This document shows positions 1-64,000 of a stretch of 64,000 bases of DNA, one piece after another. Positions within the stretch are counted from its first letter, which is position 1. Each line of letters starts with the position of its first letter. The stretch covers positions 496,001-560,000 of the forward strand of contig JAIWWG010000005.1 of assembly GCA_025435555.1 (NCBI GenBank), read 5' to 3'. The notes beneath the pieces were generated by a model that ran no database searches, was not told the DNA's origin, and saw only the letters and a program-made list of their open reading frames with translations. The stretch is from Chytriomyces cf. hyalinus JEL632. Taxonomy: Eukaryota; Chytridiomycota; Chytridiomycetes; Chytridiales; Chytriomycetaceae. The position numbers and the translations under genes are program-made.

Positions 1-232
1 ACGCGAACAGAGCCACACGCAACCAACCAACCAACCAGACCCGCCTCCAGACAGGCAGACAAACGACAGACAGATGAGTGTGTCTCTGTTGATATCAGAC
101 CCGCCTGCCTGACTTGGGGCGTTGCAATCTCCATCCCCCCATCTCCACAGGCTGAATAAGCAGTAACCCTAACACGAAATCTGAATTACAAAAATGGACT
201 TTTTATGGCCCAAACAGTAAACAACACAGCAC

Positions 233-2374
233 ATGTCAACATACCACACCACCAACTTGGCGCTGGAACCTGCATTCGATGCAAAGCAGGGACTGGTCCT
301 GTCCTGGGAGTCCATGTCCTACTCGCTTGTCGGCAAAGATACCTTTCTCCTTGACAACTTGTCCGGAAGCGTCAGACCCGGCGAGGTGTTGGCTGTCATG
401 GGGCCCTCTGGTGCTGGAAAGTCCACATTCCTGGTTTGTTTATCCTTTTCGCGCTCTTGGTGGAATACAGAACTGATCATTTACTACACAGGATGTGCTT
501 GCAGGACGAAAGGGAAAAGTCGGCACAGTGCATGGACAGATCCTCCTGGGTGGCAGCGAGCGTGAAATGAAAAAGTACTCCTCGTACGTCACGCAGGACG
601 ACAGTCTGATTGGTAGTTTCACTGTGCGTGAGACGCTTCAATGGGCCGTGGAGCTGAACAACGACTGCAAATCGAAGCAGGAGCGAGATGAGAAAGTGAT
701 GGATCTGATGGTGCAGTTTGGACTTGTCAAGGCCGCTGACTCCAAAGTCGGAGACCCGTTTGTGCGTGGGATTTCTGGTGGAGAGAAGCGCCGACTCAGC
801 ATTGCTGTTCAGCTTTGCAAGGAGCCCAAAGTCATCTTCCTAGATGAGCCGACGAGTGGTCTCGATTCTGCGGCGTCCTTCAAGGTTATGGAAGCCATCA
901 AATCTTTGGCGAGAAGAAACGGATGCGTCATCGTGTGCACCATCCATCAGCCAAGCCCCAGCACTTACGAGTTGTTTGACAAGGTTTTGTTCCTGGCTCG
1001 AGGAAAGACCATTTATTTTGGCGCATGTGGCGGTGTTGAGGCAGACTACTTTGAATCTATTGGATTCCCAGTGCCGAAACACGTAAATGTCCCCGACGCG
1101 GTGTTGGACAGTTGAGTTTTTTCCTTCGCCCTAAACTATAACTGTGCTCATGTTAACACGTGCATCTAATAACTTTCCAGCAATCAACGTCGATTTCATT
1201 GGGGACGAGGACATTGCCGACTCTCGAATCAAACAATTTGTTGAATCATGGCGCAATTCGGATAAACAAAGCGCAGTCGTTTCAGAATCAGCACAAATCA
1301 AAAGCGTTTCTGTAAACTCAGCCGATGCTCCCATCGTTGGCAGCGCAGATTACACACACGGCTTCTTCAAGCAAGTGGCCATCCTCGCCCGCAGAAACTT
1401 TAGCAACGCGCTCAAAAACATTTTGCTCTTCTGGGTCCGTCTTGCCATGTACCTTGCCATGGCTGTTCTCATGGGAACTACTTGGTGGCGAATGAGTTTG
1501 AACCAAAACACGGTCCAAGATCGTTTCAGCGCCATTTTCTTTTCGATTGCGTTTTTGGCGTTCATGTCTGTCGCTGGAATTCCTGCTGTTTTGGAGGAGC
1601 GCCAGGTCTTTTACCGCGAGCGCATGAACCGGACTTATTCGGTTGGAGCGTATGTCATTGCCAATACGATTGTTTCGATACCCTTTGTCATGGTCATTGC
1701 GGTTGCATTTACTGTCCCGGCGTACTGGATGATGGGTTCGTATTTGGCTTTGATTACCGCGAATATTTTCGGCAAACTAAATTGACAATATTTGCAGGCA
1801 TGAACGGCGGCGCCGAAAACTTTTTCAGATTCCTCGGGTTCCTGTGGCTTGCATTATATGTCGCAGAGTCGGTTGTTATTCTGCTGTCGTCTATATTCCC
1901 AATCTTTGTTGCTGCTTTGACTTTTGTCAGTTTCTTTAACGGCCTCGAGATGGTGAGCATTTTCTTCTTTGCTCAATCACATCAAATCAGTTTTGCTCAA
2001 TTCTCTTTTTTCACTAGGTAACCCAAGGATACTTTGTCAGACGCCAAAATATTCCCAAATTCTGGTTATACGGCTTCCACTACTGGAACTACCAAAAATG
2101 GTCCTGGGAGGCTCTCATTGCAAACGAATTCACAGGCCTCACATTCCAATGCGCCCCACAATACCGTATGGATCAGAGCGGCGTTTCTTGTTTCTGCGCC
2201 ATCCCATCGAGCTTGGGCCCTGCTTCGTGCACATTCTCTGGCGAGGATGTGATCAAAGAGTACGGGTACGACGACTACAGCTACTGGAAGAGTGCAGTGT
2301 GCCTTGTTGGGCTGATTGTGTTTTTTAGAATCATGTTTTATGTGACTTTGCGTCTCAAGAAGCCCAAGGTGTAG
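233..2374 (+). CDS. ABCG-type half-transporter, copy 1
   Basis: ATP-binding cassette exporter of the ABCG (White) half-size class, expected in the plasma or an internal membrane, where it would work as a dimer. Five exons: 233-433, 492-1110, 1181-1735, 1798-1952, 2018-2374, giving 628 residues. The N-terminal nucleotide-binding domain shows Walker A (GPSGAGKS, about residue 57), the ABC signature (ISGGEKRR), Walker B ([13 protein letters not shown]) and the H-loop (TIHQPS). The C-terminal half is an ABC2-type membrane domain with about six helices and the [11 protein letters not shown] stretch. The order NBD then TMD is diagnostic of ABCG. All five exons align with the paralog at 4323-6475, with introns at the same places. 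The second intron uses the uncommon donor GTTGAG. A short upstream ORF begins at 193. Substrate cannot be told from sequence. Confidence 0.93.
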
Positions 2375-2477
2375 AGAGAGAGAGCCTCTTAATAAACTTT
2401 TCAGAAACTTGGTTCATTTTTTTTATTTCAAGGAAACGTCATGATCGAAAATAAATGGGGTCATTTTTTACGACAAA

Positions 2478-3939
2478 TCACACAAACAAAGCGGAAGAAA
2501 ACAGTCCCAAAAGTGTCATACTGAAGGTTACTCTGTTTGAAAAAGAATTGTTTTTCGAATTTGTGGATGATGAGTTGCTGGTTGGGTTGACCGCGTCTTG
2601 GTCGATTTTGAGAGTGACACCGCCGGGGGGTGGTGGTAAGCTGTTCACTTCCTTGGGCACAAAGTGGTTGCTGGAGTTGGTTAGTGCATTGTACGCCGCT
2701 TGTGCGATAATGGCGTGTCCCTTTGTTGTGGGATGCAAATCATCCCAAAATAGGTACGAGTGCGGATCTGAACAGGGAGTCTTCTTGTCCTCTGACAGGC
2801 ATCTTTGGGAGGAAAATAGAATGAGCGGAGAGAAAAATTGAAGAAAAACCTTTACCTGCTCGAGGTGTTGGTCAGCTCAAACGCCTTCATTCCTTCCGCT
2901 GATGTGCCATAATTAAAGACAGCAGCCGTGTCAAAAATGACGATCGAGACTTTCGGATTATCCGCCTATTTTTGGTTGAGTGTTGTAAGGCTATTGCTTC
3001 ACAAGCTTTTTTTCCTCGCGCGCTTACAGCAATTTTCGAAATGCCTGTGGTCAAAGCTTCATTGAAGGTCGATACGAGTAACTGAAGAATCGACTTGAAC
3101 TGTGCGAATTTGGCAATCGATGGCGTTGCTTCAAGCGGTGGCATCTTCGCAACGAGGATCTTTGTTGCGCCCATCGAGACAAGGCGCGCAACGAACGAAA
3201 CCAGTGTTCCTAAACAAGGCCGTTAGTATGTAAACACACATTAAAAGTACCCCACATCATAGAACCCAAGCAGTACCTGCTATTCCATTTGCATCTGGCA
3301 CTTTTGCAAGCGCCGCTGATTCGAAAAAATCATTGGCACCGCTGAGAACGGTGAAAAGCACGGAACCCAAATCGTTGGCTTGCGCCGCAGTAGTTCCAGT
3401 TCCAGTTTTGCTTGTGTACATTTCAAGTTGTTGCGCAAGGTCCGGAATTCTCACGGTCGAGTTCAAAACTGAGGAGAACAAACCAGCGAGGGCGTTGGAG
3501 CTGTTTGCTGTGGCACCGCCGAATGCGTAATCTTCGAGACTGGCGTTTTGGAGGTATACGGCCAGGTATTCGACCCAGACTGGTCCATCGGAGCTGTGCG
3601 AAGGGGTGTGTTTCAGTGTCATTTCAAATCATGCCAAGTGCCGAATCGAACAGCTTTGCGTTACAATCTGCCGTTGAAGTAGGGAGGCTCTGGATACTTG
3701 TACAATTTGAAGAGGTTGCCGTTGTCGCTCAAGCTGGGCGGTGATTGTCAGTGTTTGCAAGCATTGCGTTGAAGTCAATGACCAAACCTGTCACCAAACG
3801 CAACTACTCTTTTGATGTCCTGCAAGATGACGATAAGAAGACCGTATTAGCAGTAGTAGAGTTGTGTCGCACGCCTCACACTTGGAGAAATAGCCGCATG
3901 CGCCAGGAGGGGCAACAGCATCAGGACGGCGGTGATCAT
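2478..3939 (-). CDS. Secreted GDSL esterase/lipase, probably GPI-anchored
   Basis: SGNH/GDSL serine hydrolase acting outside the cell or on its surface. Seven exons on the minus strand (3880-3939, 3788-3819, 3665-3733, 3277-3593, 3028-3209, 2856-2965, 2478-2802) give 344 residues. It starts with a signal peptide (MITAVLMLLPLLAHA). The catalytic block FGDSLSDNGN is assembled across an intron that splits the Ser codon. Block III (GANDFF) and the C-terminal DDLHPT with the catalytic Asp and His follow. The C-terminus is Ser/Asn rich and ends in a hydrophobic tail (SMTLLGLFSSALFV), the pattern of a GPI-attachment signal. It lies between the two ABCG paralogs in opposite orientation and converges on copy 1. 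Closest type by memory is the fungal thermolabile-hemolysin-like/plant-type GDSL lipase group. Substrate unknown. Confidence 0.88.
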
Positions 3940-4322
3940 TGCTCCCAGATTCCAGATTATTTTTTTTTTTGCTTCTGCGCCAACATGCAGCGTATTTTGA
4001 AGTCCGCCGTCAATCGCCCAGCAGGCACAAGATTGTAAATGGATGAAACTGCGCTTCTTACGTACCTGAACAGCGTACGGCGCAGCAAGATCAAGCGCAG
4101 TCCCGAGATCGTTCTGCCTGTACCCGGTCCACGTCTATCGATGCTGTCCTCGCACTTACGCGTAAGTGGAGCATGATCAGTGCGTAACTTGTTTGACAGA
4201 AGCTGAATGGCAAGACCACGTGATTCCGGTGAATACACCAACAAATTTCGCTGAATAAGCTGATTGGGCCAAGACAAAAATCTGAGAAGCGACACTTCCA
4301 AAAACACAAAAGAAAACGCCCA
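3940..4322. promoter_or_regulatory. Divergent intergenic region between the GDSL esterase and ABCG copy 2
   Basis: 383 bases between two head-to-head genes, so it must hold both promoters. It contains a T-run at 3960-3969 that lies just upstream of the esterase start. Longer open frames here start from non-ATG codons and have no recognisable family. No clear TATA box or operator was identified. Confidence 0.4.
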
Positions 4323-6475
4323 ATGGAAAACTCACCCTTCTTAATGTCCGATTCGGCTGCTCGAGCATCTCAGCCGGCTGCTGTGGACGGCCTCACGCTC
4401 ACCTTCAAGGACCTGTCCTACTCCATCGTTGATCGCACTGGGAAGGAGAGCAAGTACCTTCTTGAGGGAATCTCCGGATGTGTCAAGCCGGGTGAAGTGC
4501 TTGCTGTGATGGGTCCCTCCGGTGCAGGAAAGTCCACCTTCTTGGTATGAGTTGCCCCTTGACCCTTCTCTCGGAAGCTTGACTGATCGAACCTTGGAAA
4601 AAAAACAGGACGTTGTGGCTGGTAGAAAGGGAAAGATTGGCACGCAGCACGGCCAGATTATGCTCGATGGCACAGAACGGCCCATGAAAAAGTACTCGTC
4701 GTACGTCACCCAGAACGATGCTGTCATTGGCTGCTTCACGGTTCGTGAGACCATCATGTGGGCGGTGGAGCTCAACCTGCCCTCTTCAATCACGAAAAGA
4801 GAGCGGCTCGATAAAGTGCAAGAGCTTCTCTCGCAGTTTGGTCTCACAAAATGCGCCGATTCGAAAGTGGGGGATCTTTTAACCCGGGGAATTTCGGGCG
4901 GTGAGAAACGTCGTCTGTCCATCGCCATTCAGCTTGTCAAAGAACCAAAAGTCATTTTTCTGGATGAGCCAACGAGTGGCTTGGACTCTGCCGCTTCTTT
5001 CAAGGTCATGGAAGCCATCAGAGACTTGGCTCGCAGACGAGGATGTACCGTCGTCTGCAGCATCCATCAGCCAAGCCCAAGCACCTACCAGCTGTTTGAT
5101 AAAGTTCTCTTTCTGGCGCGTGGAAGAACAGTGTACTTTGGACCAAACGCAGGCGCCGACGCTGAGTACTTTAAATCCATCGGCCACACCATCCCAACCC
5201 ACGTCAACGTGCCCGATGCAGTTTTGGACTGTGAGTTTATTTATTTTTTGAATCCATGCGTATATTCCTTTGTAAACTTGTGTACGCCTTTTCCGCAGCC
5301 ATCAATGTTGATTTTTTGGGCGACGAAGCACTCGCAAACACGCGCATTGCAAACTTTGATCAATCTTGGAACAGCTCAAGCGCGAAATCTGACCGGCTTG
5401 CAGAAGTCGAAAGGGAAATTGCACTCGCAAAAACAAAGGCGACAGATGTTGCCACCATCATCGGGGGAGGAGACTACACCCACGGCTTTTTCAAGCAAGT
5501 CGGGATTCTCACTCGCAGGAATACGAGTAACGCTCTCAAGAACATTTTGCTCTTTTGGGTTCGCTGCGCCATGTACATTGCCATGGCCATTCTCATGGGA
5601 ACTACGTGGTGGCGCATGAGCTTGAACCAAAACACCGTGCAAGACCGATTCAGCGCCATTTTCTTTTCGATTGCGTTCTTGGCTTTCATGTCTGTCGCTG
5701 GTATTCCGGGAGTTTTGGAAGAACGGGAAGTATTTTACCGTGAAAGACTCAACAGAACCTACTCTGTGGGTGCATACGTTATTGCAAACACGCTTGTGTC
5801 CCTGCCCTTTGTCATGGTCATTGCTATCGCCTTCACTGTTCCAGCCTACTGGATGATGGGTACGTCTGAATTTTGACGCCGTGACCTGAATACTAAGAAC
5901 TACATTTTTGTCAGGAATGAATGGAGGAGCAGCAAACTTTTTCAGGTTCTTGGGATTCTTGTGGTTGGCCTTGTATGTTGCAGAGTCTGTTGTGATCATG
6001 ATCGCTGCAATCTTTCCAATTTTTGTGGCTGCTTTGACACTCGCGAGTTTCTTTAATGGTCTCGAAATGGTGAGTTCCTCAAACGAATCATGCACTCCTG
6101 CCATATTCTGACGTGACTATATTCTTTCAAAAGGTCACGCAAGGATACTTTGTTCGACGTCAAAACATTCCCAGCTTCTGGCTTTACGGATTCCATTACT
6201 GGAACTACCAAAAATGGTCTTGGGAGGCTTTGATTGCAAACGAATTCGTTGGACTTACATTTGAATGTAACCGTGGCCCGAATGACGTGTGTTTCTGCTC
6301 CATTCCGTCAAGCCTGGGATCCAAAGCCTGCACATTTTCAGGAGACGATATTCTGGCCGAGTACGGATACACGGACTACAGTTACTGGAAAAGCGCCGTT
6401 TGCTTGGTGGCTCTCATCCTGTTTTTCCGAATCATCTTCTACGTTACTTTGAGACTCAAGAAACCAAAGGTTTAA
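4323..6475 (+). CDS. ABCG-type half-transporter, copy 2
   Basis: Paralog of the gene at 233-2374 with the same domain order and the same five-exon layout: 4323-4544, 4609-5230, 5299-5859, 5915-6069, 6134-6475, giving 633 residues. Walker A (GPSGAGKS), signature (ISGGEKRR), Walker B ([13 protein letters not shown]) and H-loop (SIHQPS) are intact, followed by the ABC2 membrane domain. The third exon is almost identical in protein sequence to copy 1 through the first helices ([18 protein letters not shown]), while the N-terminus and the loop after the NBD differ. The duplication therefore looks like a tandem event that kept all four introns. Both copies end in LKKPKV followed by stop. Function as an exporter is known for the family; the cargo is not predictable. 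Confidence 0.93.
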
Positions 6476-7807
6476 AATTGTTGGTTACATGGGTTTTCGT
6501 CAGCGTTCGCATTTTTACCCGTTCTTTTGTTTTTGCGGTTGTGTTTGCTTTTGAGTCTTGGACTCTTTTCTTGTTTCTTGAAGTATAAATGCGTCAGTGA
6601 CTTTTCCGCCTGTTTGTCTCAGCAATTGCGGGCTATCTCACCAAAAGACGCTTCGAGACATCTGCCGCAGTATGGCATGGGCATTCATTTCACCAGTGAA
6701 TCAATCATGAAGGCAGTAACGCTAGCTTCCTTGGAAAACACCCGTTTATGTTTCACAAGTCTTCTCACTGCCGACAGAAAAATGAGAAGTAAAAGTCTGA
6801 CTGACACCCACCACGAACTGACTTTGCAATGCTGTACGTTACTGCCCATCTTTAACGTTGCTTATAGTATGAAGCCTGCAGGATGTAATGGCCAGAAACA
6901 AGTGCAGCAGTTTTGCATACTATAGAATAAAGGCGATTTTGGTCAGAACTGGAAGGGTTGGCGGGAGTGGGTGAAAATGAAAGAGAATATAGTGGCATTT
7001 GGCAGTGTTCACTTTATTTCTTGTCGGGCGTTTGGGTCGGGGTGCTTTTTTTAACTGCTCTCTATCTCCGTTGATACGGGGAGTTTTTGTTGAACTATAT
7101 GTGCATAACAGAATGCGTGTTGCGCTTTCTCACATGCAAGCGATCGTAAGACGTAGTTGTATGCCGTTTCAGTTGACATGGAGCCGATAACACGCTCAGC
7201 TTGTATGTTGTCCAACCGCGAGGTCGACATGATATCACCGGCAACTCGAAGCACGCCCCGAAAGGGTGTTTTAACCGGCGAGAAGGTGAAGCATGCGAAT
7301 ATAAACAAGTTGTGGTTTAAAAGTTGGTCAGGTCAAACAAGACGAGCAATTTTACTTTTGTTGGTGGTGCTGTTTGGTGGTGGCAGGTATGTCCATGTTG
7401 TTGGAACTGCTGTTGGAAGCAGTGGTTTTGGAACCTTGGTCGAATCATTCGTTCCAGATATTTGGAAAATGCAATTTTTCACAAGTTCGGACGTTGGTCC
7501 GGACACTCACAAAAGTCCAACAAAAGAAGAAAGCAGACTACCATATGCAGTCTGGAGCTGCTGCATTACTGAACGTTGGGTTTTGAAGCAAAGAAAGGCC
7601 GTTTGTCATGTGAATTGAAGCACAGGTGTCGAGAAGTGAGAGTGCAGATTTGGACGATACGGCAGCCGTCATGTCGCTTCGGAGAATAAAGATCTCCCTC
7701 AGTGGAAGATTAGGAAAAATTCAAAGTGGCCGTGAGAAAGCGGACACTGCAGCAAGCAAATAAAAACAGTAGAAAGAAGAACCACTTGTCCCAAAACACC
7801 CAACAAA
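6476..7807. other. Intergenic region, no convincing gene
   Basis: 1.3 kb without a supported gene. The 132-codon frame at 6527-6925 and the 153-codon frame at 7157-7618 begin at non-ATG codons and look like no known family. One small ATG frame on the minus strand (7230 to 7051, starting MSTSRLDNIQAERV, 59 codons) has plausible composition and contains a frame-preserving potential intron, but there is no independent support. The last part upstream of 7808 should hold the promoter of the CRN-like/MYND/SET gene. Confidence 0.35.
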
Positions 7808-9028
7808 ATGACCACCAAAATCTTTTGTGCGCTCTCCAACAGCGGCAACCTCACCGGTTTTCACGTTGACTTTGACGTGTCGCTCTCTGTTGGAGACCTC
7901 AAGAATGCGATTCATAAGATGAAGGGGATTGCTGGCTCTGCGGAACTCACACTTATCAGGATCTGCAAGGGAGATGTTGGAGGGTTGACCAAAGCCGAAC
8001 TCGAAAGATCACTGGATTTGTTCAAGTCGGACGCGTATCCCAAGTCACGAGAGGGAACAGATGGGGCCAGTCTCATGAGACATGGTGTAACCTTCAAGGT
8101 TTGTTTCACAGGTTCCTCTCCGCTCGTATCCTTAAACTGCTAAGAACAGATCATGAATTTGATGGAGCAAGTGTCTCTATATACGGCATCACTTCCAGCG
8201 AATCTGTATCATGTGCTGGTTCTAGTTGGCATGACGATGAACTGCGCAAATTGCTTGACCGCTTCGTCTAGTTTGAGGAACTGCGCCAAGTGTCACCGTG
8301 CCTCTTACTGTAACAAGCAGTGCCAGGGGCAGCATTGGGGCGTGCATCGTCATATTTGCAAAAAAGGCTACAAGATTGTGACCACTGCCAGCCAGGGCAA
8401 AGTTCTTCAATCGACGGGCGACTTTCAGCCGGGAAATGTGATCTTTCAAGAGAAGCCACTCGTTCTTTTCACCGACAACAACCAATTACTTGTGCAAGTT
8501 TTGAAGTCCGAAGACCTTTACAACGAACTCCTTCAACTGTTCTGCCCTTCGAAGGAGTCATTTGATATCATTCACAATCAAGAGTTCTTCAAGCATATCA
8601 AGGCGCATCCGTTCTTTAGAATTTTATCAATGGATGCATTCAAATACCGGATGTGGATTCCCAACTCAGAAGTGGATGAAACCATTCAAAAGTTGCCAGA
8701 AACCTTGAGAAACAAGAAGGATCCAAGTCTGATACGCCAGATTCTGTTGATTGAAAGATTCAACACGATTGGATTGACATCGCAAAAAGATGGCTTGTTC
8801 AAGGTTGCGTGTAGGGCAGAGCACTCGTGTTCTCCAAACGTGCATTTTATGTGGGATGGCAGCTCATTGAAATGCGTGGCTCTTGAAAGCATACGACAAG
8901 GTCAAAACCTGACATATTCATACTTGCCCGGTGAAATCTTGGAGCGCTCAAAATCGAAGCGCCAACAGCATCTGGTCAAATATTTGTTTTTGTGTCACTG
9001 CGCTAGGTGTGAAAAAGAGAGTTTTTAA
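7808..9028 (+). CDS. CRN-like header fused to MYND zinc finger and SET methyltransferase
   Basis: Two exons (7808-8098 and 8150-9028) give 389 residues. Residues 1 to about 120 resemble the Crinkler N-terminal header: a ubiquitin-like fold with SVGDLKNAI, a segment LTLIRICKGD aligned with the LxLFLAK-KGD region, and a closing NLYHVLVLVG that matches the usual IHVLVxxP end. The intron falls inside this header, so both exons belong together. Then comes a MYND finger (CANC, CAKC, CNKQC, HRHIC, about residues 127-165), then a SET domain: SET-N like GKVLQSTGDFQPGNVIF, the core AEHSCSPNVHF (the NHSCxPN motif with A-E in place of N), LTYSY, and a post-SET CHCARC near the C-terminus. MYND precedes SET instead of lying inside it as in SMYD proteins. 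The header is inferred from memory; MYND and SET are clear. Confidence 0.75.
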
Positions 9029-9462
9029 AACTGGAAACAGACAAACAACCGCAGATGCAGATGCAGATGAAGCTTATTTTCAACCTCTTTGTCAAAGTCG
9101 AAAATAAAAGTATCTTGCTTTCTTCAGTTGGGACTCAAAATAAATTGGTTGGGGTTGCATGGTGCGAAGCGCGCAGGTGCCGAATGCATTCTTCCTACAC
9201 TTCTTGGGGAGAGGTGCTGACTTCATTTTGCCGTACCATTCGAAACTTCAATTGCAACCGGCAAACACGCGACCGCGGTAACTTCGAACTCAATAGCGAC
9301 AAAGGAAGTGGGCAGACTACCATCCGCAGTCTGTCCAGGAGGTCTTGAATCATTTTGAAAAGTTCCACATTGCATTCTTCTTTCACATGTTGTTTATTGC
9401 GAACACGGATCAATAAGATCCTACTCCTCTCAGTCGAATCCCAAATGCCTTTGAACAGACAT
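9029..9462. other. Convergent 3' intergenic region
   Basis: 434 bases between the ends of the MYND-SET gene and RPS3. AATAAA-like signals occur near 9101-9107 and 9139-9143 on the plus strand. No gene seen. Confidence 0.4.
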
Positions 9463-10349
9463 TTAAAGGGTGGCAACTGGGACTGCAACGGGCACGGCAG
9501 CTGGGGTAACATCCTCCTTTGGCTCAAGAATAGTGACGTTGTCTGGGAGGGGCATCTTTCCACGCTTTCCGTACTCGGCGGGCAACATAATCTTGACCTT
9601 GATACCAATCATTCCTTGACGCATCAGAACGTTACGGGTGGCAAAGTCAATAAAGTCGATAGAAGGCTGTCCAGAGTGGATCATGAATCCGTCAACAAAC
9701 TTCATGGCCTTAGCACGGGCACCACGCAGTTTTCCAGAAACAATAACTTCCACACCCTTGGCACCAGATTCCATGGCGAAACGCATAACAGCGTAGCACG
9801 CACGACGAACAGCAAGACCTTCAATCAGCTTGTAACGAAGGGACTCAGCCTGGGCAATGGCACTGAGACCACGTGCGGCAACCTTCTCAGCGTACAATTC
9901 GACCGTGTTTTCGGGAAAGTTGAAACGCTTCTGCACAACAGAGGTAAGCTCGCGGATACGACGACCCTTGTCTCCGAGAACGTCCTGGGTCTTGGTGGCA
10001 CGAATGATGATTTCGGTACGGGTTGGGGTAACACGCACTTCGACACCAGAGTATCCCTGCTCGGCGAGCTCTTTTCCGAGGAACGAGTTGAGCTCAGCAA
10101 AGAACACTCCGTCCGCAACGAACTTTCTCTTCTTGTTGATGGCAGCCCTGTAATGACGGTCATCCGGTTAGACGATGATTCCTAAAAGCGAGGAGACTAT
10201 CGAATGCATCAGATCCGGTCATTTCAACGCCCATTCATCTCAGCAGATATAGTCCTTTCGTGCGATTATAGCGATAGAGCTTGTTGGCAGGGGCCTCTGA
10301 TGGCCACGTTGTGTGCGGATGGATGAGTGGCAGGAAGGGGTTGATACAT
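9463..10349 (-). CDS. RPS3: 40S ribosomal protein S3 (uS3)
   Basis: Component of the small cytosolic ribosomal subunit at the mRNA entry channel. The main exon (9463-10147) encodes [16 protein letters not shown], the KH domain, and the conserved block [20 protein letters not shown] through MIHSGQP, with a short Ala/Val/Pro tail. The length of 228 residues fits the family. The exon begins after a 3' splice site with G followed by GCT GCC ATC, so the start Met must come from an upstream exon. The best model splits the ATG itself: AT at 10349-10348, a 200-base intron (10148-10347, donor GTATCA), then G at 10147, giving [10 protein letters not shown], which matches the fungal N-terminus. The first exon is inferred; the rest is certain. 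Confidence 0.93.
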
Positions 10350-10481
10350 GCATTTTTGACGAGATTTCCTATTTGTGTTGACACCACCAACGGTTTATTA
10401 TAACTGTCCCCCACTGCACAAGCTCAAATCTCGCAGGCCCATTCTTCACCATACGCGCCAAGGGTAAAAACTCGTCATCAA

Positions 10482-11444
10482 TTACTTGTTTTCTTCCCCA
10501 TCTAGCAAGTCAACAACTTGCGGCAGAACGGCATCGCTAGATTCATCCACAATCAAGTCAGCAAACTCGCTCCCCCGAAACGCTCCCAAATTCAACACGG
10601 CCACCTTATCCCCCTTATCTTTGGCCCGCTTCAACAGTCGAAATGACGAATACACCTGCAAACTCGTGCCCACCACAAGCAAATGAGTTGCCTTGTCGAT
10701 AATTTCATACGACTTGTCCCGCACAGCTGCCGTCATGTTCTCACCAAAAAACACGACATTCGGCTTATACATCCCATCCCCGCACGATTCGCAGTCTGGG
10801 TATCTAAAGTCCTTTGGATACAGAGAGTCGAGCTCGGCGTCTCCATCGGGCCTGGTTTCTCGAACTCCGATCGTGATTTTGTTGGTGTTGGAATCGACGC
10901 GCGATTTGAAGGTTGGATTGAGCGTGAGCAACGAGTCCTGGAACTTTGACCGATCGACCGAGTGATGGCATGAGATGCACTCCACTTTATACTGGAGATG
11001 TTTCGTGAATTTAACTTTGAGCCACAGTTTTCCACTCAAAAGAAACAGAGGGGGGGAGAGTATATCACACACCAATGTTCCATGCAGCTCCAAAGCATTC
11101 CTTCCCAGCAGTCCATCCACATTCTGTGTAATCATCCCCGCTCGGACCCAGCCACGGTCATACAGCTGCGTTAAGGCATGATGTGTGTCGTTGGGTTTCG
11201 CTCGCTGCACTTGGGGCCAGCCGAGAGCGCTGCGAGCCCAATACCGCTGCCGGAATGCATGGTCAGCAACAAACTGTTGGTACTGGATGGGCTTGTAGTC
11301 GCGGTTCGACGCGTACACGCCATTGGGGCCACGATAGTCTGGGATGCCGCTTCCCGTGGAGATACCTGCCCCGGTTAGAACAGCTAGAGAGCCGCCGGAA
11401 GATTTGATGAAGTCGGCAATACGTTGTGCTGACAGCGACGTCAT
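10482..11444 (-). CDS. Class II (SIRT4-like) sirtuin NAD-dependent deacylase
   Basis: NAD-dependent protein deacylase or ADP-ribosyltransferase, often mitochondrial in this class. Exons 11073-11444 and 10482-10991 give 293 residues. Motifs: GAGISTGSGIPDYRGPNG (NAD site), TQNVDGL with the following ELHG that carries the catalytic His, two zinc pairs (CISC and CESCG), VVFFGEN and VVGTSLQVY. The intron 10992-11072 is 81 bases, has no stop and keeps the frame, so unspliced mRNA would add 27 residues right before the zinc module; splicing restores the family-like ELHGTLYKVECISCH. The start is the first ATG (MTSLSAQR); upstream in-frame codons are non-ATG. SIRT4 assignment is by motif spacing and is less sure than the sirtuin call. 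Confidence 0.9.
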   Translation of the reverse strand: MTSLSAQRIADFIKSSGGSLAVLTGAGISTGSGIPDYRGPNGVYASNRDYKPIQYQQFVADHAFRQRYWARSALGWPQVQRAKPNDTHHALTQLYDRGWVRAGMITQNVDGLLGRNALELHGTLVCDILSPPLFLLSGKLWLKVKFTKHLQYKVECISCHHSVDRSKFQDSLLTLNPTFKSRVDSNTNKITIGVRETRPDGDAELDSLYPKDFRYPDCESCGDGMYKPNVVFFGENMTAAVRDKSYEIIDKATHLLVVGTSLQVYSSFRLLKRAKDKGDKVAVLNLGAFRGSEFADLIVDESSDAVLPQVVDLLDGEENK

Positions 11445-11695
11445 TTGAAGTTGGAAAAAATATAGTGCCAACGGTTTTTTTATTTATTTTGCAGTTGGTC
11501 TCTTCCTTGCATCACAAATACAAAACAGTCAAGTCACGGCGAATGCGTTTTATTCAACAGCACATGTGAGTGGTACATACAGAAGAGAAACAAAAAACTA
11601 AAATAGAGAGACAGCAGTCATAGGGAGAGAGCCCCTTTGCGTTACAAAAAAGGGTCCAACGGTCTTTCACCTCCAATTCCAAAAAAAACCCATTT

Positions 11696-13449
11696 TTAAA
11701 ACAGCTTAAACCAGACACGCTTTGCCCAAGCAGCCATACCCTTTGGCCTGTCCTTCATGGCCTCGTTTTCAGCCTTCTCGGCTTCAGTCTCAATGAGTCT
11801 TCCACTCTCAAAGTCCATTTGGTCGTAGGAAATGAAAGTAAATCCACCCGAGACGAGACCCTTTCCAATGTACATGACAATGAGAAGTGGGATGGTAAAG
11901 TAGATCCACGATTTGTCCAAGAACCACTGCGTGCTGAAAAATTCGGCTTCGTTGGTGCTATTGTAAAACGCAGCAACAAACATGAAGGCAGTCACAAAGG
12001 CACCAATGAACAAGGAAATGTAGTCGGCGTATGGGAAGAAGGGCGCAATGTATGGCAAGTCCTCCATTTTACGACCTTGCGAGAGGTATCCGTACCGGAA
12101 ACGCAAGTGAGTAAACGACATGACCATCCAATTGGCCATGATACCATACGAAATGACACCAGAAAGCCAGTCAAACACTTTGGCAGATCCTTTACCGTCA
12201 CTACCAATTTCAGCAAGGTAAGCAACAGCAACGGCAATCAGGGAAATGACGGTAACAGCCATGACAGAGTTGACTGGAATTCCACGTTTGCTCACTTTGG
12301 CAAACATGGCTGGAGCAGAGCCTTCTTCAGCGAGACGCATGAGTGTACGTGCGCATGCATAGAGAGCAGAGTTTGCGGCGGAGGAAGCGGCAACGATAAT
12401 AACGAGGTTCATAAAGTGCGATGCAAAGCTGATTCCAACGGCTTTGTAGGCGTACACGAAGGGTGACATGGATGATGACTTTTGGACCAAGACTGGAGAG
12501 TCGGTGGGGAGGATGACACCCACGAGGAAGATGGATCCAATGTAGAAGATGAGGATACGCCAGAAGGTACCGTTGATGGCGCGGGGGACAGACATTCTTG
12601 GGTTGGCGGCTTCTCCGGCAGTAAGACCGACGAGTTCGGTACCTCCGTAGGAAAAGAAGGCGGTAGTGAAAGTACCACCAATACGCAAGAACGAGTCAAG
12701 ACCGTCAGATCCAACGATAGCAGGCTTCCAGTTGCGGAATCCAAGGAATCCATCACCGTGACCAACGCCGAACCAGTAGAGAGATCCGATAATCAGGAAG
12801 AGAACGATGGCAAAGATTTTGACAATGCAGAGTACGAATTCAACTTCGGCAAACCCAGTAACGGTGATCAAGTTGACTCCGACAAACGGAAAGACAAAGA
12901 CAAACGACCAAATGTAGGACTTGACGTCTGGGAACCAGAAAGCCATCAGACCAGCGATACCGGCCATTTCCGCAGGGAAAGTTAAGGCCTGAACAGGAGA
13001 GTTGATCAGTTGATGGTCATGTGACATGTAGCACAAAAGAAAACATACCCAGACAAGCCAGTAGTTCCAACCGTTCACGAAACCAAGCGGTTTGTTGACG
13101 AATCGGGTAGGGAATGCAGAGAAGGCTCCTTCGACTGGGAGAAGTGTGGCCATTTCACCAATGCCAGAAGCTACACCGAAAACTTGGAGACCGACAATGG
13201 CAAAGCACAAGAGCGCACCGAGGGGTCCAGACCTTGCAATGGCGCTTCCTGGAGTAGTGTGGATTTCGTTAGACTCGCGGTTATGAAGGGCATGTCAAAG
13301 AACTCACCTGATCGAAGCAAAAGACCCGTTCCAATGGTTCCACCAATGGCGATCATCTCCAAGTGCCTAGCTTGCAGCTTGCGTTGGAGCTGGCCACCAC
13401 CCTCTGGGGTAGTGTGCAGGACTGTTTCCGCTTTTGCGTCTTTGGACAT
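11696..13449 (-). CDS. Amino-acid permease (APC superfamily, fungal AAT type), copy 1
   Basis: Proton-coupled amino-acid importer of the plasma membrane. Three exons (13308-13449, 13049-13248, 11696-12988) give 544 residues with about twelve hydrophobic segments. The first helix carries the substrate motif IGGTIGTGLLLRSG; the family block FSYGGTELVGLTAGEAANPR is present, as is the long cytosolic C-tail. Intron 1 (13249-13307) interrupts the codon after LLLRS; intron 2 (12989-13048) is 60 bases, stop-free and in frame. The start is the ATG of MSKDAKAE, not the upstream TTG. It is a tandem paralog of 15171-16868, which shares intron 2 but lacks intron 1. Substrate range is not predictable. Confidence 0.92.
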
Positions 13450-14481
13450 GAGGGAGGGAGACAAGGTGGTTTGTTTTTTGTTTGTGTGAGAGAGGGGAGG
13501 GGGATAAAAGCCCTTTTTATATGCCCGCGGGTGGCGCTCTTAGCATAATTTTTGTGGTCATTTTTTTGTTGTCATTTCAACCGCCATTAATTTAATCAAA
13601 TTAGCTGTCGCCAAACTGAAACGGAACTGAAACGCCAGCCACTGATTCATTCACTGATCTACTCGCAAACAGTGGCGCACTGGCAAAGTTGTGGGCATCC
13701 ACCACTGGGTGCAAACGTGTTTGCGTGTTGAGAGAACAGCTTGCCTTTGACGTTTTCTTTTGCCATTGACCTGTGCAAGTCACACAAATTTCATTGATTA
13801 AATTCAACGAAAAAAAAGAATTCGTGTGTAACCCCAGTGGCAACCCGAGAAAATAAAAGTCCCCGAGTCTGTTTGCTTTCTGGCGCAAGAGCGAATTACA
13901 ATGAGACTCGCACTTGATAAATCTACGTGATGTGGGGCATTTCTTTCCGACGGTACCTTCTACACCCAGCGTCCGTTTGCACGAAAACGTAAACCAAACC
14001 TTCTTGTTTGTGTTTGTTTGCAATGTCATTCCTGTGGCTGAAATGAATTTTTTATATTTTTCGAGGGTGGGGGTCGAATCCATCGCGTGGGATATCTGTT
14101 TGGAAGAATGTGATCACTGCAGGATTCAACTGGGGGGAGTTTGAGCAATGACGACAAACAGCGTCTCCTTTTGCAACTGCCAGTCTATCGAAGTGAGGGA
14201 CCCCATGAGTTGAGTTGAGGACCCTTATAAGGGTCCCTGTTATCGGTCGGTCAAAAAAATTGGCCAATTTTAATCGTAATAATGAAGAGCGAGCAATGAA
14301 TGCAAAACAAGGTTTCATTGCACGCCACAAAATGAAGGAATGAGCAACGCCGGGGTCATAATGACTTTGCAACGAAGTCTCCGCATCAGTCCATCCATCC
14401 ATCCCACCCGCAATTGACGCCACAAGGTAATTTTTTAATCATTCGGGCGTCGAAAAAGAGTCCAATTTTATATTCAATTTT

Positions 14482-14505
14482 ACTCACTCACTCACTCACT
14501 CACTC
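14482..14505. repeat. (ACTC)n microsatellite
   Basis: Six perfect ACTC units in the spacer between the permease genes. Likely a simple slippage repeat; no function visible. Confidence 0.9.
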
Positions 14506-14567
14506 GCATGCTCGGTACATCGACATTCAATGTCTTGGATTCCTCTTTTCTTGCATTGTTGTGAGTC

Positions 14568-14602
<35 letters not shown>

Positions 14603-14603
14603 G
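14568..14603. repeat. (ACAG)n microsatellite
   Basis: About nine ACAG units. A second shorter ACAG run lies at 14676-14697, separated by AT-rich sequence with repeated AATAAAAA words. Confidence 0.9.
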
Positions 14604-15170
14604 TGTTGAAATAAAAATAAAAATATTACGAAAATAAAAAGATTACGAAAATAAAAAAAGCTGTCTTGCACCAAACACACAGACAGACAGACAGACACCC
14701 ATCTCCTCCTTTTTTTGTATACCCAAACAGATATTCAAGCTGAATGACACTTGGCCATAATCCCAAACACCATAACTAAACCATGGCTGATCTGGGATTA
14801 GTCCCACTGAGAGAATGACCTGCAACAATCGTTTCTGCTATCCCTGTCACTGCCCCAAAATAAAATAGGAGCATTCGGCGTTAGTCACGTACTGTTCTAC
14901 TGATCTCTATCGATATCCCGTTCATCTCCATTGATCACCTTCTTTGTTCACACGATCACATTGGATTGAATTGGTTCAGGAGAAGACGAGTCAGAATAGC
15001 ATAATCAGCCGCGCTATTTTTGTGATATCAACACATCTTTTTATTTCTTACTTAAACACCCCCCCAACTATATCATGAATGTACACCAATAAAACACGAG
15101 GCCCACACGTAGAAGACAGACCGCCGAATTCTAAAAAATCGTCTGCTTTGATCCACAGCTGTTCTTTCAT

Positions 15171-16868
15171 TTAGAAGAGCTTGAACCAGATACGCTTGGC
15201 CCATTCTTGACCGTTCCTTGGCTTCTGCTTGAGAGCTTCGTTCTCGGCAATTTCCTCGGCAGTCTCAATCAACTTTCCAGTCTCAAAGTCCATCTGGTCG
15301 TAAGGAATGAATCCAAACCCGTTAGGAGACGTTGCTGCCTTGACGACGTAGCAGGCAATCAAGAGTGGGATGGTGAAGTAGATCCACGAGTTGTCCAGGA
15401 ACCATTGAGTGTTGTAAAACTCGGGGTCGTTGGTGCTGTTGTAGAAGGCAGACACAAAGATGAAGGCAGTCACGAACGCTCCGATAGTGAGAGCAACGTA
15501 GTCGGCGTATGGGAAGAATGGAGCAATGTATGGGAGGTCTTCAATCTTTCTGCCTTGGGCAACGTATCCGTGACGGAAACGCAAGTGAGTGAAGGACATG
15601 GCCATCCAGTTGACCATGATTCCGTAAGAAATGACACCAGAAAGCCAGTCAAAGACCTTGGCGGATCCCTTTCCATCGGCAAGGTCGGCAATGTAAGCAC
15701 CGGCAACAGAGATGACGGAGATGACGGTAACGGCCATGACAGAGTTGACTGGGATTCCCTTGGCGTTGACTCTTGCAAACATGGATGGAGCAGAACCTTC
15801 TTCAGCGAGACGCATGAGGGTACGGGAGCAGGCGTAGAGGGAAGAGTTTGCGGCAGAGGAAGCGGCAACGATAATGACAAAGTTCATCATGTGGGAGGCA
15901 AAGCTGATACCGACGGCCTTGTAAGCGTACACGAAGGGAGACATGGAGGCAGACTTTTGGGTCAAGATTGGGGAGTCGGGTGGGAGAATCAAACCGACAA
16001 CAAAGATGGCACCAATGTAGAAGATGATGATACGCCAGAAGGTACCGTTGATGGCACGGGGAACAGACTTTCTTGGGTTGGCAGCTTCACCGGCAGTAAG
16101 ACCGACAAGTTCGGTACCTCCGTACGAGAAGAAGGCAGTGGTGAAGGTACCACCGATACGAAGGAACGAGTCAAGACCGTCAGTTCCAACAATGGCTGGG
16201 CTCCAGTTACGGAATCCGAGGAAACCACCACTGTGACCAACACCGAACCAGTAAAGAGTTCCAACAATGATGAAGAGAACAATCGCAATGATCTTGACGA
16301 TACAGAGGACAAACTCAACCTCAGCAAATCCAGTGACGGCAATCAGATTCACTCCGACGAAGGGAATGATGTACACGAATGACCAAATCCATGACTTGAC
16401 GTCTGGGAACCAGAAGGCCATGAGGACAGCGATGGCGGACATTTCTGCGGGGAAAGTGAGAGCCTGTTTAAAAAAAAAATTGGGTCGTTAGGACTGGGTT
16501 GAATTGATCCCCCATGAAATTCAATTTACCCAAAGGAGCCAGTAGTTCCATCCGTTGAAGAAACCCATGGCCTTGTTGACGAAGCGGGTTGGCATGGCAG
16601 AGAAAGCACCCTCGACTGGGAGGAGAGTGGCCATTTCACCAATTCCGGATGCAACACCAAAGACTTGGAGACCGACAATGGCAAAGCAGATGAGAGCACC
16701 GATAGGACCGGACTTTGCAATGGCACCACCGGATCTAAGCAAGAGACCGGTTCCGATAGTTCCACCGATGGCAATCATTTCCAAGTGCCTGGCCTGGAGC
16801 TTACGCTGCAGCTGGCCACCTTCAGGGGCAGTGTGGAGAACAGTTGGGTCCTTGGTATCTTTGGACAT
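15171..16868 (-). CDS. Amino-acid permease (APC superfamily, fungal AAT type), copy 2
   Basis: Paralog of the permease at 11696-13449 with the same twelve-helix layout. Two exons (16530-16868 and 15171-16463) give 543 residues. The motifs IGGTIGTGLLLRSG, FSYGGTELVGLTAGEAANPR and the PEFYNTQWFLDNSW loop are shared with copy 1. The single intron (16464-16529) matches intron 2 of copy 1; the position of intron 1 of copy 1 is continuous coding here (RSGGAIAKSG). C-ending codons are frequent (GTC, ATC, TCC), suggesting stronger expression than most neighbours. Likely an amino-acid/proton symporter in the plasma membrane. Confidence 0.93.
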
Positions 16869-17090
16869 GTTCGTTCAGTGAGTGGGTTTTTTGAAAGGGA
16901 TACTTTTTATTTTGTGTCCAGTATTTATATTCTTTCTTTCTTTTTTGGAGTGGGTGGGTGTGTGTCGGTGGCGCTCTACTAAATTTTTTTTAATTTTTAC
17001 GTTTCGAATTTTAGGGGAAGAAAAGAAAGATTTAATCAAATCAAATTATCATTTGCGTTGCCACCTCCAAACATAATCGAAAAGCACGGA

Positions 17091-17116
17091 AAGCGGGAAG
17101 CGGGAAGCGGGAAGCG
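17091..17116. repeat. Short tandem repeat of GCGGGAA units
   Basis: Three to four head-to-tail copies of a 7-base unit (AAGCGGG). GC-rich against the AT-rich flank. Confidence 0.8.
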
Positions 17117-17518
17117 CGGGATGCTTGGACAACACAACGCCACACACACACAGACACATATGCACATGTACAGGTGGCGTAGTTGCGGTTGTTGGTTGTT
17201 TGTTGTTAAATTGTTTGTTGAGTGAAAGGGAACAAAGAAGTAATACGAAGGAAGACGCCGAATGAGAAGTGTCTCAGCCACCCACCCACACAAACAGGAC
17301 ACACACACATACACACAATCCAATTTACAATTTAGAAAAGCCGAAAATTCCAATTGGATTGGCCCATGTGTGTGCCAAACAGGAGCGCCACTCCCTCGTC
17401 AACTTTTGTTATCAACAAATGAATATTATTCAATTATTTTAAATAGTATTTTATTCAAACTATTTTATTTATTCTAATTGTCACAATTTAAAGAACTAAC
17501 TGGATTTACGAAACAAGT

Positions 17519-17572
<54 letters not shown>
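17519..17572. repeat. (TTG)n / (CAA)n trinucleotide repeat
   Basis: About 18 perfect units. On the minus strand it reads as poly-Asn in an open frame, but there is no start codon, domain or splice context to make it coding. Confidence 0.92.
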
Positions 17573-17573
<1 letters not shown>

Positions 17574-18181
17574 GTGCTGCGTTGAGAGTGGAGAAAGGGG
17601 CAGCGGTATGATGGATGGCCCCACGCCGAGGACTGGAAACTGCTTCATTTTCATACAAATGCAAACAGTCTGTCTTGGGCATCTGCATTTTATTTTAAAG
17701 AAAACACACCTTGAACTGACACGGAGCGTTTCCCACCAACCAACCCCCAGCCAACTCAGAGAGTGGACATGCGGATGCTTGACAACACCACCAACAGCAA
17801 CCCCTTCAGTACCACCTCCCTTCCATGCCTACCACAACCACCTTTCCGCAGCAGACAGAATGCTTGCCGCTCAAACCGTAAGCACAACACCGCCTCCCAC
17901 TCAAAACTAAATGAGGACAAATTTTTCCCAAAAAATAACGCGTCCTACCTCCCCCAAACATCCGCTCCGCGAAACCCGTTAAACCTGAAAACATCCGTAC
18001 CCGCCACACCCCGCGACCCATCTCCATCCAACCAGGGAAAAACGCAAAAAAAAAACATCCCACTGAATCCAACTCCAACCCCCCCCCCCCCTCCGTGTCC
18101 CTACTGCTGCCCACAAGTGGCTTGCCCCTCCATTTCAGTTTTTGTGACTTGCGTGTGTATGAAAAATATTACGCAAAAGAG

Positions 18182-18664
18182 ATGGAGCGCATCCTTAAAG
18201 AGCACACCGCCAGCAGCACGCACACGGCCCGCACCACCCGAGGTAAGCCTCGGGCAAAAGGCTCTCACCTCGACGCTTTTAAAGTAACCATATTGTTCAA
18301 ACACAAAAAAAAAACAGAGCGCATGAAGCAAGAGACCCTCGCATCAACAACAAATCTCAGCGACGTTCTTGTTGAGCATGCAAATACTCCCGTCAGTATC
18401 GCATTCCGCAGTCAACAACAAATTGAGACGCTTGAGCGCAGTCTGGTGGCAGAGGCAAAGGCTTTTGCGTCTCAATCAGACAAGTGGATTGCACTCGTTG
18501 CCCGGCTCAACTCTTCCTTGAAAGAGCTGGGCCATGTCGAGAACTGGGTCGGCGTTATCGAAAAAGATGTTGGGCTCATAGCCGCCGTTCTCGAAGAAGC
18601 TCCTAAAGCATCAACCACCCAGTCTCAACAACCTGCACCAGCTCGCTCATCCTTTTGGGCGTAA
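18182..18664 (+). CDS. BLOC1S1: BLOC-1 subunit 1 / GCN5L1-like protein
   Basis: Small coiled-coil subunit of the BLOC-1/BORC endolysosomal complexes. Exons 18182-18242 and 18318-18664 give 135 residues. The N-terminus MERILKEH matches the family start MLSxLLKEH; the body has LSDVLVEHANTPVSIAFRSQ, ETLERSLVAEAKAFASQSDKW and the hallmark LNSSLKELGHVENWVGVIEKD. The usual length is about 125-150. The intron ends in a poly-A run followed by CAG and restores RERMKQE. A short Ser/Gln/Pro tail ends in FWA. Assignment is by alignment from memory over the full length. Confidence 0.85.
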   Translation: MERILKEHTASSTHTARTTRGKPRAKGSHLDAFKVTILFKHKKKTERMKQETLASTTNLSDVLVEHANTPVSIAFRSQQQIETLERSLVAEAKAFASQSDKWIALVARLNSSLKELGHVENWVGVIEKDVGLIAAVLEEAPKASTTQSQQPAPARSSFWA

Positions 18665-18776
18665 GTTCAGCCCCTTTCAGCCCTGCAAATGCAATGCATC
18701 CCCCTAAATCGCAATTTATTTTGGCCCTTCGCACAACTCGGAATAAAAAAAAAAAACACTCGTTCACATGTCAAAT

Positions 18777-20803
18777 TCATGTCGAAAACTCACGAATGTG
18801 GTTTAGCAATTTCGTAGCAGCGCCGGCATTCCCCGTCTGTTGACAAAAAAGAATAAGTAAGTTGCTGCAGATTCACTTTGCCAATGTCAAAAACTCACCT
18901 TGACCAAAAATCGGGTCAACTTATCCCCTGATGCATCCTCGCAGCATGCAAACTGAACATACTTTTCCTGCACAATCTGGCATGGCATGCCAGGCAGTAC
19001 TCGCACATTCAAAATGAGCCGGAGCGCACCTTCAGAGCGCATTACAAGCCGTGCACTTGTGTTTGTGTCGTCGCAGTTGAGCCGCAAGCTGCCCATTCCA
19101 CGTTCCTTCCATGTGTTTGACTCGTCCATGCGATACAGTTTGCATCGCGTCTGTAAAAAAAAAAAGAAACACATAAGAACTTTCCCAATTTCCATAAAAA
19201 CATACAACGCATTCACATGGAAAACATTGCTTTCTCCTTCTTCTCCCGTTTTAACTGCAAAAAAAAAAGTAACGGTTAAAGTTTTGATCATGAACAAATA
19301 TTTGGTACTTTTGAAAAGTGAAAGAACCTTCAATCACGGGCATGTCCACCCGTTTTTCAATCGCCACTTCATGCTCCACGTCTTCATCCCCACTCACAGC
19401 TCCACCTTCATCATCGTCGTCATGAGTTTTTGCAACCAAACCCGATTGTGGTTTGGATGGAGTGGACTTGAGAAGCGCATCAAACGAGGTCAGTGTTGCT
19501 GCCGATTTGGTATTGCCAAACGACATTCCCGCAGTTGATGTTTTGGAACCAAAGGCTGGCTCGGCAGAGCTAAATGACACAGCTTTCACTGTTGCATTCT
19601 ACATGCAAACGTGGATCAATAATTGCAAAAAAAACAAAGGGATCATCCACACAAACAAAAGAACCCATAAAAATCACCTGCCCAAGAGAATCGCTCCCCC
19701 CAATTTGCTCAGTTTCTCTACCACCTAATGACCCGCCAAATATGACATTTTTGCTGCTGTCGGCTCCAAAGGTTGAAAACGATTTCACTGGGGTTGTTGC
19801 TTTTCCGTTTGATGTAATTGAATCCGTTTCGTTCGTGCTTTTTTTCGGAGCTTCGATTTCAACAGAGTTTGAGTTCATTCCTTCCGAGATTTTAGGCGCC
19901 GGCAAGTGTTCCCTCTCTGAATGAGCCGATACTTTTGCAGCGCCGCCTGGTGTTTCATCAGCAGACGGTGACGACGATGAAAATGATGCCGCCGCTCTAA
20001 GAGGAACTGGGGCGGGCGACGCAAACTGTTTCGCAGCGGCTTCTGCAGCGCCGCTCTTTTTCGCCAAGTCTGCAAAACTGCCAAATGAACCCGCCGAAGC
20101 GCCAAAGCCGCCCATATTTGCAGAAGAAGATCCAAACGGCGACGCGGTGTTGAACGCAAACGACGTGCGTCCCGCATCGCCAAACGCAACGGAGCCGAAT
20201 GGGTTTTTTTCAGTTTTTGATTTGTGATTTGTTGTTGGAGATTTTGCGGGTATAGATTGTTCGTCATCATCCAAGTTGCCCCGCGTGGTTGCGCTGCCGG
20301 CTAATTGACTGAAAGAAATTCGAGTTGGCTTTCCAAATTCTACTAAAGGGTGTGGTTAAGAAATAAAAAAAGTGAAGGTTTGTTATCACATCAGAAAGAA
20401 GCGACAAAAGGAAGGATTCAAAGTTTTTACGTGTCTTTGCCGCGACCGAACTCGAACGTGCATTCATGCTCTGTTTGGGGTATATCGATTTGGATCAGAG
20501 ACAAAAAAAAAGGACTTGTGAAAACGCAAACAAATCCCGAACGCCACGCACCGATGACTCCTCGACACCCCTCATTGGCGAAACTTCTGCTGGAGCGAAT
20601 GTTCTTTTGATGGCTGGCGACTGCAGAACGGTCGGCAATGCACTGCTCTTTTTTTTTTTTTTGTGCATCGTTTTGCGTCACGTTAGCTCTCACACGCTTG
20701 TTTTCTGATCGGGGATTTGAAGGGAAACCTTTTTCGCAGCAGCATCTCCTTCTTCTTCGTCCAGCTTTCGCTTCGGATGGCTGATTTGTGCTTGGCCATC
20801 CAT
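18777..20803 (-). CDS. FG-rich Ran-binding protein (Yrb2/RanBP3/Nup50-like)
   Basis: Nuclear transport factor with a C-terminal RanBP1-type domain that should bind Ran-GTP, as in Yrb2/RanBP3 export cofactors or Nup2/Nup50. Eight exons (20694-20803, 20552-20642, 20431-20470, 19678-20342, 19328-19598, 19217-19254, 18899-19150, 18777-18836) give 508 residues. An N-terminal basic patch HPKRKLDEEE looks like a nuclear localisation signal. The middle has FG-type repeats (NPFGSVAFG, SPFGSS, GGFGAS, GSFGSF, STFGAD). The last third is the Ran-binding fold: EVKTGEEGESNVFHTRCKL, WKERGMG, LRLILNVRVLPGM and FLVKTGNAGAATKL. Splice choices in the last three exons were set by family alignment. Whether it is RanBP3-like or a nucleoporin cannot be settled. 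Confidence 0.85.
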
Positions 20804-20875
20804 CTTTTTGCTGGTGGTTATTTTAGTTATTTCTAAAAATTTACAATAAATATTTATTAACCAGCGAACTGCTTT

Positions 20876-22483
20876 TCAAGGACTGGCGCTTTTTCTTACC
20901 CGCAACCTCAAAACCACCACACTACCTGCTGCTAATATCGCTATACCTTGTAACGCTGAAAAGACAATGTACGCCTTGGAATAACATGCGTTGTTGAAGC
21001 ATTTAGATGCTGCAACTGCCTCCGAATCGTAAAAGCGTCCAAACACTACATTCGATATGAAGATGCCGACTGGGACTCCCGCCATCACAAATGCGCAAGC
21101 GGTTCCCTGGGATTCATTTGAAAAATGCAGATGAGTGAGAAAAAAAAGAGAGAGACAAAGGCCACATTTACATAAGCGTGCATTCCGAAAAAGTCTTTGG
21201 TCAAAACTGGAAAGAGCGCACCCGCTCCCCCAAACCCATACGATATTAAAATGGAGCTCATGTAGAAAACACCTTCGGACCCGGCTCCAGTCGCAAGCGT
21301 CGCCGTTGGAATGAAAATCAATACTTGGCACGCCAACAGTAACATGGAGCGATCAAGCGTTGCAAAATGCCTTTTTTGAAGGACTTCGCAAAAGATGGGT
21401 AGCGTTAGCCGTCCCAGCGAATTGAAAACAGACATGACAGTCACTTGTATCGAGTTTTGAGTAACGATTCGATCTGCGTGTTCTGTGGCCTCGCGCTCGC
21501 CAACAGCGGCTTCGAGAATCGTTACAAAGTTTGTTATATATGTAAGGCCCTGCATAAATACAAATGTGGCAGACAGGCACCAGAATAATGGATGCCTGAG
21601 AATGTCAACGGGAGATAATTGCACACCACTGCCGTCAACTTTCTCTGAATCAAAAGTCTTGACGGGCAGTACAGTTTCCCCCCCTGGTTTGGGTATATCG
21701 ATGTGTGAGACTGCCCCGTTTGCATTGGGACGTATGGATGCCGCGGGAGATTTTGCAGAATCATGGACACTGGTCGAACGATTACCGTGCGCTTCACCTA
21801 CCTGTACGGTGGCGGCAACAATCGCCAATGTTCCCACCTCAAAGGTAAAGCAACCAGCCAACAAGTTGACGATTCCACAGACGGCGGCAGAAAACAGGAG
21901 CAACGCACCGGCGCCGCGGTCAGCGAAAAAGGCATTCGCAATTTGAGCAAAGAGACTTGCACTGAGTCCATAAAATAGAAGAAGGAGTCCCAACACTTTT
22001 CCCTCGTGCGGAGATGCGTTGAAATTTTTAACATTGGCACCGATGCAGCCCATGTAGCTACAGGTACTGCCAATGCCGACGATAAAGTAATACACGGACA
22101 TGGCGGCTGTTGTGCTTGCAATCTTGTGCTCGTATCCAAGGTACATGAGTGCGTAGCCCAGACAATAGATCGCGGCACCCAGAATGAGTGTCCATCGAGC
22201 TCCGACGCGGTCATACACTGGTCCGACTGCTAAAAAGGACTACGGAAATTTGTGAGAGCTTTGAACACTTTTCAAAGAAGAGCTTTCATCGTGAAACTTT
22301 TACCAAATAAAGCGATGAGTTTCCAACAGCGGTGATGGTATTCAAATCAGTTGAAGAAATGTTCAATCTGTCCTTGAGGGAATTGGCAACGACAGAAAAT
22401 GAAAACATGGCTCCTGCGGTGGCCATGGCGAAGCATGAAGACACGAGCGTGATCAGGGCCAGCATTGGGGATGGGTTGTGCAT
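20876..22483 (-). CDS. MFS transporter (monocarboxylate-porter-like)
   Basis: Major facilitator of twelve helices. Exons 22304-22483, 21172-22239 and 20876-21106 give 492 residues. Helix 1 begins LALITLVSSCFAMATAGAMFSFS; the loop 2-3 motif GPVYDRVGARW is the MFS signature with D, R and G. A hydrophilic central loop (about residues 205-250) separates the halves, and helices of the second half include GSEGVFYMSSILISYGFGG and TACAFVMAGVPVGIFISN. The overall pattern resembles fungal Nodulin-like/monocarboxylate MFS proteins. The end LRLRVRKSASP runs through a GTAAGA that could be a donor, so the C-terminus is slightly uncertain. Substrate unknown. Confidence 0.85.
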
Positions 22484-23221
22484 TTGCAGCCTCGTTGTTG
22501 AAGGTCGGATGCCGTGATTGGGTCTTTGCCGTGTCGGGTGTTGTGCAAAAGCGGATGAGGTTATCACTCTCTCTTTGAGGTGGATGATGTTACAATTAAT
22601 TTCTTCCGTGCGAATTTTTCGACCTTCGAGAAGATAATTTATTGGGAGTGGAAGCAGCTGGATCCTTGCCTTTGGCGCTCTGCGCAGCACAAGTCTGTGA
22701 GAATCGCTCTACAGCCAGACCAGGGGATGCCATGCGTGAGAAGAGGGGAAGCGGACATACGCAGCAGCGGGGCCTGGTTGGGTTGGGTCAGTTGATATCC
22801 AGCAAGCATCGCCAAATGATAATTATGCGTGAAAATCAAAATCTTTTTCATCAGCAATTGCCGACGCCTTTTTTCGCTGTAAATCTCAATCTAGACACAC
22901 GCACAAGCTGTTAGAGGTGTCGGTAACCGTAGAAGGCAGCGTGTGCGCCAGTCGATGCGAGCAGCGGCGCCAGCAGCGGCGCCAGCAAAGGTCCTTTTGT
23001 CAGCACGCTCTGTTTGATTGATCATGTGGTCAAATGTCCGTCCCCGCGTCGGGATTCCGAGTCGGGATTATTAGGGTTGCATTCCCCCCTTCGCCGGCAC
23101 TTAAAAAAAAACACATTCAGACACGGTCACGTACTTTTTCTATTTATTACCACCCGGATTTGCAGCGAAAAACTCAGACTCAAGCCATACCCACACACAC
23201 ACACACACACAGAGACTTGCA
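22484..23221. other. Divergent intergenic region
   Basis: 738 bases between the MFS gene (-) and the first Zn2Cys6 gene (+). It contains a GC-rich direct repeat near 22,962-22,986 (AGCAGCGGCGCC twice, each with a GGCGCC palindrome) and a CA-repeat at 23191-23211. No gene seen. Confidence 0.4.
23191..23211. repeat. (CA)n dinucleotide repeat
   Basis: About ten CA units immediately upstream of the start codon at 23222, so probably in the 5' leader of the Zn2Cys6 gene. Confidence 0.85.
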
Positions 23222-23846
23222 ATGTTCCAGACATACCAGCTGCGCGTAGCACCCACAACACCCTCTCTGACGCCCTCCTCCTGTCGACTCAAATCATGCG
23301 AAGAATGCAGGTCAACGAAGAAACGCTGCGATCGAGCGAGAGGTACACACAACCCAGACTTCTTACTCGCAGCACACCCGAACTAAAGCAAGCTTTCCTC
23401 ATGCATCGGCAACTCAGGCATATGTGCACGGTGTGACCGACTGGGCAAAACCTGTGTATACACATCGTATGTGACCAACGAAAAACCCACAGTCAGCCAT
23501 TTCTAAAATACGCCACCCTGACAAACCCAACAACAGGCGCAAATCCCGTTACTCTCCTCTGCCGTCAAGTGAAAAGGCTATGATACCGGCGCCTTCGATA
23601 CCGTCGAGCCCGCCGTTACCGCAGAACAGCCGAGCTGTGCCCAAGCTATGTCCTGTCATACTTCAAGTTGCCCCGACGGTGACGAGCTCGACGTTTGTGA
23701 TGGCTGAGCCCGCATCTCCATCGACGGTGTCCGCCTTGAGTGATACGTCGAGCGGCGGGTTGTTTCCGCCGTTTCAATCAGGGGCAGAAAAATGCGAAGC
23801 GCCGAGGTATCACCCAATCATGTCCGTGTCGAATCTGATCGACTAG
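23222..23846 (+). CDS. Small Zn2Cys6 (Gal4-type) DNA-binding protein 1
   Basis: Putative transcription factor with a fungal binuclear zinc cluster. Three exons (23222-23342, 23418-23466, 23537-23846) give 159 residues. The cluster is split by the first intron: CEEC-RSTKKR-C in exon 1 and CARC-DRLGKT-C in exon 2, with the required six-residue spacings after joining. It begins MFQTYQLRVAPTT and has CRLKSCEEC, close to the KSCExCR core of the other local members, but lacks the HPFP motif. The second intron lies a few residues after the last Cys (CVYTS), the place where the other spliced members also have an intron. The Pro/Ser-rich tail has no dimerisation coil. The gene is missed if splicing is ignored because no single exon exceeds 110 codons. 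Confidence 0.8.
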
Positions 23847-24081
23847 ACGTGCGACCCAACCCAACCCAACATTTATTATATATATATGTATACGTAGTAG
23901 TCCCAATAAATAGCAGCTGCCGTGCTCCTTCGCGATGTTTATCTTTGTCCGTTAAAATCATTTTAACAAATTCAGGCTTGTGACCCAAACAAATGAATAA
24001 CAAACAAACCCACACCTGCGGTATGGTGTCCATAATGACTTCTGCGTGCGCATCAGCAAAACAAACATACACCGAAAACTC

Positions 24082-25079
24082 ATGAGCAGCTCCATCCAGA
24101 CTCCCATCATCGTCGCTGTCTTCCTGCTGGCAATGTCCTTCGAGAATGCCCTCAAGGGACTGCTGTTATCCATCGAGAAGTTTATGCAGAGCCGCACCCC
24201 GATCCCGGCGATCATGATAGTCGCCAATGCGTTGTCGTTGGTGTTCAGCCCCATGTACGTCTGGTCTCTGCTGATCACATCCAACTGTCAAGATTCCTCG
24301 CTGGCAACAAAAGTCTCGTTACACTTTTTTGTCAACACGTTCTCCTTCTTCCTGCTGTACAAGACTTGGGTTGTATCTCGCAAAAACACTCTTGTGGCTG
24401 TTGGGGCGGCGATCCTCATCACAGATCGATGCATTTGGGCCCTGACAGATTGCGCTCGCAGCAAGAGCATCCAAATCCCGCAAGGATGTTACTACGTGCA
24501 AGACAAAATGGCAGTCATTGGAATTTCCACTGGAGGCATTCTCGTTGACATCTTTTGCACTGGTGTAACGATTCTCGGCGCGTTCAGGGATTTGGACAGC
24601 CAGTCTTCGTCAAGAGTGCAGCAGATTTACCGCATTCTTATCGCCGACAACGGTACCCCCTGCCTTAATTTTATTGTTTCCAGTATTTGTATTTTTGTGA
24701 CTAAAACTATAACGCCGGGAGCAGTTATGAGAACGCTTTCCGTCATGGCCGTGAATGCATTCACGCTCAACTACGCAATGTATGGATCGCTACAAATCAT
24801 TTCTGGGTCTCCCTCCGTTTTGTTGGTCATTCCGGCAATCTCGAGCTGTTGAGTGCAACTCATACTTGTATATCGTGCTTGTGTGCCACTGACTCGGATA
24901 ATCCTCTTCTCCCCCACTCCCCCCCCAATCCAAACACAGATGTATACACTCAGGCCATCAATCTCGAGTTTTTCTGGATCAACCTGCGACGAGACGTTCT
25001 GCGAGAGCCGGAACAGCGAAGAATGATCAGCAACATTTCTACCGACAAAAGCCGTCGTTCTTCCTCGGAATCTGCATAA
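24082..25079 (+). CDS. Multi-pass (about seven-helix) membrane protein of unknown function
   Basis: Not recognised as a named family. Exons 24082-24847 and 24940-25079 give 301 residues. The chain has about seven hydrophobic segments, starting at IIVAVFLLAMSFENAL and including SLHFFVNTFSFFLLYKTW, LVAVGAAILITDRCIWAL, IGISTGGILVDIFCTGV and FIVSSICIFVTK. The cytosolic tail is basic and Ser rich (RRDVLREPEQRR, KSRRSSSESA). The intron uses a GTTGAG donor, and joining gives PAISSYVYTQAINLEFFW. The layout suggests a receptor-like or DUF-type integral membrane protein; no DRY or NPxxY motif is evident. The start is the first ATG; an upstream in-frame GTG is ignored. Confidence 0.7.
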
Positions 25080-25580
25080 TTTGAATACTATCGGGCAGAC
25101 CACCACTCATTCTTTACATATCATTGTCGAGTTCCTTGTTTTTGGTTTAATGCATGCAATAATTGTCATCTTGGTAAAAAAAATTTATAAAAAAATGTCA
25201 GTTCTCAAAACCAAGCTTCCGGTTCCGCCTTTTTCTTGCTTCCAAAACAGCAAACAGCCGCGGGCAACAGCGCCAAGTGTTTCGGTTGAGCGCCGCTGGC
25301 TGTAACTGCATCGGCCCAAATGAATGAGCGTGTCTGGTGTCCAAAATCCGGCGTTTATCCGCCTTTTACCTCAGATTTTTCTTCATTCATACGATTGCCA
25401 ACAAGAAGCCCGTTAAAGCAGTTAATGATCCCTCCAACCAGCCCAATATTACGCGAAATATACATAAATAGCCACCCCCTCTCGTGGGCCCTTCAAGCAA
25501 TGAACAAGACGCAGAATCAAAAACAAAGCTAAACACACACACACACACACACACACATACACACAAGTGAAAGAACAGCA
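25080..25580. promoter_or_regulatory. Upstream region of Zn2Cys6 gene 2
   Basis: 501 bases holding the 3' flank of the membrane-protein gene and the promoter of the next gene. A CA repeat (about 25531-25565) lies directly before the start codon, the same arrangement as upstream of the gene at 23222. Confidence 0.4.
25531..25565. repeat. (CA)n dinucleotide repeat
   Basis: Thirteen or so CA units with one TA interruption, ending about 15 bases before the ATG at 25581. Confidence 0.88.
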
Positions 25581-26003
25581 ATGTCTCTCAGCCCCAGCCT
25601 TGAAACCACCCGGTACAATGCCTGTGAAAACTGTAAAACCGCCAAAAAGCGGTGCACCGTTCCCCGAACCCACGAATCATCCGACTCCTGCGCCCGCTGT
25701 CTAAAAATGGGCAAAGTATGCATACAAACGCAGCAAATAATCAAAAAGAAGCCTTTCGTCATTTTTCAGAGCACACCAGAAGGACTTGAAACGGCTGTAC
25801 GCATTTTAAATTCGCCCGCGTTTTCGCCGAATCCAAGGCATTTGAATGACTGGTGCAGTGGGACTTCGCAAGGATTGTCCGCGTTTTTGGACCAGATTGA
25901 GCGGTCACAGCAGCCGCAAATTCAGGGTCTGCGAGAGCTGCGTTCATCAGATACTTCCGCGTCCTCGGTGGATCCAATGCGGATTTCATTTTTGGTCGAT
26001 TGA
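25581..26003 (+). CDS. Small intronless Zn2Cys6 protein 2
   Basis: Single-exon protein of 140 residues. The zinc cluster is CENC-KTAKKR-C, a longer Pro/Ser loop, then CARC-LKMGKV-C (residues about 15-48). The remainder is a short acidic/polar tail with no coiled coil. The extreme C-terminus reads DPMRISFLVD, almost the same as the DRMQISFLVQ end of the intronless Zn2Cys6 gene at 47566-48084, which hints at a shared short functional motif. It lacks the N-terminal HPFP element of other members. Likely a nuclear DNA-binding protein; targets unknown. It converges with the metacaspase gene, 164 bases away. Confidence 0.82.
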   Translation: MSLSPSLETTRYNACENCKTAKKRCTVPRTHESSDSCARCLKMGKVCIQTQQIIKKKPFVIFQSTPEGLETAVRILNSPAFSPNPRHLNDWCSGTSQGLSAFLDQIERSQQPQIQGLRELRSSDTSASSVDPMRISFLVD

Positions 26004-26167
26004 GTCTGGGCAATAAAACGAGTATCTTGTGTTTAGAGTGCTTCTGAAATAACATGGCTTGAAGTCTTGAGCAGTTGAAAGTCACGAGAAATGTTTTTTT
26101 TGTTGTTCAGTTGATGTTCAGGAAAATCAGGTTTTCAACTTTCACAGTCCAATCACCGGCGAAAGTT

Positions 26168-27698
26168 TCAAAAAGTAAATGGAGAGTTCGGATCGACTTT
26201 GTGACCGCAGCTAAGTTGCGGTATTTGGCTGTACTGTCCTTGCATGAAACCTCGCAAGCTGGCCAGCAGCATTTCAAACGAAAGCCCTTGAGGATACTGC
26301 TTTAGCGTGCTCAAGAGCGCGTGCGTCAACGCCCCTGCGGCACGTCCATTGAAACTTGTGTCTGCACTTGTTTGCTCGTCTTGGCATCCAGAAATACAAT
26401 AAGCTTCCTTCATGCCGTCTTGCTGGGATTGAGCAAAATTCTCTTGTTTGTATCCATGCTGATCTGTTTGAGGACCGCTTCCTGTCACTGCGTTAAAGAG
26501 CGATTTCGCCTCGCCCATCAAGCCTTTTGCGTTTCTGAAGTTGCCGTTCAAAAGTTGTTGTGCGCTCATGGCCAGCTGCAGGCCTCTCTTGACAAGCTGG
26601 ACAGTGTCCATGTGTCCATTCGCGTCTGGTCGATAAGTGAATGGGAGTTCGAGCAAAGTACCACTGTGGCAGCAGTCAAGAATCACATTGAGGCGAACCC
26701 CAAGAGGTAGCGCAGTCACAAGACAACGATGCAGGTGTGTACTGTCGATTTGCCCGGCTCTTTCAAAATCAAGAGGGCAAATTGTGTCATCAAGTCCATT
26801 CTCACGCTCTTGACCCAAGTCTTCGGTTTGTCCACCGTGTCCTAATTTTCAAAGCAAGAATGCATGCTGAGCAGCAATCCATCGCAATCCTTCGCAGGAA
26901 ATGCAGTGAGATGAGAAAAGAAGGAATCCTCACCTGAATAACTCAGGAAAAGCACATCACCCGGTCGAGCGTCATGAACCAACCAATAGAATGCGTCAAG
27001 AAGGTTTTTCGTTGTGGGCATATTTTGAGGCACGGACGCTTCTCGCGGCTCATCGACCATGACACGCATGTGGTTTGGATCAGGCGAGTAGTTTTTGTTG
27101 GTGACGAGGTACTCCCTGAGATTATATGCATCATTGACGCAGCCTGAAAGACAGATTCATTAGCAAGCTTTGTACAGAAAAAGCATCAAGCAAGCGTTTT
27201 TTGGTTTGCACCTGCAAGGGCAGATCTGGTTCCGGTATAGTTGATCCCAATGAGTAATGCCTTCTTCCGCCCAGATGGTTGGAACGGCATGCCATACGGA
27301 TACATTTGCTGTTGAGTGTTTGGAGTCATGTTCATGGGTGGAGCCCCTTGGATGGGTGGCGCCGGGACACCCATTGGGCCAGCAGGCATCGGTGGGGTCC
27401 ACTGGGTCTGTCCCGTTTGGGTGTTGGCGTAAAAGTACGTCTTGTATTGAGTGCTCCATTGCGCAATCCAGCCGGGAGGGAGCTGTGGCTGGGCTGGCTG
27501 CGGCTGTTGGTACTGCGGTTGGGGAGGACCTTGCTGGTATTGCGGTTGATAGGGCTGTTGAGGCGGGTACTGCTGCTGGGAAGGGTACTGCTGTTGCTGG
27601 TGGTATTGTCCTGGGTAGCCAGAGAACTGCTGCTGTTGTTGCTGCTGCGGGGGGGCCACTACCGTCCCAAGTAGGTCCTTCAGAAACTTAGTGCTCAT
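26168..27698 (-). CDS. Type I metacaspase with N-terminal WW domain
   Basis: Calcium-dependent Arg/Lys-specific cysteine peptidase (clan CD, C14) involved in proteostasis and cell death in fungi. Exons 27212-27698, 26934-27143 and 26168-26841 give 456 residues. The N-terminus is a Gln/Pro/Tyr-rich prodomain with QYPxQ repeats, followed by a WW domain (LPPGWIAQW...TGQTQWTPP, about residues 74-103). The peptidase starts at KKALLIGINYTGT; the catalytic His is in YSGHGG, formed across the second intron, and the catalytic Cys in LDCCHSGT. The region between the p20 and p10 parts carries the usual insertion, and the p10 end has GALTHALL. Both splice junctions restore conserved family sequence (SALAGCVNDAYNL and SYSGHGGQTED). 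Confidence 0.94.
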
Positions 27699-27776
27699 TT
27701 TTGAATCGATTTTCCACGGTTTTCCATCTCCAAAAAAGTCGGTTGAACAACCAAACTTTATTTATACTGAAAACAC

Positions 27777-29662
27777 TTAAAATCCCAAATTAGGAACGCC
27801 GTCAACATGACTTGAAGCGTTCGATAGAACAGCTGCTACTGAGTTTGGCGTTGTTACGGCATTCGTGCCTGCAACAGCGGAGGGAGCAGCAGTCGCAGCC
27901 ACTCCCGACGATGCCGCTTGCTTCATTTTTTCCAGCTTTTCTTTTGATCGGCCCCACAGTCTCGGTTTCTTCCCACCCCCCCCATTCGCAGGACTCGCAT
28001 TTTCAGTCGCTGCAACAGAAGTAATGGCGCTAGACGGATTGGCTGACGCTGCTGATTGACCCACGACGGACAATTTTCTTGCCTGCGCCTGCGCATACGG
28101 TGCTTGTCCAACAGACGAACCTCGAGCAATGGATGCGGCCGTTTCATATGGCTGATACCGGTTCTGCCCCAGCAACCCTGCACCTGCAGCGCCACCTCCA
28201 GCGACAGTCCCAGACCCGCCGGAAACGCCCCGGAGACTCCCATTCATGGAGTCGCCAGCCCCATTCCAAGTTCCATTCACCAAAAACATGTCCAATGAGT
28301 CCACAAAAGATCCGGCGAGTAGGTTCGGAGATACTGGATAGCTCAGTGGTGAAGCAGGCATCAACGAGGAGTCTATAAAAGTGGGTCCGCTCAGTGACAT
28401 GTAATTTCCGATATGCATGTTGTAGTTGGATATTGCGGGTCCCGTGGGAGACAGAGGGTTTGGATAAAATCCCGGGCTGAGTGGATTCGGGTGCATTGGG
28501 GGAGACAATGGCCCCATCCCCATCCCAAGTAGTGATTGTGACGCGAGCATTGAATCATATTGGTTCCCTCCATATGAGGAATTGGTGGCAGTGAAAAGGG
28601 GGGATAGAAGCTGGGTGAGGATATCTTCGTTGGATGCCCCAGTGTCTTGAAAAATGGATGAGTTTGGGTTGAGCGAATACGACGAATTCTGCTGCGCTCT
28701 ATCCATGGATGTCGGCTGATGATATGATGGCTGATGCATGCCAGGACCTCCCATTAATGGGCTGAGAGCACCGTGCATATACGCAGCTGTGGATATATCC
28801 GGGCTGAGAGCACCTTGCAAGAAGGCAGCAGTGCTCCCAGAGAGGGTCGGTGAAAGAACCGCATGCAATAAATCATCTGAAATTGCGATTTCGTTGGCAG
28901 CGTTGTTGCGGGTTTCCGTGGGTTGGGTTACAATAGTGTTGATTGAATTCGATGAGTGCAGAAGGTCCGACAAGTCCACAATATGACGAGACTCGAGTGC
29001 ATTCGGTGTGGACATGAATTGGACCTGGTTTGAGGGGGAAGAACTGTGGCGCAGAGTGTCGCCGAGATCAAGATGAGGTGCCAGCTTTGTGTTGATGGAA
29101 ACTGAAGCACTGAGATTCGTCCTCACACCCCCGCCACTGACCCCACTTTCAAGGTCACAGCCAGTTCGTTTGCGTCCCTGCGCACTGGCGGGACGTTCGG
29201 GCAAACTGAAGGTGGGATCTAGAGCAATACCGGGTACTTTCATGGGTGAGGATTCAGGCCATACATCGGACGAGGAAGCTGCTTCGGGGCCCCATGTAAA
29301 TGCTGTTCCGTTGGAGTTTGTCGGATTCGCACTGACTGGTGAGTCCGTGCTTGCCTTCATGCGGTTCTTTAGCTCTTTAAACGCAGTGTTGCAGGTTCTG
29401 TATGTGGAACGATTCGGAAGGAAGGTCAGTTAGGACAGGCCTTTTGTTGAAGTGCCGCATGCTTTCAGCAGGCCTAAGGTCCAACTCACGAGTTCTTGCT
29501 ATATACACAAGTGAAGCCCTTCTTACGACAGCGGCCACACACCTCCTGCTTGTCGCAGGCCTTCTTCTTGATTCTGCATGGTTCGCAGCTCTTGAGCCGG
29601 ATATTGTTGGTGATACATAGGTTCGGGAACGGATGAAGGCTGGTTCCTTCGGCCGTTTGCAT
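27777..29662 (-). CDS. Zn2Cys6 transcription factor 3 (HPFP type, long)
   Basis: Exons 29490-29662 and 27777-29397 give 597 residues, the longest Zn2Cys6 protein in the window. The N-terminus has LHPFPNLC then the cluster CEPC-RIKKKA-C...CGRC-RKKGFT-C (residues about 24-52). The intron lies just after YSKNS, and the second exon opens with TCNTAFKELKNRMK, a short basic helix shared with its relatives. The long C-terminal part is low-complexity Ser/Asn/Pro/Met with repeated LSP and ALSP motifs, typical of activation regions. The start is the ATG of MQTAEG; the upstream in-frame codon is TTG. It lies tail-to-head with the Zn2Cys6 gene at 29934, so recent local duplication is likely. Confidence 0.88.
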
Positions 29663-29933
29663 TTTCGAGTTGTTTCGCAATCAAAACCTGATTTATTTGA
29701 GTTTTACAATGTCAGCAACCGCTTACTGCCGGCACCCAACCAGGCACATCAGACTAACATAGGACCATGCGGACGGCTTGGGTAAAGATATTTCGTACGT
29801 ATCTTGGCGCCGATCTTAGCTATGCAGCATCCCCGCAAAGCCAACCCAACGAGAGTGTGAAAATAACAACCATCTATTTGCAACCTTCAAACACAAAATA
29901 CAACAACGACATGGGGGGAAACACAAGACGCAG

Positions 29934-30716
29934 CTAGAAGTAACCGTTCTCGTACACAGACAGGTCTTCCCAACTCGGCATCGGCAGAGCCAGCATCGCA
30001 TCCACCGACATACAGTTCACAGGCATAGGGCTGGCCTGCAGCGCCACGTCCAGTTGTGTCGGCGGCACAAACCACTCGTTGTTGTGCACACTCTGACCAA
30101 TCAAGTCAAAATCTGGTGTCACACACGATTCCTGCCCAGGCAGCATAAAGCCCAGCTCTGAGAAATTGGGTGTAAACTGCTGTATTGACGGGTGTGGGTG
30201 TATAAACGTGTGGGAGTCTGGTGAGATGCTGTCAAAGACGGCGTTGTGCTGGTACTGCTGCTGGCTGGTGCTGTGGTGCTGTGCGTCGCAGGCTGGCGGT
30301 GTTGCCAGCGGTGCCGCTGATTCGGGTTCCGATTCGGTCTTTACAACCTTCCGTTTGCGGCGTCCTACTGACAGTGTTGTAGTTGGAGTGCTTGTTGCTG
30401 GTTTGGATATTCTCTTGCCTCTTGTTGCTCGAGTCAAAGGTGCTGACGCTTCTTGATCAGTGACAGTCTGCCGCCGTTTCAGTTCTTTGAACATCTTGTT
30501 GCGGGTGCTAGTGGGGGTACGGAAGTCAGTGATGGAAGCGCGGATCGTTGCGGGGAGTATGACAAACCTGTTTCTCGTATAGTTGCACGCCAGACCCTTT
30601 GTCGTGCATCGCTCGCACACTTCATCCTTGCTGCACTTGCGGTTAGAGAGACGGCAGTTTTCGCATGACTTGATCCGGCTGTTGGAGGACACGCACTGGT
30701 CTGGGAACGGATGCAT
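29934..30716 (-). CDS. Zn2Cys6 transcription factor 4 (HPFP type)
   Basis: Exons 30568-30716 and 29934-30507 give 240 residues. It begins MHPFPDQCVSSNSRIKSC and has the cluster CENC-RLSNRK-C...CERC-TTKGLA-C. The intron (30508-30567) is 60 bases, stop-free and in frame, and is located after NYTRNS as in the sister genes; splicing gives NSTRNKMFKELKRR. A basic stretch (GRRKRKVVK) may be a nuclear signal. The C-terminus is hydrophobic-acidic (MLALPMPSWEDLSVYENGYF, 20 residues), a possible activation segment. Expected to act as a DNA-binding regulator; the target is unknown. Confidence 0.88.
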   Translation of the reverse strand: MHPFPDQCVSSNSRIKSCENCRLSNRKCSKDEVCERCTTKGLACNYTRNRFVILPATIRASITDFRTPTSTRNKMFKELKRRQTVTDQEASAPLTRATRGKRISKPATSTPTTTLSVGRRKRKVVKTESEPESAAPLATPPACDAQHHSTSQQQYQHNAVFDSISPDSHTFIHPHPSIQQFTPNFSELGFMLPGQESCVTPDFDLIGQSVHNNEWFVPPTQLDVALQASPMPVNCMSVDAMLALPMPSWEDLSVYENGYF

Positions 30717-31179
30717 TTTGGAGCGGTTGTTGTTTGGGCTTTCAGCTTGCTTTTTTTTTTTTTTTTTTTTTTAATTTGGGTGTACAGCAAGTGGGGGCAG
30801 TGCAATTTTCAAATTAGCGATTTGTGCCACACCCGAAGAATTGGCCGCTGTGGTTCGGGTGTCGTCGGTCGTTCGCCTGCATGCCATCCATCCCTCTGTC
30901 TCGCAGTGTGTTCAACCCGACATGGCAGGATGCTACGGTCCATCCGCTGACTTCGCTTCGGAGTTTGTCGTTGACAGGACCAGCATTTTTGTCACGGGAC
31001 CACAGGGCTTGGGACTTGGCGGCGTGGGTTCAATTCCATCAATCACCCAAAAAACCCTTTTCGCTATTTTTCATTTCAGTTTTTTGTTTAAACTATTTCC
31101 AGCTCACAAATCTCCACCGTGGATTTTAAACTAAATGTAACAGGCAGGCATTGTTTATTACCGAGCCTGACAGACAGAC
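30717..31179. promoter_or_regulatory. Upstream region of Zn2Cys6 gene 4 with poly-T tract
   Basis: 463 bases between the start of the Zn2Cys6 gene and the end of the kinase gene (both minus). A 22-base T-run (30751-30772) lies 35 bases upstream of the start codon; on the transcribed strand it is poly-A, so in the 5' leader or core promoter. No gene seen. Confidence 0.45.
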
Positions 31180-32891
31180 CTACAGAATGAATCCACTTCC
31201 AGACCGAGGAATGTTGGGTACTCTCAGGAACGCGTCCACACCGTGGCCTCCCACACTTTTCAACTCAAGCGATCCTCCAAAGTACTTTGCATAGATCCTC
31301 GACATTGGAAGTCCAAATCCAAGGCCTGTCCACCAATAGCAATGTTCAAAAACGCGTCAGCCCACCTCATTTTTAAAAAAAAGCACACATCCTTCTCACC
31401 GGCAATGGGCCCTCCCACTCCTTGCTGCATCGCCTGACGCGACTGTGATGAAAAAATGCTGTGATCGTCTTCAATTTCTGACTTTGGTACCGTGGTGTAC
31501 GAGTACTCAAAGACTCGCGCCATTTCTGGGTGTCAAAGTAGATTGTCATCAGCAAAAACGGCAAAGACCCCCACGAATTGTGGACACCCGAAAATAAAAC
31601 AGGCGTGTACCTTCCGGAGGAATGCCGCCACCTCTATCGCGAATTCGTACAGTCACGTCCTCTGGTCCCCGAGCGACTGTAATCAAAACTGGAACAGGGT
31701 CCCCACTATATTTCACTTTTCGGTGATACTCGGTTGTCGCACGATACGCATTTTTCAAAAGCTCCATGAAAATGTATTCGAGATGGTTTCCAATGTACGT
31801 AATCTTGGTATCCAAGTGACCTGCAACAACAAAAAAAAAAGAAGCGTTTCAGCACATAACGCTTACGTCATGCATTAATTTCACCAGTCATTTCAAATTC
31901 GGGCGCGATTCCGTAGTTTACTTCGCAAAGCTCTTGCACGTATTCTGCAGTTGATTTGAGCAAAGTGGTCGGTGACAGGTTTGTGTTGAGGACACCAATG
32001 TATCCAGGAATCGGATCTTGCAGCGCCAAATGATGTTCCGCAAGAACTGAAGCAAGAACAATGCCATACAGGAAAAGCATTACATGTGAGTGTTGGCCTT
32101 CCGTCAGAATTTACAAAAAGGCCAACCGCGAATGGCGATACGAGCATGAATCATTCCGTCCAGAAAGTCTGCAGCATCCTCCTTTGACATGTATTTACCA
32201 CATTCCTGGAAACCTTTTTTTGGAAGAGACATGAGCGATCGGAACCAAACACTTTTGCAGTTCCTGATGGGGAGGAAATTACCTTTTGCAAGCCTTGGAA
32301 TAACATCTGAGTGAGATGCCACAAGATCTTTCAAAGTGGTGGTAAATAGCTGCTCTGCTGCATCATTCGTAGGTTGCGGTAAGTTTGAGATGGTTTCGAA
32401 AGAGTCGAGATATCTGACAGGATGGAGATGGTTTCAGAACGCATAGATAGACACGAGGGGTGTGTGCAACAAACAGCTGGTAAATGCTTCGAATGTGCGG
32501 GTTGACTCCAACAATGAACGGCAGCTTCTGCACGGCTTGAAGACCATGGAAAAGAAAGAGAATGGGGAAAGAAGCATGAGAGGCCCAACATTCATGAAAC
32601 ACACCAGCATTTTCTTTTGGGGGGGTCACCTTTCACACGCCTGGCCAATCGCTTTGGCAGCTCCTCATGTAGAAGCAGCGATGATTCTTTCGCGTTACTG
32701 GTTTCGCCCAGTTCAAGCAGTCTCCGCAGTGTGACTGGGTTCAGCGGCTGCGAAGCAATCTCATGCACCTGTTTTTGGGATATTGTTGGGCGGTGATTCT
32801 CTTGAATGACCCTTTCCCTGCGTACCCGCGAGTTCGTCGATGCCCATGTGACTTTGCTGCGACGCCCAATGACAGACAGTCTGGCAACCAT
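31180..32891 (-). CDS. Mitochondrial PDK/BCKDK-family protein kinase
   Basis: GHKL-fold kinase that should phosphorylate the E1 subunit of pyruvate or branched-chain 2-oxo-acid dehydrogenase in the matrix. Eight exons (32630-32891, 32475-32535, 32283-32413, 32127-32213, 31885-32046, 31611-31820, 31400-31525, 31180-31325) give 394 residues. The N-terminus is basic and Ser/Thr rich, as expected for a mitochondrial presequence. The four-helix domain has SSLLLHEELPKRLARR and LPFIVGVNPHIRSIYQLY. The ATP site shows the N-box MELLKNAYRAT, G1 box DRGGGIP and G2 box GLGFGLPMSRIYAKYFGG. The sequence is intermediate between PDK and BCKDK, similar to yeast Pkp2. Every junction keeps frame and restores family sequence. 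Confidence 0.9.
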
Positions 32892-33011
32892 TTAAATTGT
32901 TTCTTTTATTTTATTTGCTGTTTGTATTTATTTAAAAAACAACCGCTTTAAATCCAATTATAAAATCAGGACTGGAACAAAAGAAGCGGGGGAGAACATG
33001 TGAAACAGAAA

Positions 33012-34087
33012 CTAAAGAACTTTGTGATGTTGGATACTTTGTATCAGAGAAGAAAAGCTGGGAAGTGTCAGTTCCTTTTCACAGGCAGCTGCCAGCGTCT
33101 TGAGTGGATCCGCACGCGGTTGTTCCGCGAGGAGTATGGGCACATATTGCTGCTGCTGTTGCTGCTGCATTAAAGAGGCGGGTCTCATAGATTTTGTTGG
33201 GACTAACGCCAAGTGTGACGTTGTTAGGATTGGCGACTGTTTCCACTGCGACACTGGGCTTGGTGTTGACGCATACGATGTTTGGGTCATGTGTGAATGG
33301 TGAGACGACGTGTCTGACTGGAATGAGGACTGCCTTGCTTGCCCCTGTGACCATCCACCATGCCCTTCGTGTCTATTCATGGAAGCAGATGGTGTGGGGG
33401 CTGACTGATTATATTGATACTGAATGGGATGTGCGGAGAGAGGTTGTGAAGGGGTAGTTGCTGATGGCAGTGGCGTCAGGTGTTGTTGCGGGGATGGCAC
33501 TCCTGGGAACGGAGCGTAATATCTCGGGGATGAAGCCGCATATGGGAGAGAACTAGATGGATGGGCTTGATGTGGACTGGGTGGTGCCCCTGCCTTGTGA
33601 AACGGTGCAGACGGGGAGCATGAGTAAGGTGGAAGGGTTTCTGTTGAGGATCCATGTGGCAGTTGTGACTCGCGTGGTTGCGGGGTGACAGATGTGTTTG
33701 GGAATAAAGCCGAGTCCATGCCAGCGCCTACGTGCTTTTTCTGGTCCTTCATTTGCTTCTTGAGAGTGCGGAAGGCCTTGCTGCTTGTACTGTTGGGGGA
33801 TGGACAAGTGCGGAGCATGTCGTTAGTCACAATTTAAGATGTGATGACGTAATAAAAAGGGGACAAGTGGATGACAGATAAAGAAAGCAAGGGATCGGAC
33901 AAGAGGTCTCAGACGCTAACCTGTTGTTTGAATAAACGCACGGAATGCCCTTATTCCGGCATCGTTCGCAGTTGGATGTCCTGTCGCATTTGCGGTTCTT
34001 GAGACGGCAAAAGTCGCAGCTCTTGATTCGGTGGGCATCCTTTGAGATGCAGAGGCCCGGGAACGGATGCGTTACGTTTGCAGTCAT
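33012..34087 (-). CDS. Zn2Cys6 transcription factor 5 (HPFP type)
   Basis: Exons 33921-34087 and 33012-33789 give 314 residues. It starts MTANVTHPFPGLCIS and has the cluster CDFC-RLKNRK-C...CERC-RNKGIP-C. The intron follows YSNNS and the next exon begins TSSKAFRTLKKQMKD, the same junction and basic helix as in genes 3 and 4. The rest is Ser/Pro/His/Gln-rich with a poly-Gln run (CAG/CAA mixed, near 33145-33175) and ends in a short leucine-rich segment (LTLPSFSSLIQSIQHHKVL). Typical of a small fungal regulator; the target is unknown. Confidence 0.87.
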
Positions 34088-35362
34088 GTTGGGCAGATGG
34101 TAATACTGTGCTGGCGCTTGGGGGACTGCGAGGGTGGGGATGTGTCGTTGGGAAGGAATATCGAATTCGTCAAGCCCAAAGGTTGCACAAGGAAGAAATG
34201 GCGGCTCTCGCGGATTCAGATACGGAGAAGGGCAGCAGAGAACGGGATCTCACTCGACAAGTGCTTGGCGTCAAGAGAGTGGGGTACGGGTGGTGCTGTG
34301 GGTGGGACAGTTGCTGGACAGGCGCTGTTTCTCCGTTTGGGTGTGGCGGGTGGATTTCGAGGTTGGATTTTTTCTTCAAAATGGAAGATGAAAAATTTCC
34401 GTCTTTTTTTTTTTGCGAGGGAGGTTGTGAGAGACATGAAAAATTGCGGAATTGTGCCGGCGACAGGAACGTCCGCTTCCTGTTGTTCCGTCATTGGTTG
34501 AAAATTATGCACAGAAAATTGAGACCAATGAAACACCATATGCGATTTCTCGACTCATTTAGAGTTTCAACAGCACATGAAACACGCAATTCAAAATACG
34601 CACATTCAATGAATGACCCGTGCCCTCATGCGTGGTTTCACGGTTAAACGATCGCTATCCCTCGCTCATCTACTCTTGCATCTCTCCTTCTCCCCCTCAC
34701 CCACTCGCTGCACTGCACACACCCATGCCACCCTGTCTTGTCCTCGCTCTTGTCCAGCACTGCGACCTGCCCCATGCTAAACACCGCCTCCCAAATTATT
34801 GCCTAAAAATTTCTGATCGGAGGTCGCATTCCGGGCTCCCGGCATGTCGCAATTTCATTTCAAGCAACCAATTCATTTATGGCTTAGGGTTTATTTAGGG
34901 TTTCGCATAGCTTATAAAAAATTTCAAAATGAGTTGAACCAAGGCCGCTCTCTCTTTAATTCGGGATAACCCGGGTGAGAACCGGGATGAGCCGGGTGCA
35001 CAAAGGGGCTTTCTTGATCACCCAAACTGCGCATGCCCCAAACACTTGCCAAGTCTCTTTTATAACTGGGCTCCCTCAGTGCCATCAACCAACAACCTAC
35101 AAGGGAGCACCGACTGCGATAGGTGGCAAGGAGACGTCTTACCTCTGGAAGTAAAGAGAATAAGGATCGGGTGTTTGAAGTGCAGGTGGTTGTATTTGTG
35201 AGGTCCGCTTGCATCAGAATTGCATTGAAGCTATTGTTCGTCAGTTTTAGCCGGCCCCTCTCACCGCAGGTAGGCATGCAGACAGGTGTGGATAATTGGC
35301 AGCTGGTTCCATTTTGATCAGAGCGATTCCAGTGCTTCTTATCAAGCGGCACGGTCAGTTAT
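34088..35362. other. Intergenic region without supported gene
   Basis: 1.3 kb. Several open frames of 100-200 codons exist (34042-34647 plus; 35352-34924 minus) but they overlap the neighbouring start region or begin at non-ATG codons and match nothing. A GC-rich block at about 34,960-35,010 has imperfect direct repeats of CCGGGTGA/CCGGGATGA. Confidence 0.35.
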
Positions 35363-36282
35363 TTATTTAAAGTCCTCCACAGACACAGCCAACACTTTCT
35401 CAAAATGAAGACAATCTCCCCCTTGCATCAAGTCCTTGTTTTCCACAGCAATCACAAATGGATGAAGCATGTCCAAGTACCCGACATGAAAGTACCAGCC
35501 AGACTGCAACACACCATTCGTGCTAACGCTCACGTCCTCGTCGAACGCCTATAGATACACATGATGAATTGACCGCAAAGCACGCAACTCATTCAAACGT
35601 TACCTCGACCAGGCCATCGCGACCAGACCAAACCGCGTCTCGCACCTTGAATTCAATTGTTTTAAAGTCCAACCCAAGTCCAAGCCCCAACGTTTTCGTA
35701 TAAGCTTCCTTCAGGCACCACAACCGAAAAAACGCGTGCAATCGACTCCAAGAGGGATCCTCTGGCGTCCGACAGGCCTCGATCTGCCTCCACTCGTGCG
35801 GGGTCACTTGAAAGTCACGGAATACGTCGAGGAACTTGTCGGCAGTTTCGTTCGCGTTCAACTCCACTTTCATAACGTCCACCCCGACACGGCTTTGGAG
35901 GCAGCCCACAATGATGCAAAAGTCGCCGTGATGGGACAGGTTGAAATCGAAACCTTGCGGAGCGTTTCTCTGAGTCACCACAATGTTAACAAGCAGAGAT
36001 GATCAGAATCCCGGCAAAATGTGCGACTATTGCACATACTAGAAAAGGACGCCCGTGTTCCGTACGCTCAATTGCGATATCTGAAGGAGGCAGCTGCGGC
36101 AGCATTCTTCGAATCAGGAGTCGGGCCAGGAGACATGCGGCCAACGATCGCTTTCTGTCAGCTTCAAAGTGAAACTTGCGGATACGATCCCGATCAGAAG
36201 CAGGGAGGATGTCCAAGAGCGCCCTTGTTTCCTCTGGCGACGGGGTCCAATGAGCGCATTGGAGGACCATCACTTCAATCAT
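35363..36282 (-). CDS. Sfp-type 4'-phosphopantetheinyl transferase (AASDHPPT/Lys5-like)
   Basis: Transfers phosphopantetheine from CoA to carrier domains, for example alpha-aminoadipate reductase in fungal lysine synthesis, fatty-acid synthase or NRPS/PKS. Exons 36040-36282, 35604-35969 and 35363-35548 give 264 residues. Landmarks are RTEHGRPFL and FNLSHHGDF of the N-terminal half, the metal-binding GVDVMKVEL, and the core RLWCLKEAYTKTLG (W-x-x-KEA). The first junction gives GRPFLRNAPQGFDFNLSHH. Length and motif order match the AASDHPPT group. It is the only such gene visible in the window, and no megasynthase is nearby, so a housekeeping role is likely. Confidence 0.9.
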
Positions 36283-36392
36283 TGCTGATCAATAAATATA
36301 TTAATGTCGATTTTATTTAACTTTTTTTTTTTGCCTTATCACATGCCAAGTGCTGCATTCATCCTCCGCACTTTGCAGCTCAGATTCCGCGG

Positions 36393-38017
36393 TTAGAATG
36401 CTCGGTACGTAGCCCCGCAAGACCTGGTCATTGCAGCACCCACAATCACCCCCACATTCCGTTCATAAAATTCGCGTCCTGTCCCAACGCACTGATAATA
36501 CGCAAACAACTGATGATTCACATTCTTGCGCGTCAAGAGAAAGATTGGCAAAAACAAGACACACAAGCAAGTCAACACACACATGACCTGGACACATGTG
36601 TTGTCTGCAGCTTTTGAGAGTGTGGAGCTGGATAGCGCAGAGACAATGTAGTTTCCTTTTGGAAAACTAACGTGAATTGAGTGCATGTAACCAGACATGC
36701 GAAGTGCTGCTATGATGGAGTTCTGAATGTTTGAATAGTCCCACAAGATTTCTTTCTCCATGTGGATTCTGTTGGCAACAAAAAAGAATTGCTTCAGTGA
36801 GGGCACAAAACGATGTCATTTTTTTTCAAGATTAAACGGTCTCGTACTCTTTCAGCAAGTTCTTGGATCGTGTAAACTCCTCCATCACAGCCCGCCACTC
36901 CCCCAGTTGCGGCTCTTTCATGTTTTTCTTGGGAGTAGCCACAATGCGATCCCATGTAGGTGCAATGTAGTTACTCACGTCGAGATTCTTAAAGAACGAA
37001 GCTCGAAAGCAAGTCTGGGGAAAAAAAAAAAAAAAGAGGACGTACAATGGAAAAGTCGGTTACTGTGTGGGTTTCTGTATGATGCTCTGTTCGATGGCCT
37101 CCCTTTCCGTCAGACACTTGGCGCATGACAGTGCGCGTTTCTTGGTGTGTGCCGCTCACGTGGACCTTTTGCAAGGCGAGCATTTTTAGCAGGGAAGTTG
37201 TGGAAGAAAAGTAACAGAGAATCTGTCTATGTACCATCATGCTCGGCCGGTGATTCATATGAAATAAAAAGTAATTGAACAGTTCGTCTGGCTGAACGAA
37301 ACTTGGCGGTTTTTAAATGTGAAATGGTTTATAAAGTTGGCACGGATATTTACATTCGTGGCAATGACAGGATCATGCGTCTTCACTTCTTGAAATGTTC
37401 TCTCTGTTTGCGCAAAACACGAACTGGGAACATGCGCTTCTGCTCTCATCCTGAGTGTGGTTTTCAGTCGCTCGTCAAATGCTAAAACGCGACATTAGCA
37501 ACTTACAAAACTTGTCGCGTTGGAACCCCAGAAACACTGAAATATCCGGGCGGGTTCATGGAGCCGTCACTAATGGCAAAAGTGGCATCTATGACTGCAG
37601 TATCTGGGAGATTGTGCTGTGTCGAGAGTATAACACGAGTCAGTGATCCCTACATACGTATGACGGGATATAACTTTGACTGAGAGAAACCGAAAATCCA
37701 GGAGGCGGCATGGGCGGCGGTGCGTACATGATCGCCGCTTGAGGAGGTAAGTTCTGCGCAGGCACATATCCTTGAGGATGTTGATTAGACCCGTCCTTTG
37801 TCGACGAAGATTGGGTATTGAATCTCGCTTCGGACTGCGAGCTTTTGTCGTCAGAAGGTCGTTGTTCTGGCATCAAGGGTGCTTTTTCGGCCTCCGCTGG
37901 ACAAGGGGATATTGCCGCTGGAGAGGAAGGTTCTCCTGCAAGCGATGGATTGAGTCCATCTTGATTTGCAACGGGTGTCGCGAATGGCGTGTATGTTGGC
38001 GGGGAAGGGTCTGACAT
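36393..38017 (-). CDS. Conserved-looking single-pass membrane protein, family not recognised
   Basis: Six exons (37654-38017, 37507-37603, 37354-37450, 37046-37291, 36848-37014, 36393-36768) give 448 residues with every junction in frame. The N-terminal 110 residues are Pro/Ser/Gln-rich (MSDPSPPTYTPF...MYAPPPMPPPGFS). The central region has well-ordered sequence such as DATFAISDGSMNPPGYFSV, THDPVIATNPDELFNYFLFH, KVHVSGTHQETRTVM and TETHTVTDFSI. A single hydrophobic span (VQVMCVLTCLCVLFLPIFLL, about residues 383-402) is followed by about 45 residues ending in GATYRAF. The first donor could instead be GTATGT three bases earlier with another acceptor, altering a few residues. No function can be given. 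Confidence 0.7.
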
Positions 38018-38350
38018 TGTGGAGATTATTTCGAGATTTATCTTGCCACGAAGGTTCAAAGCACACCCATGCCCGCGCAACACATTTGCTGCGCTGGCTA
38101 CTCGCGCCGTATGTCTAGTGCACCGTATCTCTGGGAAACTGTAACGCGTGCATATTCGTTCTTTCTTTCACAACAAGTTGGCTAGCTGTGAGGAAGCGTT
38201 GTCTCGGCCAGTTAACGGATATCCTATCAATCAATATATGTTTGCTGAAATTGATTGCCAAGTTGACCATCCCCCAATCTACTTGCGTTTCTGAAAACAT
38301 TCCACTGTTTTATTTTCTGTGCTTTGGGCAGACGCGTATCGGAGGTGGGA

Positions 38351-39190
38351 TTAAACAGACATTCGCGCTGCCCCCGAATCTGACCCAGACGCTGCAGCTG
38401 CCGCTAATTTTGCTTTTCCGAAATTGAAAGGGACGTAGTTATACTTGATCATGTGCAAAATCCGTTCCCGCATGGTGAATATGAGTATTCCAACGAAGTA
38501 AAACCTGTAAATTACGGCGGAGGATGAGTAATGAGAGGTACGAGTTTGTGAAAAAAGAAGAATCGAGTCACATGAGAATGGGCCAATAAACTGGAAGATC
38601 GAGAAGTGGGATAAATGTGCAGACAAAGGCAACGACGAGGTCCACCATGCACGTGATCCTGGTGATAACTGTAAGCAAACAGAGATTTTGCTAAAAAACC
38701 TGATGGCAGCTTACCAAAACTTAAGTTCCGGCAAGCGCCGAACAAAGGGCCTGAATTCGTCCGTGTTCGACTGTGGAAGCATGGGTTCGACTGCATTCGA
38801 GCCAGTGAGATTGATGTCCAGATTATCAGGTATCGCCGGATCAAACTTTGGTTTCAGGAATTGTATGAACTGCGATAGAAGGTGTATTGCGAGGAAGTAC
38901 TGCCGGGTGACGTATGAGTAATCAAAGTATTTGGCACGTTGTCAGATTGCGCTTCGGTACACATAAAGAATACTAACTGTCACGAGATAGAAAGCATTTA
39001 GCAGCACCACACGGACGCTGTACGCCATAAGCAGCAGCGCGGCTACCGCCCAGCGTATGTTGTGGTATGGTGCAGTTGCGTCAATTACTGTTTCGACTTT
39101 GGACCAGTGTGGCTTGAGCCGCCGTCCGATGCCCATCACGATCATGAGCGATATGAGTCCCATTCCCAAACGTAGATGACCTCCTTCCAT
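38351..39190 (-). CDS. RER1: RER1 Golgi-to-ER retrieval receptor
   Basis: Early-Golgi membrane protein that returns escaped ER membrane proteins through COPI vesicles. Exons 38978-39190, 38715-38899, 38572-38658 and 38351-38504 give 212 residues with four hydrophobic spans. Family hallmarks are TAPYHNIRWAVAALLL (for TPFVVxRW), FVRRLPELKFW, DLPVYWPILMFYFVGILIFTMR and the C-terminal HMIKYNYVPFNFGK. The loop after helix 2 (DPAIPDNLDINLTGSNAVEP) is somewhat longer than in yeast, and the segment after LKFW is a few residues shorter than usual, so the third exon start may be slightly off. The Ala/Ser-rich tail is not conserved. Confidence 0.92.
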
Positions 39191-39321
39191 GGATTATTTT
39201 GTCCCACATTTTATAATACATAAAAGTAAACACTGAAATATTTGCAGTGTTGTGTTGTTCACTCAAGATCGGGTTTGGTTGATTCGAAACTCACCTTCAA
39301 ACCTGCACAGTTGTACAGACC

Positions 39322-40124
39322 ATGCTACAGCACTTGAAACGCCACCTGCAACGTAACCAGCAGCAAGTAGCCGGGCTACAAGGCATAACCATCAAAACTG
39401 TGCGCGGGAAGGAGTACGATCTCGTGCGCGAAACGGAGGTACGTCCCAGCATCCTTTGTGGACTGACAGTTCTCTAACGCGCTGTTCAGAACAAGGCCGT
39501 GATCTTTGTGAATATTGCCTCTAAGTGCGGCTTCGCGCGTCAGTACGATGGACTCGAAGCTCTTTACAAAAAGTACAAGGACCAGGGTCTGCTCATCATT
39601 GGCGTTCCTTCCAATGACTTTAAGCAAGAACCCACTGACGGCGAAAGTTGCAGACTCAACTACGGCGTCTCTTTTCCTCTGATGGAAAAGTGCCATGTGA
39701 GTAAGAATACCCTGTTTCTGAGAAAGTGTTGCTTATGCTTCAGATGTCAGGTGAACGGCCCAGATGCGACTCCATTGTACGTGCATCTGCGCTCCCAAGC
39801 TCCGGTCCCTTTAGTCGGAGATGCTATCCAATGGAACTTTGAGAAGGTGCGTTGACGCAGTTTGCTGTGTCGATATACCTAACTTGACCCATTTCTCGCT
39901 CTCCCACTTTGCAGTTTCTACTGGGAAAGAACGGCAAAGTGATTGGAAGATTCGCGCCCGTGTTTGATGCGTCGTTCTTGGCTGCGTACGTTGAAAAAGA
40001 ACTCGGCATTTCCAAACGCAGTCCCTGGAACGATTTTGTCGAGTCAGCAAAGAACGAACTTTCGATCGCCGTTTCGATCGTATTCGGCATCGTGTTTAAA
40101 TTTGTTCAGCTGTTCGTGAAGTAG
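39322..40124 (+). CDS. Glutathione peroxidase (GPx/Hyr1 type) with hydrophobic C-tail
   Basis: Thiol peroxidase that reduces hydroperoxides, in fungi usually with thioredoxin and as a redox sensor. Exons 39322-39438, 39490-39696, 39751-39846 and 39915-40124 give 209 residues. Motifs: FVNIASKCGFARQY with the peroxidatic Cys, IGVPSNDFKQEP, PLMEKCHVNGPDATPLY, and WNFEKFLLGKNGKVIGRF with the conserved Trp/Asn/Phe. The enzyme is a Cys form. Beyond the usual end there is an extra C-terminal piece (SAKNELSIAVSIVFGIVFKF and a few more) that is strongly hydrophobic and may act as a tail anchor. The N-terminus is basic and Gln rich, compatible with targeting. It is 75 bases upstream of MSH2. Confidence 0.93.
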
Positions 40125-40199
40125 AAGAAGGAAATAAAAGCGAGACGCGAGACATTTAGATTTCTTGTCAAGGAACTATTTATTAAAATCACGTAAAAA

Positions 40200-43100
40200 A
40201 TGAGCGAAGAGAAAGCGACATGTCCGATTGTTGCCATCGGTTCGCCCAACTCACTCGCAACAACATCCCATCCAACCGCAACTACTAACAATAACATTGC
40301 TGTATGCAGATAAACCAGGCGAATTAGCTTTCTGCGCATTCTTTCGCCGTCTGGACGAGGTGAGTTACTTCATGTTCAAAGGAACGTTCTATGAGGCGTC
40401 AATGCCCTGAACAACTTCAACAGGCGCCTGAAGACACTATCAGACTTTTCGAACGAGCGGGCGGGGTGCGTTGTGCTTCTTTCTTGTCGTCTTCATCCAC
40501 CATTCTAACTTCCAACGCCAGGACTACTACACCGCCCATGGGGACGACGCGCTCTTTGTAGCAGATGCTGTCTTCAAGACTTCGTCTGTAATCAAGTATT
40601 GGGCAGGTGAGCTTCATGCCGCAAGTTGCTATTCGCCGACTCACCTGGTTTTTTCAAGGCGACTCGAAATCGAACGGCCTTCCTTACGTCTCAATCTCGA
40701 AACTGAATTCAATTGCGCTTATGCGAGACCTACTTCTAGTCAAACAGAAGCGCATTGAGATCTGGGAGAATGACGGGAAAGCGTCGAAAACTTTCAGTCT
40801 GGGGAAATGGGTGCGATTCTTTTTCACTTTCCGGATATACCAGGCTGATCTCAATGTATGGTTTAACCGAATATTTCTTTTGCGAAACTCGCTGTGCAGG
40901 CATCACCTGGAAATTTGAGCAGTTTGGAGGATTTGCTCTTCACCAACAATAATCAAATCACATCATCGCCGGTTGTACTTGCAGTTAAGCCAGGAATTAA
41001 GGGCGAACAAAAGGTCCGAATTGTGATTTTCTTTGGGGGAGGAAGAATATCTTTACCCAGATTCGTTGGTCACAGATTATTGGTCTGGCATACACTGATG
41101 CAGCCACAATGCATGTTATTGGGGTTTCGGAATTTGTCGACAATGACACCTTTTCCAATTTTGAGGTGCATCTCTTTTGATCCTTGTCGAATTTATCGTC
41201 TCACTCAGTCATGATACCACACGCAGTCCATCCTCATTCAATTAAGCGTCAAAGAGTGCCTACTTCCAGACGATGAATCTAGTTACGAATCGCGAAAGTT
41301 GAAGGCAATTTTGGACAGATGCGGCATTGTCGTTACAAAACGCAAGAAGGGTCCGGAATCTATTTCACGATGACTGTTTTTGCATATTGACATTCCTTTG
41401 CCACCATCTTCAGGAAATTTTGATACCAAAGACGTTGAACAAGATCTGAACAGACTTCTATCTGGTGACACCAGTGTAGTTGCCATGCGTTGAGTAGAAC
41501 TTTCCCTTCCTCTTGGCTGAGCGTCCACTAACGAATTCATTTACACTAACAAAGCCCAATTCGATATGCCATTGGCGATGGGGGCAACTGCATGTCTGAT
41601 CAAGTACCTTCAGCTCTTGGCGGATGAATCCAACTTTGGACAGTACCGCTTAGAAACGTACGACTTGTCGCAGTATATGCGGCTTGATGCTGCTGCGATA
41701 AAAGCGCTGAATCTTATGCCGACTGGAACCGAAGGTTAGACCATTGATTTTACGCACTGCTATGTAAGATGCTAATTTTACTCAGGCTCGAACAAAACCA
41801 TGAGTCTGTACGGGCTGCTAAATCAAACGCGAACCGCACAAGGAGCGAGATTGCTTGCTCAGTGGTTGAAACAACCACTGATGAATCTGAACGAAATAGG
41901 TAGAATCACGACTCGCGTCAACTTTCGAAAACTTGAACCATTATACTTCCTTTAGAGGCAAGGCAGAATTTGATTCAAGCATTTTCTGAGGACACAGAGT
42001 TTCGCCAATGCGTTCAGGTATTTACTCTCACACAGATAAGTGGCCCTCTCTAACCAGCATGCTCTCATGAAAGGATGAGTGTTTGAAGCGTTTTCCTGAC
42101 CTTCATCGTATCGGAAAAAAATTCATTCGTGGGAAAGCGAACTTGCAGGTTGAGTGATCTTTTGGCAGCTGTCCCACCAACACCTCGAGCTCAACCAAGA
42201 CATGACTATTTTATTCAAAGGATGTTATTCGAGTCTATCAAGTTGTTATTGTTCTCCCCCATCTGCTTCAAACCCTCTCGGACTATGGCGGTGAATACCA
42301 GTGGTTGATTCAGGAAATGTACACCGAAAAGCTCAAGGTAAGTGTCGCTTGGTATTACAGTTGCTCTTGTGCAAATTCCTCTTTCTTAAATCCCTATGTG
42401 TGCTGTGATGTTCTGACAGGAGTATATCTCGGGATTGGCAAGGTTCCAAGAAATGGTAGAAACAACAGTTGATATTGCAGCTGCCGAAAATCACGAGTAC
42501 ATAATTAAAGCGGACTTTGACGAACAACTGCAAGGTTTGTGGAAGTTGTCTTCGGAATTGCATGCTACTTGCCATCTCATACCTTTTCCCGAACAGTAAC
42601 GAAAAGTGCCAAGGATAAATTGGAGAAGCAGCTGGTCCCTGAAGCGGAGCGGGTCTGTTTTTCCACGATATCACCTTTGCGTGAAACTGAATTGAATACC
42701 TATTGGTTGAAAGGTTGCCGATGAGTTGAACTGTGAATATGAGAAAAAACTGAAGCTGGAGCAACACTCTCAACATGGATGGCACTTGAGGCTGACAAAA
42801 ACTGTGAGGCTTGGGCTTCGTTTTTTTTTTTTATTGTCGTTTAAAACGAACGTTCTTTCCGGACCGTCCACAGGATGCTGCGAAGATTCGGAACAAACGA
42901 GAATACATTGAGCTGACAACAAACAAATCGGGGACTCTGTTTACTACATCAAAGCTCCGTCGTCTGAGCAGCGAAATCGACGATCTGCGAGGCAAATATG
43001 ATGAATTGCAAGTGAACCTGGTGAAAGAAATTATATCCATTACGGCCGGATATTTTCCTGTGTTTGAGAGACTTAATCAGCTTGTGTCTCATTTGGATGT

Positions 43101-44542
43101 CATTGTCAGGTCAGTCAAAGAAACAAGTGTTTGAAAGTTTCTTACTGCTTTGCCCAACAGTCTATCACACGTTGCCGTTCATGCACCGATACCATTTGTT
43201 CGACCAAAGCTCTCCAAAAAAGGTTTGTTTTTTATATCGCAATCAGAAATGTATCTCACTGATTTTCAGGTGAAGCGGACGTGTTCCTGAAAGCTTCTCG
43301 TCATCCGTGTTTAGAAGTCCAGGATGGTGTTTCTTTCATTTCAAATAATGTCGAAATGACTGCGGGTGAGTGTGACTTCCATTCCATTTTCAAACCTGAC
43401 AATGATGGCACAGAGACGAGTAAATTCCAAATCATCACGGGCCCTAACATGGGCGGAAAATCCACATATATTCGCCAGGTCTGCTATTTTTCAAAGCGTT
43501 ATCCAATCTTGTCTCATTTCTCTCCATAGATAGGAGTAATTGTACTGATGGCTCAAATTGGCGCGTTTGTGCCCTGTAGCGAGGCATCGCTACCTATTTT
43601 CGATGCCGTATTATGCCGTGTTGGGGCAAGTGATAGTCAGTTGAAGGGAGTGTCAACCTTCATGGCAGAAATGCTCGAAACAGCGTCAATCTTACGGGTC
43701 AGTGCGGCATTAGTTTTTCCTCTCCCAGTTGTTGAAAGTTCAAAATCATCAGGCCGCCACAGCAAATTCTCTCATCATTATTGATGAACTTGGACGTGGA
43801 ACATCCACTTATGATGGATTTGGCCTTGCATGGGCAATTTCAGAGTGAGTTTATTCAAGCTGCATCTGCTTCCACCACAATGCATCTTAACTTGAGTCAA
43901 TGTCTTTTCATATTCACAGACATATCGGACAAGAAATTGGCAGCTTCTGTCTGTTCGCCACTCACTTTCATGAACTCACTGCAATTTCGGAGAAAATGAG
44001 TTTTGTCAAGAACCTTCATGTGAAAGCAAGAACGGACAGCAAAAGTATAACTCTTTTGTACAAGGTTGAAGAAGGTACATATTGCTGTTTGCTGCACATG
44101 ACACTGCATTTCTGTCTCTGATTTGTTACTTTACAGGAATCTGCGACCAGTCTTTTGGAATCCATGTTGCCGAGCTTGCAGCATTTCCAGATGCAGTTGT
44201 TCGTTTAGCAAAGCGCAAGGCGGATGAACTGGAAGATTTTTCAGCACCACGTGAGTGTCGAACACATTGTTTGAGCACATTGTTTTAACAGAAAACGTGT
44301 TAAACTCTGTGTCATCAGATGAAATGGAGCAAAAAATGGCGAAGTTCTCTGCGGATGAAATCGAAAGTGGCAACCTGGTTGTCCAGTCATTTCTGAATGA
44401 ATTCCGTCAAAGAGTTCAAAGCAAAAGCGATGCCAACTGGGATGACAGCCAAGCAATTCGTGTCTTGGAAGAACTGAAAGCTGAATACGGTGCAAAAATT
44501 GATGGCAATCCGTTTCTCAAGGAGATGATTGCAGGATTTTGA
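40200..44542 (+). CDS. MSH2: DNA mismatch repair ATPase MSH2
   Basis: MutS homolog that pairs with MSH6 or MSH3 to recognise mismatches. About 25 small exons (first 40200-40239 and 40310-40359, last ending at 44542) give roughly 950-990 residues. The N-terminus reads [18 protein letters not shown], followed by [20 protein letters not shown] and IKYW of the mismatch-binding domain. The connector and lever/clamp regions follow ([25 protein letters not shown]). The ATPase has Walker [14 protein letters not shown] near 43440-43480, [26 protein letters not shown], Walker [21 protein letters not shown] near 43771-43830 and FATHFHELT. The dimerisation end includes [18 protein letters not shown]. The start exon is 40 bases and was chosen because splicing joins it in frame to DKPGELAF. 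Confidence 0.95.
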
Positions 44543-45261
44543 ATGTCAGGGAAAAAAAAATAAACGCGGTTTGTAAACAGTCTGGTGAAAGTGACTAGCC
44601 ACAGTTGGCAGCTGCTTTTGGCATTCACTCAAAGGTTGGTACAAGCTTGGTGAGGAACTATTTGCTGAATGTTTGCACCGTTGCCTGGCTGAAGGTATGA
44701 CCACCAGATTCATTTCCAGAAACTGAATCACTTTCAACGGTAGCCCTAAATACCCATCTCCAGCCTCATTCAATCGCACCAAGTGCTGCGAGGGCGATCG
44801 CTCAGCTTCAGCAGCATCACTTCCAGCGAGGGGTGTTGGGCCTCACGGGTGCCTGTGTGAAGACAGGAAAGGTTTGGGAGCAACTTGATAGAAATAGGAA
44901 ATATGAATGCTGAGTTTGCGATGGTACAATGATACGATTGTGATTGCGCTTGTGGGGGCTCTGAATACATCTGAAGAGTTGTGAGACTACAGAGAGTTAA
45001 CTGAGTTGATGCCGGCAAAAAGCTAGTTAAAGAGAAGGGATGCCATCATGCTATCTATAGAAGCGACCATAGACCCACGCAGTTGTGTTGGAATGTGGAA
45101 AATCCGTGTGATCATTTGTAAAGATTAGAGAATATTTTGAAGAGGATGACCTCGAAAGGTCTGTTCCGGTGGGACTCCAGTAGTGGTCATAATACCAACC
45201 AATGTTGGAGCACAAATGAGGCCAGGGAGCAGTGCTGCAAGAAAAATTAAAAAAAAAAGCG
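44543..45261. other. Intergenic region with possible unresolved minus-strand coding
   Basis: 719 bases between MSH2 and TCF25 (both plus). Minus-strand pieces look protein-like, for example MYSEPPQAQSQSYH near 44965-44924 and a terminal ATVESDSVSGNESGGHTFSQ ending near 44670, and a 76-base intron can join some of them. No model with a proper start and consistent frame was found, so no gene is called. Confidence 0.3.
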
Positions 45262-47436
45262 ATGTCCTCCAGAGCAGCAAGGAAGATCTTGAAGGAACGC
45301 GAACTGGCGCAAATGAGCCTCAATACCAACCAGAGCGCCAGTGACAATGAACAGGAGCCTGAGACTTACCCTGTCATCCGCAAGAAGAATGCATTCGACA
45401 TGGTTGGCATGGCTTTTGCCTTCTCTCGCTCAACCACACCTCATTCCAACCACCTTGCAGCTAATGGCCAGTGATAATGACGAACCCCAGCATGAGGACG
45501 AAGATCTCCAAAGCGAAAACGAAACTCAGGAGGCTGCGCAAGAAGCGCCTGCCAGTCACTCAACCACCACCACCACCAAAAAGAAGCCCAAGAAAAAGAA
45601 AGCCAAGAAGACAGCCAAGAAGGCAGAAGATATCACCGAAGCACAGCATGGGCGGGATATGGACGAGATTGACCGGGCTATCGAAGAAGTGCAGGCGCAA
45701 ATGGGTGCGAATGCTTTGTTGGGGTCTGTTTCGGACAACATTCCGCAAGCAAAGAAGCAACGCGATATTCTTGCTGTTGATTTGAAGCTGTTAGATTCTG
45801 GTGCGGAGCTGCGCAAAATGTTTGGTTCAAAAGTGCTGGCACTCGATGCTATGGCGAAGAAAGGAAAGCGAAATGTTCAAACGGACAGAATTCTTGCAGC
45901 CATGGGGTACGGCGGCAAGTCTTATTTGTCTTCGCCGAAAGATACCTGGCCAAGAATGCCATCCAAAACTGGGATTTCAATGAACATGCTTCGCGCTCCT
46001 TCGAAAATGAGCGAAGAGCCCTCTCCCGGATATTTCGAATTTGCGTACTCAAGTGCGTACATGGAAATCCAGATGATGTTTCTTCATTGCGTCAGCACGT
46101 ATGGGTTTTTTATTTATTTTTCTTCGAAATATCACACTGACTCTCTCACCCACTGAAATAGTCACGACCCAAACACGTTAACAAATTTAATACACGCTTA
46201 TCCATTTCATGTCGACTCTCTACTTCAAAAGAGCGAAATCGCGAAGCATAATGGAGACATAACCTCGGCTGCCGAATATATTGGTGATTGTTGATAAAAC
46301 GTCAGCAGATCAATCATCAATTTTTTAACCGGTGAATTGACAGAGCGAGCTCTCTTCATCTTTGAAAAATCATTCCACCCATTGTTCAATATGGCCCTTG
46401 CCAACTCGATCCTTCCGTATTCATTCCCGCAAAATCGCGCATTTTTCCTCGCGATATCGCGCCACATTTCCTTCATTGCTCGCAAAGGATGCTGGAGAAC
46501 ATGTCTGGAGCTATCAAAGTTGCTACTTTCTTTAGACCCAGAGGACCCATTGGGTGCGTTACAAATGATGGATTGGTACGCAGTGAAAGCAGGAGAGAGG
46601 TCTTGGATGCGACGATGTTGGGCAGAGTGGGGCGGTGATCAAGGGCAGATTGCCGGCCTACCCAACTGGTCCTTTTCGATGGCTTTGGTTGAATTTGAGG
46701 ACGAGAGCAACACAAAAAAGGTGATAACAGTTTTCTTCTTAAATTTGGGTACTTCTGTTAACAAGAATGTGTACTTCTTCAGCCGCACGATCTATCGACT
46801 CAGCGTCTGACGGCAGCCATCAAGCAATATCCGCTCTTTGTCCCCACTATTCTCAGCAAGCTCACTGTGACGGAACCCACTGTCACGAGCCATCCTTACT
46901 TTGCAACACCGGTTAACCCGAGTCCTTCCGAATCGGCCATACATCTTCTCATCATGCTGTATGTCGAACGATGCCACCACCTTTGGAAAGAACCTTCTGC
47001 ACTTTCGTGGCTACGTGAGACAGCTCGTGCGCTTGCTGTTGCAATAGAAAAAACGGATGCCACAAACAATGCCTCAGTAGTAGACGTGTATCCGGACGGG
47101 TTGCCACTGAACGTGTCGCGCCATGTGTACGTGAGCGACTTCCAGTCGCTAGTGCCTCTGCTGCCGGATGATGCGCGCGCGTTGTCGTTGAACGCGTTCG
47201 ATCCGATGCCCCCGTCTGCTGAGGACGATGGTGCAGAGGGGGGCGCTGGTGCTGGCCTGACTGGGCTTTTGGGCGGCGGTGTGGGCTGGATGCTGGATCA
47301 GCTGAGGAATTTAATGGGTGCTGCTGGTGAGAATGATCTCGAGGCAGATGCTGACGAAGACCATGAAAGCGATGAGGAGGACGGAGAGAATGATGGGCAG
47401 GTTGATGGTGTTATTGAAGATCCCAATGACGCTTGA
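45262..47436 (+). CDS. TCF25 / Rqc1 family, ribosome quality control
   Basis: Homolog of Rqc1/TCF25, a part of the ribosome-associated quality-control complex that acts with the Ltn1 ligase on stalled nascent chains. Exons 45262-45402, 45461-46098, 46162-46283, 46344-46720 and 46783-47436 give 643 residues. The N-terminus has MSSRAARKIL and KKNAFDM; then comes an acidic stretch and a Lys-rich block (KKKPKKKKAKKTAKK), typical of the family. The Tcf25 core includes NLIHAYPFHVDSLLQKSEIA, FNMALANSILPYSFPQNRAF, HISFIARKGCWRTCLELSKL, LLSLDPEDPLGALQMMDWYA and LPNWSFSMAL. The tail is very acidic (DADEDHESDEEDGENDG). All junctions restore family sequence. Confidence 0.92.
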
Positions 47437-47565
47437 GAAGGAAGTCATTGAACAAAAATTAAAGACGGGGAATCAAGTTTATTATACTACGTAAATGAGT
47501 TCTGATATTTATGTATGACAGTTGAATTAGAGTATTGAATATGCAAGACACAGCGTAAGGACGCG

Positions 47566-48084
47566 TCACTGGACTAGAAACGAGATTTGCATTCGATCGA
47601 GTGCAACAGCATTTGGCGACTGAGATGAAGGAGGATGGTCACGAGCGGCAGAATAGATGGCTTCGATGCTCTCTCGCGGCAATTCCCAGCCAATAACGGA
47701 TGCAGGGGAGGCCGGTCTCGAGGGGACTGGGGACGCAAGAGAACGAAACTGTGGTGTGCCGCTAGAAGCCATGAGCGACAGAGTGTGCTTCGTATTATGA
47801 TCTGACTGGACATTGGCATGGACGTCCACTTGAGCATCCATTTGGGCATTCGAGGAATGTGAGAGTACAGGGCTCTTTTTTATGTTGGTGCTGCGCTTCA
47901 AGGCAAAAAAGGCTTTGCTCTTGGTCGAGTTCATTGTGTAATTACACGCGACGCCGGCCCGCAGACATCGTTCGCATGGTTCACCCTGAGAGCATCGCTT
48001 CTTCTGCAGACGACACGGCTCACAGCTCTTAAGACGGCGGTTTGTGCTGATGCATTGAGTGGGGAATGGATGCTGCTGCTGCAT
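47566..48084 (-). CDS. Intronless Zn2Cys6 protein 6 (HPFP type)
   Basis: Single exon of 172 residues. It begins MQQQHPFPTQCISTNRRLKSC with the cluster CEPC-RLQKKR-C...CERC-LRAGVA-C, then NYTMNSTKSKAFFALKR. This is exactly the segment that is interrupted by an intron in genes 3, 4 and 5 (after YxxNS), so the intron has been lost here. The C-terminus ends DRMQISFLVQ, nearly the same as the end of the intronless gene at 25581 (DPMRISFLVD). The start is the first ATG after an in-frame non-ATG extension. Expected to be a small DNA-binding regulator; the rest is Ser/Pro/His-rich and shows no other domain. Confidence 0.86.
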   Translation of the reverse strand: MQQQHPFPTQCISTNRRLKSCEPCRLQKKRCSQGEPCERCLRAGVACNYTMNSTKSKAFFALKRSTNIKKSPVLSHSSNAQMDAQVDVHANVQSDHNTKHTLSLMASSGTPQFRSLASPVPSRPASPASVIGWELPRESIEAIYSAARDHPPSSQSPNAVALDRMQISFLVQ

Positions 48085-48799
48085 GCTGTGGGTGGTGCAA
48101 TCGTCGGTGCAGTGGTTAGAAGGCACGTGTGTACTTTGGGTTGTTTGTTGTGGGTTCTGCTTTTTCCCATCAGCCTTTTTATCGTTGGGAAGACACAAAA
48201 TCTGATGTCTTCGGCCAAAGGAGGGTTTTCGCCCTTCCAGATTTGAATTGCTGACTTACAAAATGAGGGCTTTGTAATCGTATCGCCGCCGCGTCAGAGT
48301 TCGACTGCCTGCGAATGTCACTGACCGGTCTATATACCAAGCAAATGACTGACGGAATGGCGCATTCGGCGCGGCATTCGCTGGTCTCGCTCAGTTCTGC
48401 TTTTCTCGACTGCAGCCAGAAGAAAAGCCCTGCAAAACGATACGCCTTAGAGAGCGCGTCTCGTTAGAATGGCACGCTGCTGTGACAGCCAGGTCCTGTA
48501 TGTGTCGTTCGAGGAAGTTGCACGCGATAAATTCGCAAATTGTTTGGTTGCAAGTTCCTTTTTCCTCAGTGAATTACGTGAGTAACAAACATGCGTGGCT
48601 GTGCATGACCGCCGCTCTCACCCCATCCCAACACCCGCCGCCATCACTGGAGCGTCAGCATCTCGCTGGTCAACTGAAGTCATCCTACGGTTCCGACGGG
48701 CGAACGGATGCTGGGAATGGGTGGCTCGATGCGGTCCCAACTTCGCAAAACACGTCACTAACCAGTTTCCCTTGTCTCTGAACGCAGTTGTTCTTCAAC
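48085..48799. promoter_or_regulatory. Divergent promoter region of Zn2Cys6 gene 6 and RPSA
   Basis: 715 bases between head-to-head genes. The stretch just before 48800 contains a possible 3' splice site (cgcag at 48782-48786), so RPSA may have an intron in its 5' leader. No gene seen; the small frames here are short and start at non-ATG codons. Confidence 0.4.
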
Positions 48800-49606
48800 A
48801 TGTCTTCCCCAGCTATCCTTGCCCCAACCGAGCAGGACATTCAGTCCCTCCTTGCTGCCCAATCCCACATTGGAACCAAGAACTTGGACAGCCACATGCA
48901 GCCATACGTCTGGAAGCGTCGCGCTGACGGTGTTCACATCATCAACATCGGAAAGACCTACGAGAAGCTCGTCCTTGCTGCCCGTATCATCGCCGCTATT
49001 GAGAACCCAGCTGACATCTGCATCGTTTCTGCCCGTCCTTACGGTCAGCGTGCTGCCTTGAAGTTCGCCAACTACACTGGTGCCCAGGCCATTGCCGGAC
49101 GTTTCACCCCAGGAACCTTCACCAACTACATCACCCGTACTTTCCGCGAGCCACGTTTGATCATCGTGACTGACCCACGTACCGACCACCAGGCCATCAA
49201 GGAGGCTTCCTACGTCAACATCCCAGTCATTGCCTTCGCTGACACTGACGCCCCACTCAAGTTCGTCGACGTTGTTATCCCAACCAACAACAAGGGAAAG
49301 CACGCCATCGGTCTTGCCTACTGGATGCTCGCTCGTGAGGTTCTCCGTCTCCGTGGAACCATCTCCCGCTCTGAGCCATGGTCCGTTATGGTCGACATGT
49401 TCTTCTACCGTGACCCAGAAGAAGCTGAGAAGGAGGCTGAAGCTGCCGCTGCTGCTGCTGCCGCCGCCAATGCCGTCACTGCTGACGACGAGACTGCTGC
49501 CCCTGAATGGGAGGTTAACGCTCCAGGTGCCGCTGGCCTTGTTGCTGAAGGTGCTGAGGGTGAGTGGGGTGGCAACGCCTCCGTCGAATGGGGTAACGAA
49601 GCTTAA
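48800..49606 (+). CDS. RPSA: 40S ribosomal protein SA (uS2, RPS0)
   Basis: Small-subunit ribosomal protein needed for 40S maturation. One coding exon of 268 residues. It carries [91 protein letters not shown] and [20 protein letters not shown]. The C-tail is acidic and Ala/Glu/Trp rich with repeated EWG motifs (EGEWGG, VEWGNE), as in other eukaryotic SA proteins. Codon use is strongly biased to C-ending codons, consistent with high expression. The start ATG is 12 bases inside a longer TTG-initiated frame and gives the family-like [13 protein letters not shown]. Confidence 0.97.
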
Positions 49607-49778
49607 AGCCTCCACATGGAGAAGTTGCGAAAGCGTGAGCATTCGTAGCTTGTCATGTTATTGAATAAAGACTCCATTGAGGTCAAACTTTTAAAACTTC
49701 TGCTCTGTTGGTTGGGTTGGTTATCCATTGGTATAAAAAAGAACTGTACGTTTGACTGATAGCAAAACTTCAGTAAAA

Positions 49779-51605
49779 ATGTCTCTCTCCAACAAGCTCG
49801 CAATCACCGACGTGGATCTCGCAGGCAAGCGCGTCCTCATCAGGTATGGATGTAGCTCGTGTTCATGCAGTCTTCGCATCGTTCGCAGCCGTGGCGGCAC
49901 GCGCGATCCTCATTACTCTTATCTTCAACGTTATCAGCTTGATCGTAACTAATTAACCACCTTTGACAGAGTCGACTTCAATGTCCCCTTCGCAAACGGC
50001 GCAATCTCAAACAACCAGCGTATCGTTGCTGCCCTGCCCACGGTCAAGTATGCCCTTGAGAAGGGTGAGTCGCTGTTATGGCTTTTTTTTTGCCAGTTCC
50101 GGAAACCGCCGATCTCAACCCACGGGACACGTCCTGCGTCTGAGCATCCACGAACTGCAGCCATAGAAAACTAATGCACATTTTTCCTGTGTTCAGGTGC
50201 TAAGAGCGTTGTCCTTATGTCCCACTTGGGTCGTCCCGATGGAAAAGTTGTGGAAAAGTTCTCGTTGAAGCCCGTGGCCGACGAAGTTTCCAAGTTGCTT
50301 CAAAAGCCCGTGACCTTCCTCGACGACTGTGTTGGTGAAAAGGTGGAAGCCCACTGTGCTAACCCAAAAGAAGGTATGTGTGGGGAGTTTTACGTTTCCT
50401 GTCAAGTTTAGAAGTTGCTTTGTCTTTGCGCTTCTCTGGATTCGTAATTTAATTAAGCTATCGTTTCTATCGTGTTGATCAGGCGAAATCATTTTGCTCG
50501 AGAACTTGCGCTTCCACATTGAGGAGGAAGGTTCCGTCAAGGACAAGGAAGGCAACAAGGTATATTTTTACTTTCTCGAGATAGTGAGCATTATACTGAC
50601 GTCGAGCGCTTGATAAAAGACCAAAGCTTCCCCAGAGGCCGTTGAAAAGTTCCGTGCCTCCCTTTCCACTCTGGGTGACGTCTACGTGAACGACGCCTTT
50701 GGAACTGCACACCGTGCTCACTCTTCCATGGTTGGAGTCAGCCTGCCCATTCGCGCCGCCGGTTTCCTGATGAAGAAGGAGCTCGAATTCTTTGCCAAGG
50801 CTCTTGAGAGCCCCGAGCGTCCCTTCCTCGCCATTCTTGGAGGAGCCAAAGTGAGCGACAAGATTCAGCTGATTGAAAACTTGTTGGACAAAGTGAACGC
50901 GGCCATCATTTGTGGTGGAATGGCCTTTACCTTCCTGAAAGCTTGCCAAGGAGTCGAGATTGGAAACTCTCTGTTTGATAAGGATGGTGCCGCCATTGCC
51001 CAGAGCCTTCTGGACAAGGCTAAAGCCAAGGGAGTCCAGATTTACTTGCCTTCTGACTTTGTCACTGGTAACTTGTTTGCGTTGCTACTGAAGCGTATGG
51101 AATGCGTGACTGACAATGTTTATTCCATGCTGTTTTCTTCCGGTTTCTCCTTCAGCTGACAAATTTGCTGCTGATGCCGCTGTGAGTTTTCATTATCGTC
51201 TTTCGGTGAAAGTATCACACAATCTAAACGCCTTAAAATTAGACTGGTTACGCCACCCAAGAGCAAGGAATTCCCTCCGGATGGATGGGGCTTGACTGTG
51301 GTGAGGTGTCGAACGCTTCCTTCGCTGCCGCCGTAGCTTCCTCCAAGACGATTCTCTGGAACGGCCCTGCCGGTGTATTTGAGTTCCCCGCCTTTGCCAA
51401 GGGAACCAACAGCCTCTTGGAGGCGTGCGCAAGTGCCACCAAGAACGGAGCCATCAGCATCATTGGTGGAGGTGACACTGCCACTGCTGTCGCAAATGTT
51501 GGCCGTGAGGCTGAGTTTAGCCACGTCAGCACGGGTGGAGGTGCCAGTTTGGAGTTGCTTGAAGGCAAGGATCTGCCAGGAGTTACGTTCTTGAGTACCA
51601 AGTGA
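49779..51605 (+). CDS. PGK1: Phosphoglycerate kinase
   Basis: Glycolytic enzyme that converts 1,3-bisphosphoglycerate and ADP to 3-phosphoglycerate and ATP. Seven exons (49779-49843, 49970-50064, 50197-50373, 50483-50559, 50620-51067, 51156-51181, 51243-51605) give 416 residues, the normal length. Motifs: [86 protein letters not shown] and the ATP site [11 protein letters not shown]. The 26-base exon 6 encodes DKFAADAA. C-rich codon use suggests high expression. It is 172 bases downstream of RPSA in the same direction. Confidence 0.97.
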
Positions 51606-52079
51606 ATTTTGGGTGGAAGATTTGCAGGCAGTGTTGCTGGCTTTGGCGGAAAACTGTGAAAGTGTTTGTCATTCTTCCAATAAAAAGATGCATCCATGCC
51701 CCTCTCATGCTTACCCTTGCTATTAAAGTCAGGTGCTACCGTATCTTTGTACTAATAGACTAGGAGGTATTATTGTCAAACAAAAAAAAAAAAAAAAAAA
51801 AAAAATGATAAAAAAGAATACCTCCCCTCCCGCAAGGCAACCAAAAATAACTCTATGTTTCATTCACCATTAGCTGCCCACGATGCTTGTCACTTCCAGC
51901 CCAGGCAGTTTTTTGAATATCAAAATAATTAACCAAACGACACGCTTATTTTACTCCAGTATCACCACCAACACGGTGTAACAAAAAATTAAACAAAAGG
52001 GCAAAAGCGACGATGAACGAGTGAAGGAAAAAGTGAAAGTTGTAAAAAAATTAACAAGAAACATGAGAGATTATCCCCA
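51606..52079. other. Convergent intergenic region with poly-A tract
   Basis: 474 bases between the ends of PGK and homogentisate dioxygenase. It contains a 24-base A-run (51782-51805) and AATAAA at 51679. No gene seen. Such a run between two convergent 3' ends could be simple slippage or the trace of a retroposed poly-A. Confidence 0.45.
51782..51805. repeat. Poly-A tract
   Basis: 24 consecutive A in the spacer between convergent PGK and HGD genes. Confidence 0.95.
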
Positions 52080-53590
52080 TCACTTCTTGTTTGGATTGAA
52101 CTTCTTGGGCATTCCTTGCCAAACGCTGTAGTACTCCTTCTGCAGTGTATCCCCACACTCCTCCAAAGCCCATTTGCTCACACTCATCATCAAACTGGTT
52201 TCAAACATGAACGCAAGCCCGTCAGGTCTCAATTTAATAGGCTTCAAATCCTCGGCACTGGCTTTTTCAAACGTGCTCACATCTGGGCCGTGAGCACTGA
52301 ACGCGCTGTGCAACGATGCACCACCAGGAGAAAATCCTTCAGCTTTAGCATCGTACCCGCCGCTAATGAGCCCCATGAATTCGGACATGCAGTTACGGTG
52401 GAACCAAGGGGGTCTGAACGTGTTTTCGGCAACCATCCAGCGGGGTGGGAAAATGACAAAGTCAGCGAGTGCGACGCCGGGGTTTCCCGTTTTAACAGTC
52501 AGGACAGTAAAGATGGATGGATCCATGTGGTCAAACGTGACAGTGTTGACGGCGTTGAAGAGTTTGAGGTCGTATTTGTACGGTGTGTAGTTTCCGTGCC
52601 AGGCGACAACGTCAAAGGGGCTGTGTGCTTGTTGCAGGGAGAAAAAGTTGGACTGGTATTTTGTAAAGATTGTGAATGGAGCGCCAGTGTCAATGTCCTG
52701 GTACGCTGCGACGGGGTGCAGGAAATCGCGAGGGTTTGCAAGTCCGTTTGCGCCGATTGGGCCGAGATCTGGGAGCTCCCAGTGTCTGTCGAATGTTTCG
52801 CAAACGTATCCGCGGGAGGGACCGTCTGGCAGGTCGATAGAGAATTTGATTCTGTTTTAAGGCGGTGTTTAATGGGGTGTTGGGATTGTAACAGAGTATT
52901 TTTACCCGCGTGGGATGACGACAATTTCAGTTGGGGCCACACGCAAGAGTCCCATTTCCGTGCGAATAAGAAGAGCACCTTGTTGTGGGACTGAGCAAAA
53001 GTCGCGACGGATCAGCAACGCAATCATTTCGATGGGCAAGTATGAACTGGAATGAATACAAACCAATCAACATGTCGCCGTCCGCATTATAGAAGGACTG
53101 TCTCTGAGTGGACATGTTGGCATTCGCCGTGTAGACAAGCGTCGCAATCCCAGCACGCATGGACGGGTCACCGTATCCACAGACAGTCTTCAGCCCTTGC
53201 ACAAATGTGACACTTTCACCGGCCTCAGGCAGCTTGAAAGGCGACCATCGAAGCTGGTTTGGGGTGGAGACCATCTCGGCGGCAAGGGCGGCTGGACGAG
53301 TTGCTTGCGAGTATGGAGTGTGGGAGACGGATGGGCGGATGCGGTAGACCCATGTACGCTGGTTGAAGCCCCGGGGAGCAGTGAATGCGGTTCCGCTGAT
53401 TTGCTCCGCGTAGAGTCCGTATGGACACACTTGCGGGCTGTTTTGGCCTGGGGGGGGGGGGTGGGCAAAGCAGGTTGAGTCCTCTGTTGACATCCTTGGA
53501 TCATCACTCACCCTCAGGCAGGGCTCCCTCCAGGGCCTCGCTCGCAAACTCGTTGCCAAAGCCGCTCAGATACTTGATGCTTTCACTCAT
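52080..53590 (-). CDS. Homogentisate 1,2-dioxygenase
   Basis: Non-heme iron ring-cleaving enzyme of tyrosine and phenylalanine breakdown; makes maleylacetoacetate. Exons 53512-53590, 53447-53064, 52990-52906 and 52851-52080 give 439 residues, the usual size. Motifs: [48 protein letters not shown]-like [47 protein letters not shown], and the iron site region [34 protein letters not shown] and the [14 protein letters not shown] loop. The second exon is preceded by a 13-base C-run on the coding strand (plus-strand G-run 53449-53461) right at the 3' splice site. No other gene of the pathway is in the window. Confidence 0.97.
53449..53461. repeat. G-run at the 3' splice site of HGD intron 1
   Basis: 13 consecutive G on the plus strand, forming a C-run that ends two bases before the exon 2 boundary of the minus-strand HGD gene. 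It serves as the polypyrimidine tract. Confidence 0.9.
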
Positions 53591-53965
53591 GTTTTTTATT
53601 TTTATTTAGTTTGGAATTTAGAGCACAAACAATTATAGAGTTTGCATCCCGGCCTTGTCCGAGGCTGATCAACTCAAACCACACCAGTTGACTCATAGTG
53701 ATGTGCATTCACTTTAAGTTTATGCGGTTCGTACGAGGTTGCACACTTTGTCTTCCCACGCATTGTCTTCCCACACCACCATTCTCACGCGTTTCCATAC
53801 AAAACCAGTATCATTTTCAACACCGAGGAATAAAAATGCACCAGGGAAGCACTGACCTATTGGAGGCAAATATCAGCAACGGTTCACCAATGTGTTTGTG
53901 GCAAGGACAGAATACCGGCCGATTTTTGGGCTTCATGGTGGTGGGCAGTGCCAAATGAAAAATAC
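53591..53965. promoter_or_regulatory. Upstream region of homogentisate dioxygenase
   Basis: 375 bases between the HGD start codon and the tRNA-like relic. It must contain the HGD promoter. One feature is a tandem near-duplicate TTGTCTTCCCACGCA/TTGTCTTCCCACACC at 53750-53778. No gene seen. Confidence 0.4.
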
Positions 53966-54037
53966 TGCTGAGGAATGAACCTACAACCCTCCGGTTCAGA
54001 GCCCGAGCACTTACTGTTGAAACAAATGCTAGTTCAG
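53966..54037 (-). pseudogene. tRNA-Gln(CUG)-like relic or tRNA-derived SINE head
   Basis: On the minus strand the sequence folds like a tRNA. A D-stem GCAT/GTGC is followed by an anticodon stem TCGGG/CCGGA (one mismatch) enclosing the loop CTCTGAA, so the anticodon is CUG (Gln) with U33. Then come GGGTT and a B-box-like T-arm GTAGGTTCATTCC, one base short of the GGTTCNANNCC consensus. The D-loop is too long and the acceptor stem is poor, so a working tRNA is unlikely. It could be a decayed tRNA-Gln or the head of a tRNA-derived SINE. The LTR begins only a few bases upstream of its 5' end. Confidence 0.5.
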
Positions 54038-54039
54038 GA

Positions 54040-54323
54040 TGTTACGTAATCAGTTGGATTACGTCACGTAGTGCGCCTTCCAAACTCTCTCCTCCGATTA
54101 TTTTTCCGATTATTTTTGGAACCGTATTTTTGGAACTTCTCCAATTCTCTCCAACGCCACGATTTTCTGTCACTTCATTCTCATTTTTGGAAAACCTTCT
54201 TTAATATTTAAGCGCGTCGCTTTCTTTGAATAAACTCCAGTCTCTCCATAAGCTTCTCTCTCTCTAAACTCAAGTCCTGAATGGTCGAGAACCTCGTCCA
54301 ACACTCACTCCTATTCACTATCA
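54040..54323 (+). mobile_element. Solo 5' LTR of a Ty3/Gypsy-like retroelement
   Basis: A 284-base block begins TGTTACG and ends TATCA, the TG...CA form of an LTR. It contains a TATA-like AT-rich box (TTTAATATTTAAG near 54200) and AATAAA (near 54227). Directly after it is TTGGTAGCATCAGAAATCC, which looks like a primer-binding site (TGG of a tRNA 3' CCA end followed by TAGC, as for initiator Met tRNA). A gag-like ORF follows at the normal distance. No second LTR copy is visible in the window, so the element is truncated and target-site duplication cannot be checked. Confidence 0.6.
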
Positions 54324-54382
54324 ATTGGTAGCATCAGAAATCCTCCCTTACGCACGACCTACACAAGAAACTTCCTCCCAGA

Positions 54383-54874
54383 ATGAACCCAAACGACGAT
54401 GCGCCTGTCCAACCAGAAGCCCCTGACCTACAGACCATCAATGCACAGCAACTCCCCCACATACAACAACAAGAAGAAAGAATCACTTTCCTTACCCAAG
54501 CCTTTGAACACCTCAACAACCATATCAATGAGATCCATACCATCCTAGAAATCCCACCCACTGAACCAACTACATCTGCTCCACGTCCTCAGTCCCTCTT
54601 CAGAATGCCATCAGTTAAGCCAATCACCTTTTCCGGCTCCTTCCGCAGCAAGCCAGCCTACAAAATTCAGAATATTCTTGATTATCTTGAACACTCACAC
54701 GAAATCTGCATCCTCTATGGTTTTGCCCCTTCTGTCAACCAAATGCCTCAACTCAACCAACCTGGCTCTGAACTAGACGCAATGCAGATCAAATTCCTGT
54801 CAAGTACAAAGCTGCAATGTGTCCCTCAGGGAGGAATCCGATGCGTCGTTGTCCTGGAAGGTGTGGAGTACTAG
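54383..54874 (+). pseudogene. Truncated gag-like ORF
   Basis: An ATG frame of 163 codons starts 59 bases after the presumed LTR end. The first part is acidic and Gln-rich with a predicted coiled coil (QQEERITFLTQAFEHL), followed by MPSVKPITFSGSFRSK and KIQNILDYLEHSHEI, the kind of segment found at the start of Ty3/Gypsy Gag capsids. After about residue 135 (LNQPGSELDAMQIKF) the sequence no longer looks like Gag, and no zinc knuckle, protease, reverse transcriptase or integrase follows. The element is broken near 54,790. Gag assignment is by position and composition, not by a diagnostic motif. Confidence 0.5.
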
Positions 54875-56757
54875 TTTCAGGTCTTGGCATTCTCATATGG
54901 AAGTGCCCTGAACCGCTCCTTTTTGCATGAAAGGCGGCCTTAGTGGTCAGCATCCAAAGGCAAAAGCTAGAGGCCATGTGAGTTCTCTATTTGCGGTAGA
55001 GGGATTTGAAGTGTTGTGCTACTTTTCCTGTTTGTCACAAACAGAACCTATCCTATTCACGTCCCCTGTGGTGTAGCAGGCAGGACAAGGATACAATGAT
55101 GCTATCAGAGGACAAATACTTACTGGGAAGAGCAGTATAGGGAAGAAGAGTACCAACCATGTGCAACACTGGTTTGCAATCAGGCCGAAATCAAAGACTT
55201 GTAAGCTATGTTAACCCTTACTAATGCAAAGCCATTGGGGGGAGATGGTCAGATGCCAAGATGGAAGAAGATAGTATTTACTGAACCGCGGTTTAATGGG
55301 AGTTGTCCAGTTCTCGAAAGGCGGTGCACTATGAAGTATAGAGCGCAATGCAGTAAAATCATAGTGGCGAGTGACGGTTATTATTTAAGTTATTTACTTT
55401 ACACGTTGTTTTGTTTGTTTTGATCTCTTAGATAAATGCATCAATTCCACTATCTACCTTGATTTTATTCACTGACGAATGTAGCCACCCATTCCTCAGA
55501 CCTTCCTCAAGGATTTCGGACCACCTTGAGTGTTCAGATGGTTCTCCTGTCCAAATCAGCACCATCTACTATTCTATGTTGTAGGATTGAGATGGATTTC
55601 TGAGACCTCATCACCATGGAGTATGCATAAGACAACATAGGTTCTCATTCTTCATCCAACCTTGACCAGTTCTGTATGTACTTGGTGGAGCAGTATTGCT
55701 GGAAACATGTCTTGTTGCAGATCCTGGTCAAGGTGGACCAGTGGTCTCCTCATGTACTCAACATAAAGAAGAGCTTAAAATCTCTGGAATGCATGAAGAT
55801 GTGGGAAATAGGTGTTTGAGCACCTGCAGACCCCATACATAACAAAGATATGAAATCCATGCCACTTTGTGTAAGTATAGACAAGCCACAGGGACAGTAA
55901 CACACCGTTGATTACACACACAGGTCTCTGGCATGTCTACCAAGTCCTACATGCACCCAGGTGCCATCCACGGCTATTTATGGTCACTGGATGAGAAGTT
56001 GTGAGGTATACTGCCAAGACCCCAATAAAGCTTTATTTACACAAAGTTGGGACTTTAAACGATCCACCACAATAACACACCTCCACATGACACCCTCACC
56101 AAGTCGTCATAAGGTGTTAGACTCTATCACTCTAGAGAATACCAACAGTACTAAGCCAAACTACCTACAACACCAAGCATTCAGCAGAAACACACCAGCA
56201 CATAGCTTGTGTAGTTGAAATGAAGGTTTGAGCCTGGATAGGCGTCACTTGAGGACCTGGATCTTGCATAAGCAAAGTTCAAAGTTAGTACACCATAGTC
56301 AAACTGACACACTGAAACGTACATGGACAGCAGGCAGCCCTGCTTACTAGTACACTGTCACTTGGACCCACTGCTCCCTACCCAGGTGGGAGAGGCCCTG
56401 TCAGAGGTCCAAGGATACAGTCATATGCACTTTGGATGTTGGTTGGATAGTTTCTGGTAAAGGCCTAACAGTCCTTGGGGACGTTCAGGGGTTTTCCATT
56501 TCGGTTCTTTATAATTTCTACTGTGAAAAAATAGAAAACCAGGGAGATACCCACGATTTTCCACCTATGAGTGATTCTTTCACATTCTATTCCAAAAGGG
56601 TATAAATGGTAGAGCTTCCACAAAGCAAATAAACATCTTCTTAGACCAAAATCATTGTTGTAGCAAGTCATAAACCCTTGTACAGCGTGCCACCACCATT
56701 TGTACCGACACTGGGGCAACTGAGGGAGGTACCCAAACATGAAGAATTAACCACTGA
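54875..56757. other. Degenerate mobile-element sequence
   Basis: 1.9 kb with many stops in all frames, low GC and no recognised coding domain. It lies between the gag fragment and the Fanzor-like zinc-ribbon fragment and may be the decayed body of the latter. A 90-codon minus-strand frame (56740-56465) rich in Trp/Cys/Tyr is not a known family. No clean terminal inverted repeats were found by eye. Confidence 0.4.
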
Positions 56758-57048
56758 CACCAGGAGTTGGACTCCGATGTGTCATGTCCAGTATGTGGGA
56801 CATCCACTCAGTCAGACAGCATGACTTGTGAAATCCACCATTTGCTTTGTTGCAAAAACGAATCATGCAGCAGATGGTGGCAGCAAGACATGATGGCTCT
56901 TGCCAATTTTAAGCGGCAATTTGAGTGCGGATTGGAGCATGGAAAAACCAACCCCATTTTTGGTCCTAAGTTCAAGCCCAAGCCCAAGCCCAAGCCAAAT
57001 GCAGGTGGAGGCGGAGGTGGTGGTGGAGGAGGACAACGACAAGGATGA
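56758..57048 (+). pseudogene. Fanzor/TnpB-like C-terminal fragment (zinc ribbon plus RuvC-III)
   Basis: An open segment of about 96 codons follows a stop at 56755. It contains CPVCG, then HHLLCCKNESCSRWWQQD and MMALANF. This matches the C-terminal part of TnpB and its eukaryotic relatives Fanzor: a CxxC...CxxxxC zinc ribbon directly followed by the RuvC-III Asp with Ala at +3 and Asn at +6 (D-x-x-A-x-x-N). Intact family members are RNA-guided DNA endonucleases carried by transposons. The tail is Lys/Pro-rich (KPKPKPKP) and then poly-Gly. Upstream, the RuvC-I and RuvC-II parts are not readable, so this is a remnant or the last exon of a badly decayed gene. Family call rests on motif spacing. 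Confidence 0.55.
56972..57032. repeat. AAGCCC tandem units followed by GGN repeats
   Basis: Four AAGCCC hexamers encode the KPKPKPKP run and are followed by a GGAGGT/GGTGGT tract that encodes poly-Gly in the Fanzor-like fragment. It looks like slippage expansion at the end of that ORF. Confidence 0.75.
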
Positions 57049-57488
57049 GGTTTTGGTGGTGGGAAGAAGAGAAAATCCAGCAATGAAACAGTGGGTCACG
57101 GAACAGGCCACCAAGCACTGACATGATACAAGCTGATAGATGGAGAATCCAAGTGGGAGGACTGTGTTGGTAATTCCTCATTCACATCTTAGTTTCTTTG
57201 GTGTTTGTTATGAGATAAAAATGAGGTTGAGCCTGCTTATATGAGGTTGAGCCTGCCCATGCGTTTATTGTCAACCACACACACATTGTACCAAATGAAG
57301 TCTCTAACGATGAAGAAAACAGAAAATGAAACTGCACTCGCTTAAAAGCACCAAGAACACTGCAAGAGTATTTGCACGTGCAGGGAGCTTTTCAGCTAGC
57401 GCCTTCAGATTTTTAAAATATGAAATTGGAGATAAAAAGGGGGGAAGGAGGAGGAAAAGACCATATACGAATATCCGTTTTCCCAAGT
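57049..57488. other. Right edge of the mobile-element island and Sho1 3' flank
   Basis: 440 bases. It includes a tandem direct repeat of ATGAGGTTGAGCCTGC at 57221-57236 and 57241-57256, which may mark the right end of the element. From about 57,300 onward the sequence is ordinary 3' flank of the SH3-protein gene. Confidence 0.4.
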
Positions 57489-58657
57489 TTAGAGAAGTTT
57501 TTCAAGGTAGTTGCTGGGCACAATTCCTTCAACAGTCTTTCCCTCGTCGTTCACGTAACGAGCGTACCACCATTTGCCCTTGTTGTCTGTAACGTCCATA
57601 ATGACTCCCTTTGGGAAGGAGATTTCTTTAGGATCCGCTGCGTTCGCAGTGTCTGGCAAACAAACCAATTTAGATTCTTTTTTGGAGAATTAGATTGCAA
57701 ACGTGAATATGCAGCAACTCACAAGCGTACAAAGCTCTGGCTTTCGACACAACCACAGGGGATGGGTTGGCAACAGGAACAGGTGGTGGTGGAGAAGCTG
57801 CGGACAAGCTAGGTGGGGCAGTACTGGAAGGAACGGAAGCAAATTCACCCGGGGTGTTGTAGGAGGCGTATTGGGTGCTGCCAGCAGCGACTCCAGATTC
57901 ATAGGTGGCAAAGTTGCTGTTTTCCGGAGCAGATCCTTCAAGACCTTTGTCAGTTGGGACCTCTCTCTTTTTGAAAGAGATGACAGGGAGAGAGAAGTTG
58001 ACGTTGTTGGAGCCGGAGGATTCAACCATCACGGAAACTGGGCTGGTTTCACCAGATCCAAAAGTGACGATCCAGTACACAAAGACAAAGCACATGAAGA
58101 CACCGCCGGCGGCAATACAGTTGTATGCAGCAGCACTGGGGGCGTCCCTTGTGAACTTTGCGACGGAGCTCACAGCTTTGGATGCACCGACGGCGGCATC
58201 GGTGGTGTTGACGAGGAAGGTGAATCCAATGGCGATGAAGGCAACGATCTGAGAAAAGAAAAAAGAAAGAGAAGAGGCATGTCAGCATTTGGGGAAGTTT
58301 GTCAGAAAGCGCACATGTGAATTTAATTTAATCAAGATGGGGTGACACCAAAAGTTGGTTGCGCACATACCGCTACTCTGTGCTCCTTTGCTTGTCCGAA
58401 ACCAATGGCAGCGAGGACGCCCAGAATGACGACGAGCAGATAGAACAGGTGGAACGCAATGACACCGGTGGATCCCTCGATGCACACTCCTACAAACATG
58501 AGGAACCATCCGAGCTGCAGAGAGAGGGAGGGAGAGAGGGGTGGGTCAGTCATCCACAGTCGCCATCCATGCATGCATGCAGCACAGCACTTACGATTGC
58601 AACGACACCGCTGGCAAGGGTCGGCACTTGCATCACTTTGGTCTTGTCGAAGGGCAT
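57489..58657 (-). CDS. Sho1-like osmosensor (four helices plus SH3)
   Basis: Plasma-membrane adaptor of the high-osmolarity MAP-kinase pathway; its SH3 domain recruits a MAPKK of the Pbs2 type. Exons 58595-58657, 58371-58514, 57723-58248 and 57489-57652 give 298 residues. Four hydrophobic helices occupy the first half (GWFLMFVGVCIE, VIAFHLFYLLVVILGVLAAI, IVAFIAIGFTFLV, CIAAGGVFMCFVFVYWIV). A Pro/Ser linker follows, then a C-terminal SH3: ALYAYTANAADPKEISF, KGKWWYARYV and GIVPSNYLEKL. The SH3 is formed across the last intron (GCT T / AC ACT). Total length is shorter than S. cerevisiae Sho1 (367), mainly in the linker. Confidence 0.9.
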
Positions 58658-58753
58658 TTGAAACAGTGTCAGCAACAAAATTTAACTGACTTTTTTAATT
58701 GAGGTTTATTTTCCAAATCATCCCAATTTCCATTTGACATTTCCCCTTTATTT

Positions 58754-59619
58754 TCATTGCAGCAAGTACATGTGAACGGGATACAGGCCTTTGGGGAATC
58801 CCTGCTGAATCTCCTTCTTGAGAACACGCAGCCCAGCCCTCTCAAAGATGGACTCCAGCAGAGATGCTGGCCGTGTCACGCTGCTGTCATCGTCGTCCAG
58901 TTCCACAATGTTGCGTGCGCAAACGTTCTCCTTCACTCCGAGCACGCCGTTCGGTCGGAGCGCAGCTTTGCAACGCACAAAAAATGCCACTAAATCGGCT
59001 TCAAAAACAAAGTCAGCATGTTTGTGACGGGAAAAGATAACAATAATGATGACAAAAAAAGAAAAAGAGAAGCAAGTCCGCACCATCCGTCAAATGCCCT
59101 AGTACCCATTGAGACCAAATCATATCATATCGTCCTGGTGTCGGGTTGAATTCCTGCAAACCGAGAGGGAAAAATTCCCCAACCCGTCCACTGGCGACTT
59201 CCTCTTTCATGTATTCGCTCTGCGCCTCGGCCAGGAATTTCGGGTTTTGTTCGACAAGGTCCGCTTTCTTGAACACTTTGAGAATAAAGTTTTTGCTTAC
59301 ACGGCCAATCCCAGCACCACAGTCTGTTGTTGAGCAAAAACGTTTCAGCGCTTTGGCATCGAACCCGCATATACGATAAGCTTTTCTTTTTACCGCATGC
59401 ATATCCAAGCTCCATCGGCGAATTGGACTCTTTAACGTATTCGGTGACGAAACGGATGGAAGTTGCACAGTCGAGTTCCGTCAATGTTCCAAAACCACCA
59501 AGCATGCCCTCGATGGATGCATCGATTTTGTCCCAATAGTTGGCTGCTTTTTTGTACGAGATTTGGTCGTTGGGTGTGACAGCAACCGTTGCCTTGACTG
59601 CGGCTCCAAAACCAGACAT
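58754..59619 (-). CDS. N-terminal protein methyltransferase (NTMT1/Tae1-like)
   Basis: S-adenosylmethionine-dependent enzyme that methylates the exposed alpha-amine of X-Pro-Lys N-termini, for instance of ribosomal proteins. Exons 59394-59619, 59084-59323 and 58754-58998 give 236 residues. Motifs: AANYWDKIDASIEGMLGG (the family YWxxxxxxxxGMLGG), the SAM loop DCGAGIGRVSK formed across the first intron, DLVEQNPKFL, YDMIWSQWVLGHLTD and LRPNGVLGVKEN. Size matches yeast Tae1 (232) and human NTMT1 (223). The gene is directly downstream of, and in the same direction as, the seven-helix receptor gene at 59740. Confidence 0.93.
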
Positions 59620-59739
59620 TCCTTTGATTGATTGTTATTTACTATTTTTGGTTTTTACTTGAAATACAGCGGCAAGAAATATATTTTGACACCCCCTCCA
59701 CTCCTGTAGCAATGTGTGATAAAAGAGCGACAGTTTATT

Positions 59740-60873
59740 TTATTTTACATCTGCAGGTTCCCTTTTCCGTGACGGCCAGATTTCTTTCCACACCGCTTCT
59801 CGAAAATCTTCCTGACAAATTAGCACCAACACGGGTGTCCACAACGGATCCAGCGCAGGTATCACTGACATGAACGAAATCAACCACGCCCACTGAAGAT
59901 TTGACAAATCGTCAAACAAAGTCGGCTTAAAAATGGTCAAAATGACCATCATCAGGCTCGGGAAATAGAAAATAACGAGTCCAATAGACATTAGGAGGCA
60001 TCGCACGAGAACCGCGCGTTGCAAGTGGGTCGTTTCGTCAGCTTTCTTTCTTTCAGATTGATGCTCCGTGTCAAACTGCTGTTCGCTCAACGTGGCAATG
60101 TGAAAGTATGAATTCTCGTAAACGACACCAACGACTATGGTGGATAAGACAAAGCCAGAGAGGCCAAGCAGGTATAATATTGTGCTAGTGTCCGTATACT
60201 TTGTTCTGCAGGACCACCCGTTGACTTTTTTGCATGGCTTGGCAAAAGGTAGAAACGTCCATCGGCATTGCACACCCTGATTTCAAAAAAAAAAAAAAAA
60301 AAAAAACCTGAGTACAAACGGCCCCCCACCTCCCTCGCAACTCAAAACAGGATCAAAACTTACCGGTAGAGAAAATGAAGCAATGAAAAAGACGGCGTAA
60401 AATGCTGCTCCAACAACAACGCACGCAACGTATCGATTCGGAAGCATGCAGTTGTGTCGGATCCGCCAGTACCGCTCCAAAGCCAACAGTAGATTTGTTG
60501 AAAAGATTCCAGTGAGAAACAGATACGATAACGTGGCTATTGAGTTTGCGACTGGGACAGAGTCGAGTGGACCCACAGTTTGTGCGACGGTGGCCTTGTG
60601 GTGGGCGACCCACAGCTCGTTCATGGCAACCATGAAAATGCTGAATAGAGCGCTGAAACTTGATAGGATTGTGATGGTGCGTCCGATGGAGTCCCGCAGT
60701 AGGTGTCTGCGGCGAAAGATGACGTATAGAAGCCCCATGTTCGCAATGGCGCCCAGGACAGAGAGGCCTGAGGAGACATGCGCGAGATTGTACTCGATGT
60801 TGTAGATGGCCTGTTCGGTGGCCAAGTCCGACTGGGTGGTGTTGGTGGTTGTGGTGTTGGTGATGTTGGCCAT
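59740..60873 (-). CDS. Rhodopsin-like seven-helix receptor 1
   Basis: Exons 60364-60873 and 59740-60276 give 348 residues. The N-terminus is short with N-glycosylation sites (NITNTTTTNTT). Helix 3 ends LLALERYWRI, an ERY version of the class A DRY motif. Helix 7 carries DPLWTPVLVLICQEDFR, in the place of NPxxY and helix 8. It therefore looks like a class A GPCR. The intron ends in a 22-base T-run before CAG. The paralog at 61038-62146 shares layout and motifs. Ligand unknown; in chytrids such receptors could sense chemical cues, which is only inference. Confidence 0.75.
60285..60306. repeat. Poly-A tract (poly-T in the intron of the receptor gene)
   Basis: A 22-base A-run on the plus strand, which is the polypyrimidine tract directly upstream of the 3' splice site of receptor 1. 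Confidence 0.9.
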
Positions 60874-61037
60874 GGGACCTGGAAGGGCAATTTCTGTTTC
60901 CCTTTTGGCGGATTAAAAAAAGGGTGGTGGGTGGCAAGTGACACTCAAGCCCACGAAGCTTAAAAACATTTCGGACATTTAAACACAGCAATAGACAGGA
61001 TGTAAATATACACAGTCGATATTATTATATTTTCATT

Positions 61038-62146
61038 CTATTCCTTGCTGTCCAGTTGAACTCCCTCGACTGCTGTCCGTGTCTTCTCGTCATCCCTCCT
61101 GCCTCCTAGATGCCGAAAGATGCAAGAGTAGTCCTTGACAAACGCTGTGCCAAAGTTTTCTTGAAACATGAGAATCAACACTGGCGTCCACAACGGATCG
61201 AACGCTGGGATAATCGTAGTCATGCACACCATCCTGTGCAACAAACGTGAGTATGAGGAGAACCACCAAGAGGGCACGCTAAAAACAAGAACCCAAACCA
61301 GGCGTATGACAGCTCGCTCAAGTGTTCAGAGAAAAAAAACGGGCGTACAATCGCAACCGTCACTAGCACCAGGTTTGGGACATAAAAGACAACGATTCCT
61401 ATGGACATGAATATGCATCGCAGCAAAATGGATCGCTGCACTTGAACTTCGGCCTGGCACCTTTCCTGCGCTTCCTCCTCGTTGGTGTCATGAGACATTT
61501 CGTACAGTGCAGCAATGTTGAAGTAGGTGTTTTCATACACGACGCAAATTCCAATGACTTCCGCCACAAAAACGAGTTGGCCCAGCAGCAGAAGCATGTT
61601 TGAAATATGGTGCCACGGTAGCGGCGAGTTGTCCATGTCTACCGGCTTGCCCATGGGCAGGTAATCCCAGCTTGTAGATGGAGACAAGGAAAATGCAATG
61701 ATGAAAATGCAGCACATTGAACCGCATGTGGTTATTAAGGCAATAATAGCGGCTCGGGGCAGTTTCTCTGAATACTTGATGGTCCAGTATCGCTCAAGAG
61801 CCAGCATAAAGTTGCAAGTGAAAACAAAAGCCAGCAAGCAGTATCCCATGCCAGCCAGGGCACTTGAAAGGGTTGGGTTATCGAGAAGGCCAGTGCTTCC
61901 AGTGGAAGAGGCAGTCCACAGTTCGCATTCAGCGGCCATTAGGGATCCATGGAACACGCTGACAATGGACAAGATGAAGACGGTAACGCCAATGTAAGAA
62001 GTGGACCAAGTCAGCAAAGTGGCTCTGTGCTTGAGCAGCGTGCGTATGAAGAGCAGGTTCAGGAGTGCGCCCAGCAGCGAGATGGCGGCGGCAGCATGCG
62101 AGAAGCTGACTTCGAGGCTTGTTACGTGTCCAGACTCCTTGGCCAT
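61038..62146 (-). CDS. Rhodopsin-like seven-helix receptor 2
   Basis: Exons 61293-62146 and 61038-61233 give 349 residues. It is the tandem paralog of 59740-60873: helix 3 ends FMLALERYWTIKY (ERY motif), the cytosolic loop before helix 6 is RSILLRCIFMSIGIVVFYVP against RAVLVRCLLMSIGLVIFYFP in copy 1, and helix 7 has AFDPLWTPVLILMFQENF. The shared YENTYFNIAALYE/YENSYFHIATLSE segment after helix 5 supports recent common origin. Intron positions differ between the two copies: here the intron lies just before helix 7, in copy 1 after helix 4. Probably a G-protein-coupled receptor in the plasma membrane; ligand unknown. Confidence 0.75.
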
Positions 62147-62581
62147 GATTTGTGTTTACGGGCTTGCTTCTTTCTTTGCAATAATCATTCGAACAATCAT
62201 ATCATGCGGTTCATTAAATTCATTCCGTGATTGGTTCATTGGGGTGGTTATAAACAAACAGTCGATGCATGCATGCATGCGTGCTGGGATCCAAACACCC
62301 GAGAGAGAAAAGAAAAGAGTCGCTGTATTCGTAGCCATGCAAGTGAAACAGAAGGGCCTCTGTTGAAGAGAGGGCAGATCCTGTGAGAGTCCTTCCCGAC
62401 CATGCGGCAACCCCAGACCCCCCGCCCATCAATCCACACGCTGGTCCGGGTGACATTCAATACACTCCTGGCAGGGTGTGGCTGCATTCCAATTGGTATC
62501 CGTGCATCCAAACGTGTCACTGCCGTCGCAGCATGTCACCTTTCTTTCTTTTTGTTTTTTTTTCAACATAAAAATTAAACC
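62147..62581. promoter_or_regulatory. Divergent promoter region of receptor 2 and the POL5-like gene
   Basis: 435 bases between head-to-head genes. It contains a TGCATGCATGCATGC repeat (about 62,264-62,279), a self-complementary run that also occurs in the first Sho1 intron (about 58,569-58,581). No gene seen. Confidence 0.4.
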
Positions 62582-64000
62582 ATGACAGCAAGTGTTGCGC
62601 CTGTGGGAAGCAGCCTTGAAGTGTACTGGCATCTGACATCCCTGGATGCATCTGCTCGTCTCGTAGCGGCACAGCAGCTTGCGATAACCGTTGAGGCCAG
62701 CGTGGCGGCACACACCGCATCCGTCAGCGATACTGACAAGAGTGAGAAGACCGAATCGGACTCGATTGTCATCCAACTTCAGCACTTGTTCGGAGATGAT
62801 GCAGCGTACGCCCTAAAGCGTCTTGTGCGCGGTCTTGCCTCCTCGCGTGATGGTGCCAGGCTCGGGTTTACTCTGGCTTTGGCACAGGTGTTGCATGTTC
62901 TGGCTCTGCCTGAGGGGACTGGAAGTGCTATGTCTCTCGATGATGCAGTCGCTCTGATCGACCATCTGAATCCGGTTCTTGGGGCTGGCAAGGGGCAGGT
63001 GCGAACTCGAGCTGTCAGTTGTGTTCCATTCCTACTGGACTTACACCCTCTCCCATTTGTTTCTAGGAAGAGCGCGAAAGTTACTTTGCAAACATTTTCG
63101 GCATGCATGCTATCGTGCAGAGTGGCCTGCTCACCGCCTCTCAGACAACCCCATCGCAGATTTCTCGTCTTGTCAAATCTCTGCTCACCTGCGCGAACGC
63201 TAAAAGCTACCTATCTCTGGCCTGCTATAACGTCCTGCTTCAAATCGCTGTCAGTGGTGTTGAAGCCAACTCTGAATGGCTTGAATCTGTTATTACGGAT
63301 GTTGCTGCTGCTGGAATGGGTGTGGAAGGTGTTTGGTTTGCCATCGCCGTCCAGGAAACTATGAGAACTCAAGGATTTGTAAGTTTGATTTCAACTTTTC
63401 ATGAGTCAAACTTGGGACTCACTGTTGCGCTGTCAGAAATTTGACTGGAAGACAGTGTTTAAAGGCACATGGGACAAGCCAAACAGCATCCTTCACATTG
63501 CTCACAAGACGCGCTTGGTCAATGTGTTGAAGGTGAGGCTATAATTCCGGCACACAGGGGTTTTGAAATATTCATCATTTTCTCCAAACTCAGGAAACCA
63601 CCACCACTTCACCGAAACTCCACCCAATTTTCCCAGTCATCATTTCGCACATTTTTGAGTCTTCGAACCCAACCCTTACGCTGCAAGATTTTTGGACTCA
63701 CATGATTGACGAACCACTATTCAATTCAACGCATGATCGGAAATTCATTGGCTTTCTTGTGTTTCAAAAGTGCCTGGAAGCTGCTTCTGCTTCAACTAGC
63801 AAGCATGACGTGGGAGTCTTGTTTTCCAAATCATTTTTGAGGTGCCTCATCAACAGTCTCGGAAAAGGCGATGATGCTGTTCTATTCAAAATCGCAAAGG
63901 CTACGGTATGCGCACTTCTTTATTTGATAAATGAAGGGATGGATGCTGAAAAGCGGTTCCTTATCTCCAGGCCAAGCAAATTTCAACTATTAGCAGCAGC
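62582..64000 (+). CDS. POL5/MYBBP1A-like nucleolar protein (5' part)
   Basis: N-terminal part of the DNA polymerase V / MYBBP1A family, a nucleolar HEAT-repeat protein needed for rRNA synthesis; despite the name it is not a true polymerase. Exons so far: 62582-62998, 63067-63378, 63437-63532, 63594-63905 and 63971 onward, open at the window edge. The family pattern is visible in LEVYWHLTSLDASARLVAAQ, ALKRLVRGLASSRDGARLGF, EERESYFANIFGMHAIVQSG and FWTHMIDEPLFN. Each exon is a multiple of three, so all introns are phase 0. The C-terminal two thirds lie beyond 64000. Confidence 0.88.

Follow-up and report, generated by a model that had tools for sequence, protein, structure and literature searches.

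The gene described here lies in a window of 64,000 nucleotides (the whole stretch of DNA that was analysed) from the chytrid Chytriomyces cf. hyalinus JEL632. It occupies positions 7808-9028 of the plus strand, sits about mid-way along a 901-kb contig and encodes a protein of 389 amino acids, in which a Crinkler-type header is followed by a MYND zinc finger and a SET domain (Table 1). The exons were searched separately against Pfam. The coordinates, the intron and the domain order are those put forward in a preliminary description of the locus. The reading frame of exon 2 is open from end to end and has an ATG of its own at 8153, where the database record P0001 begins, a record that corresponds to the second exon alone. 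No second close copy of the gene was found in the JEL632 genome.

The upstream flank holds ABC transporter ORFs (495-5876, plus strand), which form two similar sets. On the other flank, the gene of ribosomal protein S3 is accompanied by those of a Sir2-family protein and an amino-acid permease. Two similar permease ORFs lie at window positions 11699-16442 on the minus strand, of which the first is an amino-acid permease according to Pfam and the second was recognized by eye only. An ORF at 26168-26818 on the minus strand contains the motif DCCHSG and presumably resembles a metacaspase.

Table 1. Features of the header-MYND-SET gene (window positions)
Feature	Position	Strand	Basis and remarks
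Exon 1	7808..8098	+	97 codons, Crinkler-type header up to residue 97
Intron	8099..8149	+	51 nt, GT..AG, phase 0, at FK^[IV]MN
Exon 2	8150..9028	+	292 codons, stop included
Header tail, comprising its final helix and strand	8150..8227	+	33.4 bits, profile positions 112-137
HVLVLVG, payload-junction motif HVLVxxP with P replaced by G	8210..8230	+	Header alignment; junction role according to section 5 of PMC5289972
MYND zinc finger	8243..8359	+	Pfam PF01753, E=1.6e-8, above cut-off; own-genome search C188:504243-504359
GKV at the GxG place	8396..8404	+	Other JEL632 SET ORFs: GRH, GKG, GLG, GRC
SET domain, downstream of MYND	8402..8923	+	Pfam PF00856, E=2e-6, above cut-off, profile 3-104 of 105
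EHSCSPN at the NHSCxPN place, Asn replaced by Glu	8819..8839	+	Sequence comparison
Tyrosine of TYSYLP	8921..8923	+	Aligned to SY of SMYD2
Post-SET zinc cysteines CHCARC, preceded by KYLFL	8993..9010	+	Aligned to SMYD2 YFFTCECQEC

Exon 1 matches the Pfam Crinkler family PF20147 with E=3.2e-4 and 21.8 bits, which is below the curated cut-off of 24.6, and the gene is not among the 13 matches above this cut-off in the JEL632 genome. Since the score falls under the cut-off, independent support was needed. To this end, a profile was made from nine headers of other chytrid genera (two of them partial), with C. hyalinus excluded. Exon 1 scored 103.9 bits at profile positions 1-92 and the 26 residues that open exon 2 scored 33.4 bits at positions 112-137, and thus the two exons continue one domain in the correct order. 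The best of 2,000 shuffled versions of exon 1, the only part that was shuffled, reached 7.9 bits, and among the 1,640 ORFs of the window none except the two holding these exons exceeded 5.3 bits.

Further searches point in the same direction. Used as a query, exon 1 finds headers in the JEL632 genome with E-values down to 4e-8 (residues 4-84 of 97), and two header queries from other genera have the gene as their top match there (E=4.2e-30 and 1.8e-26). When the header region of P0002, a C. hyalinus protein that carries the same header, served as the query of a protein search, 13 proteins were listed; the 11 besides P0002 and the gene's own ORF come from Entophlyctis, Siphonaria and Rhizoclosmatium, show identities of up to 68% and include many partial records. 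The PF20147 cut-off is passed by profile relatives such as P0005 (E=4e-10), and all NCBIfam matches are far below their cut-off. Judged by these alignments, the first 120 or so residues are homologous to known Crinkler headers in their chytrid form, as had been proposed.

The motifs originally read into the header were recovered in part. The place of LxLFLAK is recognizable as LTLIRICKG, and the chytrid relatives mostly read LTLVRI, but the literal LxLFLAK is absent. The HVLV-type end is present with a glycine as its last residue; the final proline is kept in eight of ten aligned headers, and the remaining two, P0011 and P0002, have leucine and glycine, respectively. HVLVxxP ends Crinkler headers and is described in section 5 of PMC5289972 as a recombination point. 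A phmmer alignment to SMYD2 offered another identity for the header tail, namely a piece of the N-terminal SET part of SMYD proteins; this was rejected, since these residues align with header positions 112-137 at 33.4 bits and the SET match follows the MYND finger. Viral relatives were also sought: pattern scans of viral contigs with two alignments, which require near-exact peptides, gave 25 and 113 matches, and by tblastn none of these proved to be a relative.

The predicted fold of the header agrees with the ubiquitin-like fold suggested earlier. The model, computed for P0002, contains a helix at residues 105-113 and a strand at 122-125. Foldseek returned 1,027 matches at E<=10 and none at E<=0.001 for this model, and the fold assignment draws on a second look with VIA-align at the highest-ranked Foldseek chains, in which PB1 domains were the top structural matches. 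With moderate confidence, the header is therefore predicted to adopt a PB1/ubiquitin-like fold.

The intron that interrupts the header belongs to the family rather than to this gene alone. A script searched the gene and 23 other header loci of the JEL632 genome for a GT..AG intron that directly follows [FY]K or a similar pair and stands ahead of [VIL]M. The strict pass recovered the intron in the gene and in 11 of the other loci; a relaxed pass on the remaining 12 added three (L033, L037 and L038), produced one false match (L051) and left eight without it. The phase-0 place (FK^VMN) is thus common to 14 of the 23 other loci, which upholds the view that an intron inside the header speaks against an artefactual fusion; in nine of the 23, neither pass found an intron at the family place. 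The survey omits four places of the genome-wide merge of 27 header places given below (C134, one on C192, C200 and C231) and includes C223, which lies outside that merge. Some of the surveyed loci have stops at or shortly past HVLV and may be decayed. In Entophlyctis luteolus, the protein P0010 ends in FKVCVIPRYLRGN, as though reading into the shared header intron, and its gene model accordingly looks cut short.

The join between header and MYND finger recurs in Chytriomyces hyalinus. The protein HDU77_007416 (P0002, 276 amino acids) comprises the same header followed by the same MYND finger at 79-81% identity (79/100 identities to exon 1 and 124/153 to the beginning of exon 2), and at the protein level the annotated sequence reads FKVMN across the intron place. 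Pfam detects the MYND finger with E=1.9e-8 and the Crinkler header with E=9.3e-5, just under the cut-off. After about residue 254 the annotated tail departs from the SET frame, and the last residues of the stretch 254-276 match another frame of the SET-coding DNA of the JEL632 gene; related SET-coding DNA is therefore present in C. hyalinus. A predicted intron or mis-annotation, an error in sequencing or a genuine frameshift may account for the departure. Of the header-MYND-SET order that had been suggested for a search in other chytrids, the header-MYND part was hence found in C. hyalinus, and the annotated protein does not confirm the SET part.

The payload starts directly behind the junction. 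The MYND match begins four residues past HVLVLVG, and within exon 2 the MYND finger (residues 32-70) precedes the whole SET domain (residues 85-258). Relatives in the PDB are SMYD2, SMYD3 and the apical complex lysine methyltransferase. Both tyrosine places of the SET domain, one of which (TYSYLP) is that of the catalytic tyrosine, are retained together with the CxCxxC cysteines. The activity of the domain is uncertain, since NHSC reads EHSC and GxG, the SAM-site motif, reads GKV; judging by these residues, the domain may bind SAM weakly or no longer at all, and we regard it as an altered SET domain that possibly still works. The GxG place reads GKF in C. hyalinus. Of the four other SET ORFs of JEL632 in which the motif could be placed, two have another residue instead of the second glycine (GRH and GRC) and two keep it (GKG and GLG), with one further ORF unplaced. 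The asparagine of NHSC is kept in all five other SET ORFs compared, and a sixth, L078, outside that comparison, has glutamine (QHSC). An AlphaFold model of exon 2, based on two sequences, has a mean pLDDT of 33.6, too low to be of use.

The JEL632 genome contains at least 27 header places, including this gene, as merged by hand from the stronger rows; with rows of lower strength (C223, for instance) excluded, the figure is a lower bound. These places lie on contigs C13, C192, C229, C5, C17 and others, several of them in groups; some have stops directly past HVLV, and others continue into P-loop-like ORFs. At locus L041, long repetitive ORFs of the GGLAMDTATAQSADTVGALP type begin at about 2780, downstream of a Crinkler-header place. 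Genome-wide, there are 29 SET and 20 MYND match rows, and near the 27 header places only those of the present gene occur, the next nearest SET or MYND row being 57 kb away from any of them. Ten ORFs downstream of JEL632 header loci gave weak P-loop-type matches in four cases, all below cut-off, and neither MYND nor SET. Ten header relatives were scanned for payloads, with P0004, nearly a header only, omitted: P0003 and P0007 carry HNH_2, P0005 and P0006 show a weak AAA match under the cut-off and a Walker-A-like sequence, and none of the ten has MYND or SET at E<=0.1. One type of header hence stands before several payloads, namely HNH_2, Walker-A-like sequence, MYND (P0002) and MYND-SET (the gene at 7808-9028).

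Exon 1 is identical to the header of P0003, an HNH_2 protein of Entophlyctis, in 62 of 97 residues (64%), and to the eleven headers compared from its own genome in 28-38%. In a tree of 20 taxa, from which three of 14 own-genome loci were dropped as no ORF had been picked, the two MYND headers pair and are split from the rest with support of 100. Together with P0003-P0007, which include HNH_2 and P-loop types, they are split off with support of 83, and their exact position next to P0003 and P0005 has weak support (38 and 55). Since close Entophlyctis relatives of the header carry HNH nuclease payloads, MYND-SET is best understood as a payload swap at the HVLVxxP junction, and the MTM that follows HVLVLVG may be the start of a former MYND-SET gene. 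Protein searches for the source of MYND-SET, which required shared 5-residue words, returned only the gene's own ORF and C. hyalinus (two of 290 candidates at E<=0.001, one of nine at E<=0.05); given this requirement, the result does not imply that other MYND-SET relatives are absent.

In summary, the gene probably encodes a genuine Crinkler-type modular protein with an exchanged payload, in which a PB1/ubiquitin-like header joined at HVLVxxP to MYND-SET would address the latter. This reading builds on the demonstrated homology of the header, on the intron place that it shares with other loci, on the occurrence of the header-MYND join in two species and on the differing payloads behind closely related headers. 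In other chytrids the header carries HNH nucleases or probable P-loop ATPases, for which MYND-SET would have been swapped in here. From what is known of the family, the header would be the addressing or docking part that guides MYND-SET to its site of action, for which a nucleus is the likeliest candidate, be it in the cell of another organism or in the chytrid's own. Going by domain content, the MYND finger would bind a partner, and the SET domain would methylate lysines of this partner or of chromatin. Counted against this reading are the sub-cut-off PF20147 score of exon 1 and the absence of the gene from the 13 Pfam matches, the nine loci in which no such intron was found, the P0002 tail, the possible impairment of SAM binding, the lack of a Foldseek match at E<=0.001 for the header model and the low pLDDT of the exon 2 model.

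A serious contender, with chances approaching even, is that the protein is a domesticated internal regulator, whose header serves as a PB1/ubiquitin-like interaction domain and which acts within the chytrid's own cells, no transfer being involved. PB1 domains, which head the structural matches of the header model, are intracellular scaffolding modules, and MYND-SET proteins are ordinary eukaryotic regulators. The gene has no close second copy and resides between ABC transporter ORFs and the ribosomal protein S3 gene, in contrast to several other header places, which are grouped on C13, C192, C229 and C5. Yet in the tree its header falls together with headers of HNH_2 proteins, payloads that section 11 of PMC5289972 regards as conflict effectors. 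We are more doubtful that the payload is a dead enzyme, that is, a SET domain devoid of SAM binding and acting as a protein-binding decoy, or part of a decaying gene. The substitutions EHSC and GKV and the annotated C. hyalinus protein leaving the SET frame would fit this idea; however, replacements of the second GxG glycine and of the NHSC asparagine also occur in other SET ORFs of the genome, the tyrosine places and zinc cysteines are kept, and exon 2 is open throughout. A misjoining of two adjacent genes, one coding for a header alone and the other for a separate MYND-SET protein, would agree with the ATG at 8153 and the start of P0001, but was rejected as highly improbable, because exon 2 encodes the final 26 header residues in frame with MYND, the intron is at the shared place and the same join is annotated in C. 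hyalinus.

According to section 11 of PMC5289972, Crinkler C-termini are held to derive from proteins of prokaryotes, for the most part nucleases that have ATPase or kinase partners, and PMC5364385 reports for four other chytrids few Crinklers with signal peptides, calling them enigmatic and giving them no ascribed function. The literature searched, which conveys the domain list of Zhang et al. 2016 only via PMC5289972, yielded no description of a Crinkler with MYND or SET, and one co-mention of Crinkler and MYND was dismissed as a coincidence within a table. MYND-SET appears to be a new payload for the known modular Crinkler family. We regard it as unlikely that the protein is, beyond this, the first Crinkler with a eukaryotic chromatin-type lysine methyltransferase payload, whose header takes a MYND-SET writer into nuclei of prey, substrate or competitor cells; if true, the header would be a general carrier for eukaryotic regulatory enzymes, beyond prokaryote-derived nucleases. 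The occurrence of MYND-SET behind a closely related header would mean that eukaryotic chromatin-type enzymes, too, can be attached at the junction. Lysine methylation would be an easily measured biochemical read-out of such a payload for finding out what the headers of Crinklers do in chytrids, and the shared header intron may help to improve gene models of chytrid Crinklers.

Among known methyltransferases, the apical complex lysine methyltransferase (PDB 6fnd), presumably without a Crinkler header, aligns in its SET domain with residues 80-287 of P0001 (E=5.1e-9). SMYD2 and SMYD3 share with the gene product the MYND finger, the SET core, HSCxPN, the SY tyrosine and the CxCxxC post-SET cysteines. 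In SMYD proteins the MYND finger is inserted inside the SET domain and a C-terminal helical domain is present, whereas here MYND precedes the whole SET domain, a Crinkler header stands in front and the protein ends directly after the post-SET cysteines; moreover, NHSCxPN and GxG are replaced by EHSCSPN and GKV. The Entophlyctis HNH_2 proteins HDU84_000556 and HDU82_003882 (both of them partial records), to which exon 1 is 64% and 55% identical, have an HNH endonuclease at the place taken here by MYND-SET. In contrast to a strict oomycete CRN effector, the gene has LTLIRIC instead of a literal LxLFLAK. With the chytrid subgroup of the Crinkler/CRN family (CR, PF20147), it has in common the header sequence, the predicted ubiquitin-like topology, the HVLV-type end, the place of the intron and a payload right after the junction, which in this gene is MYND-SET.
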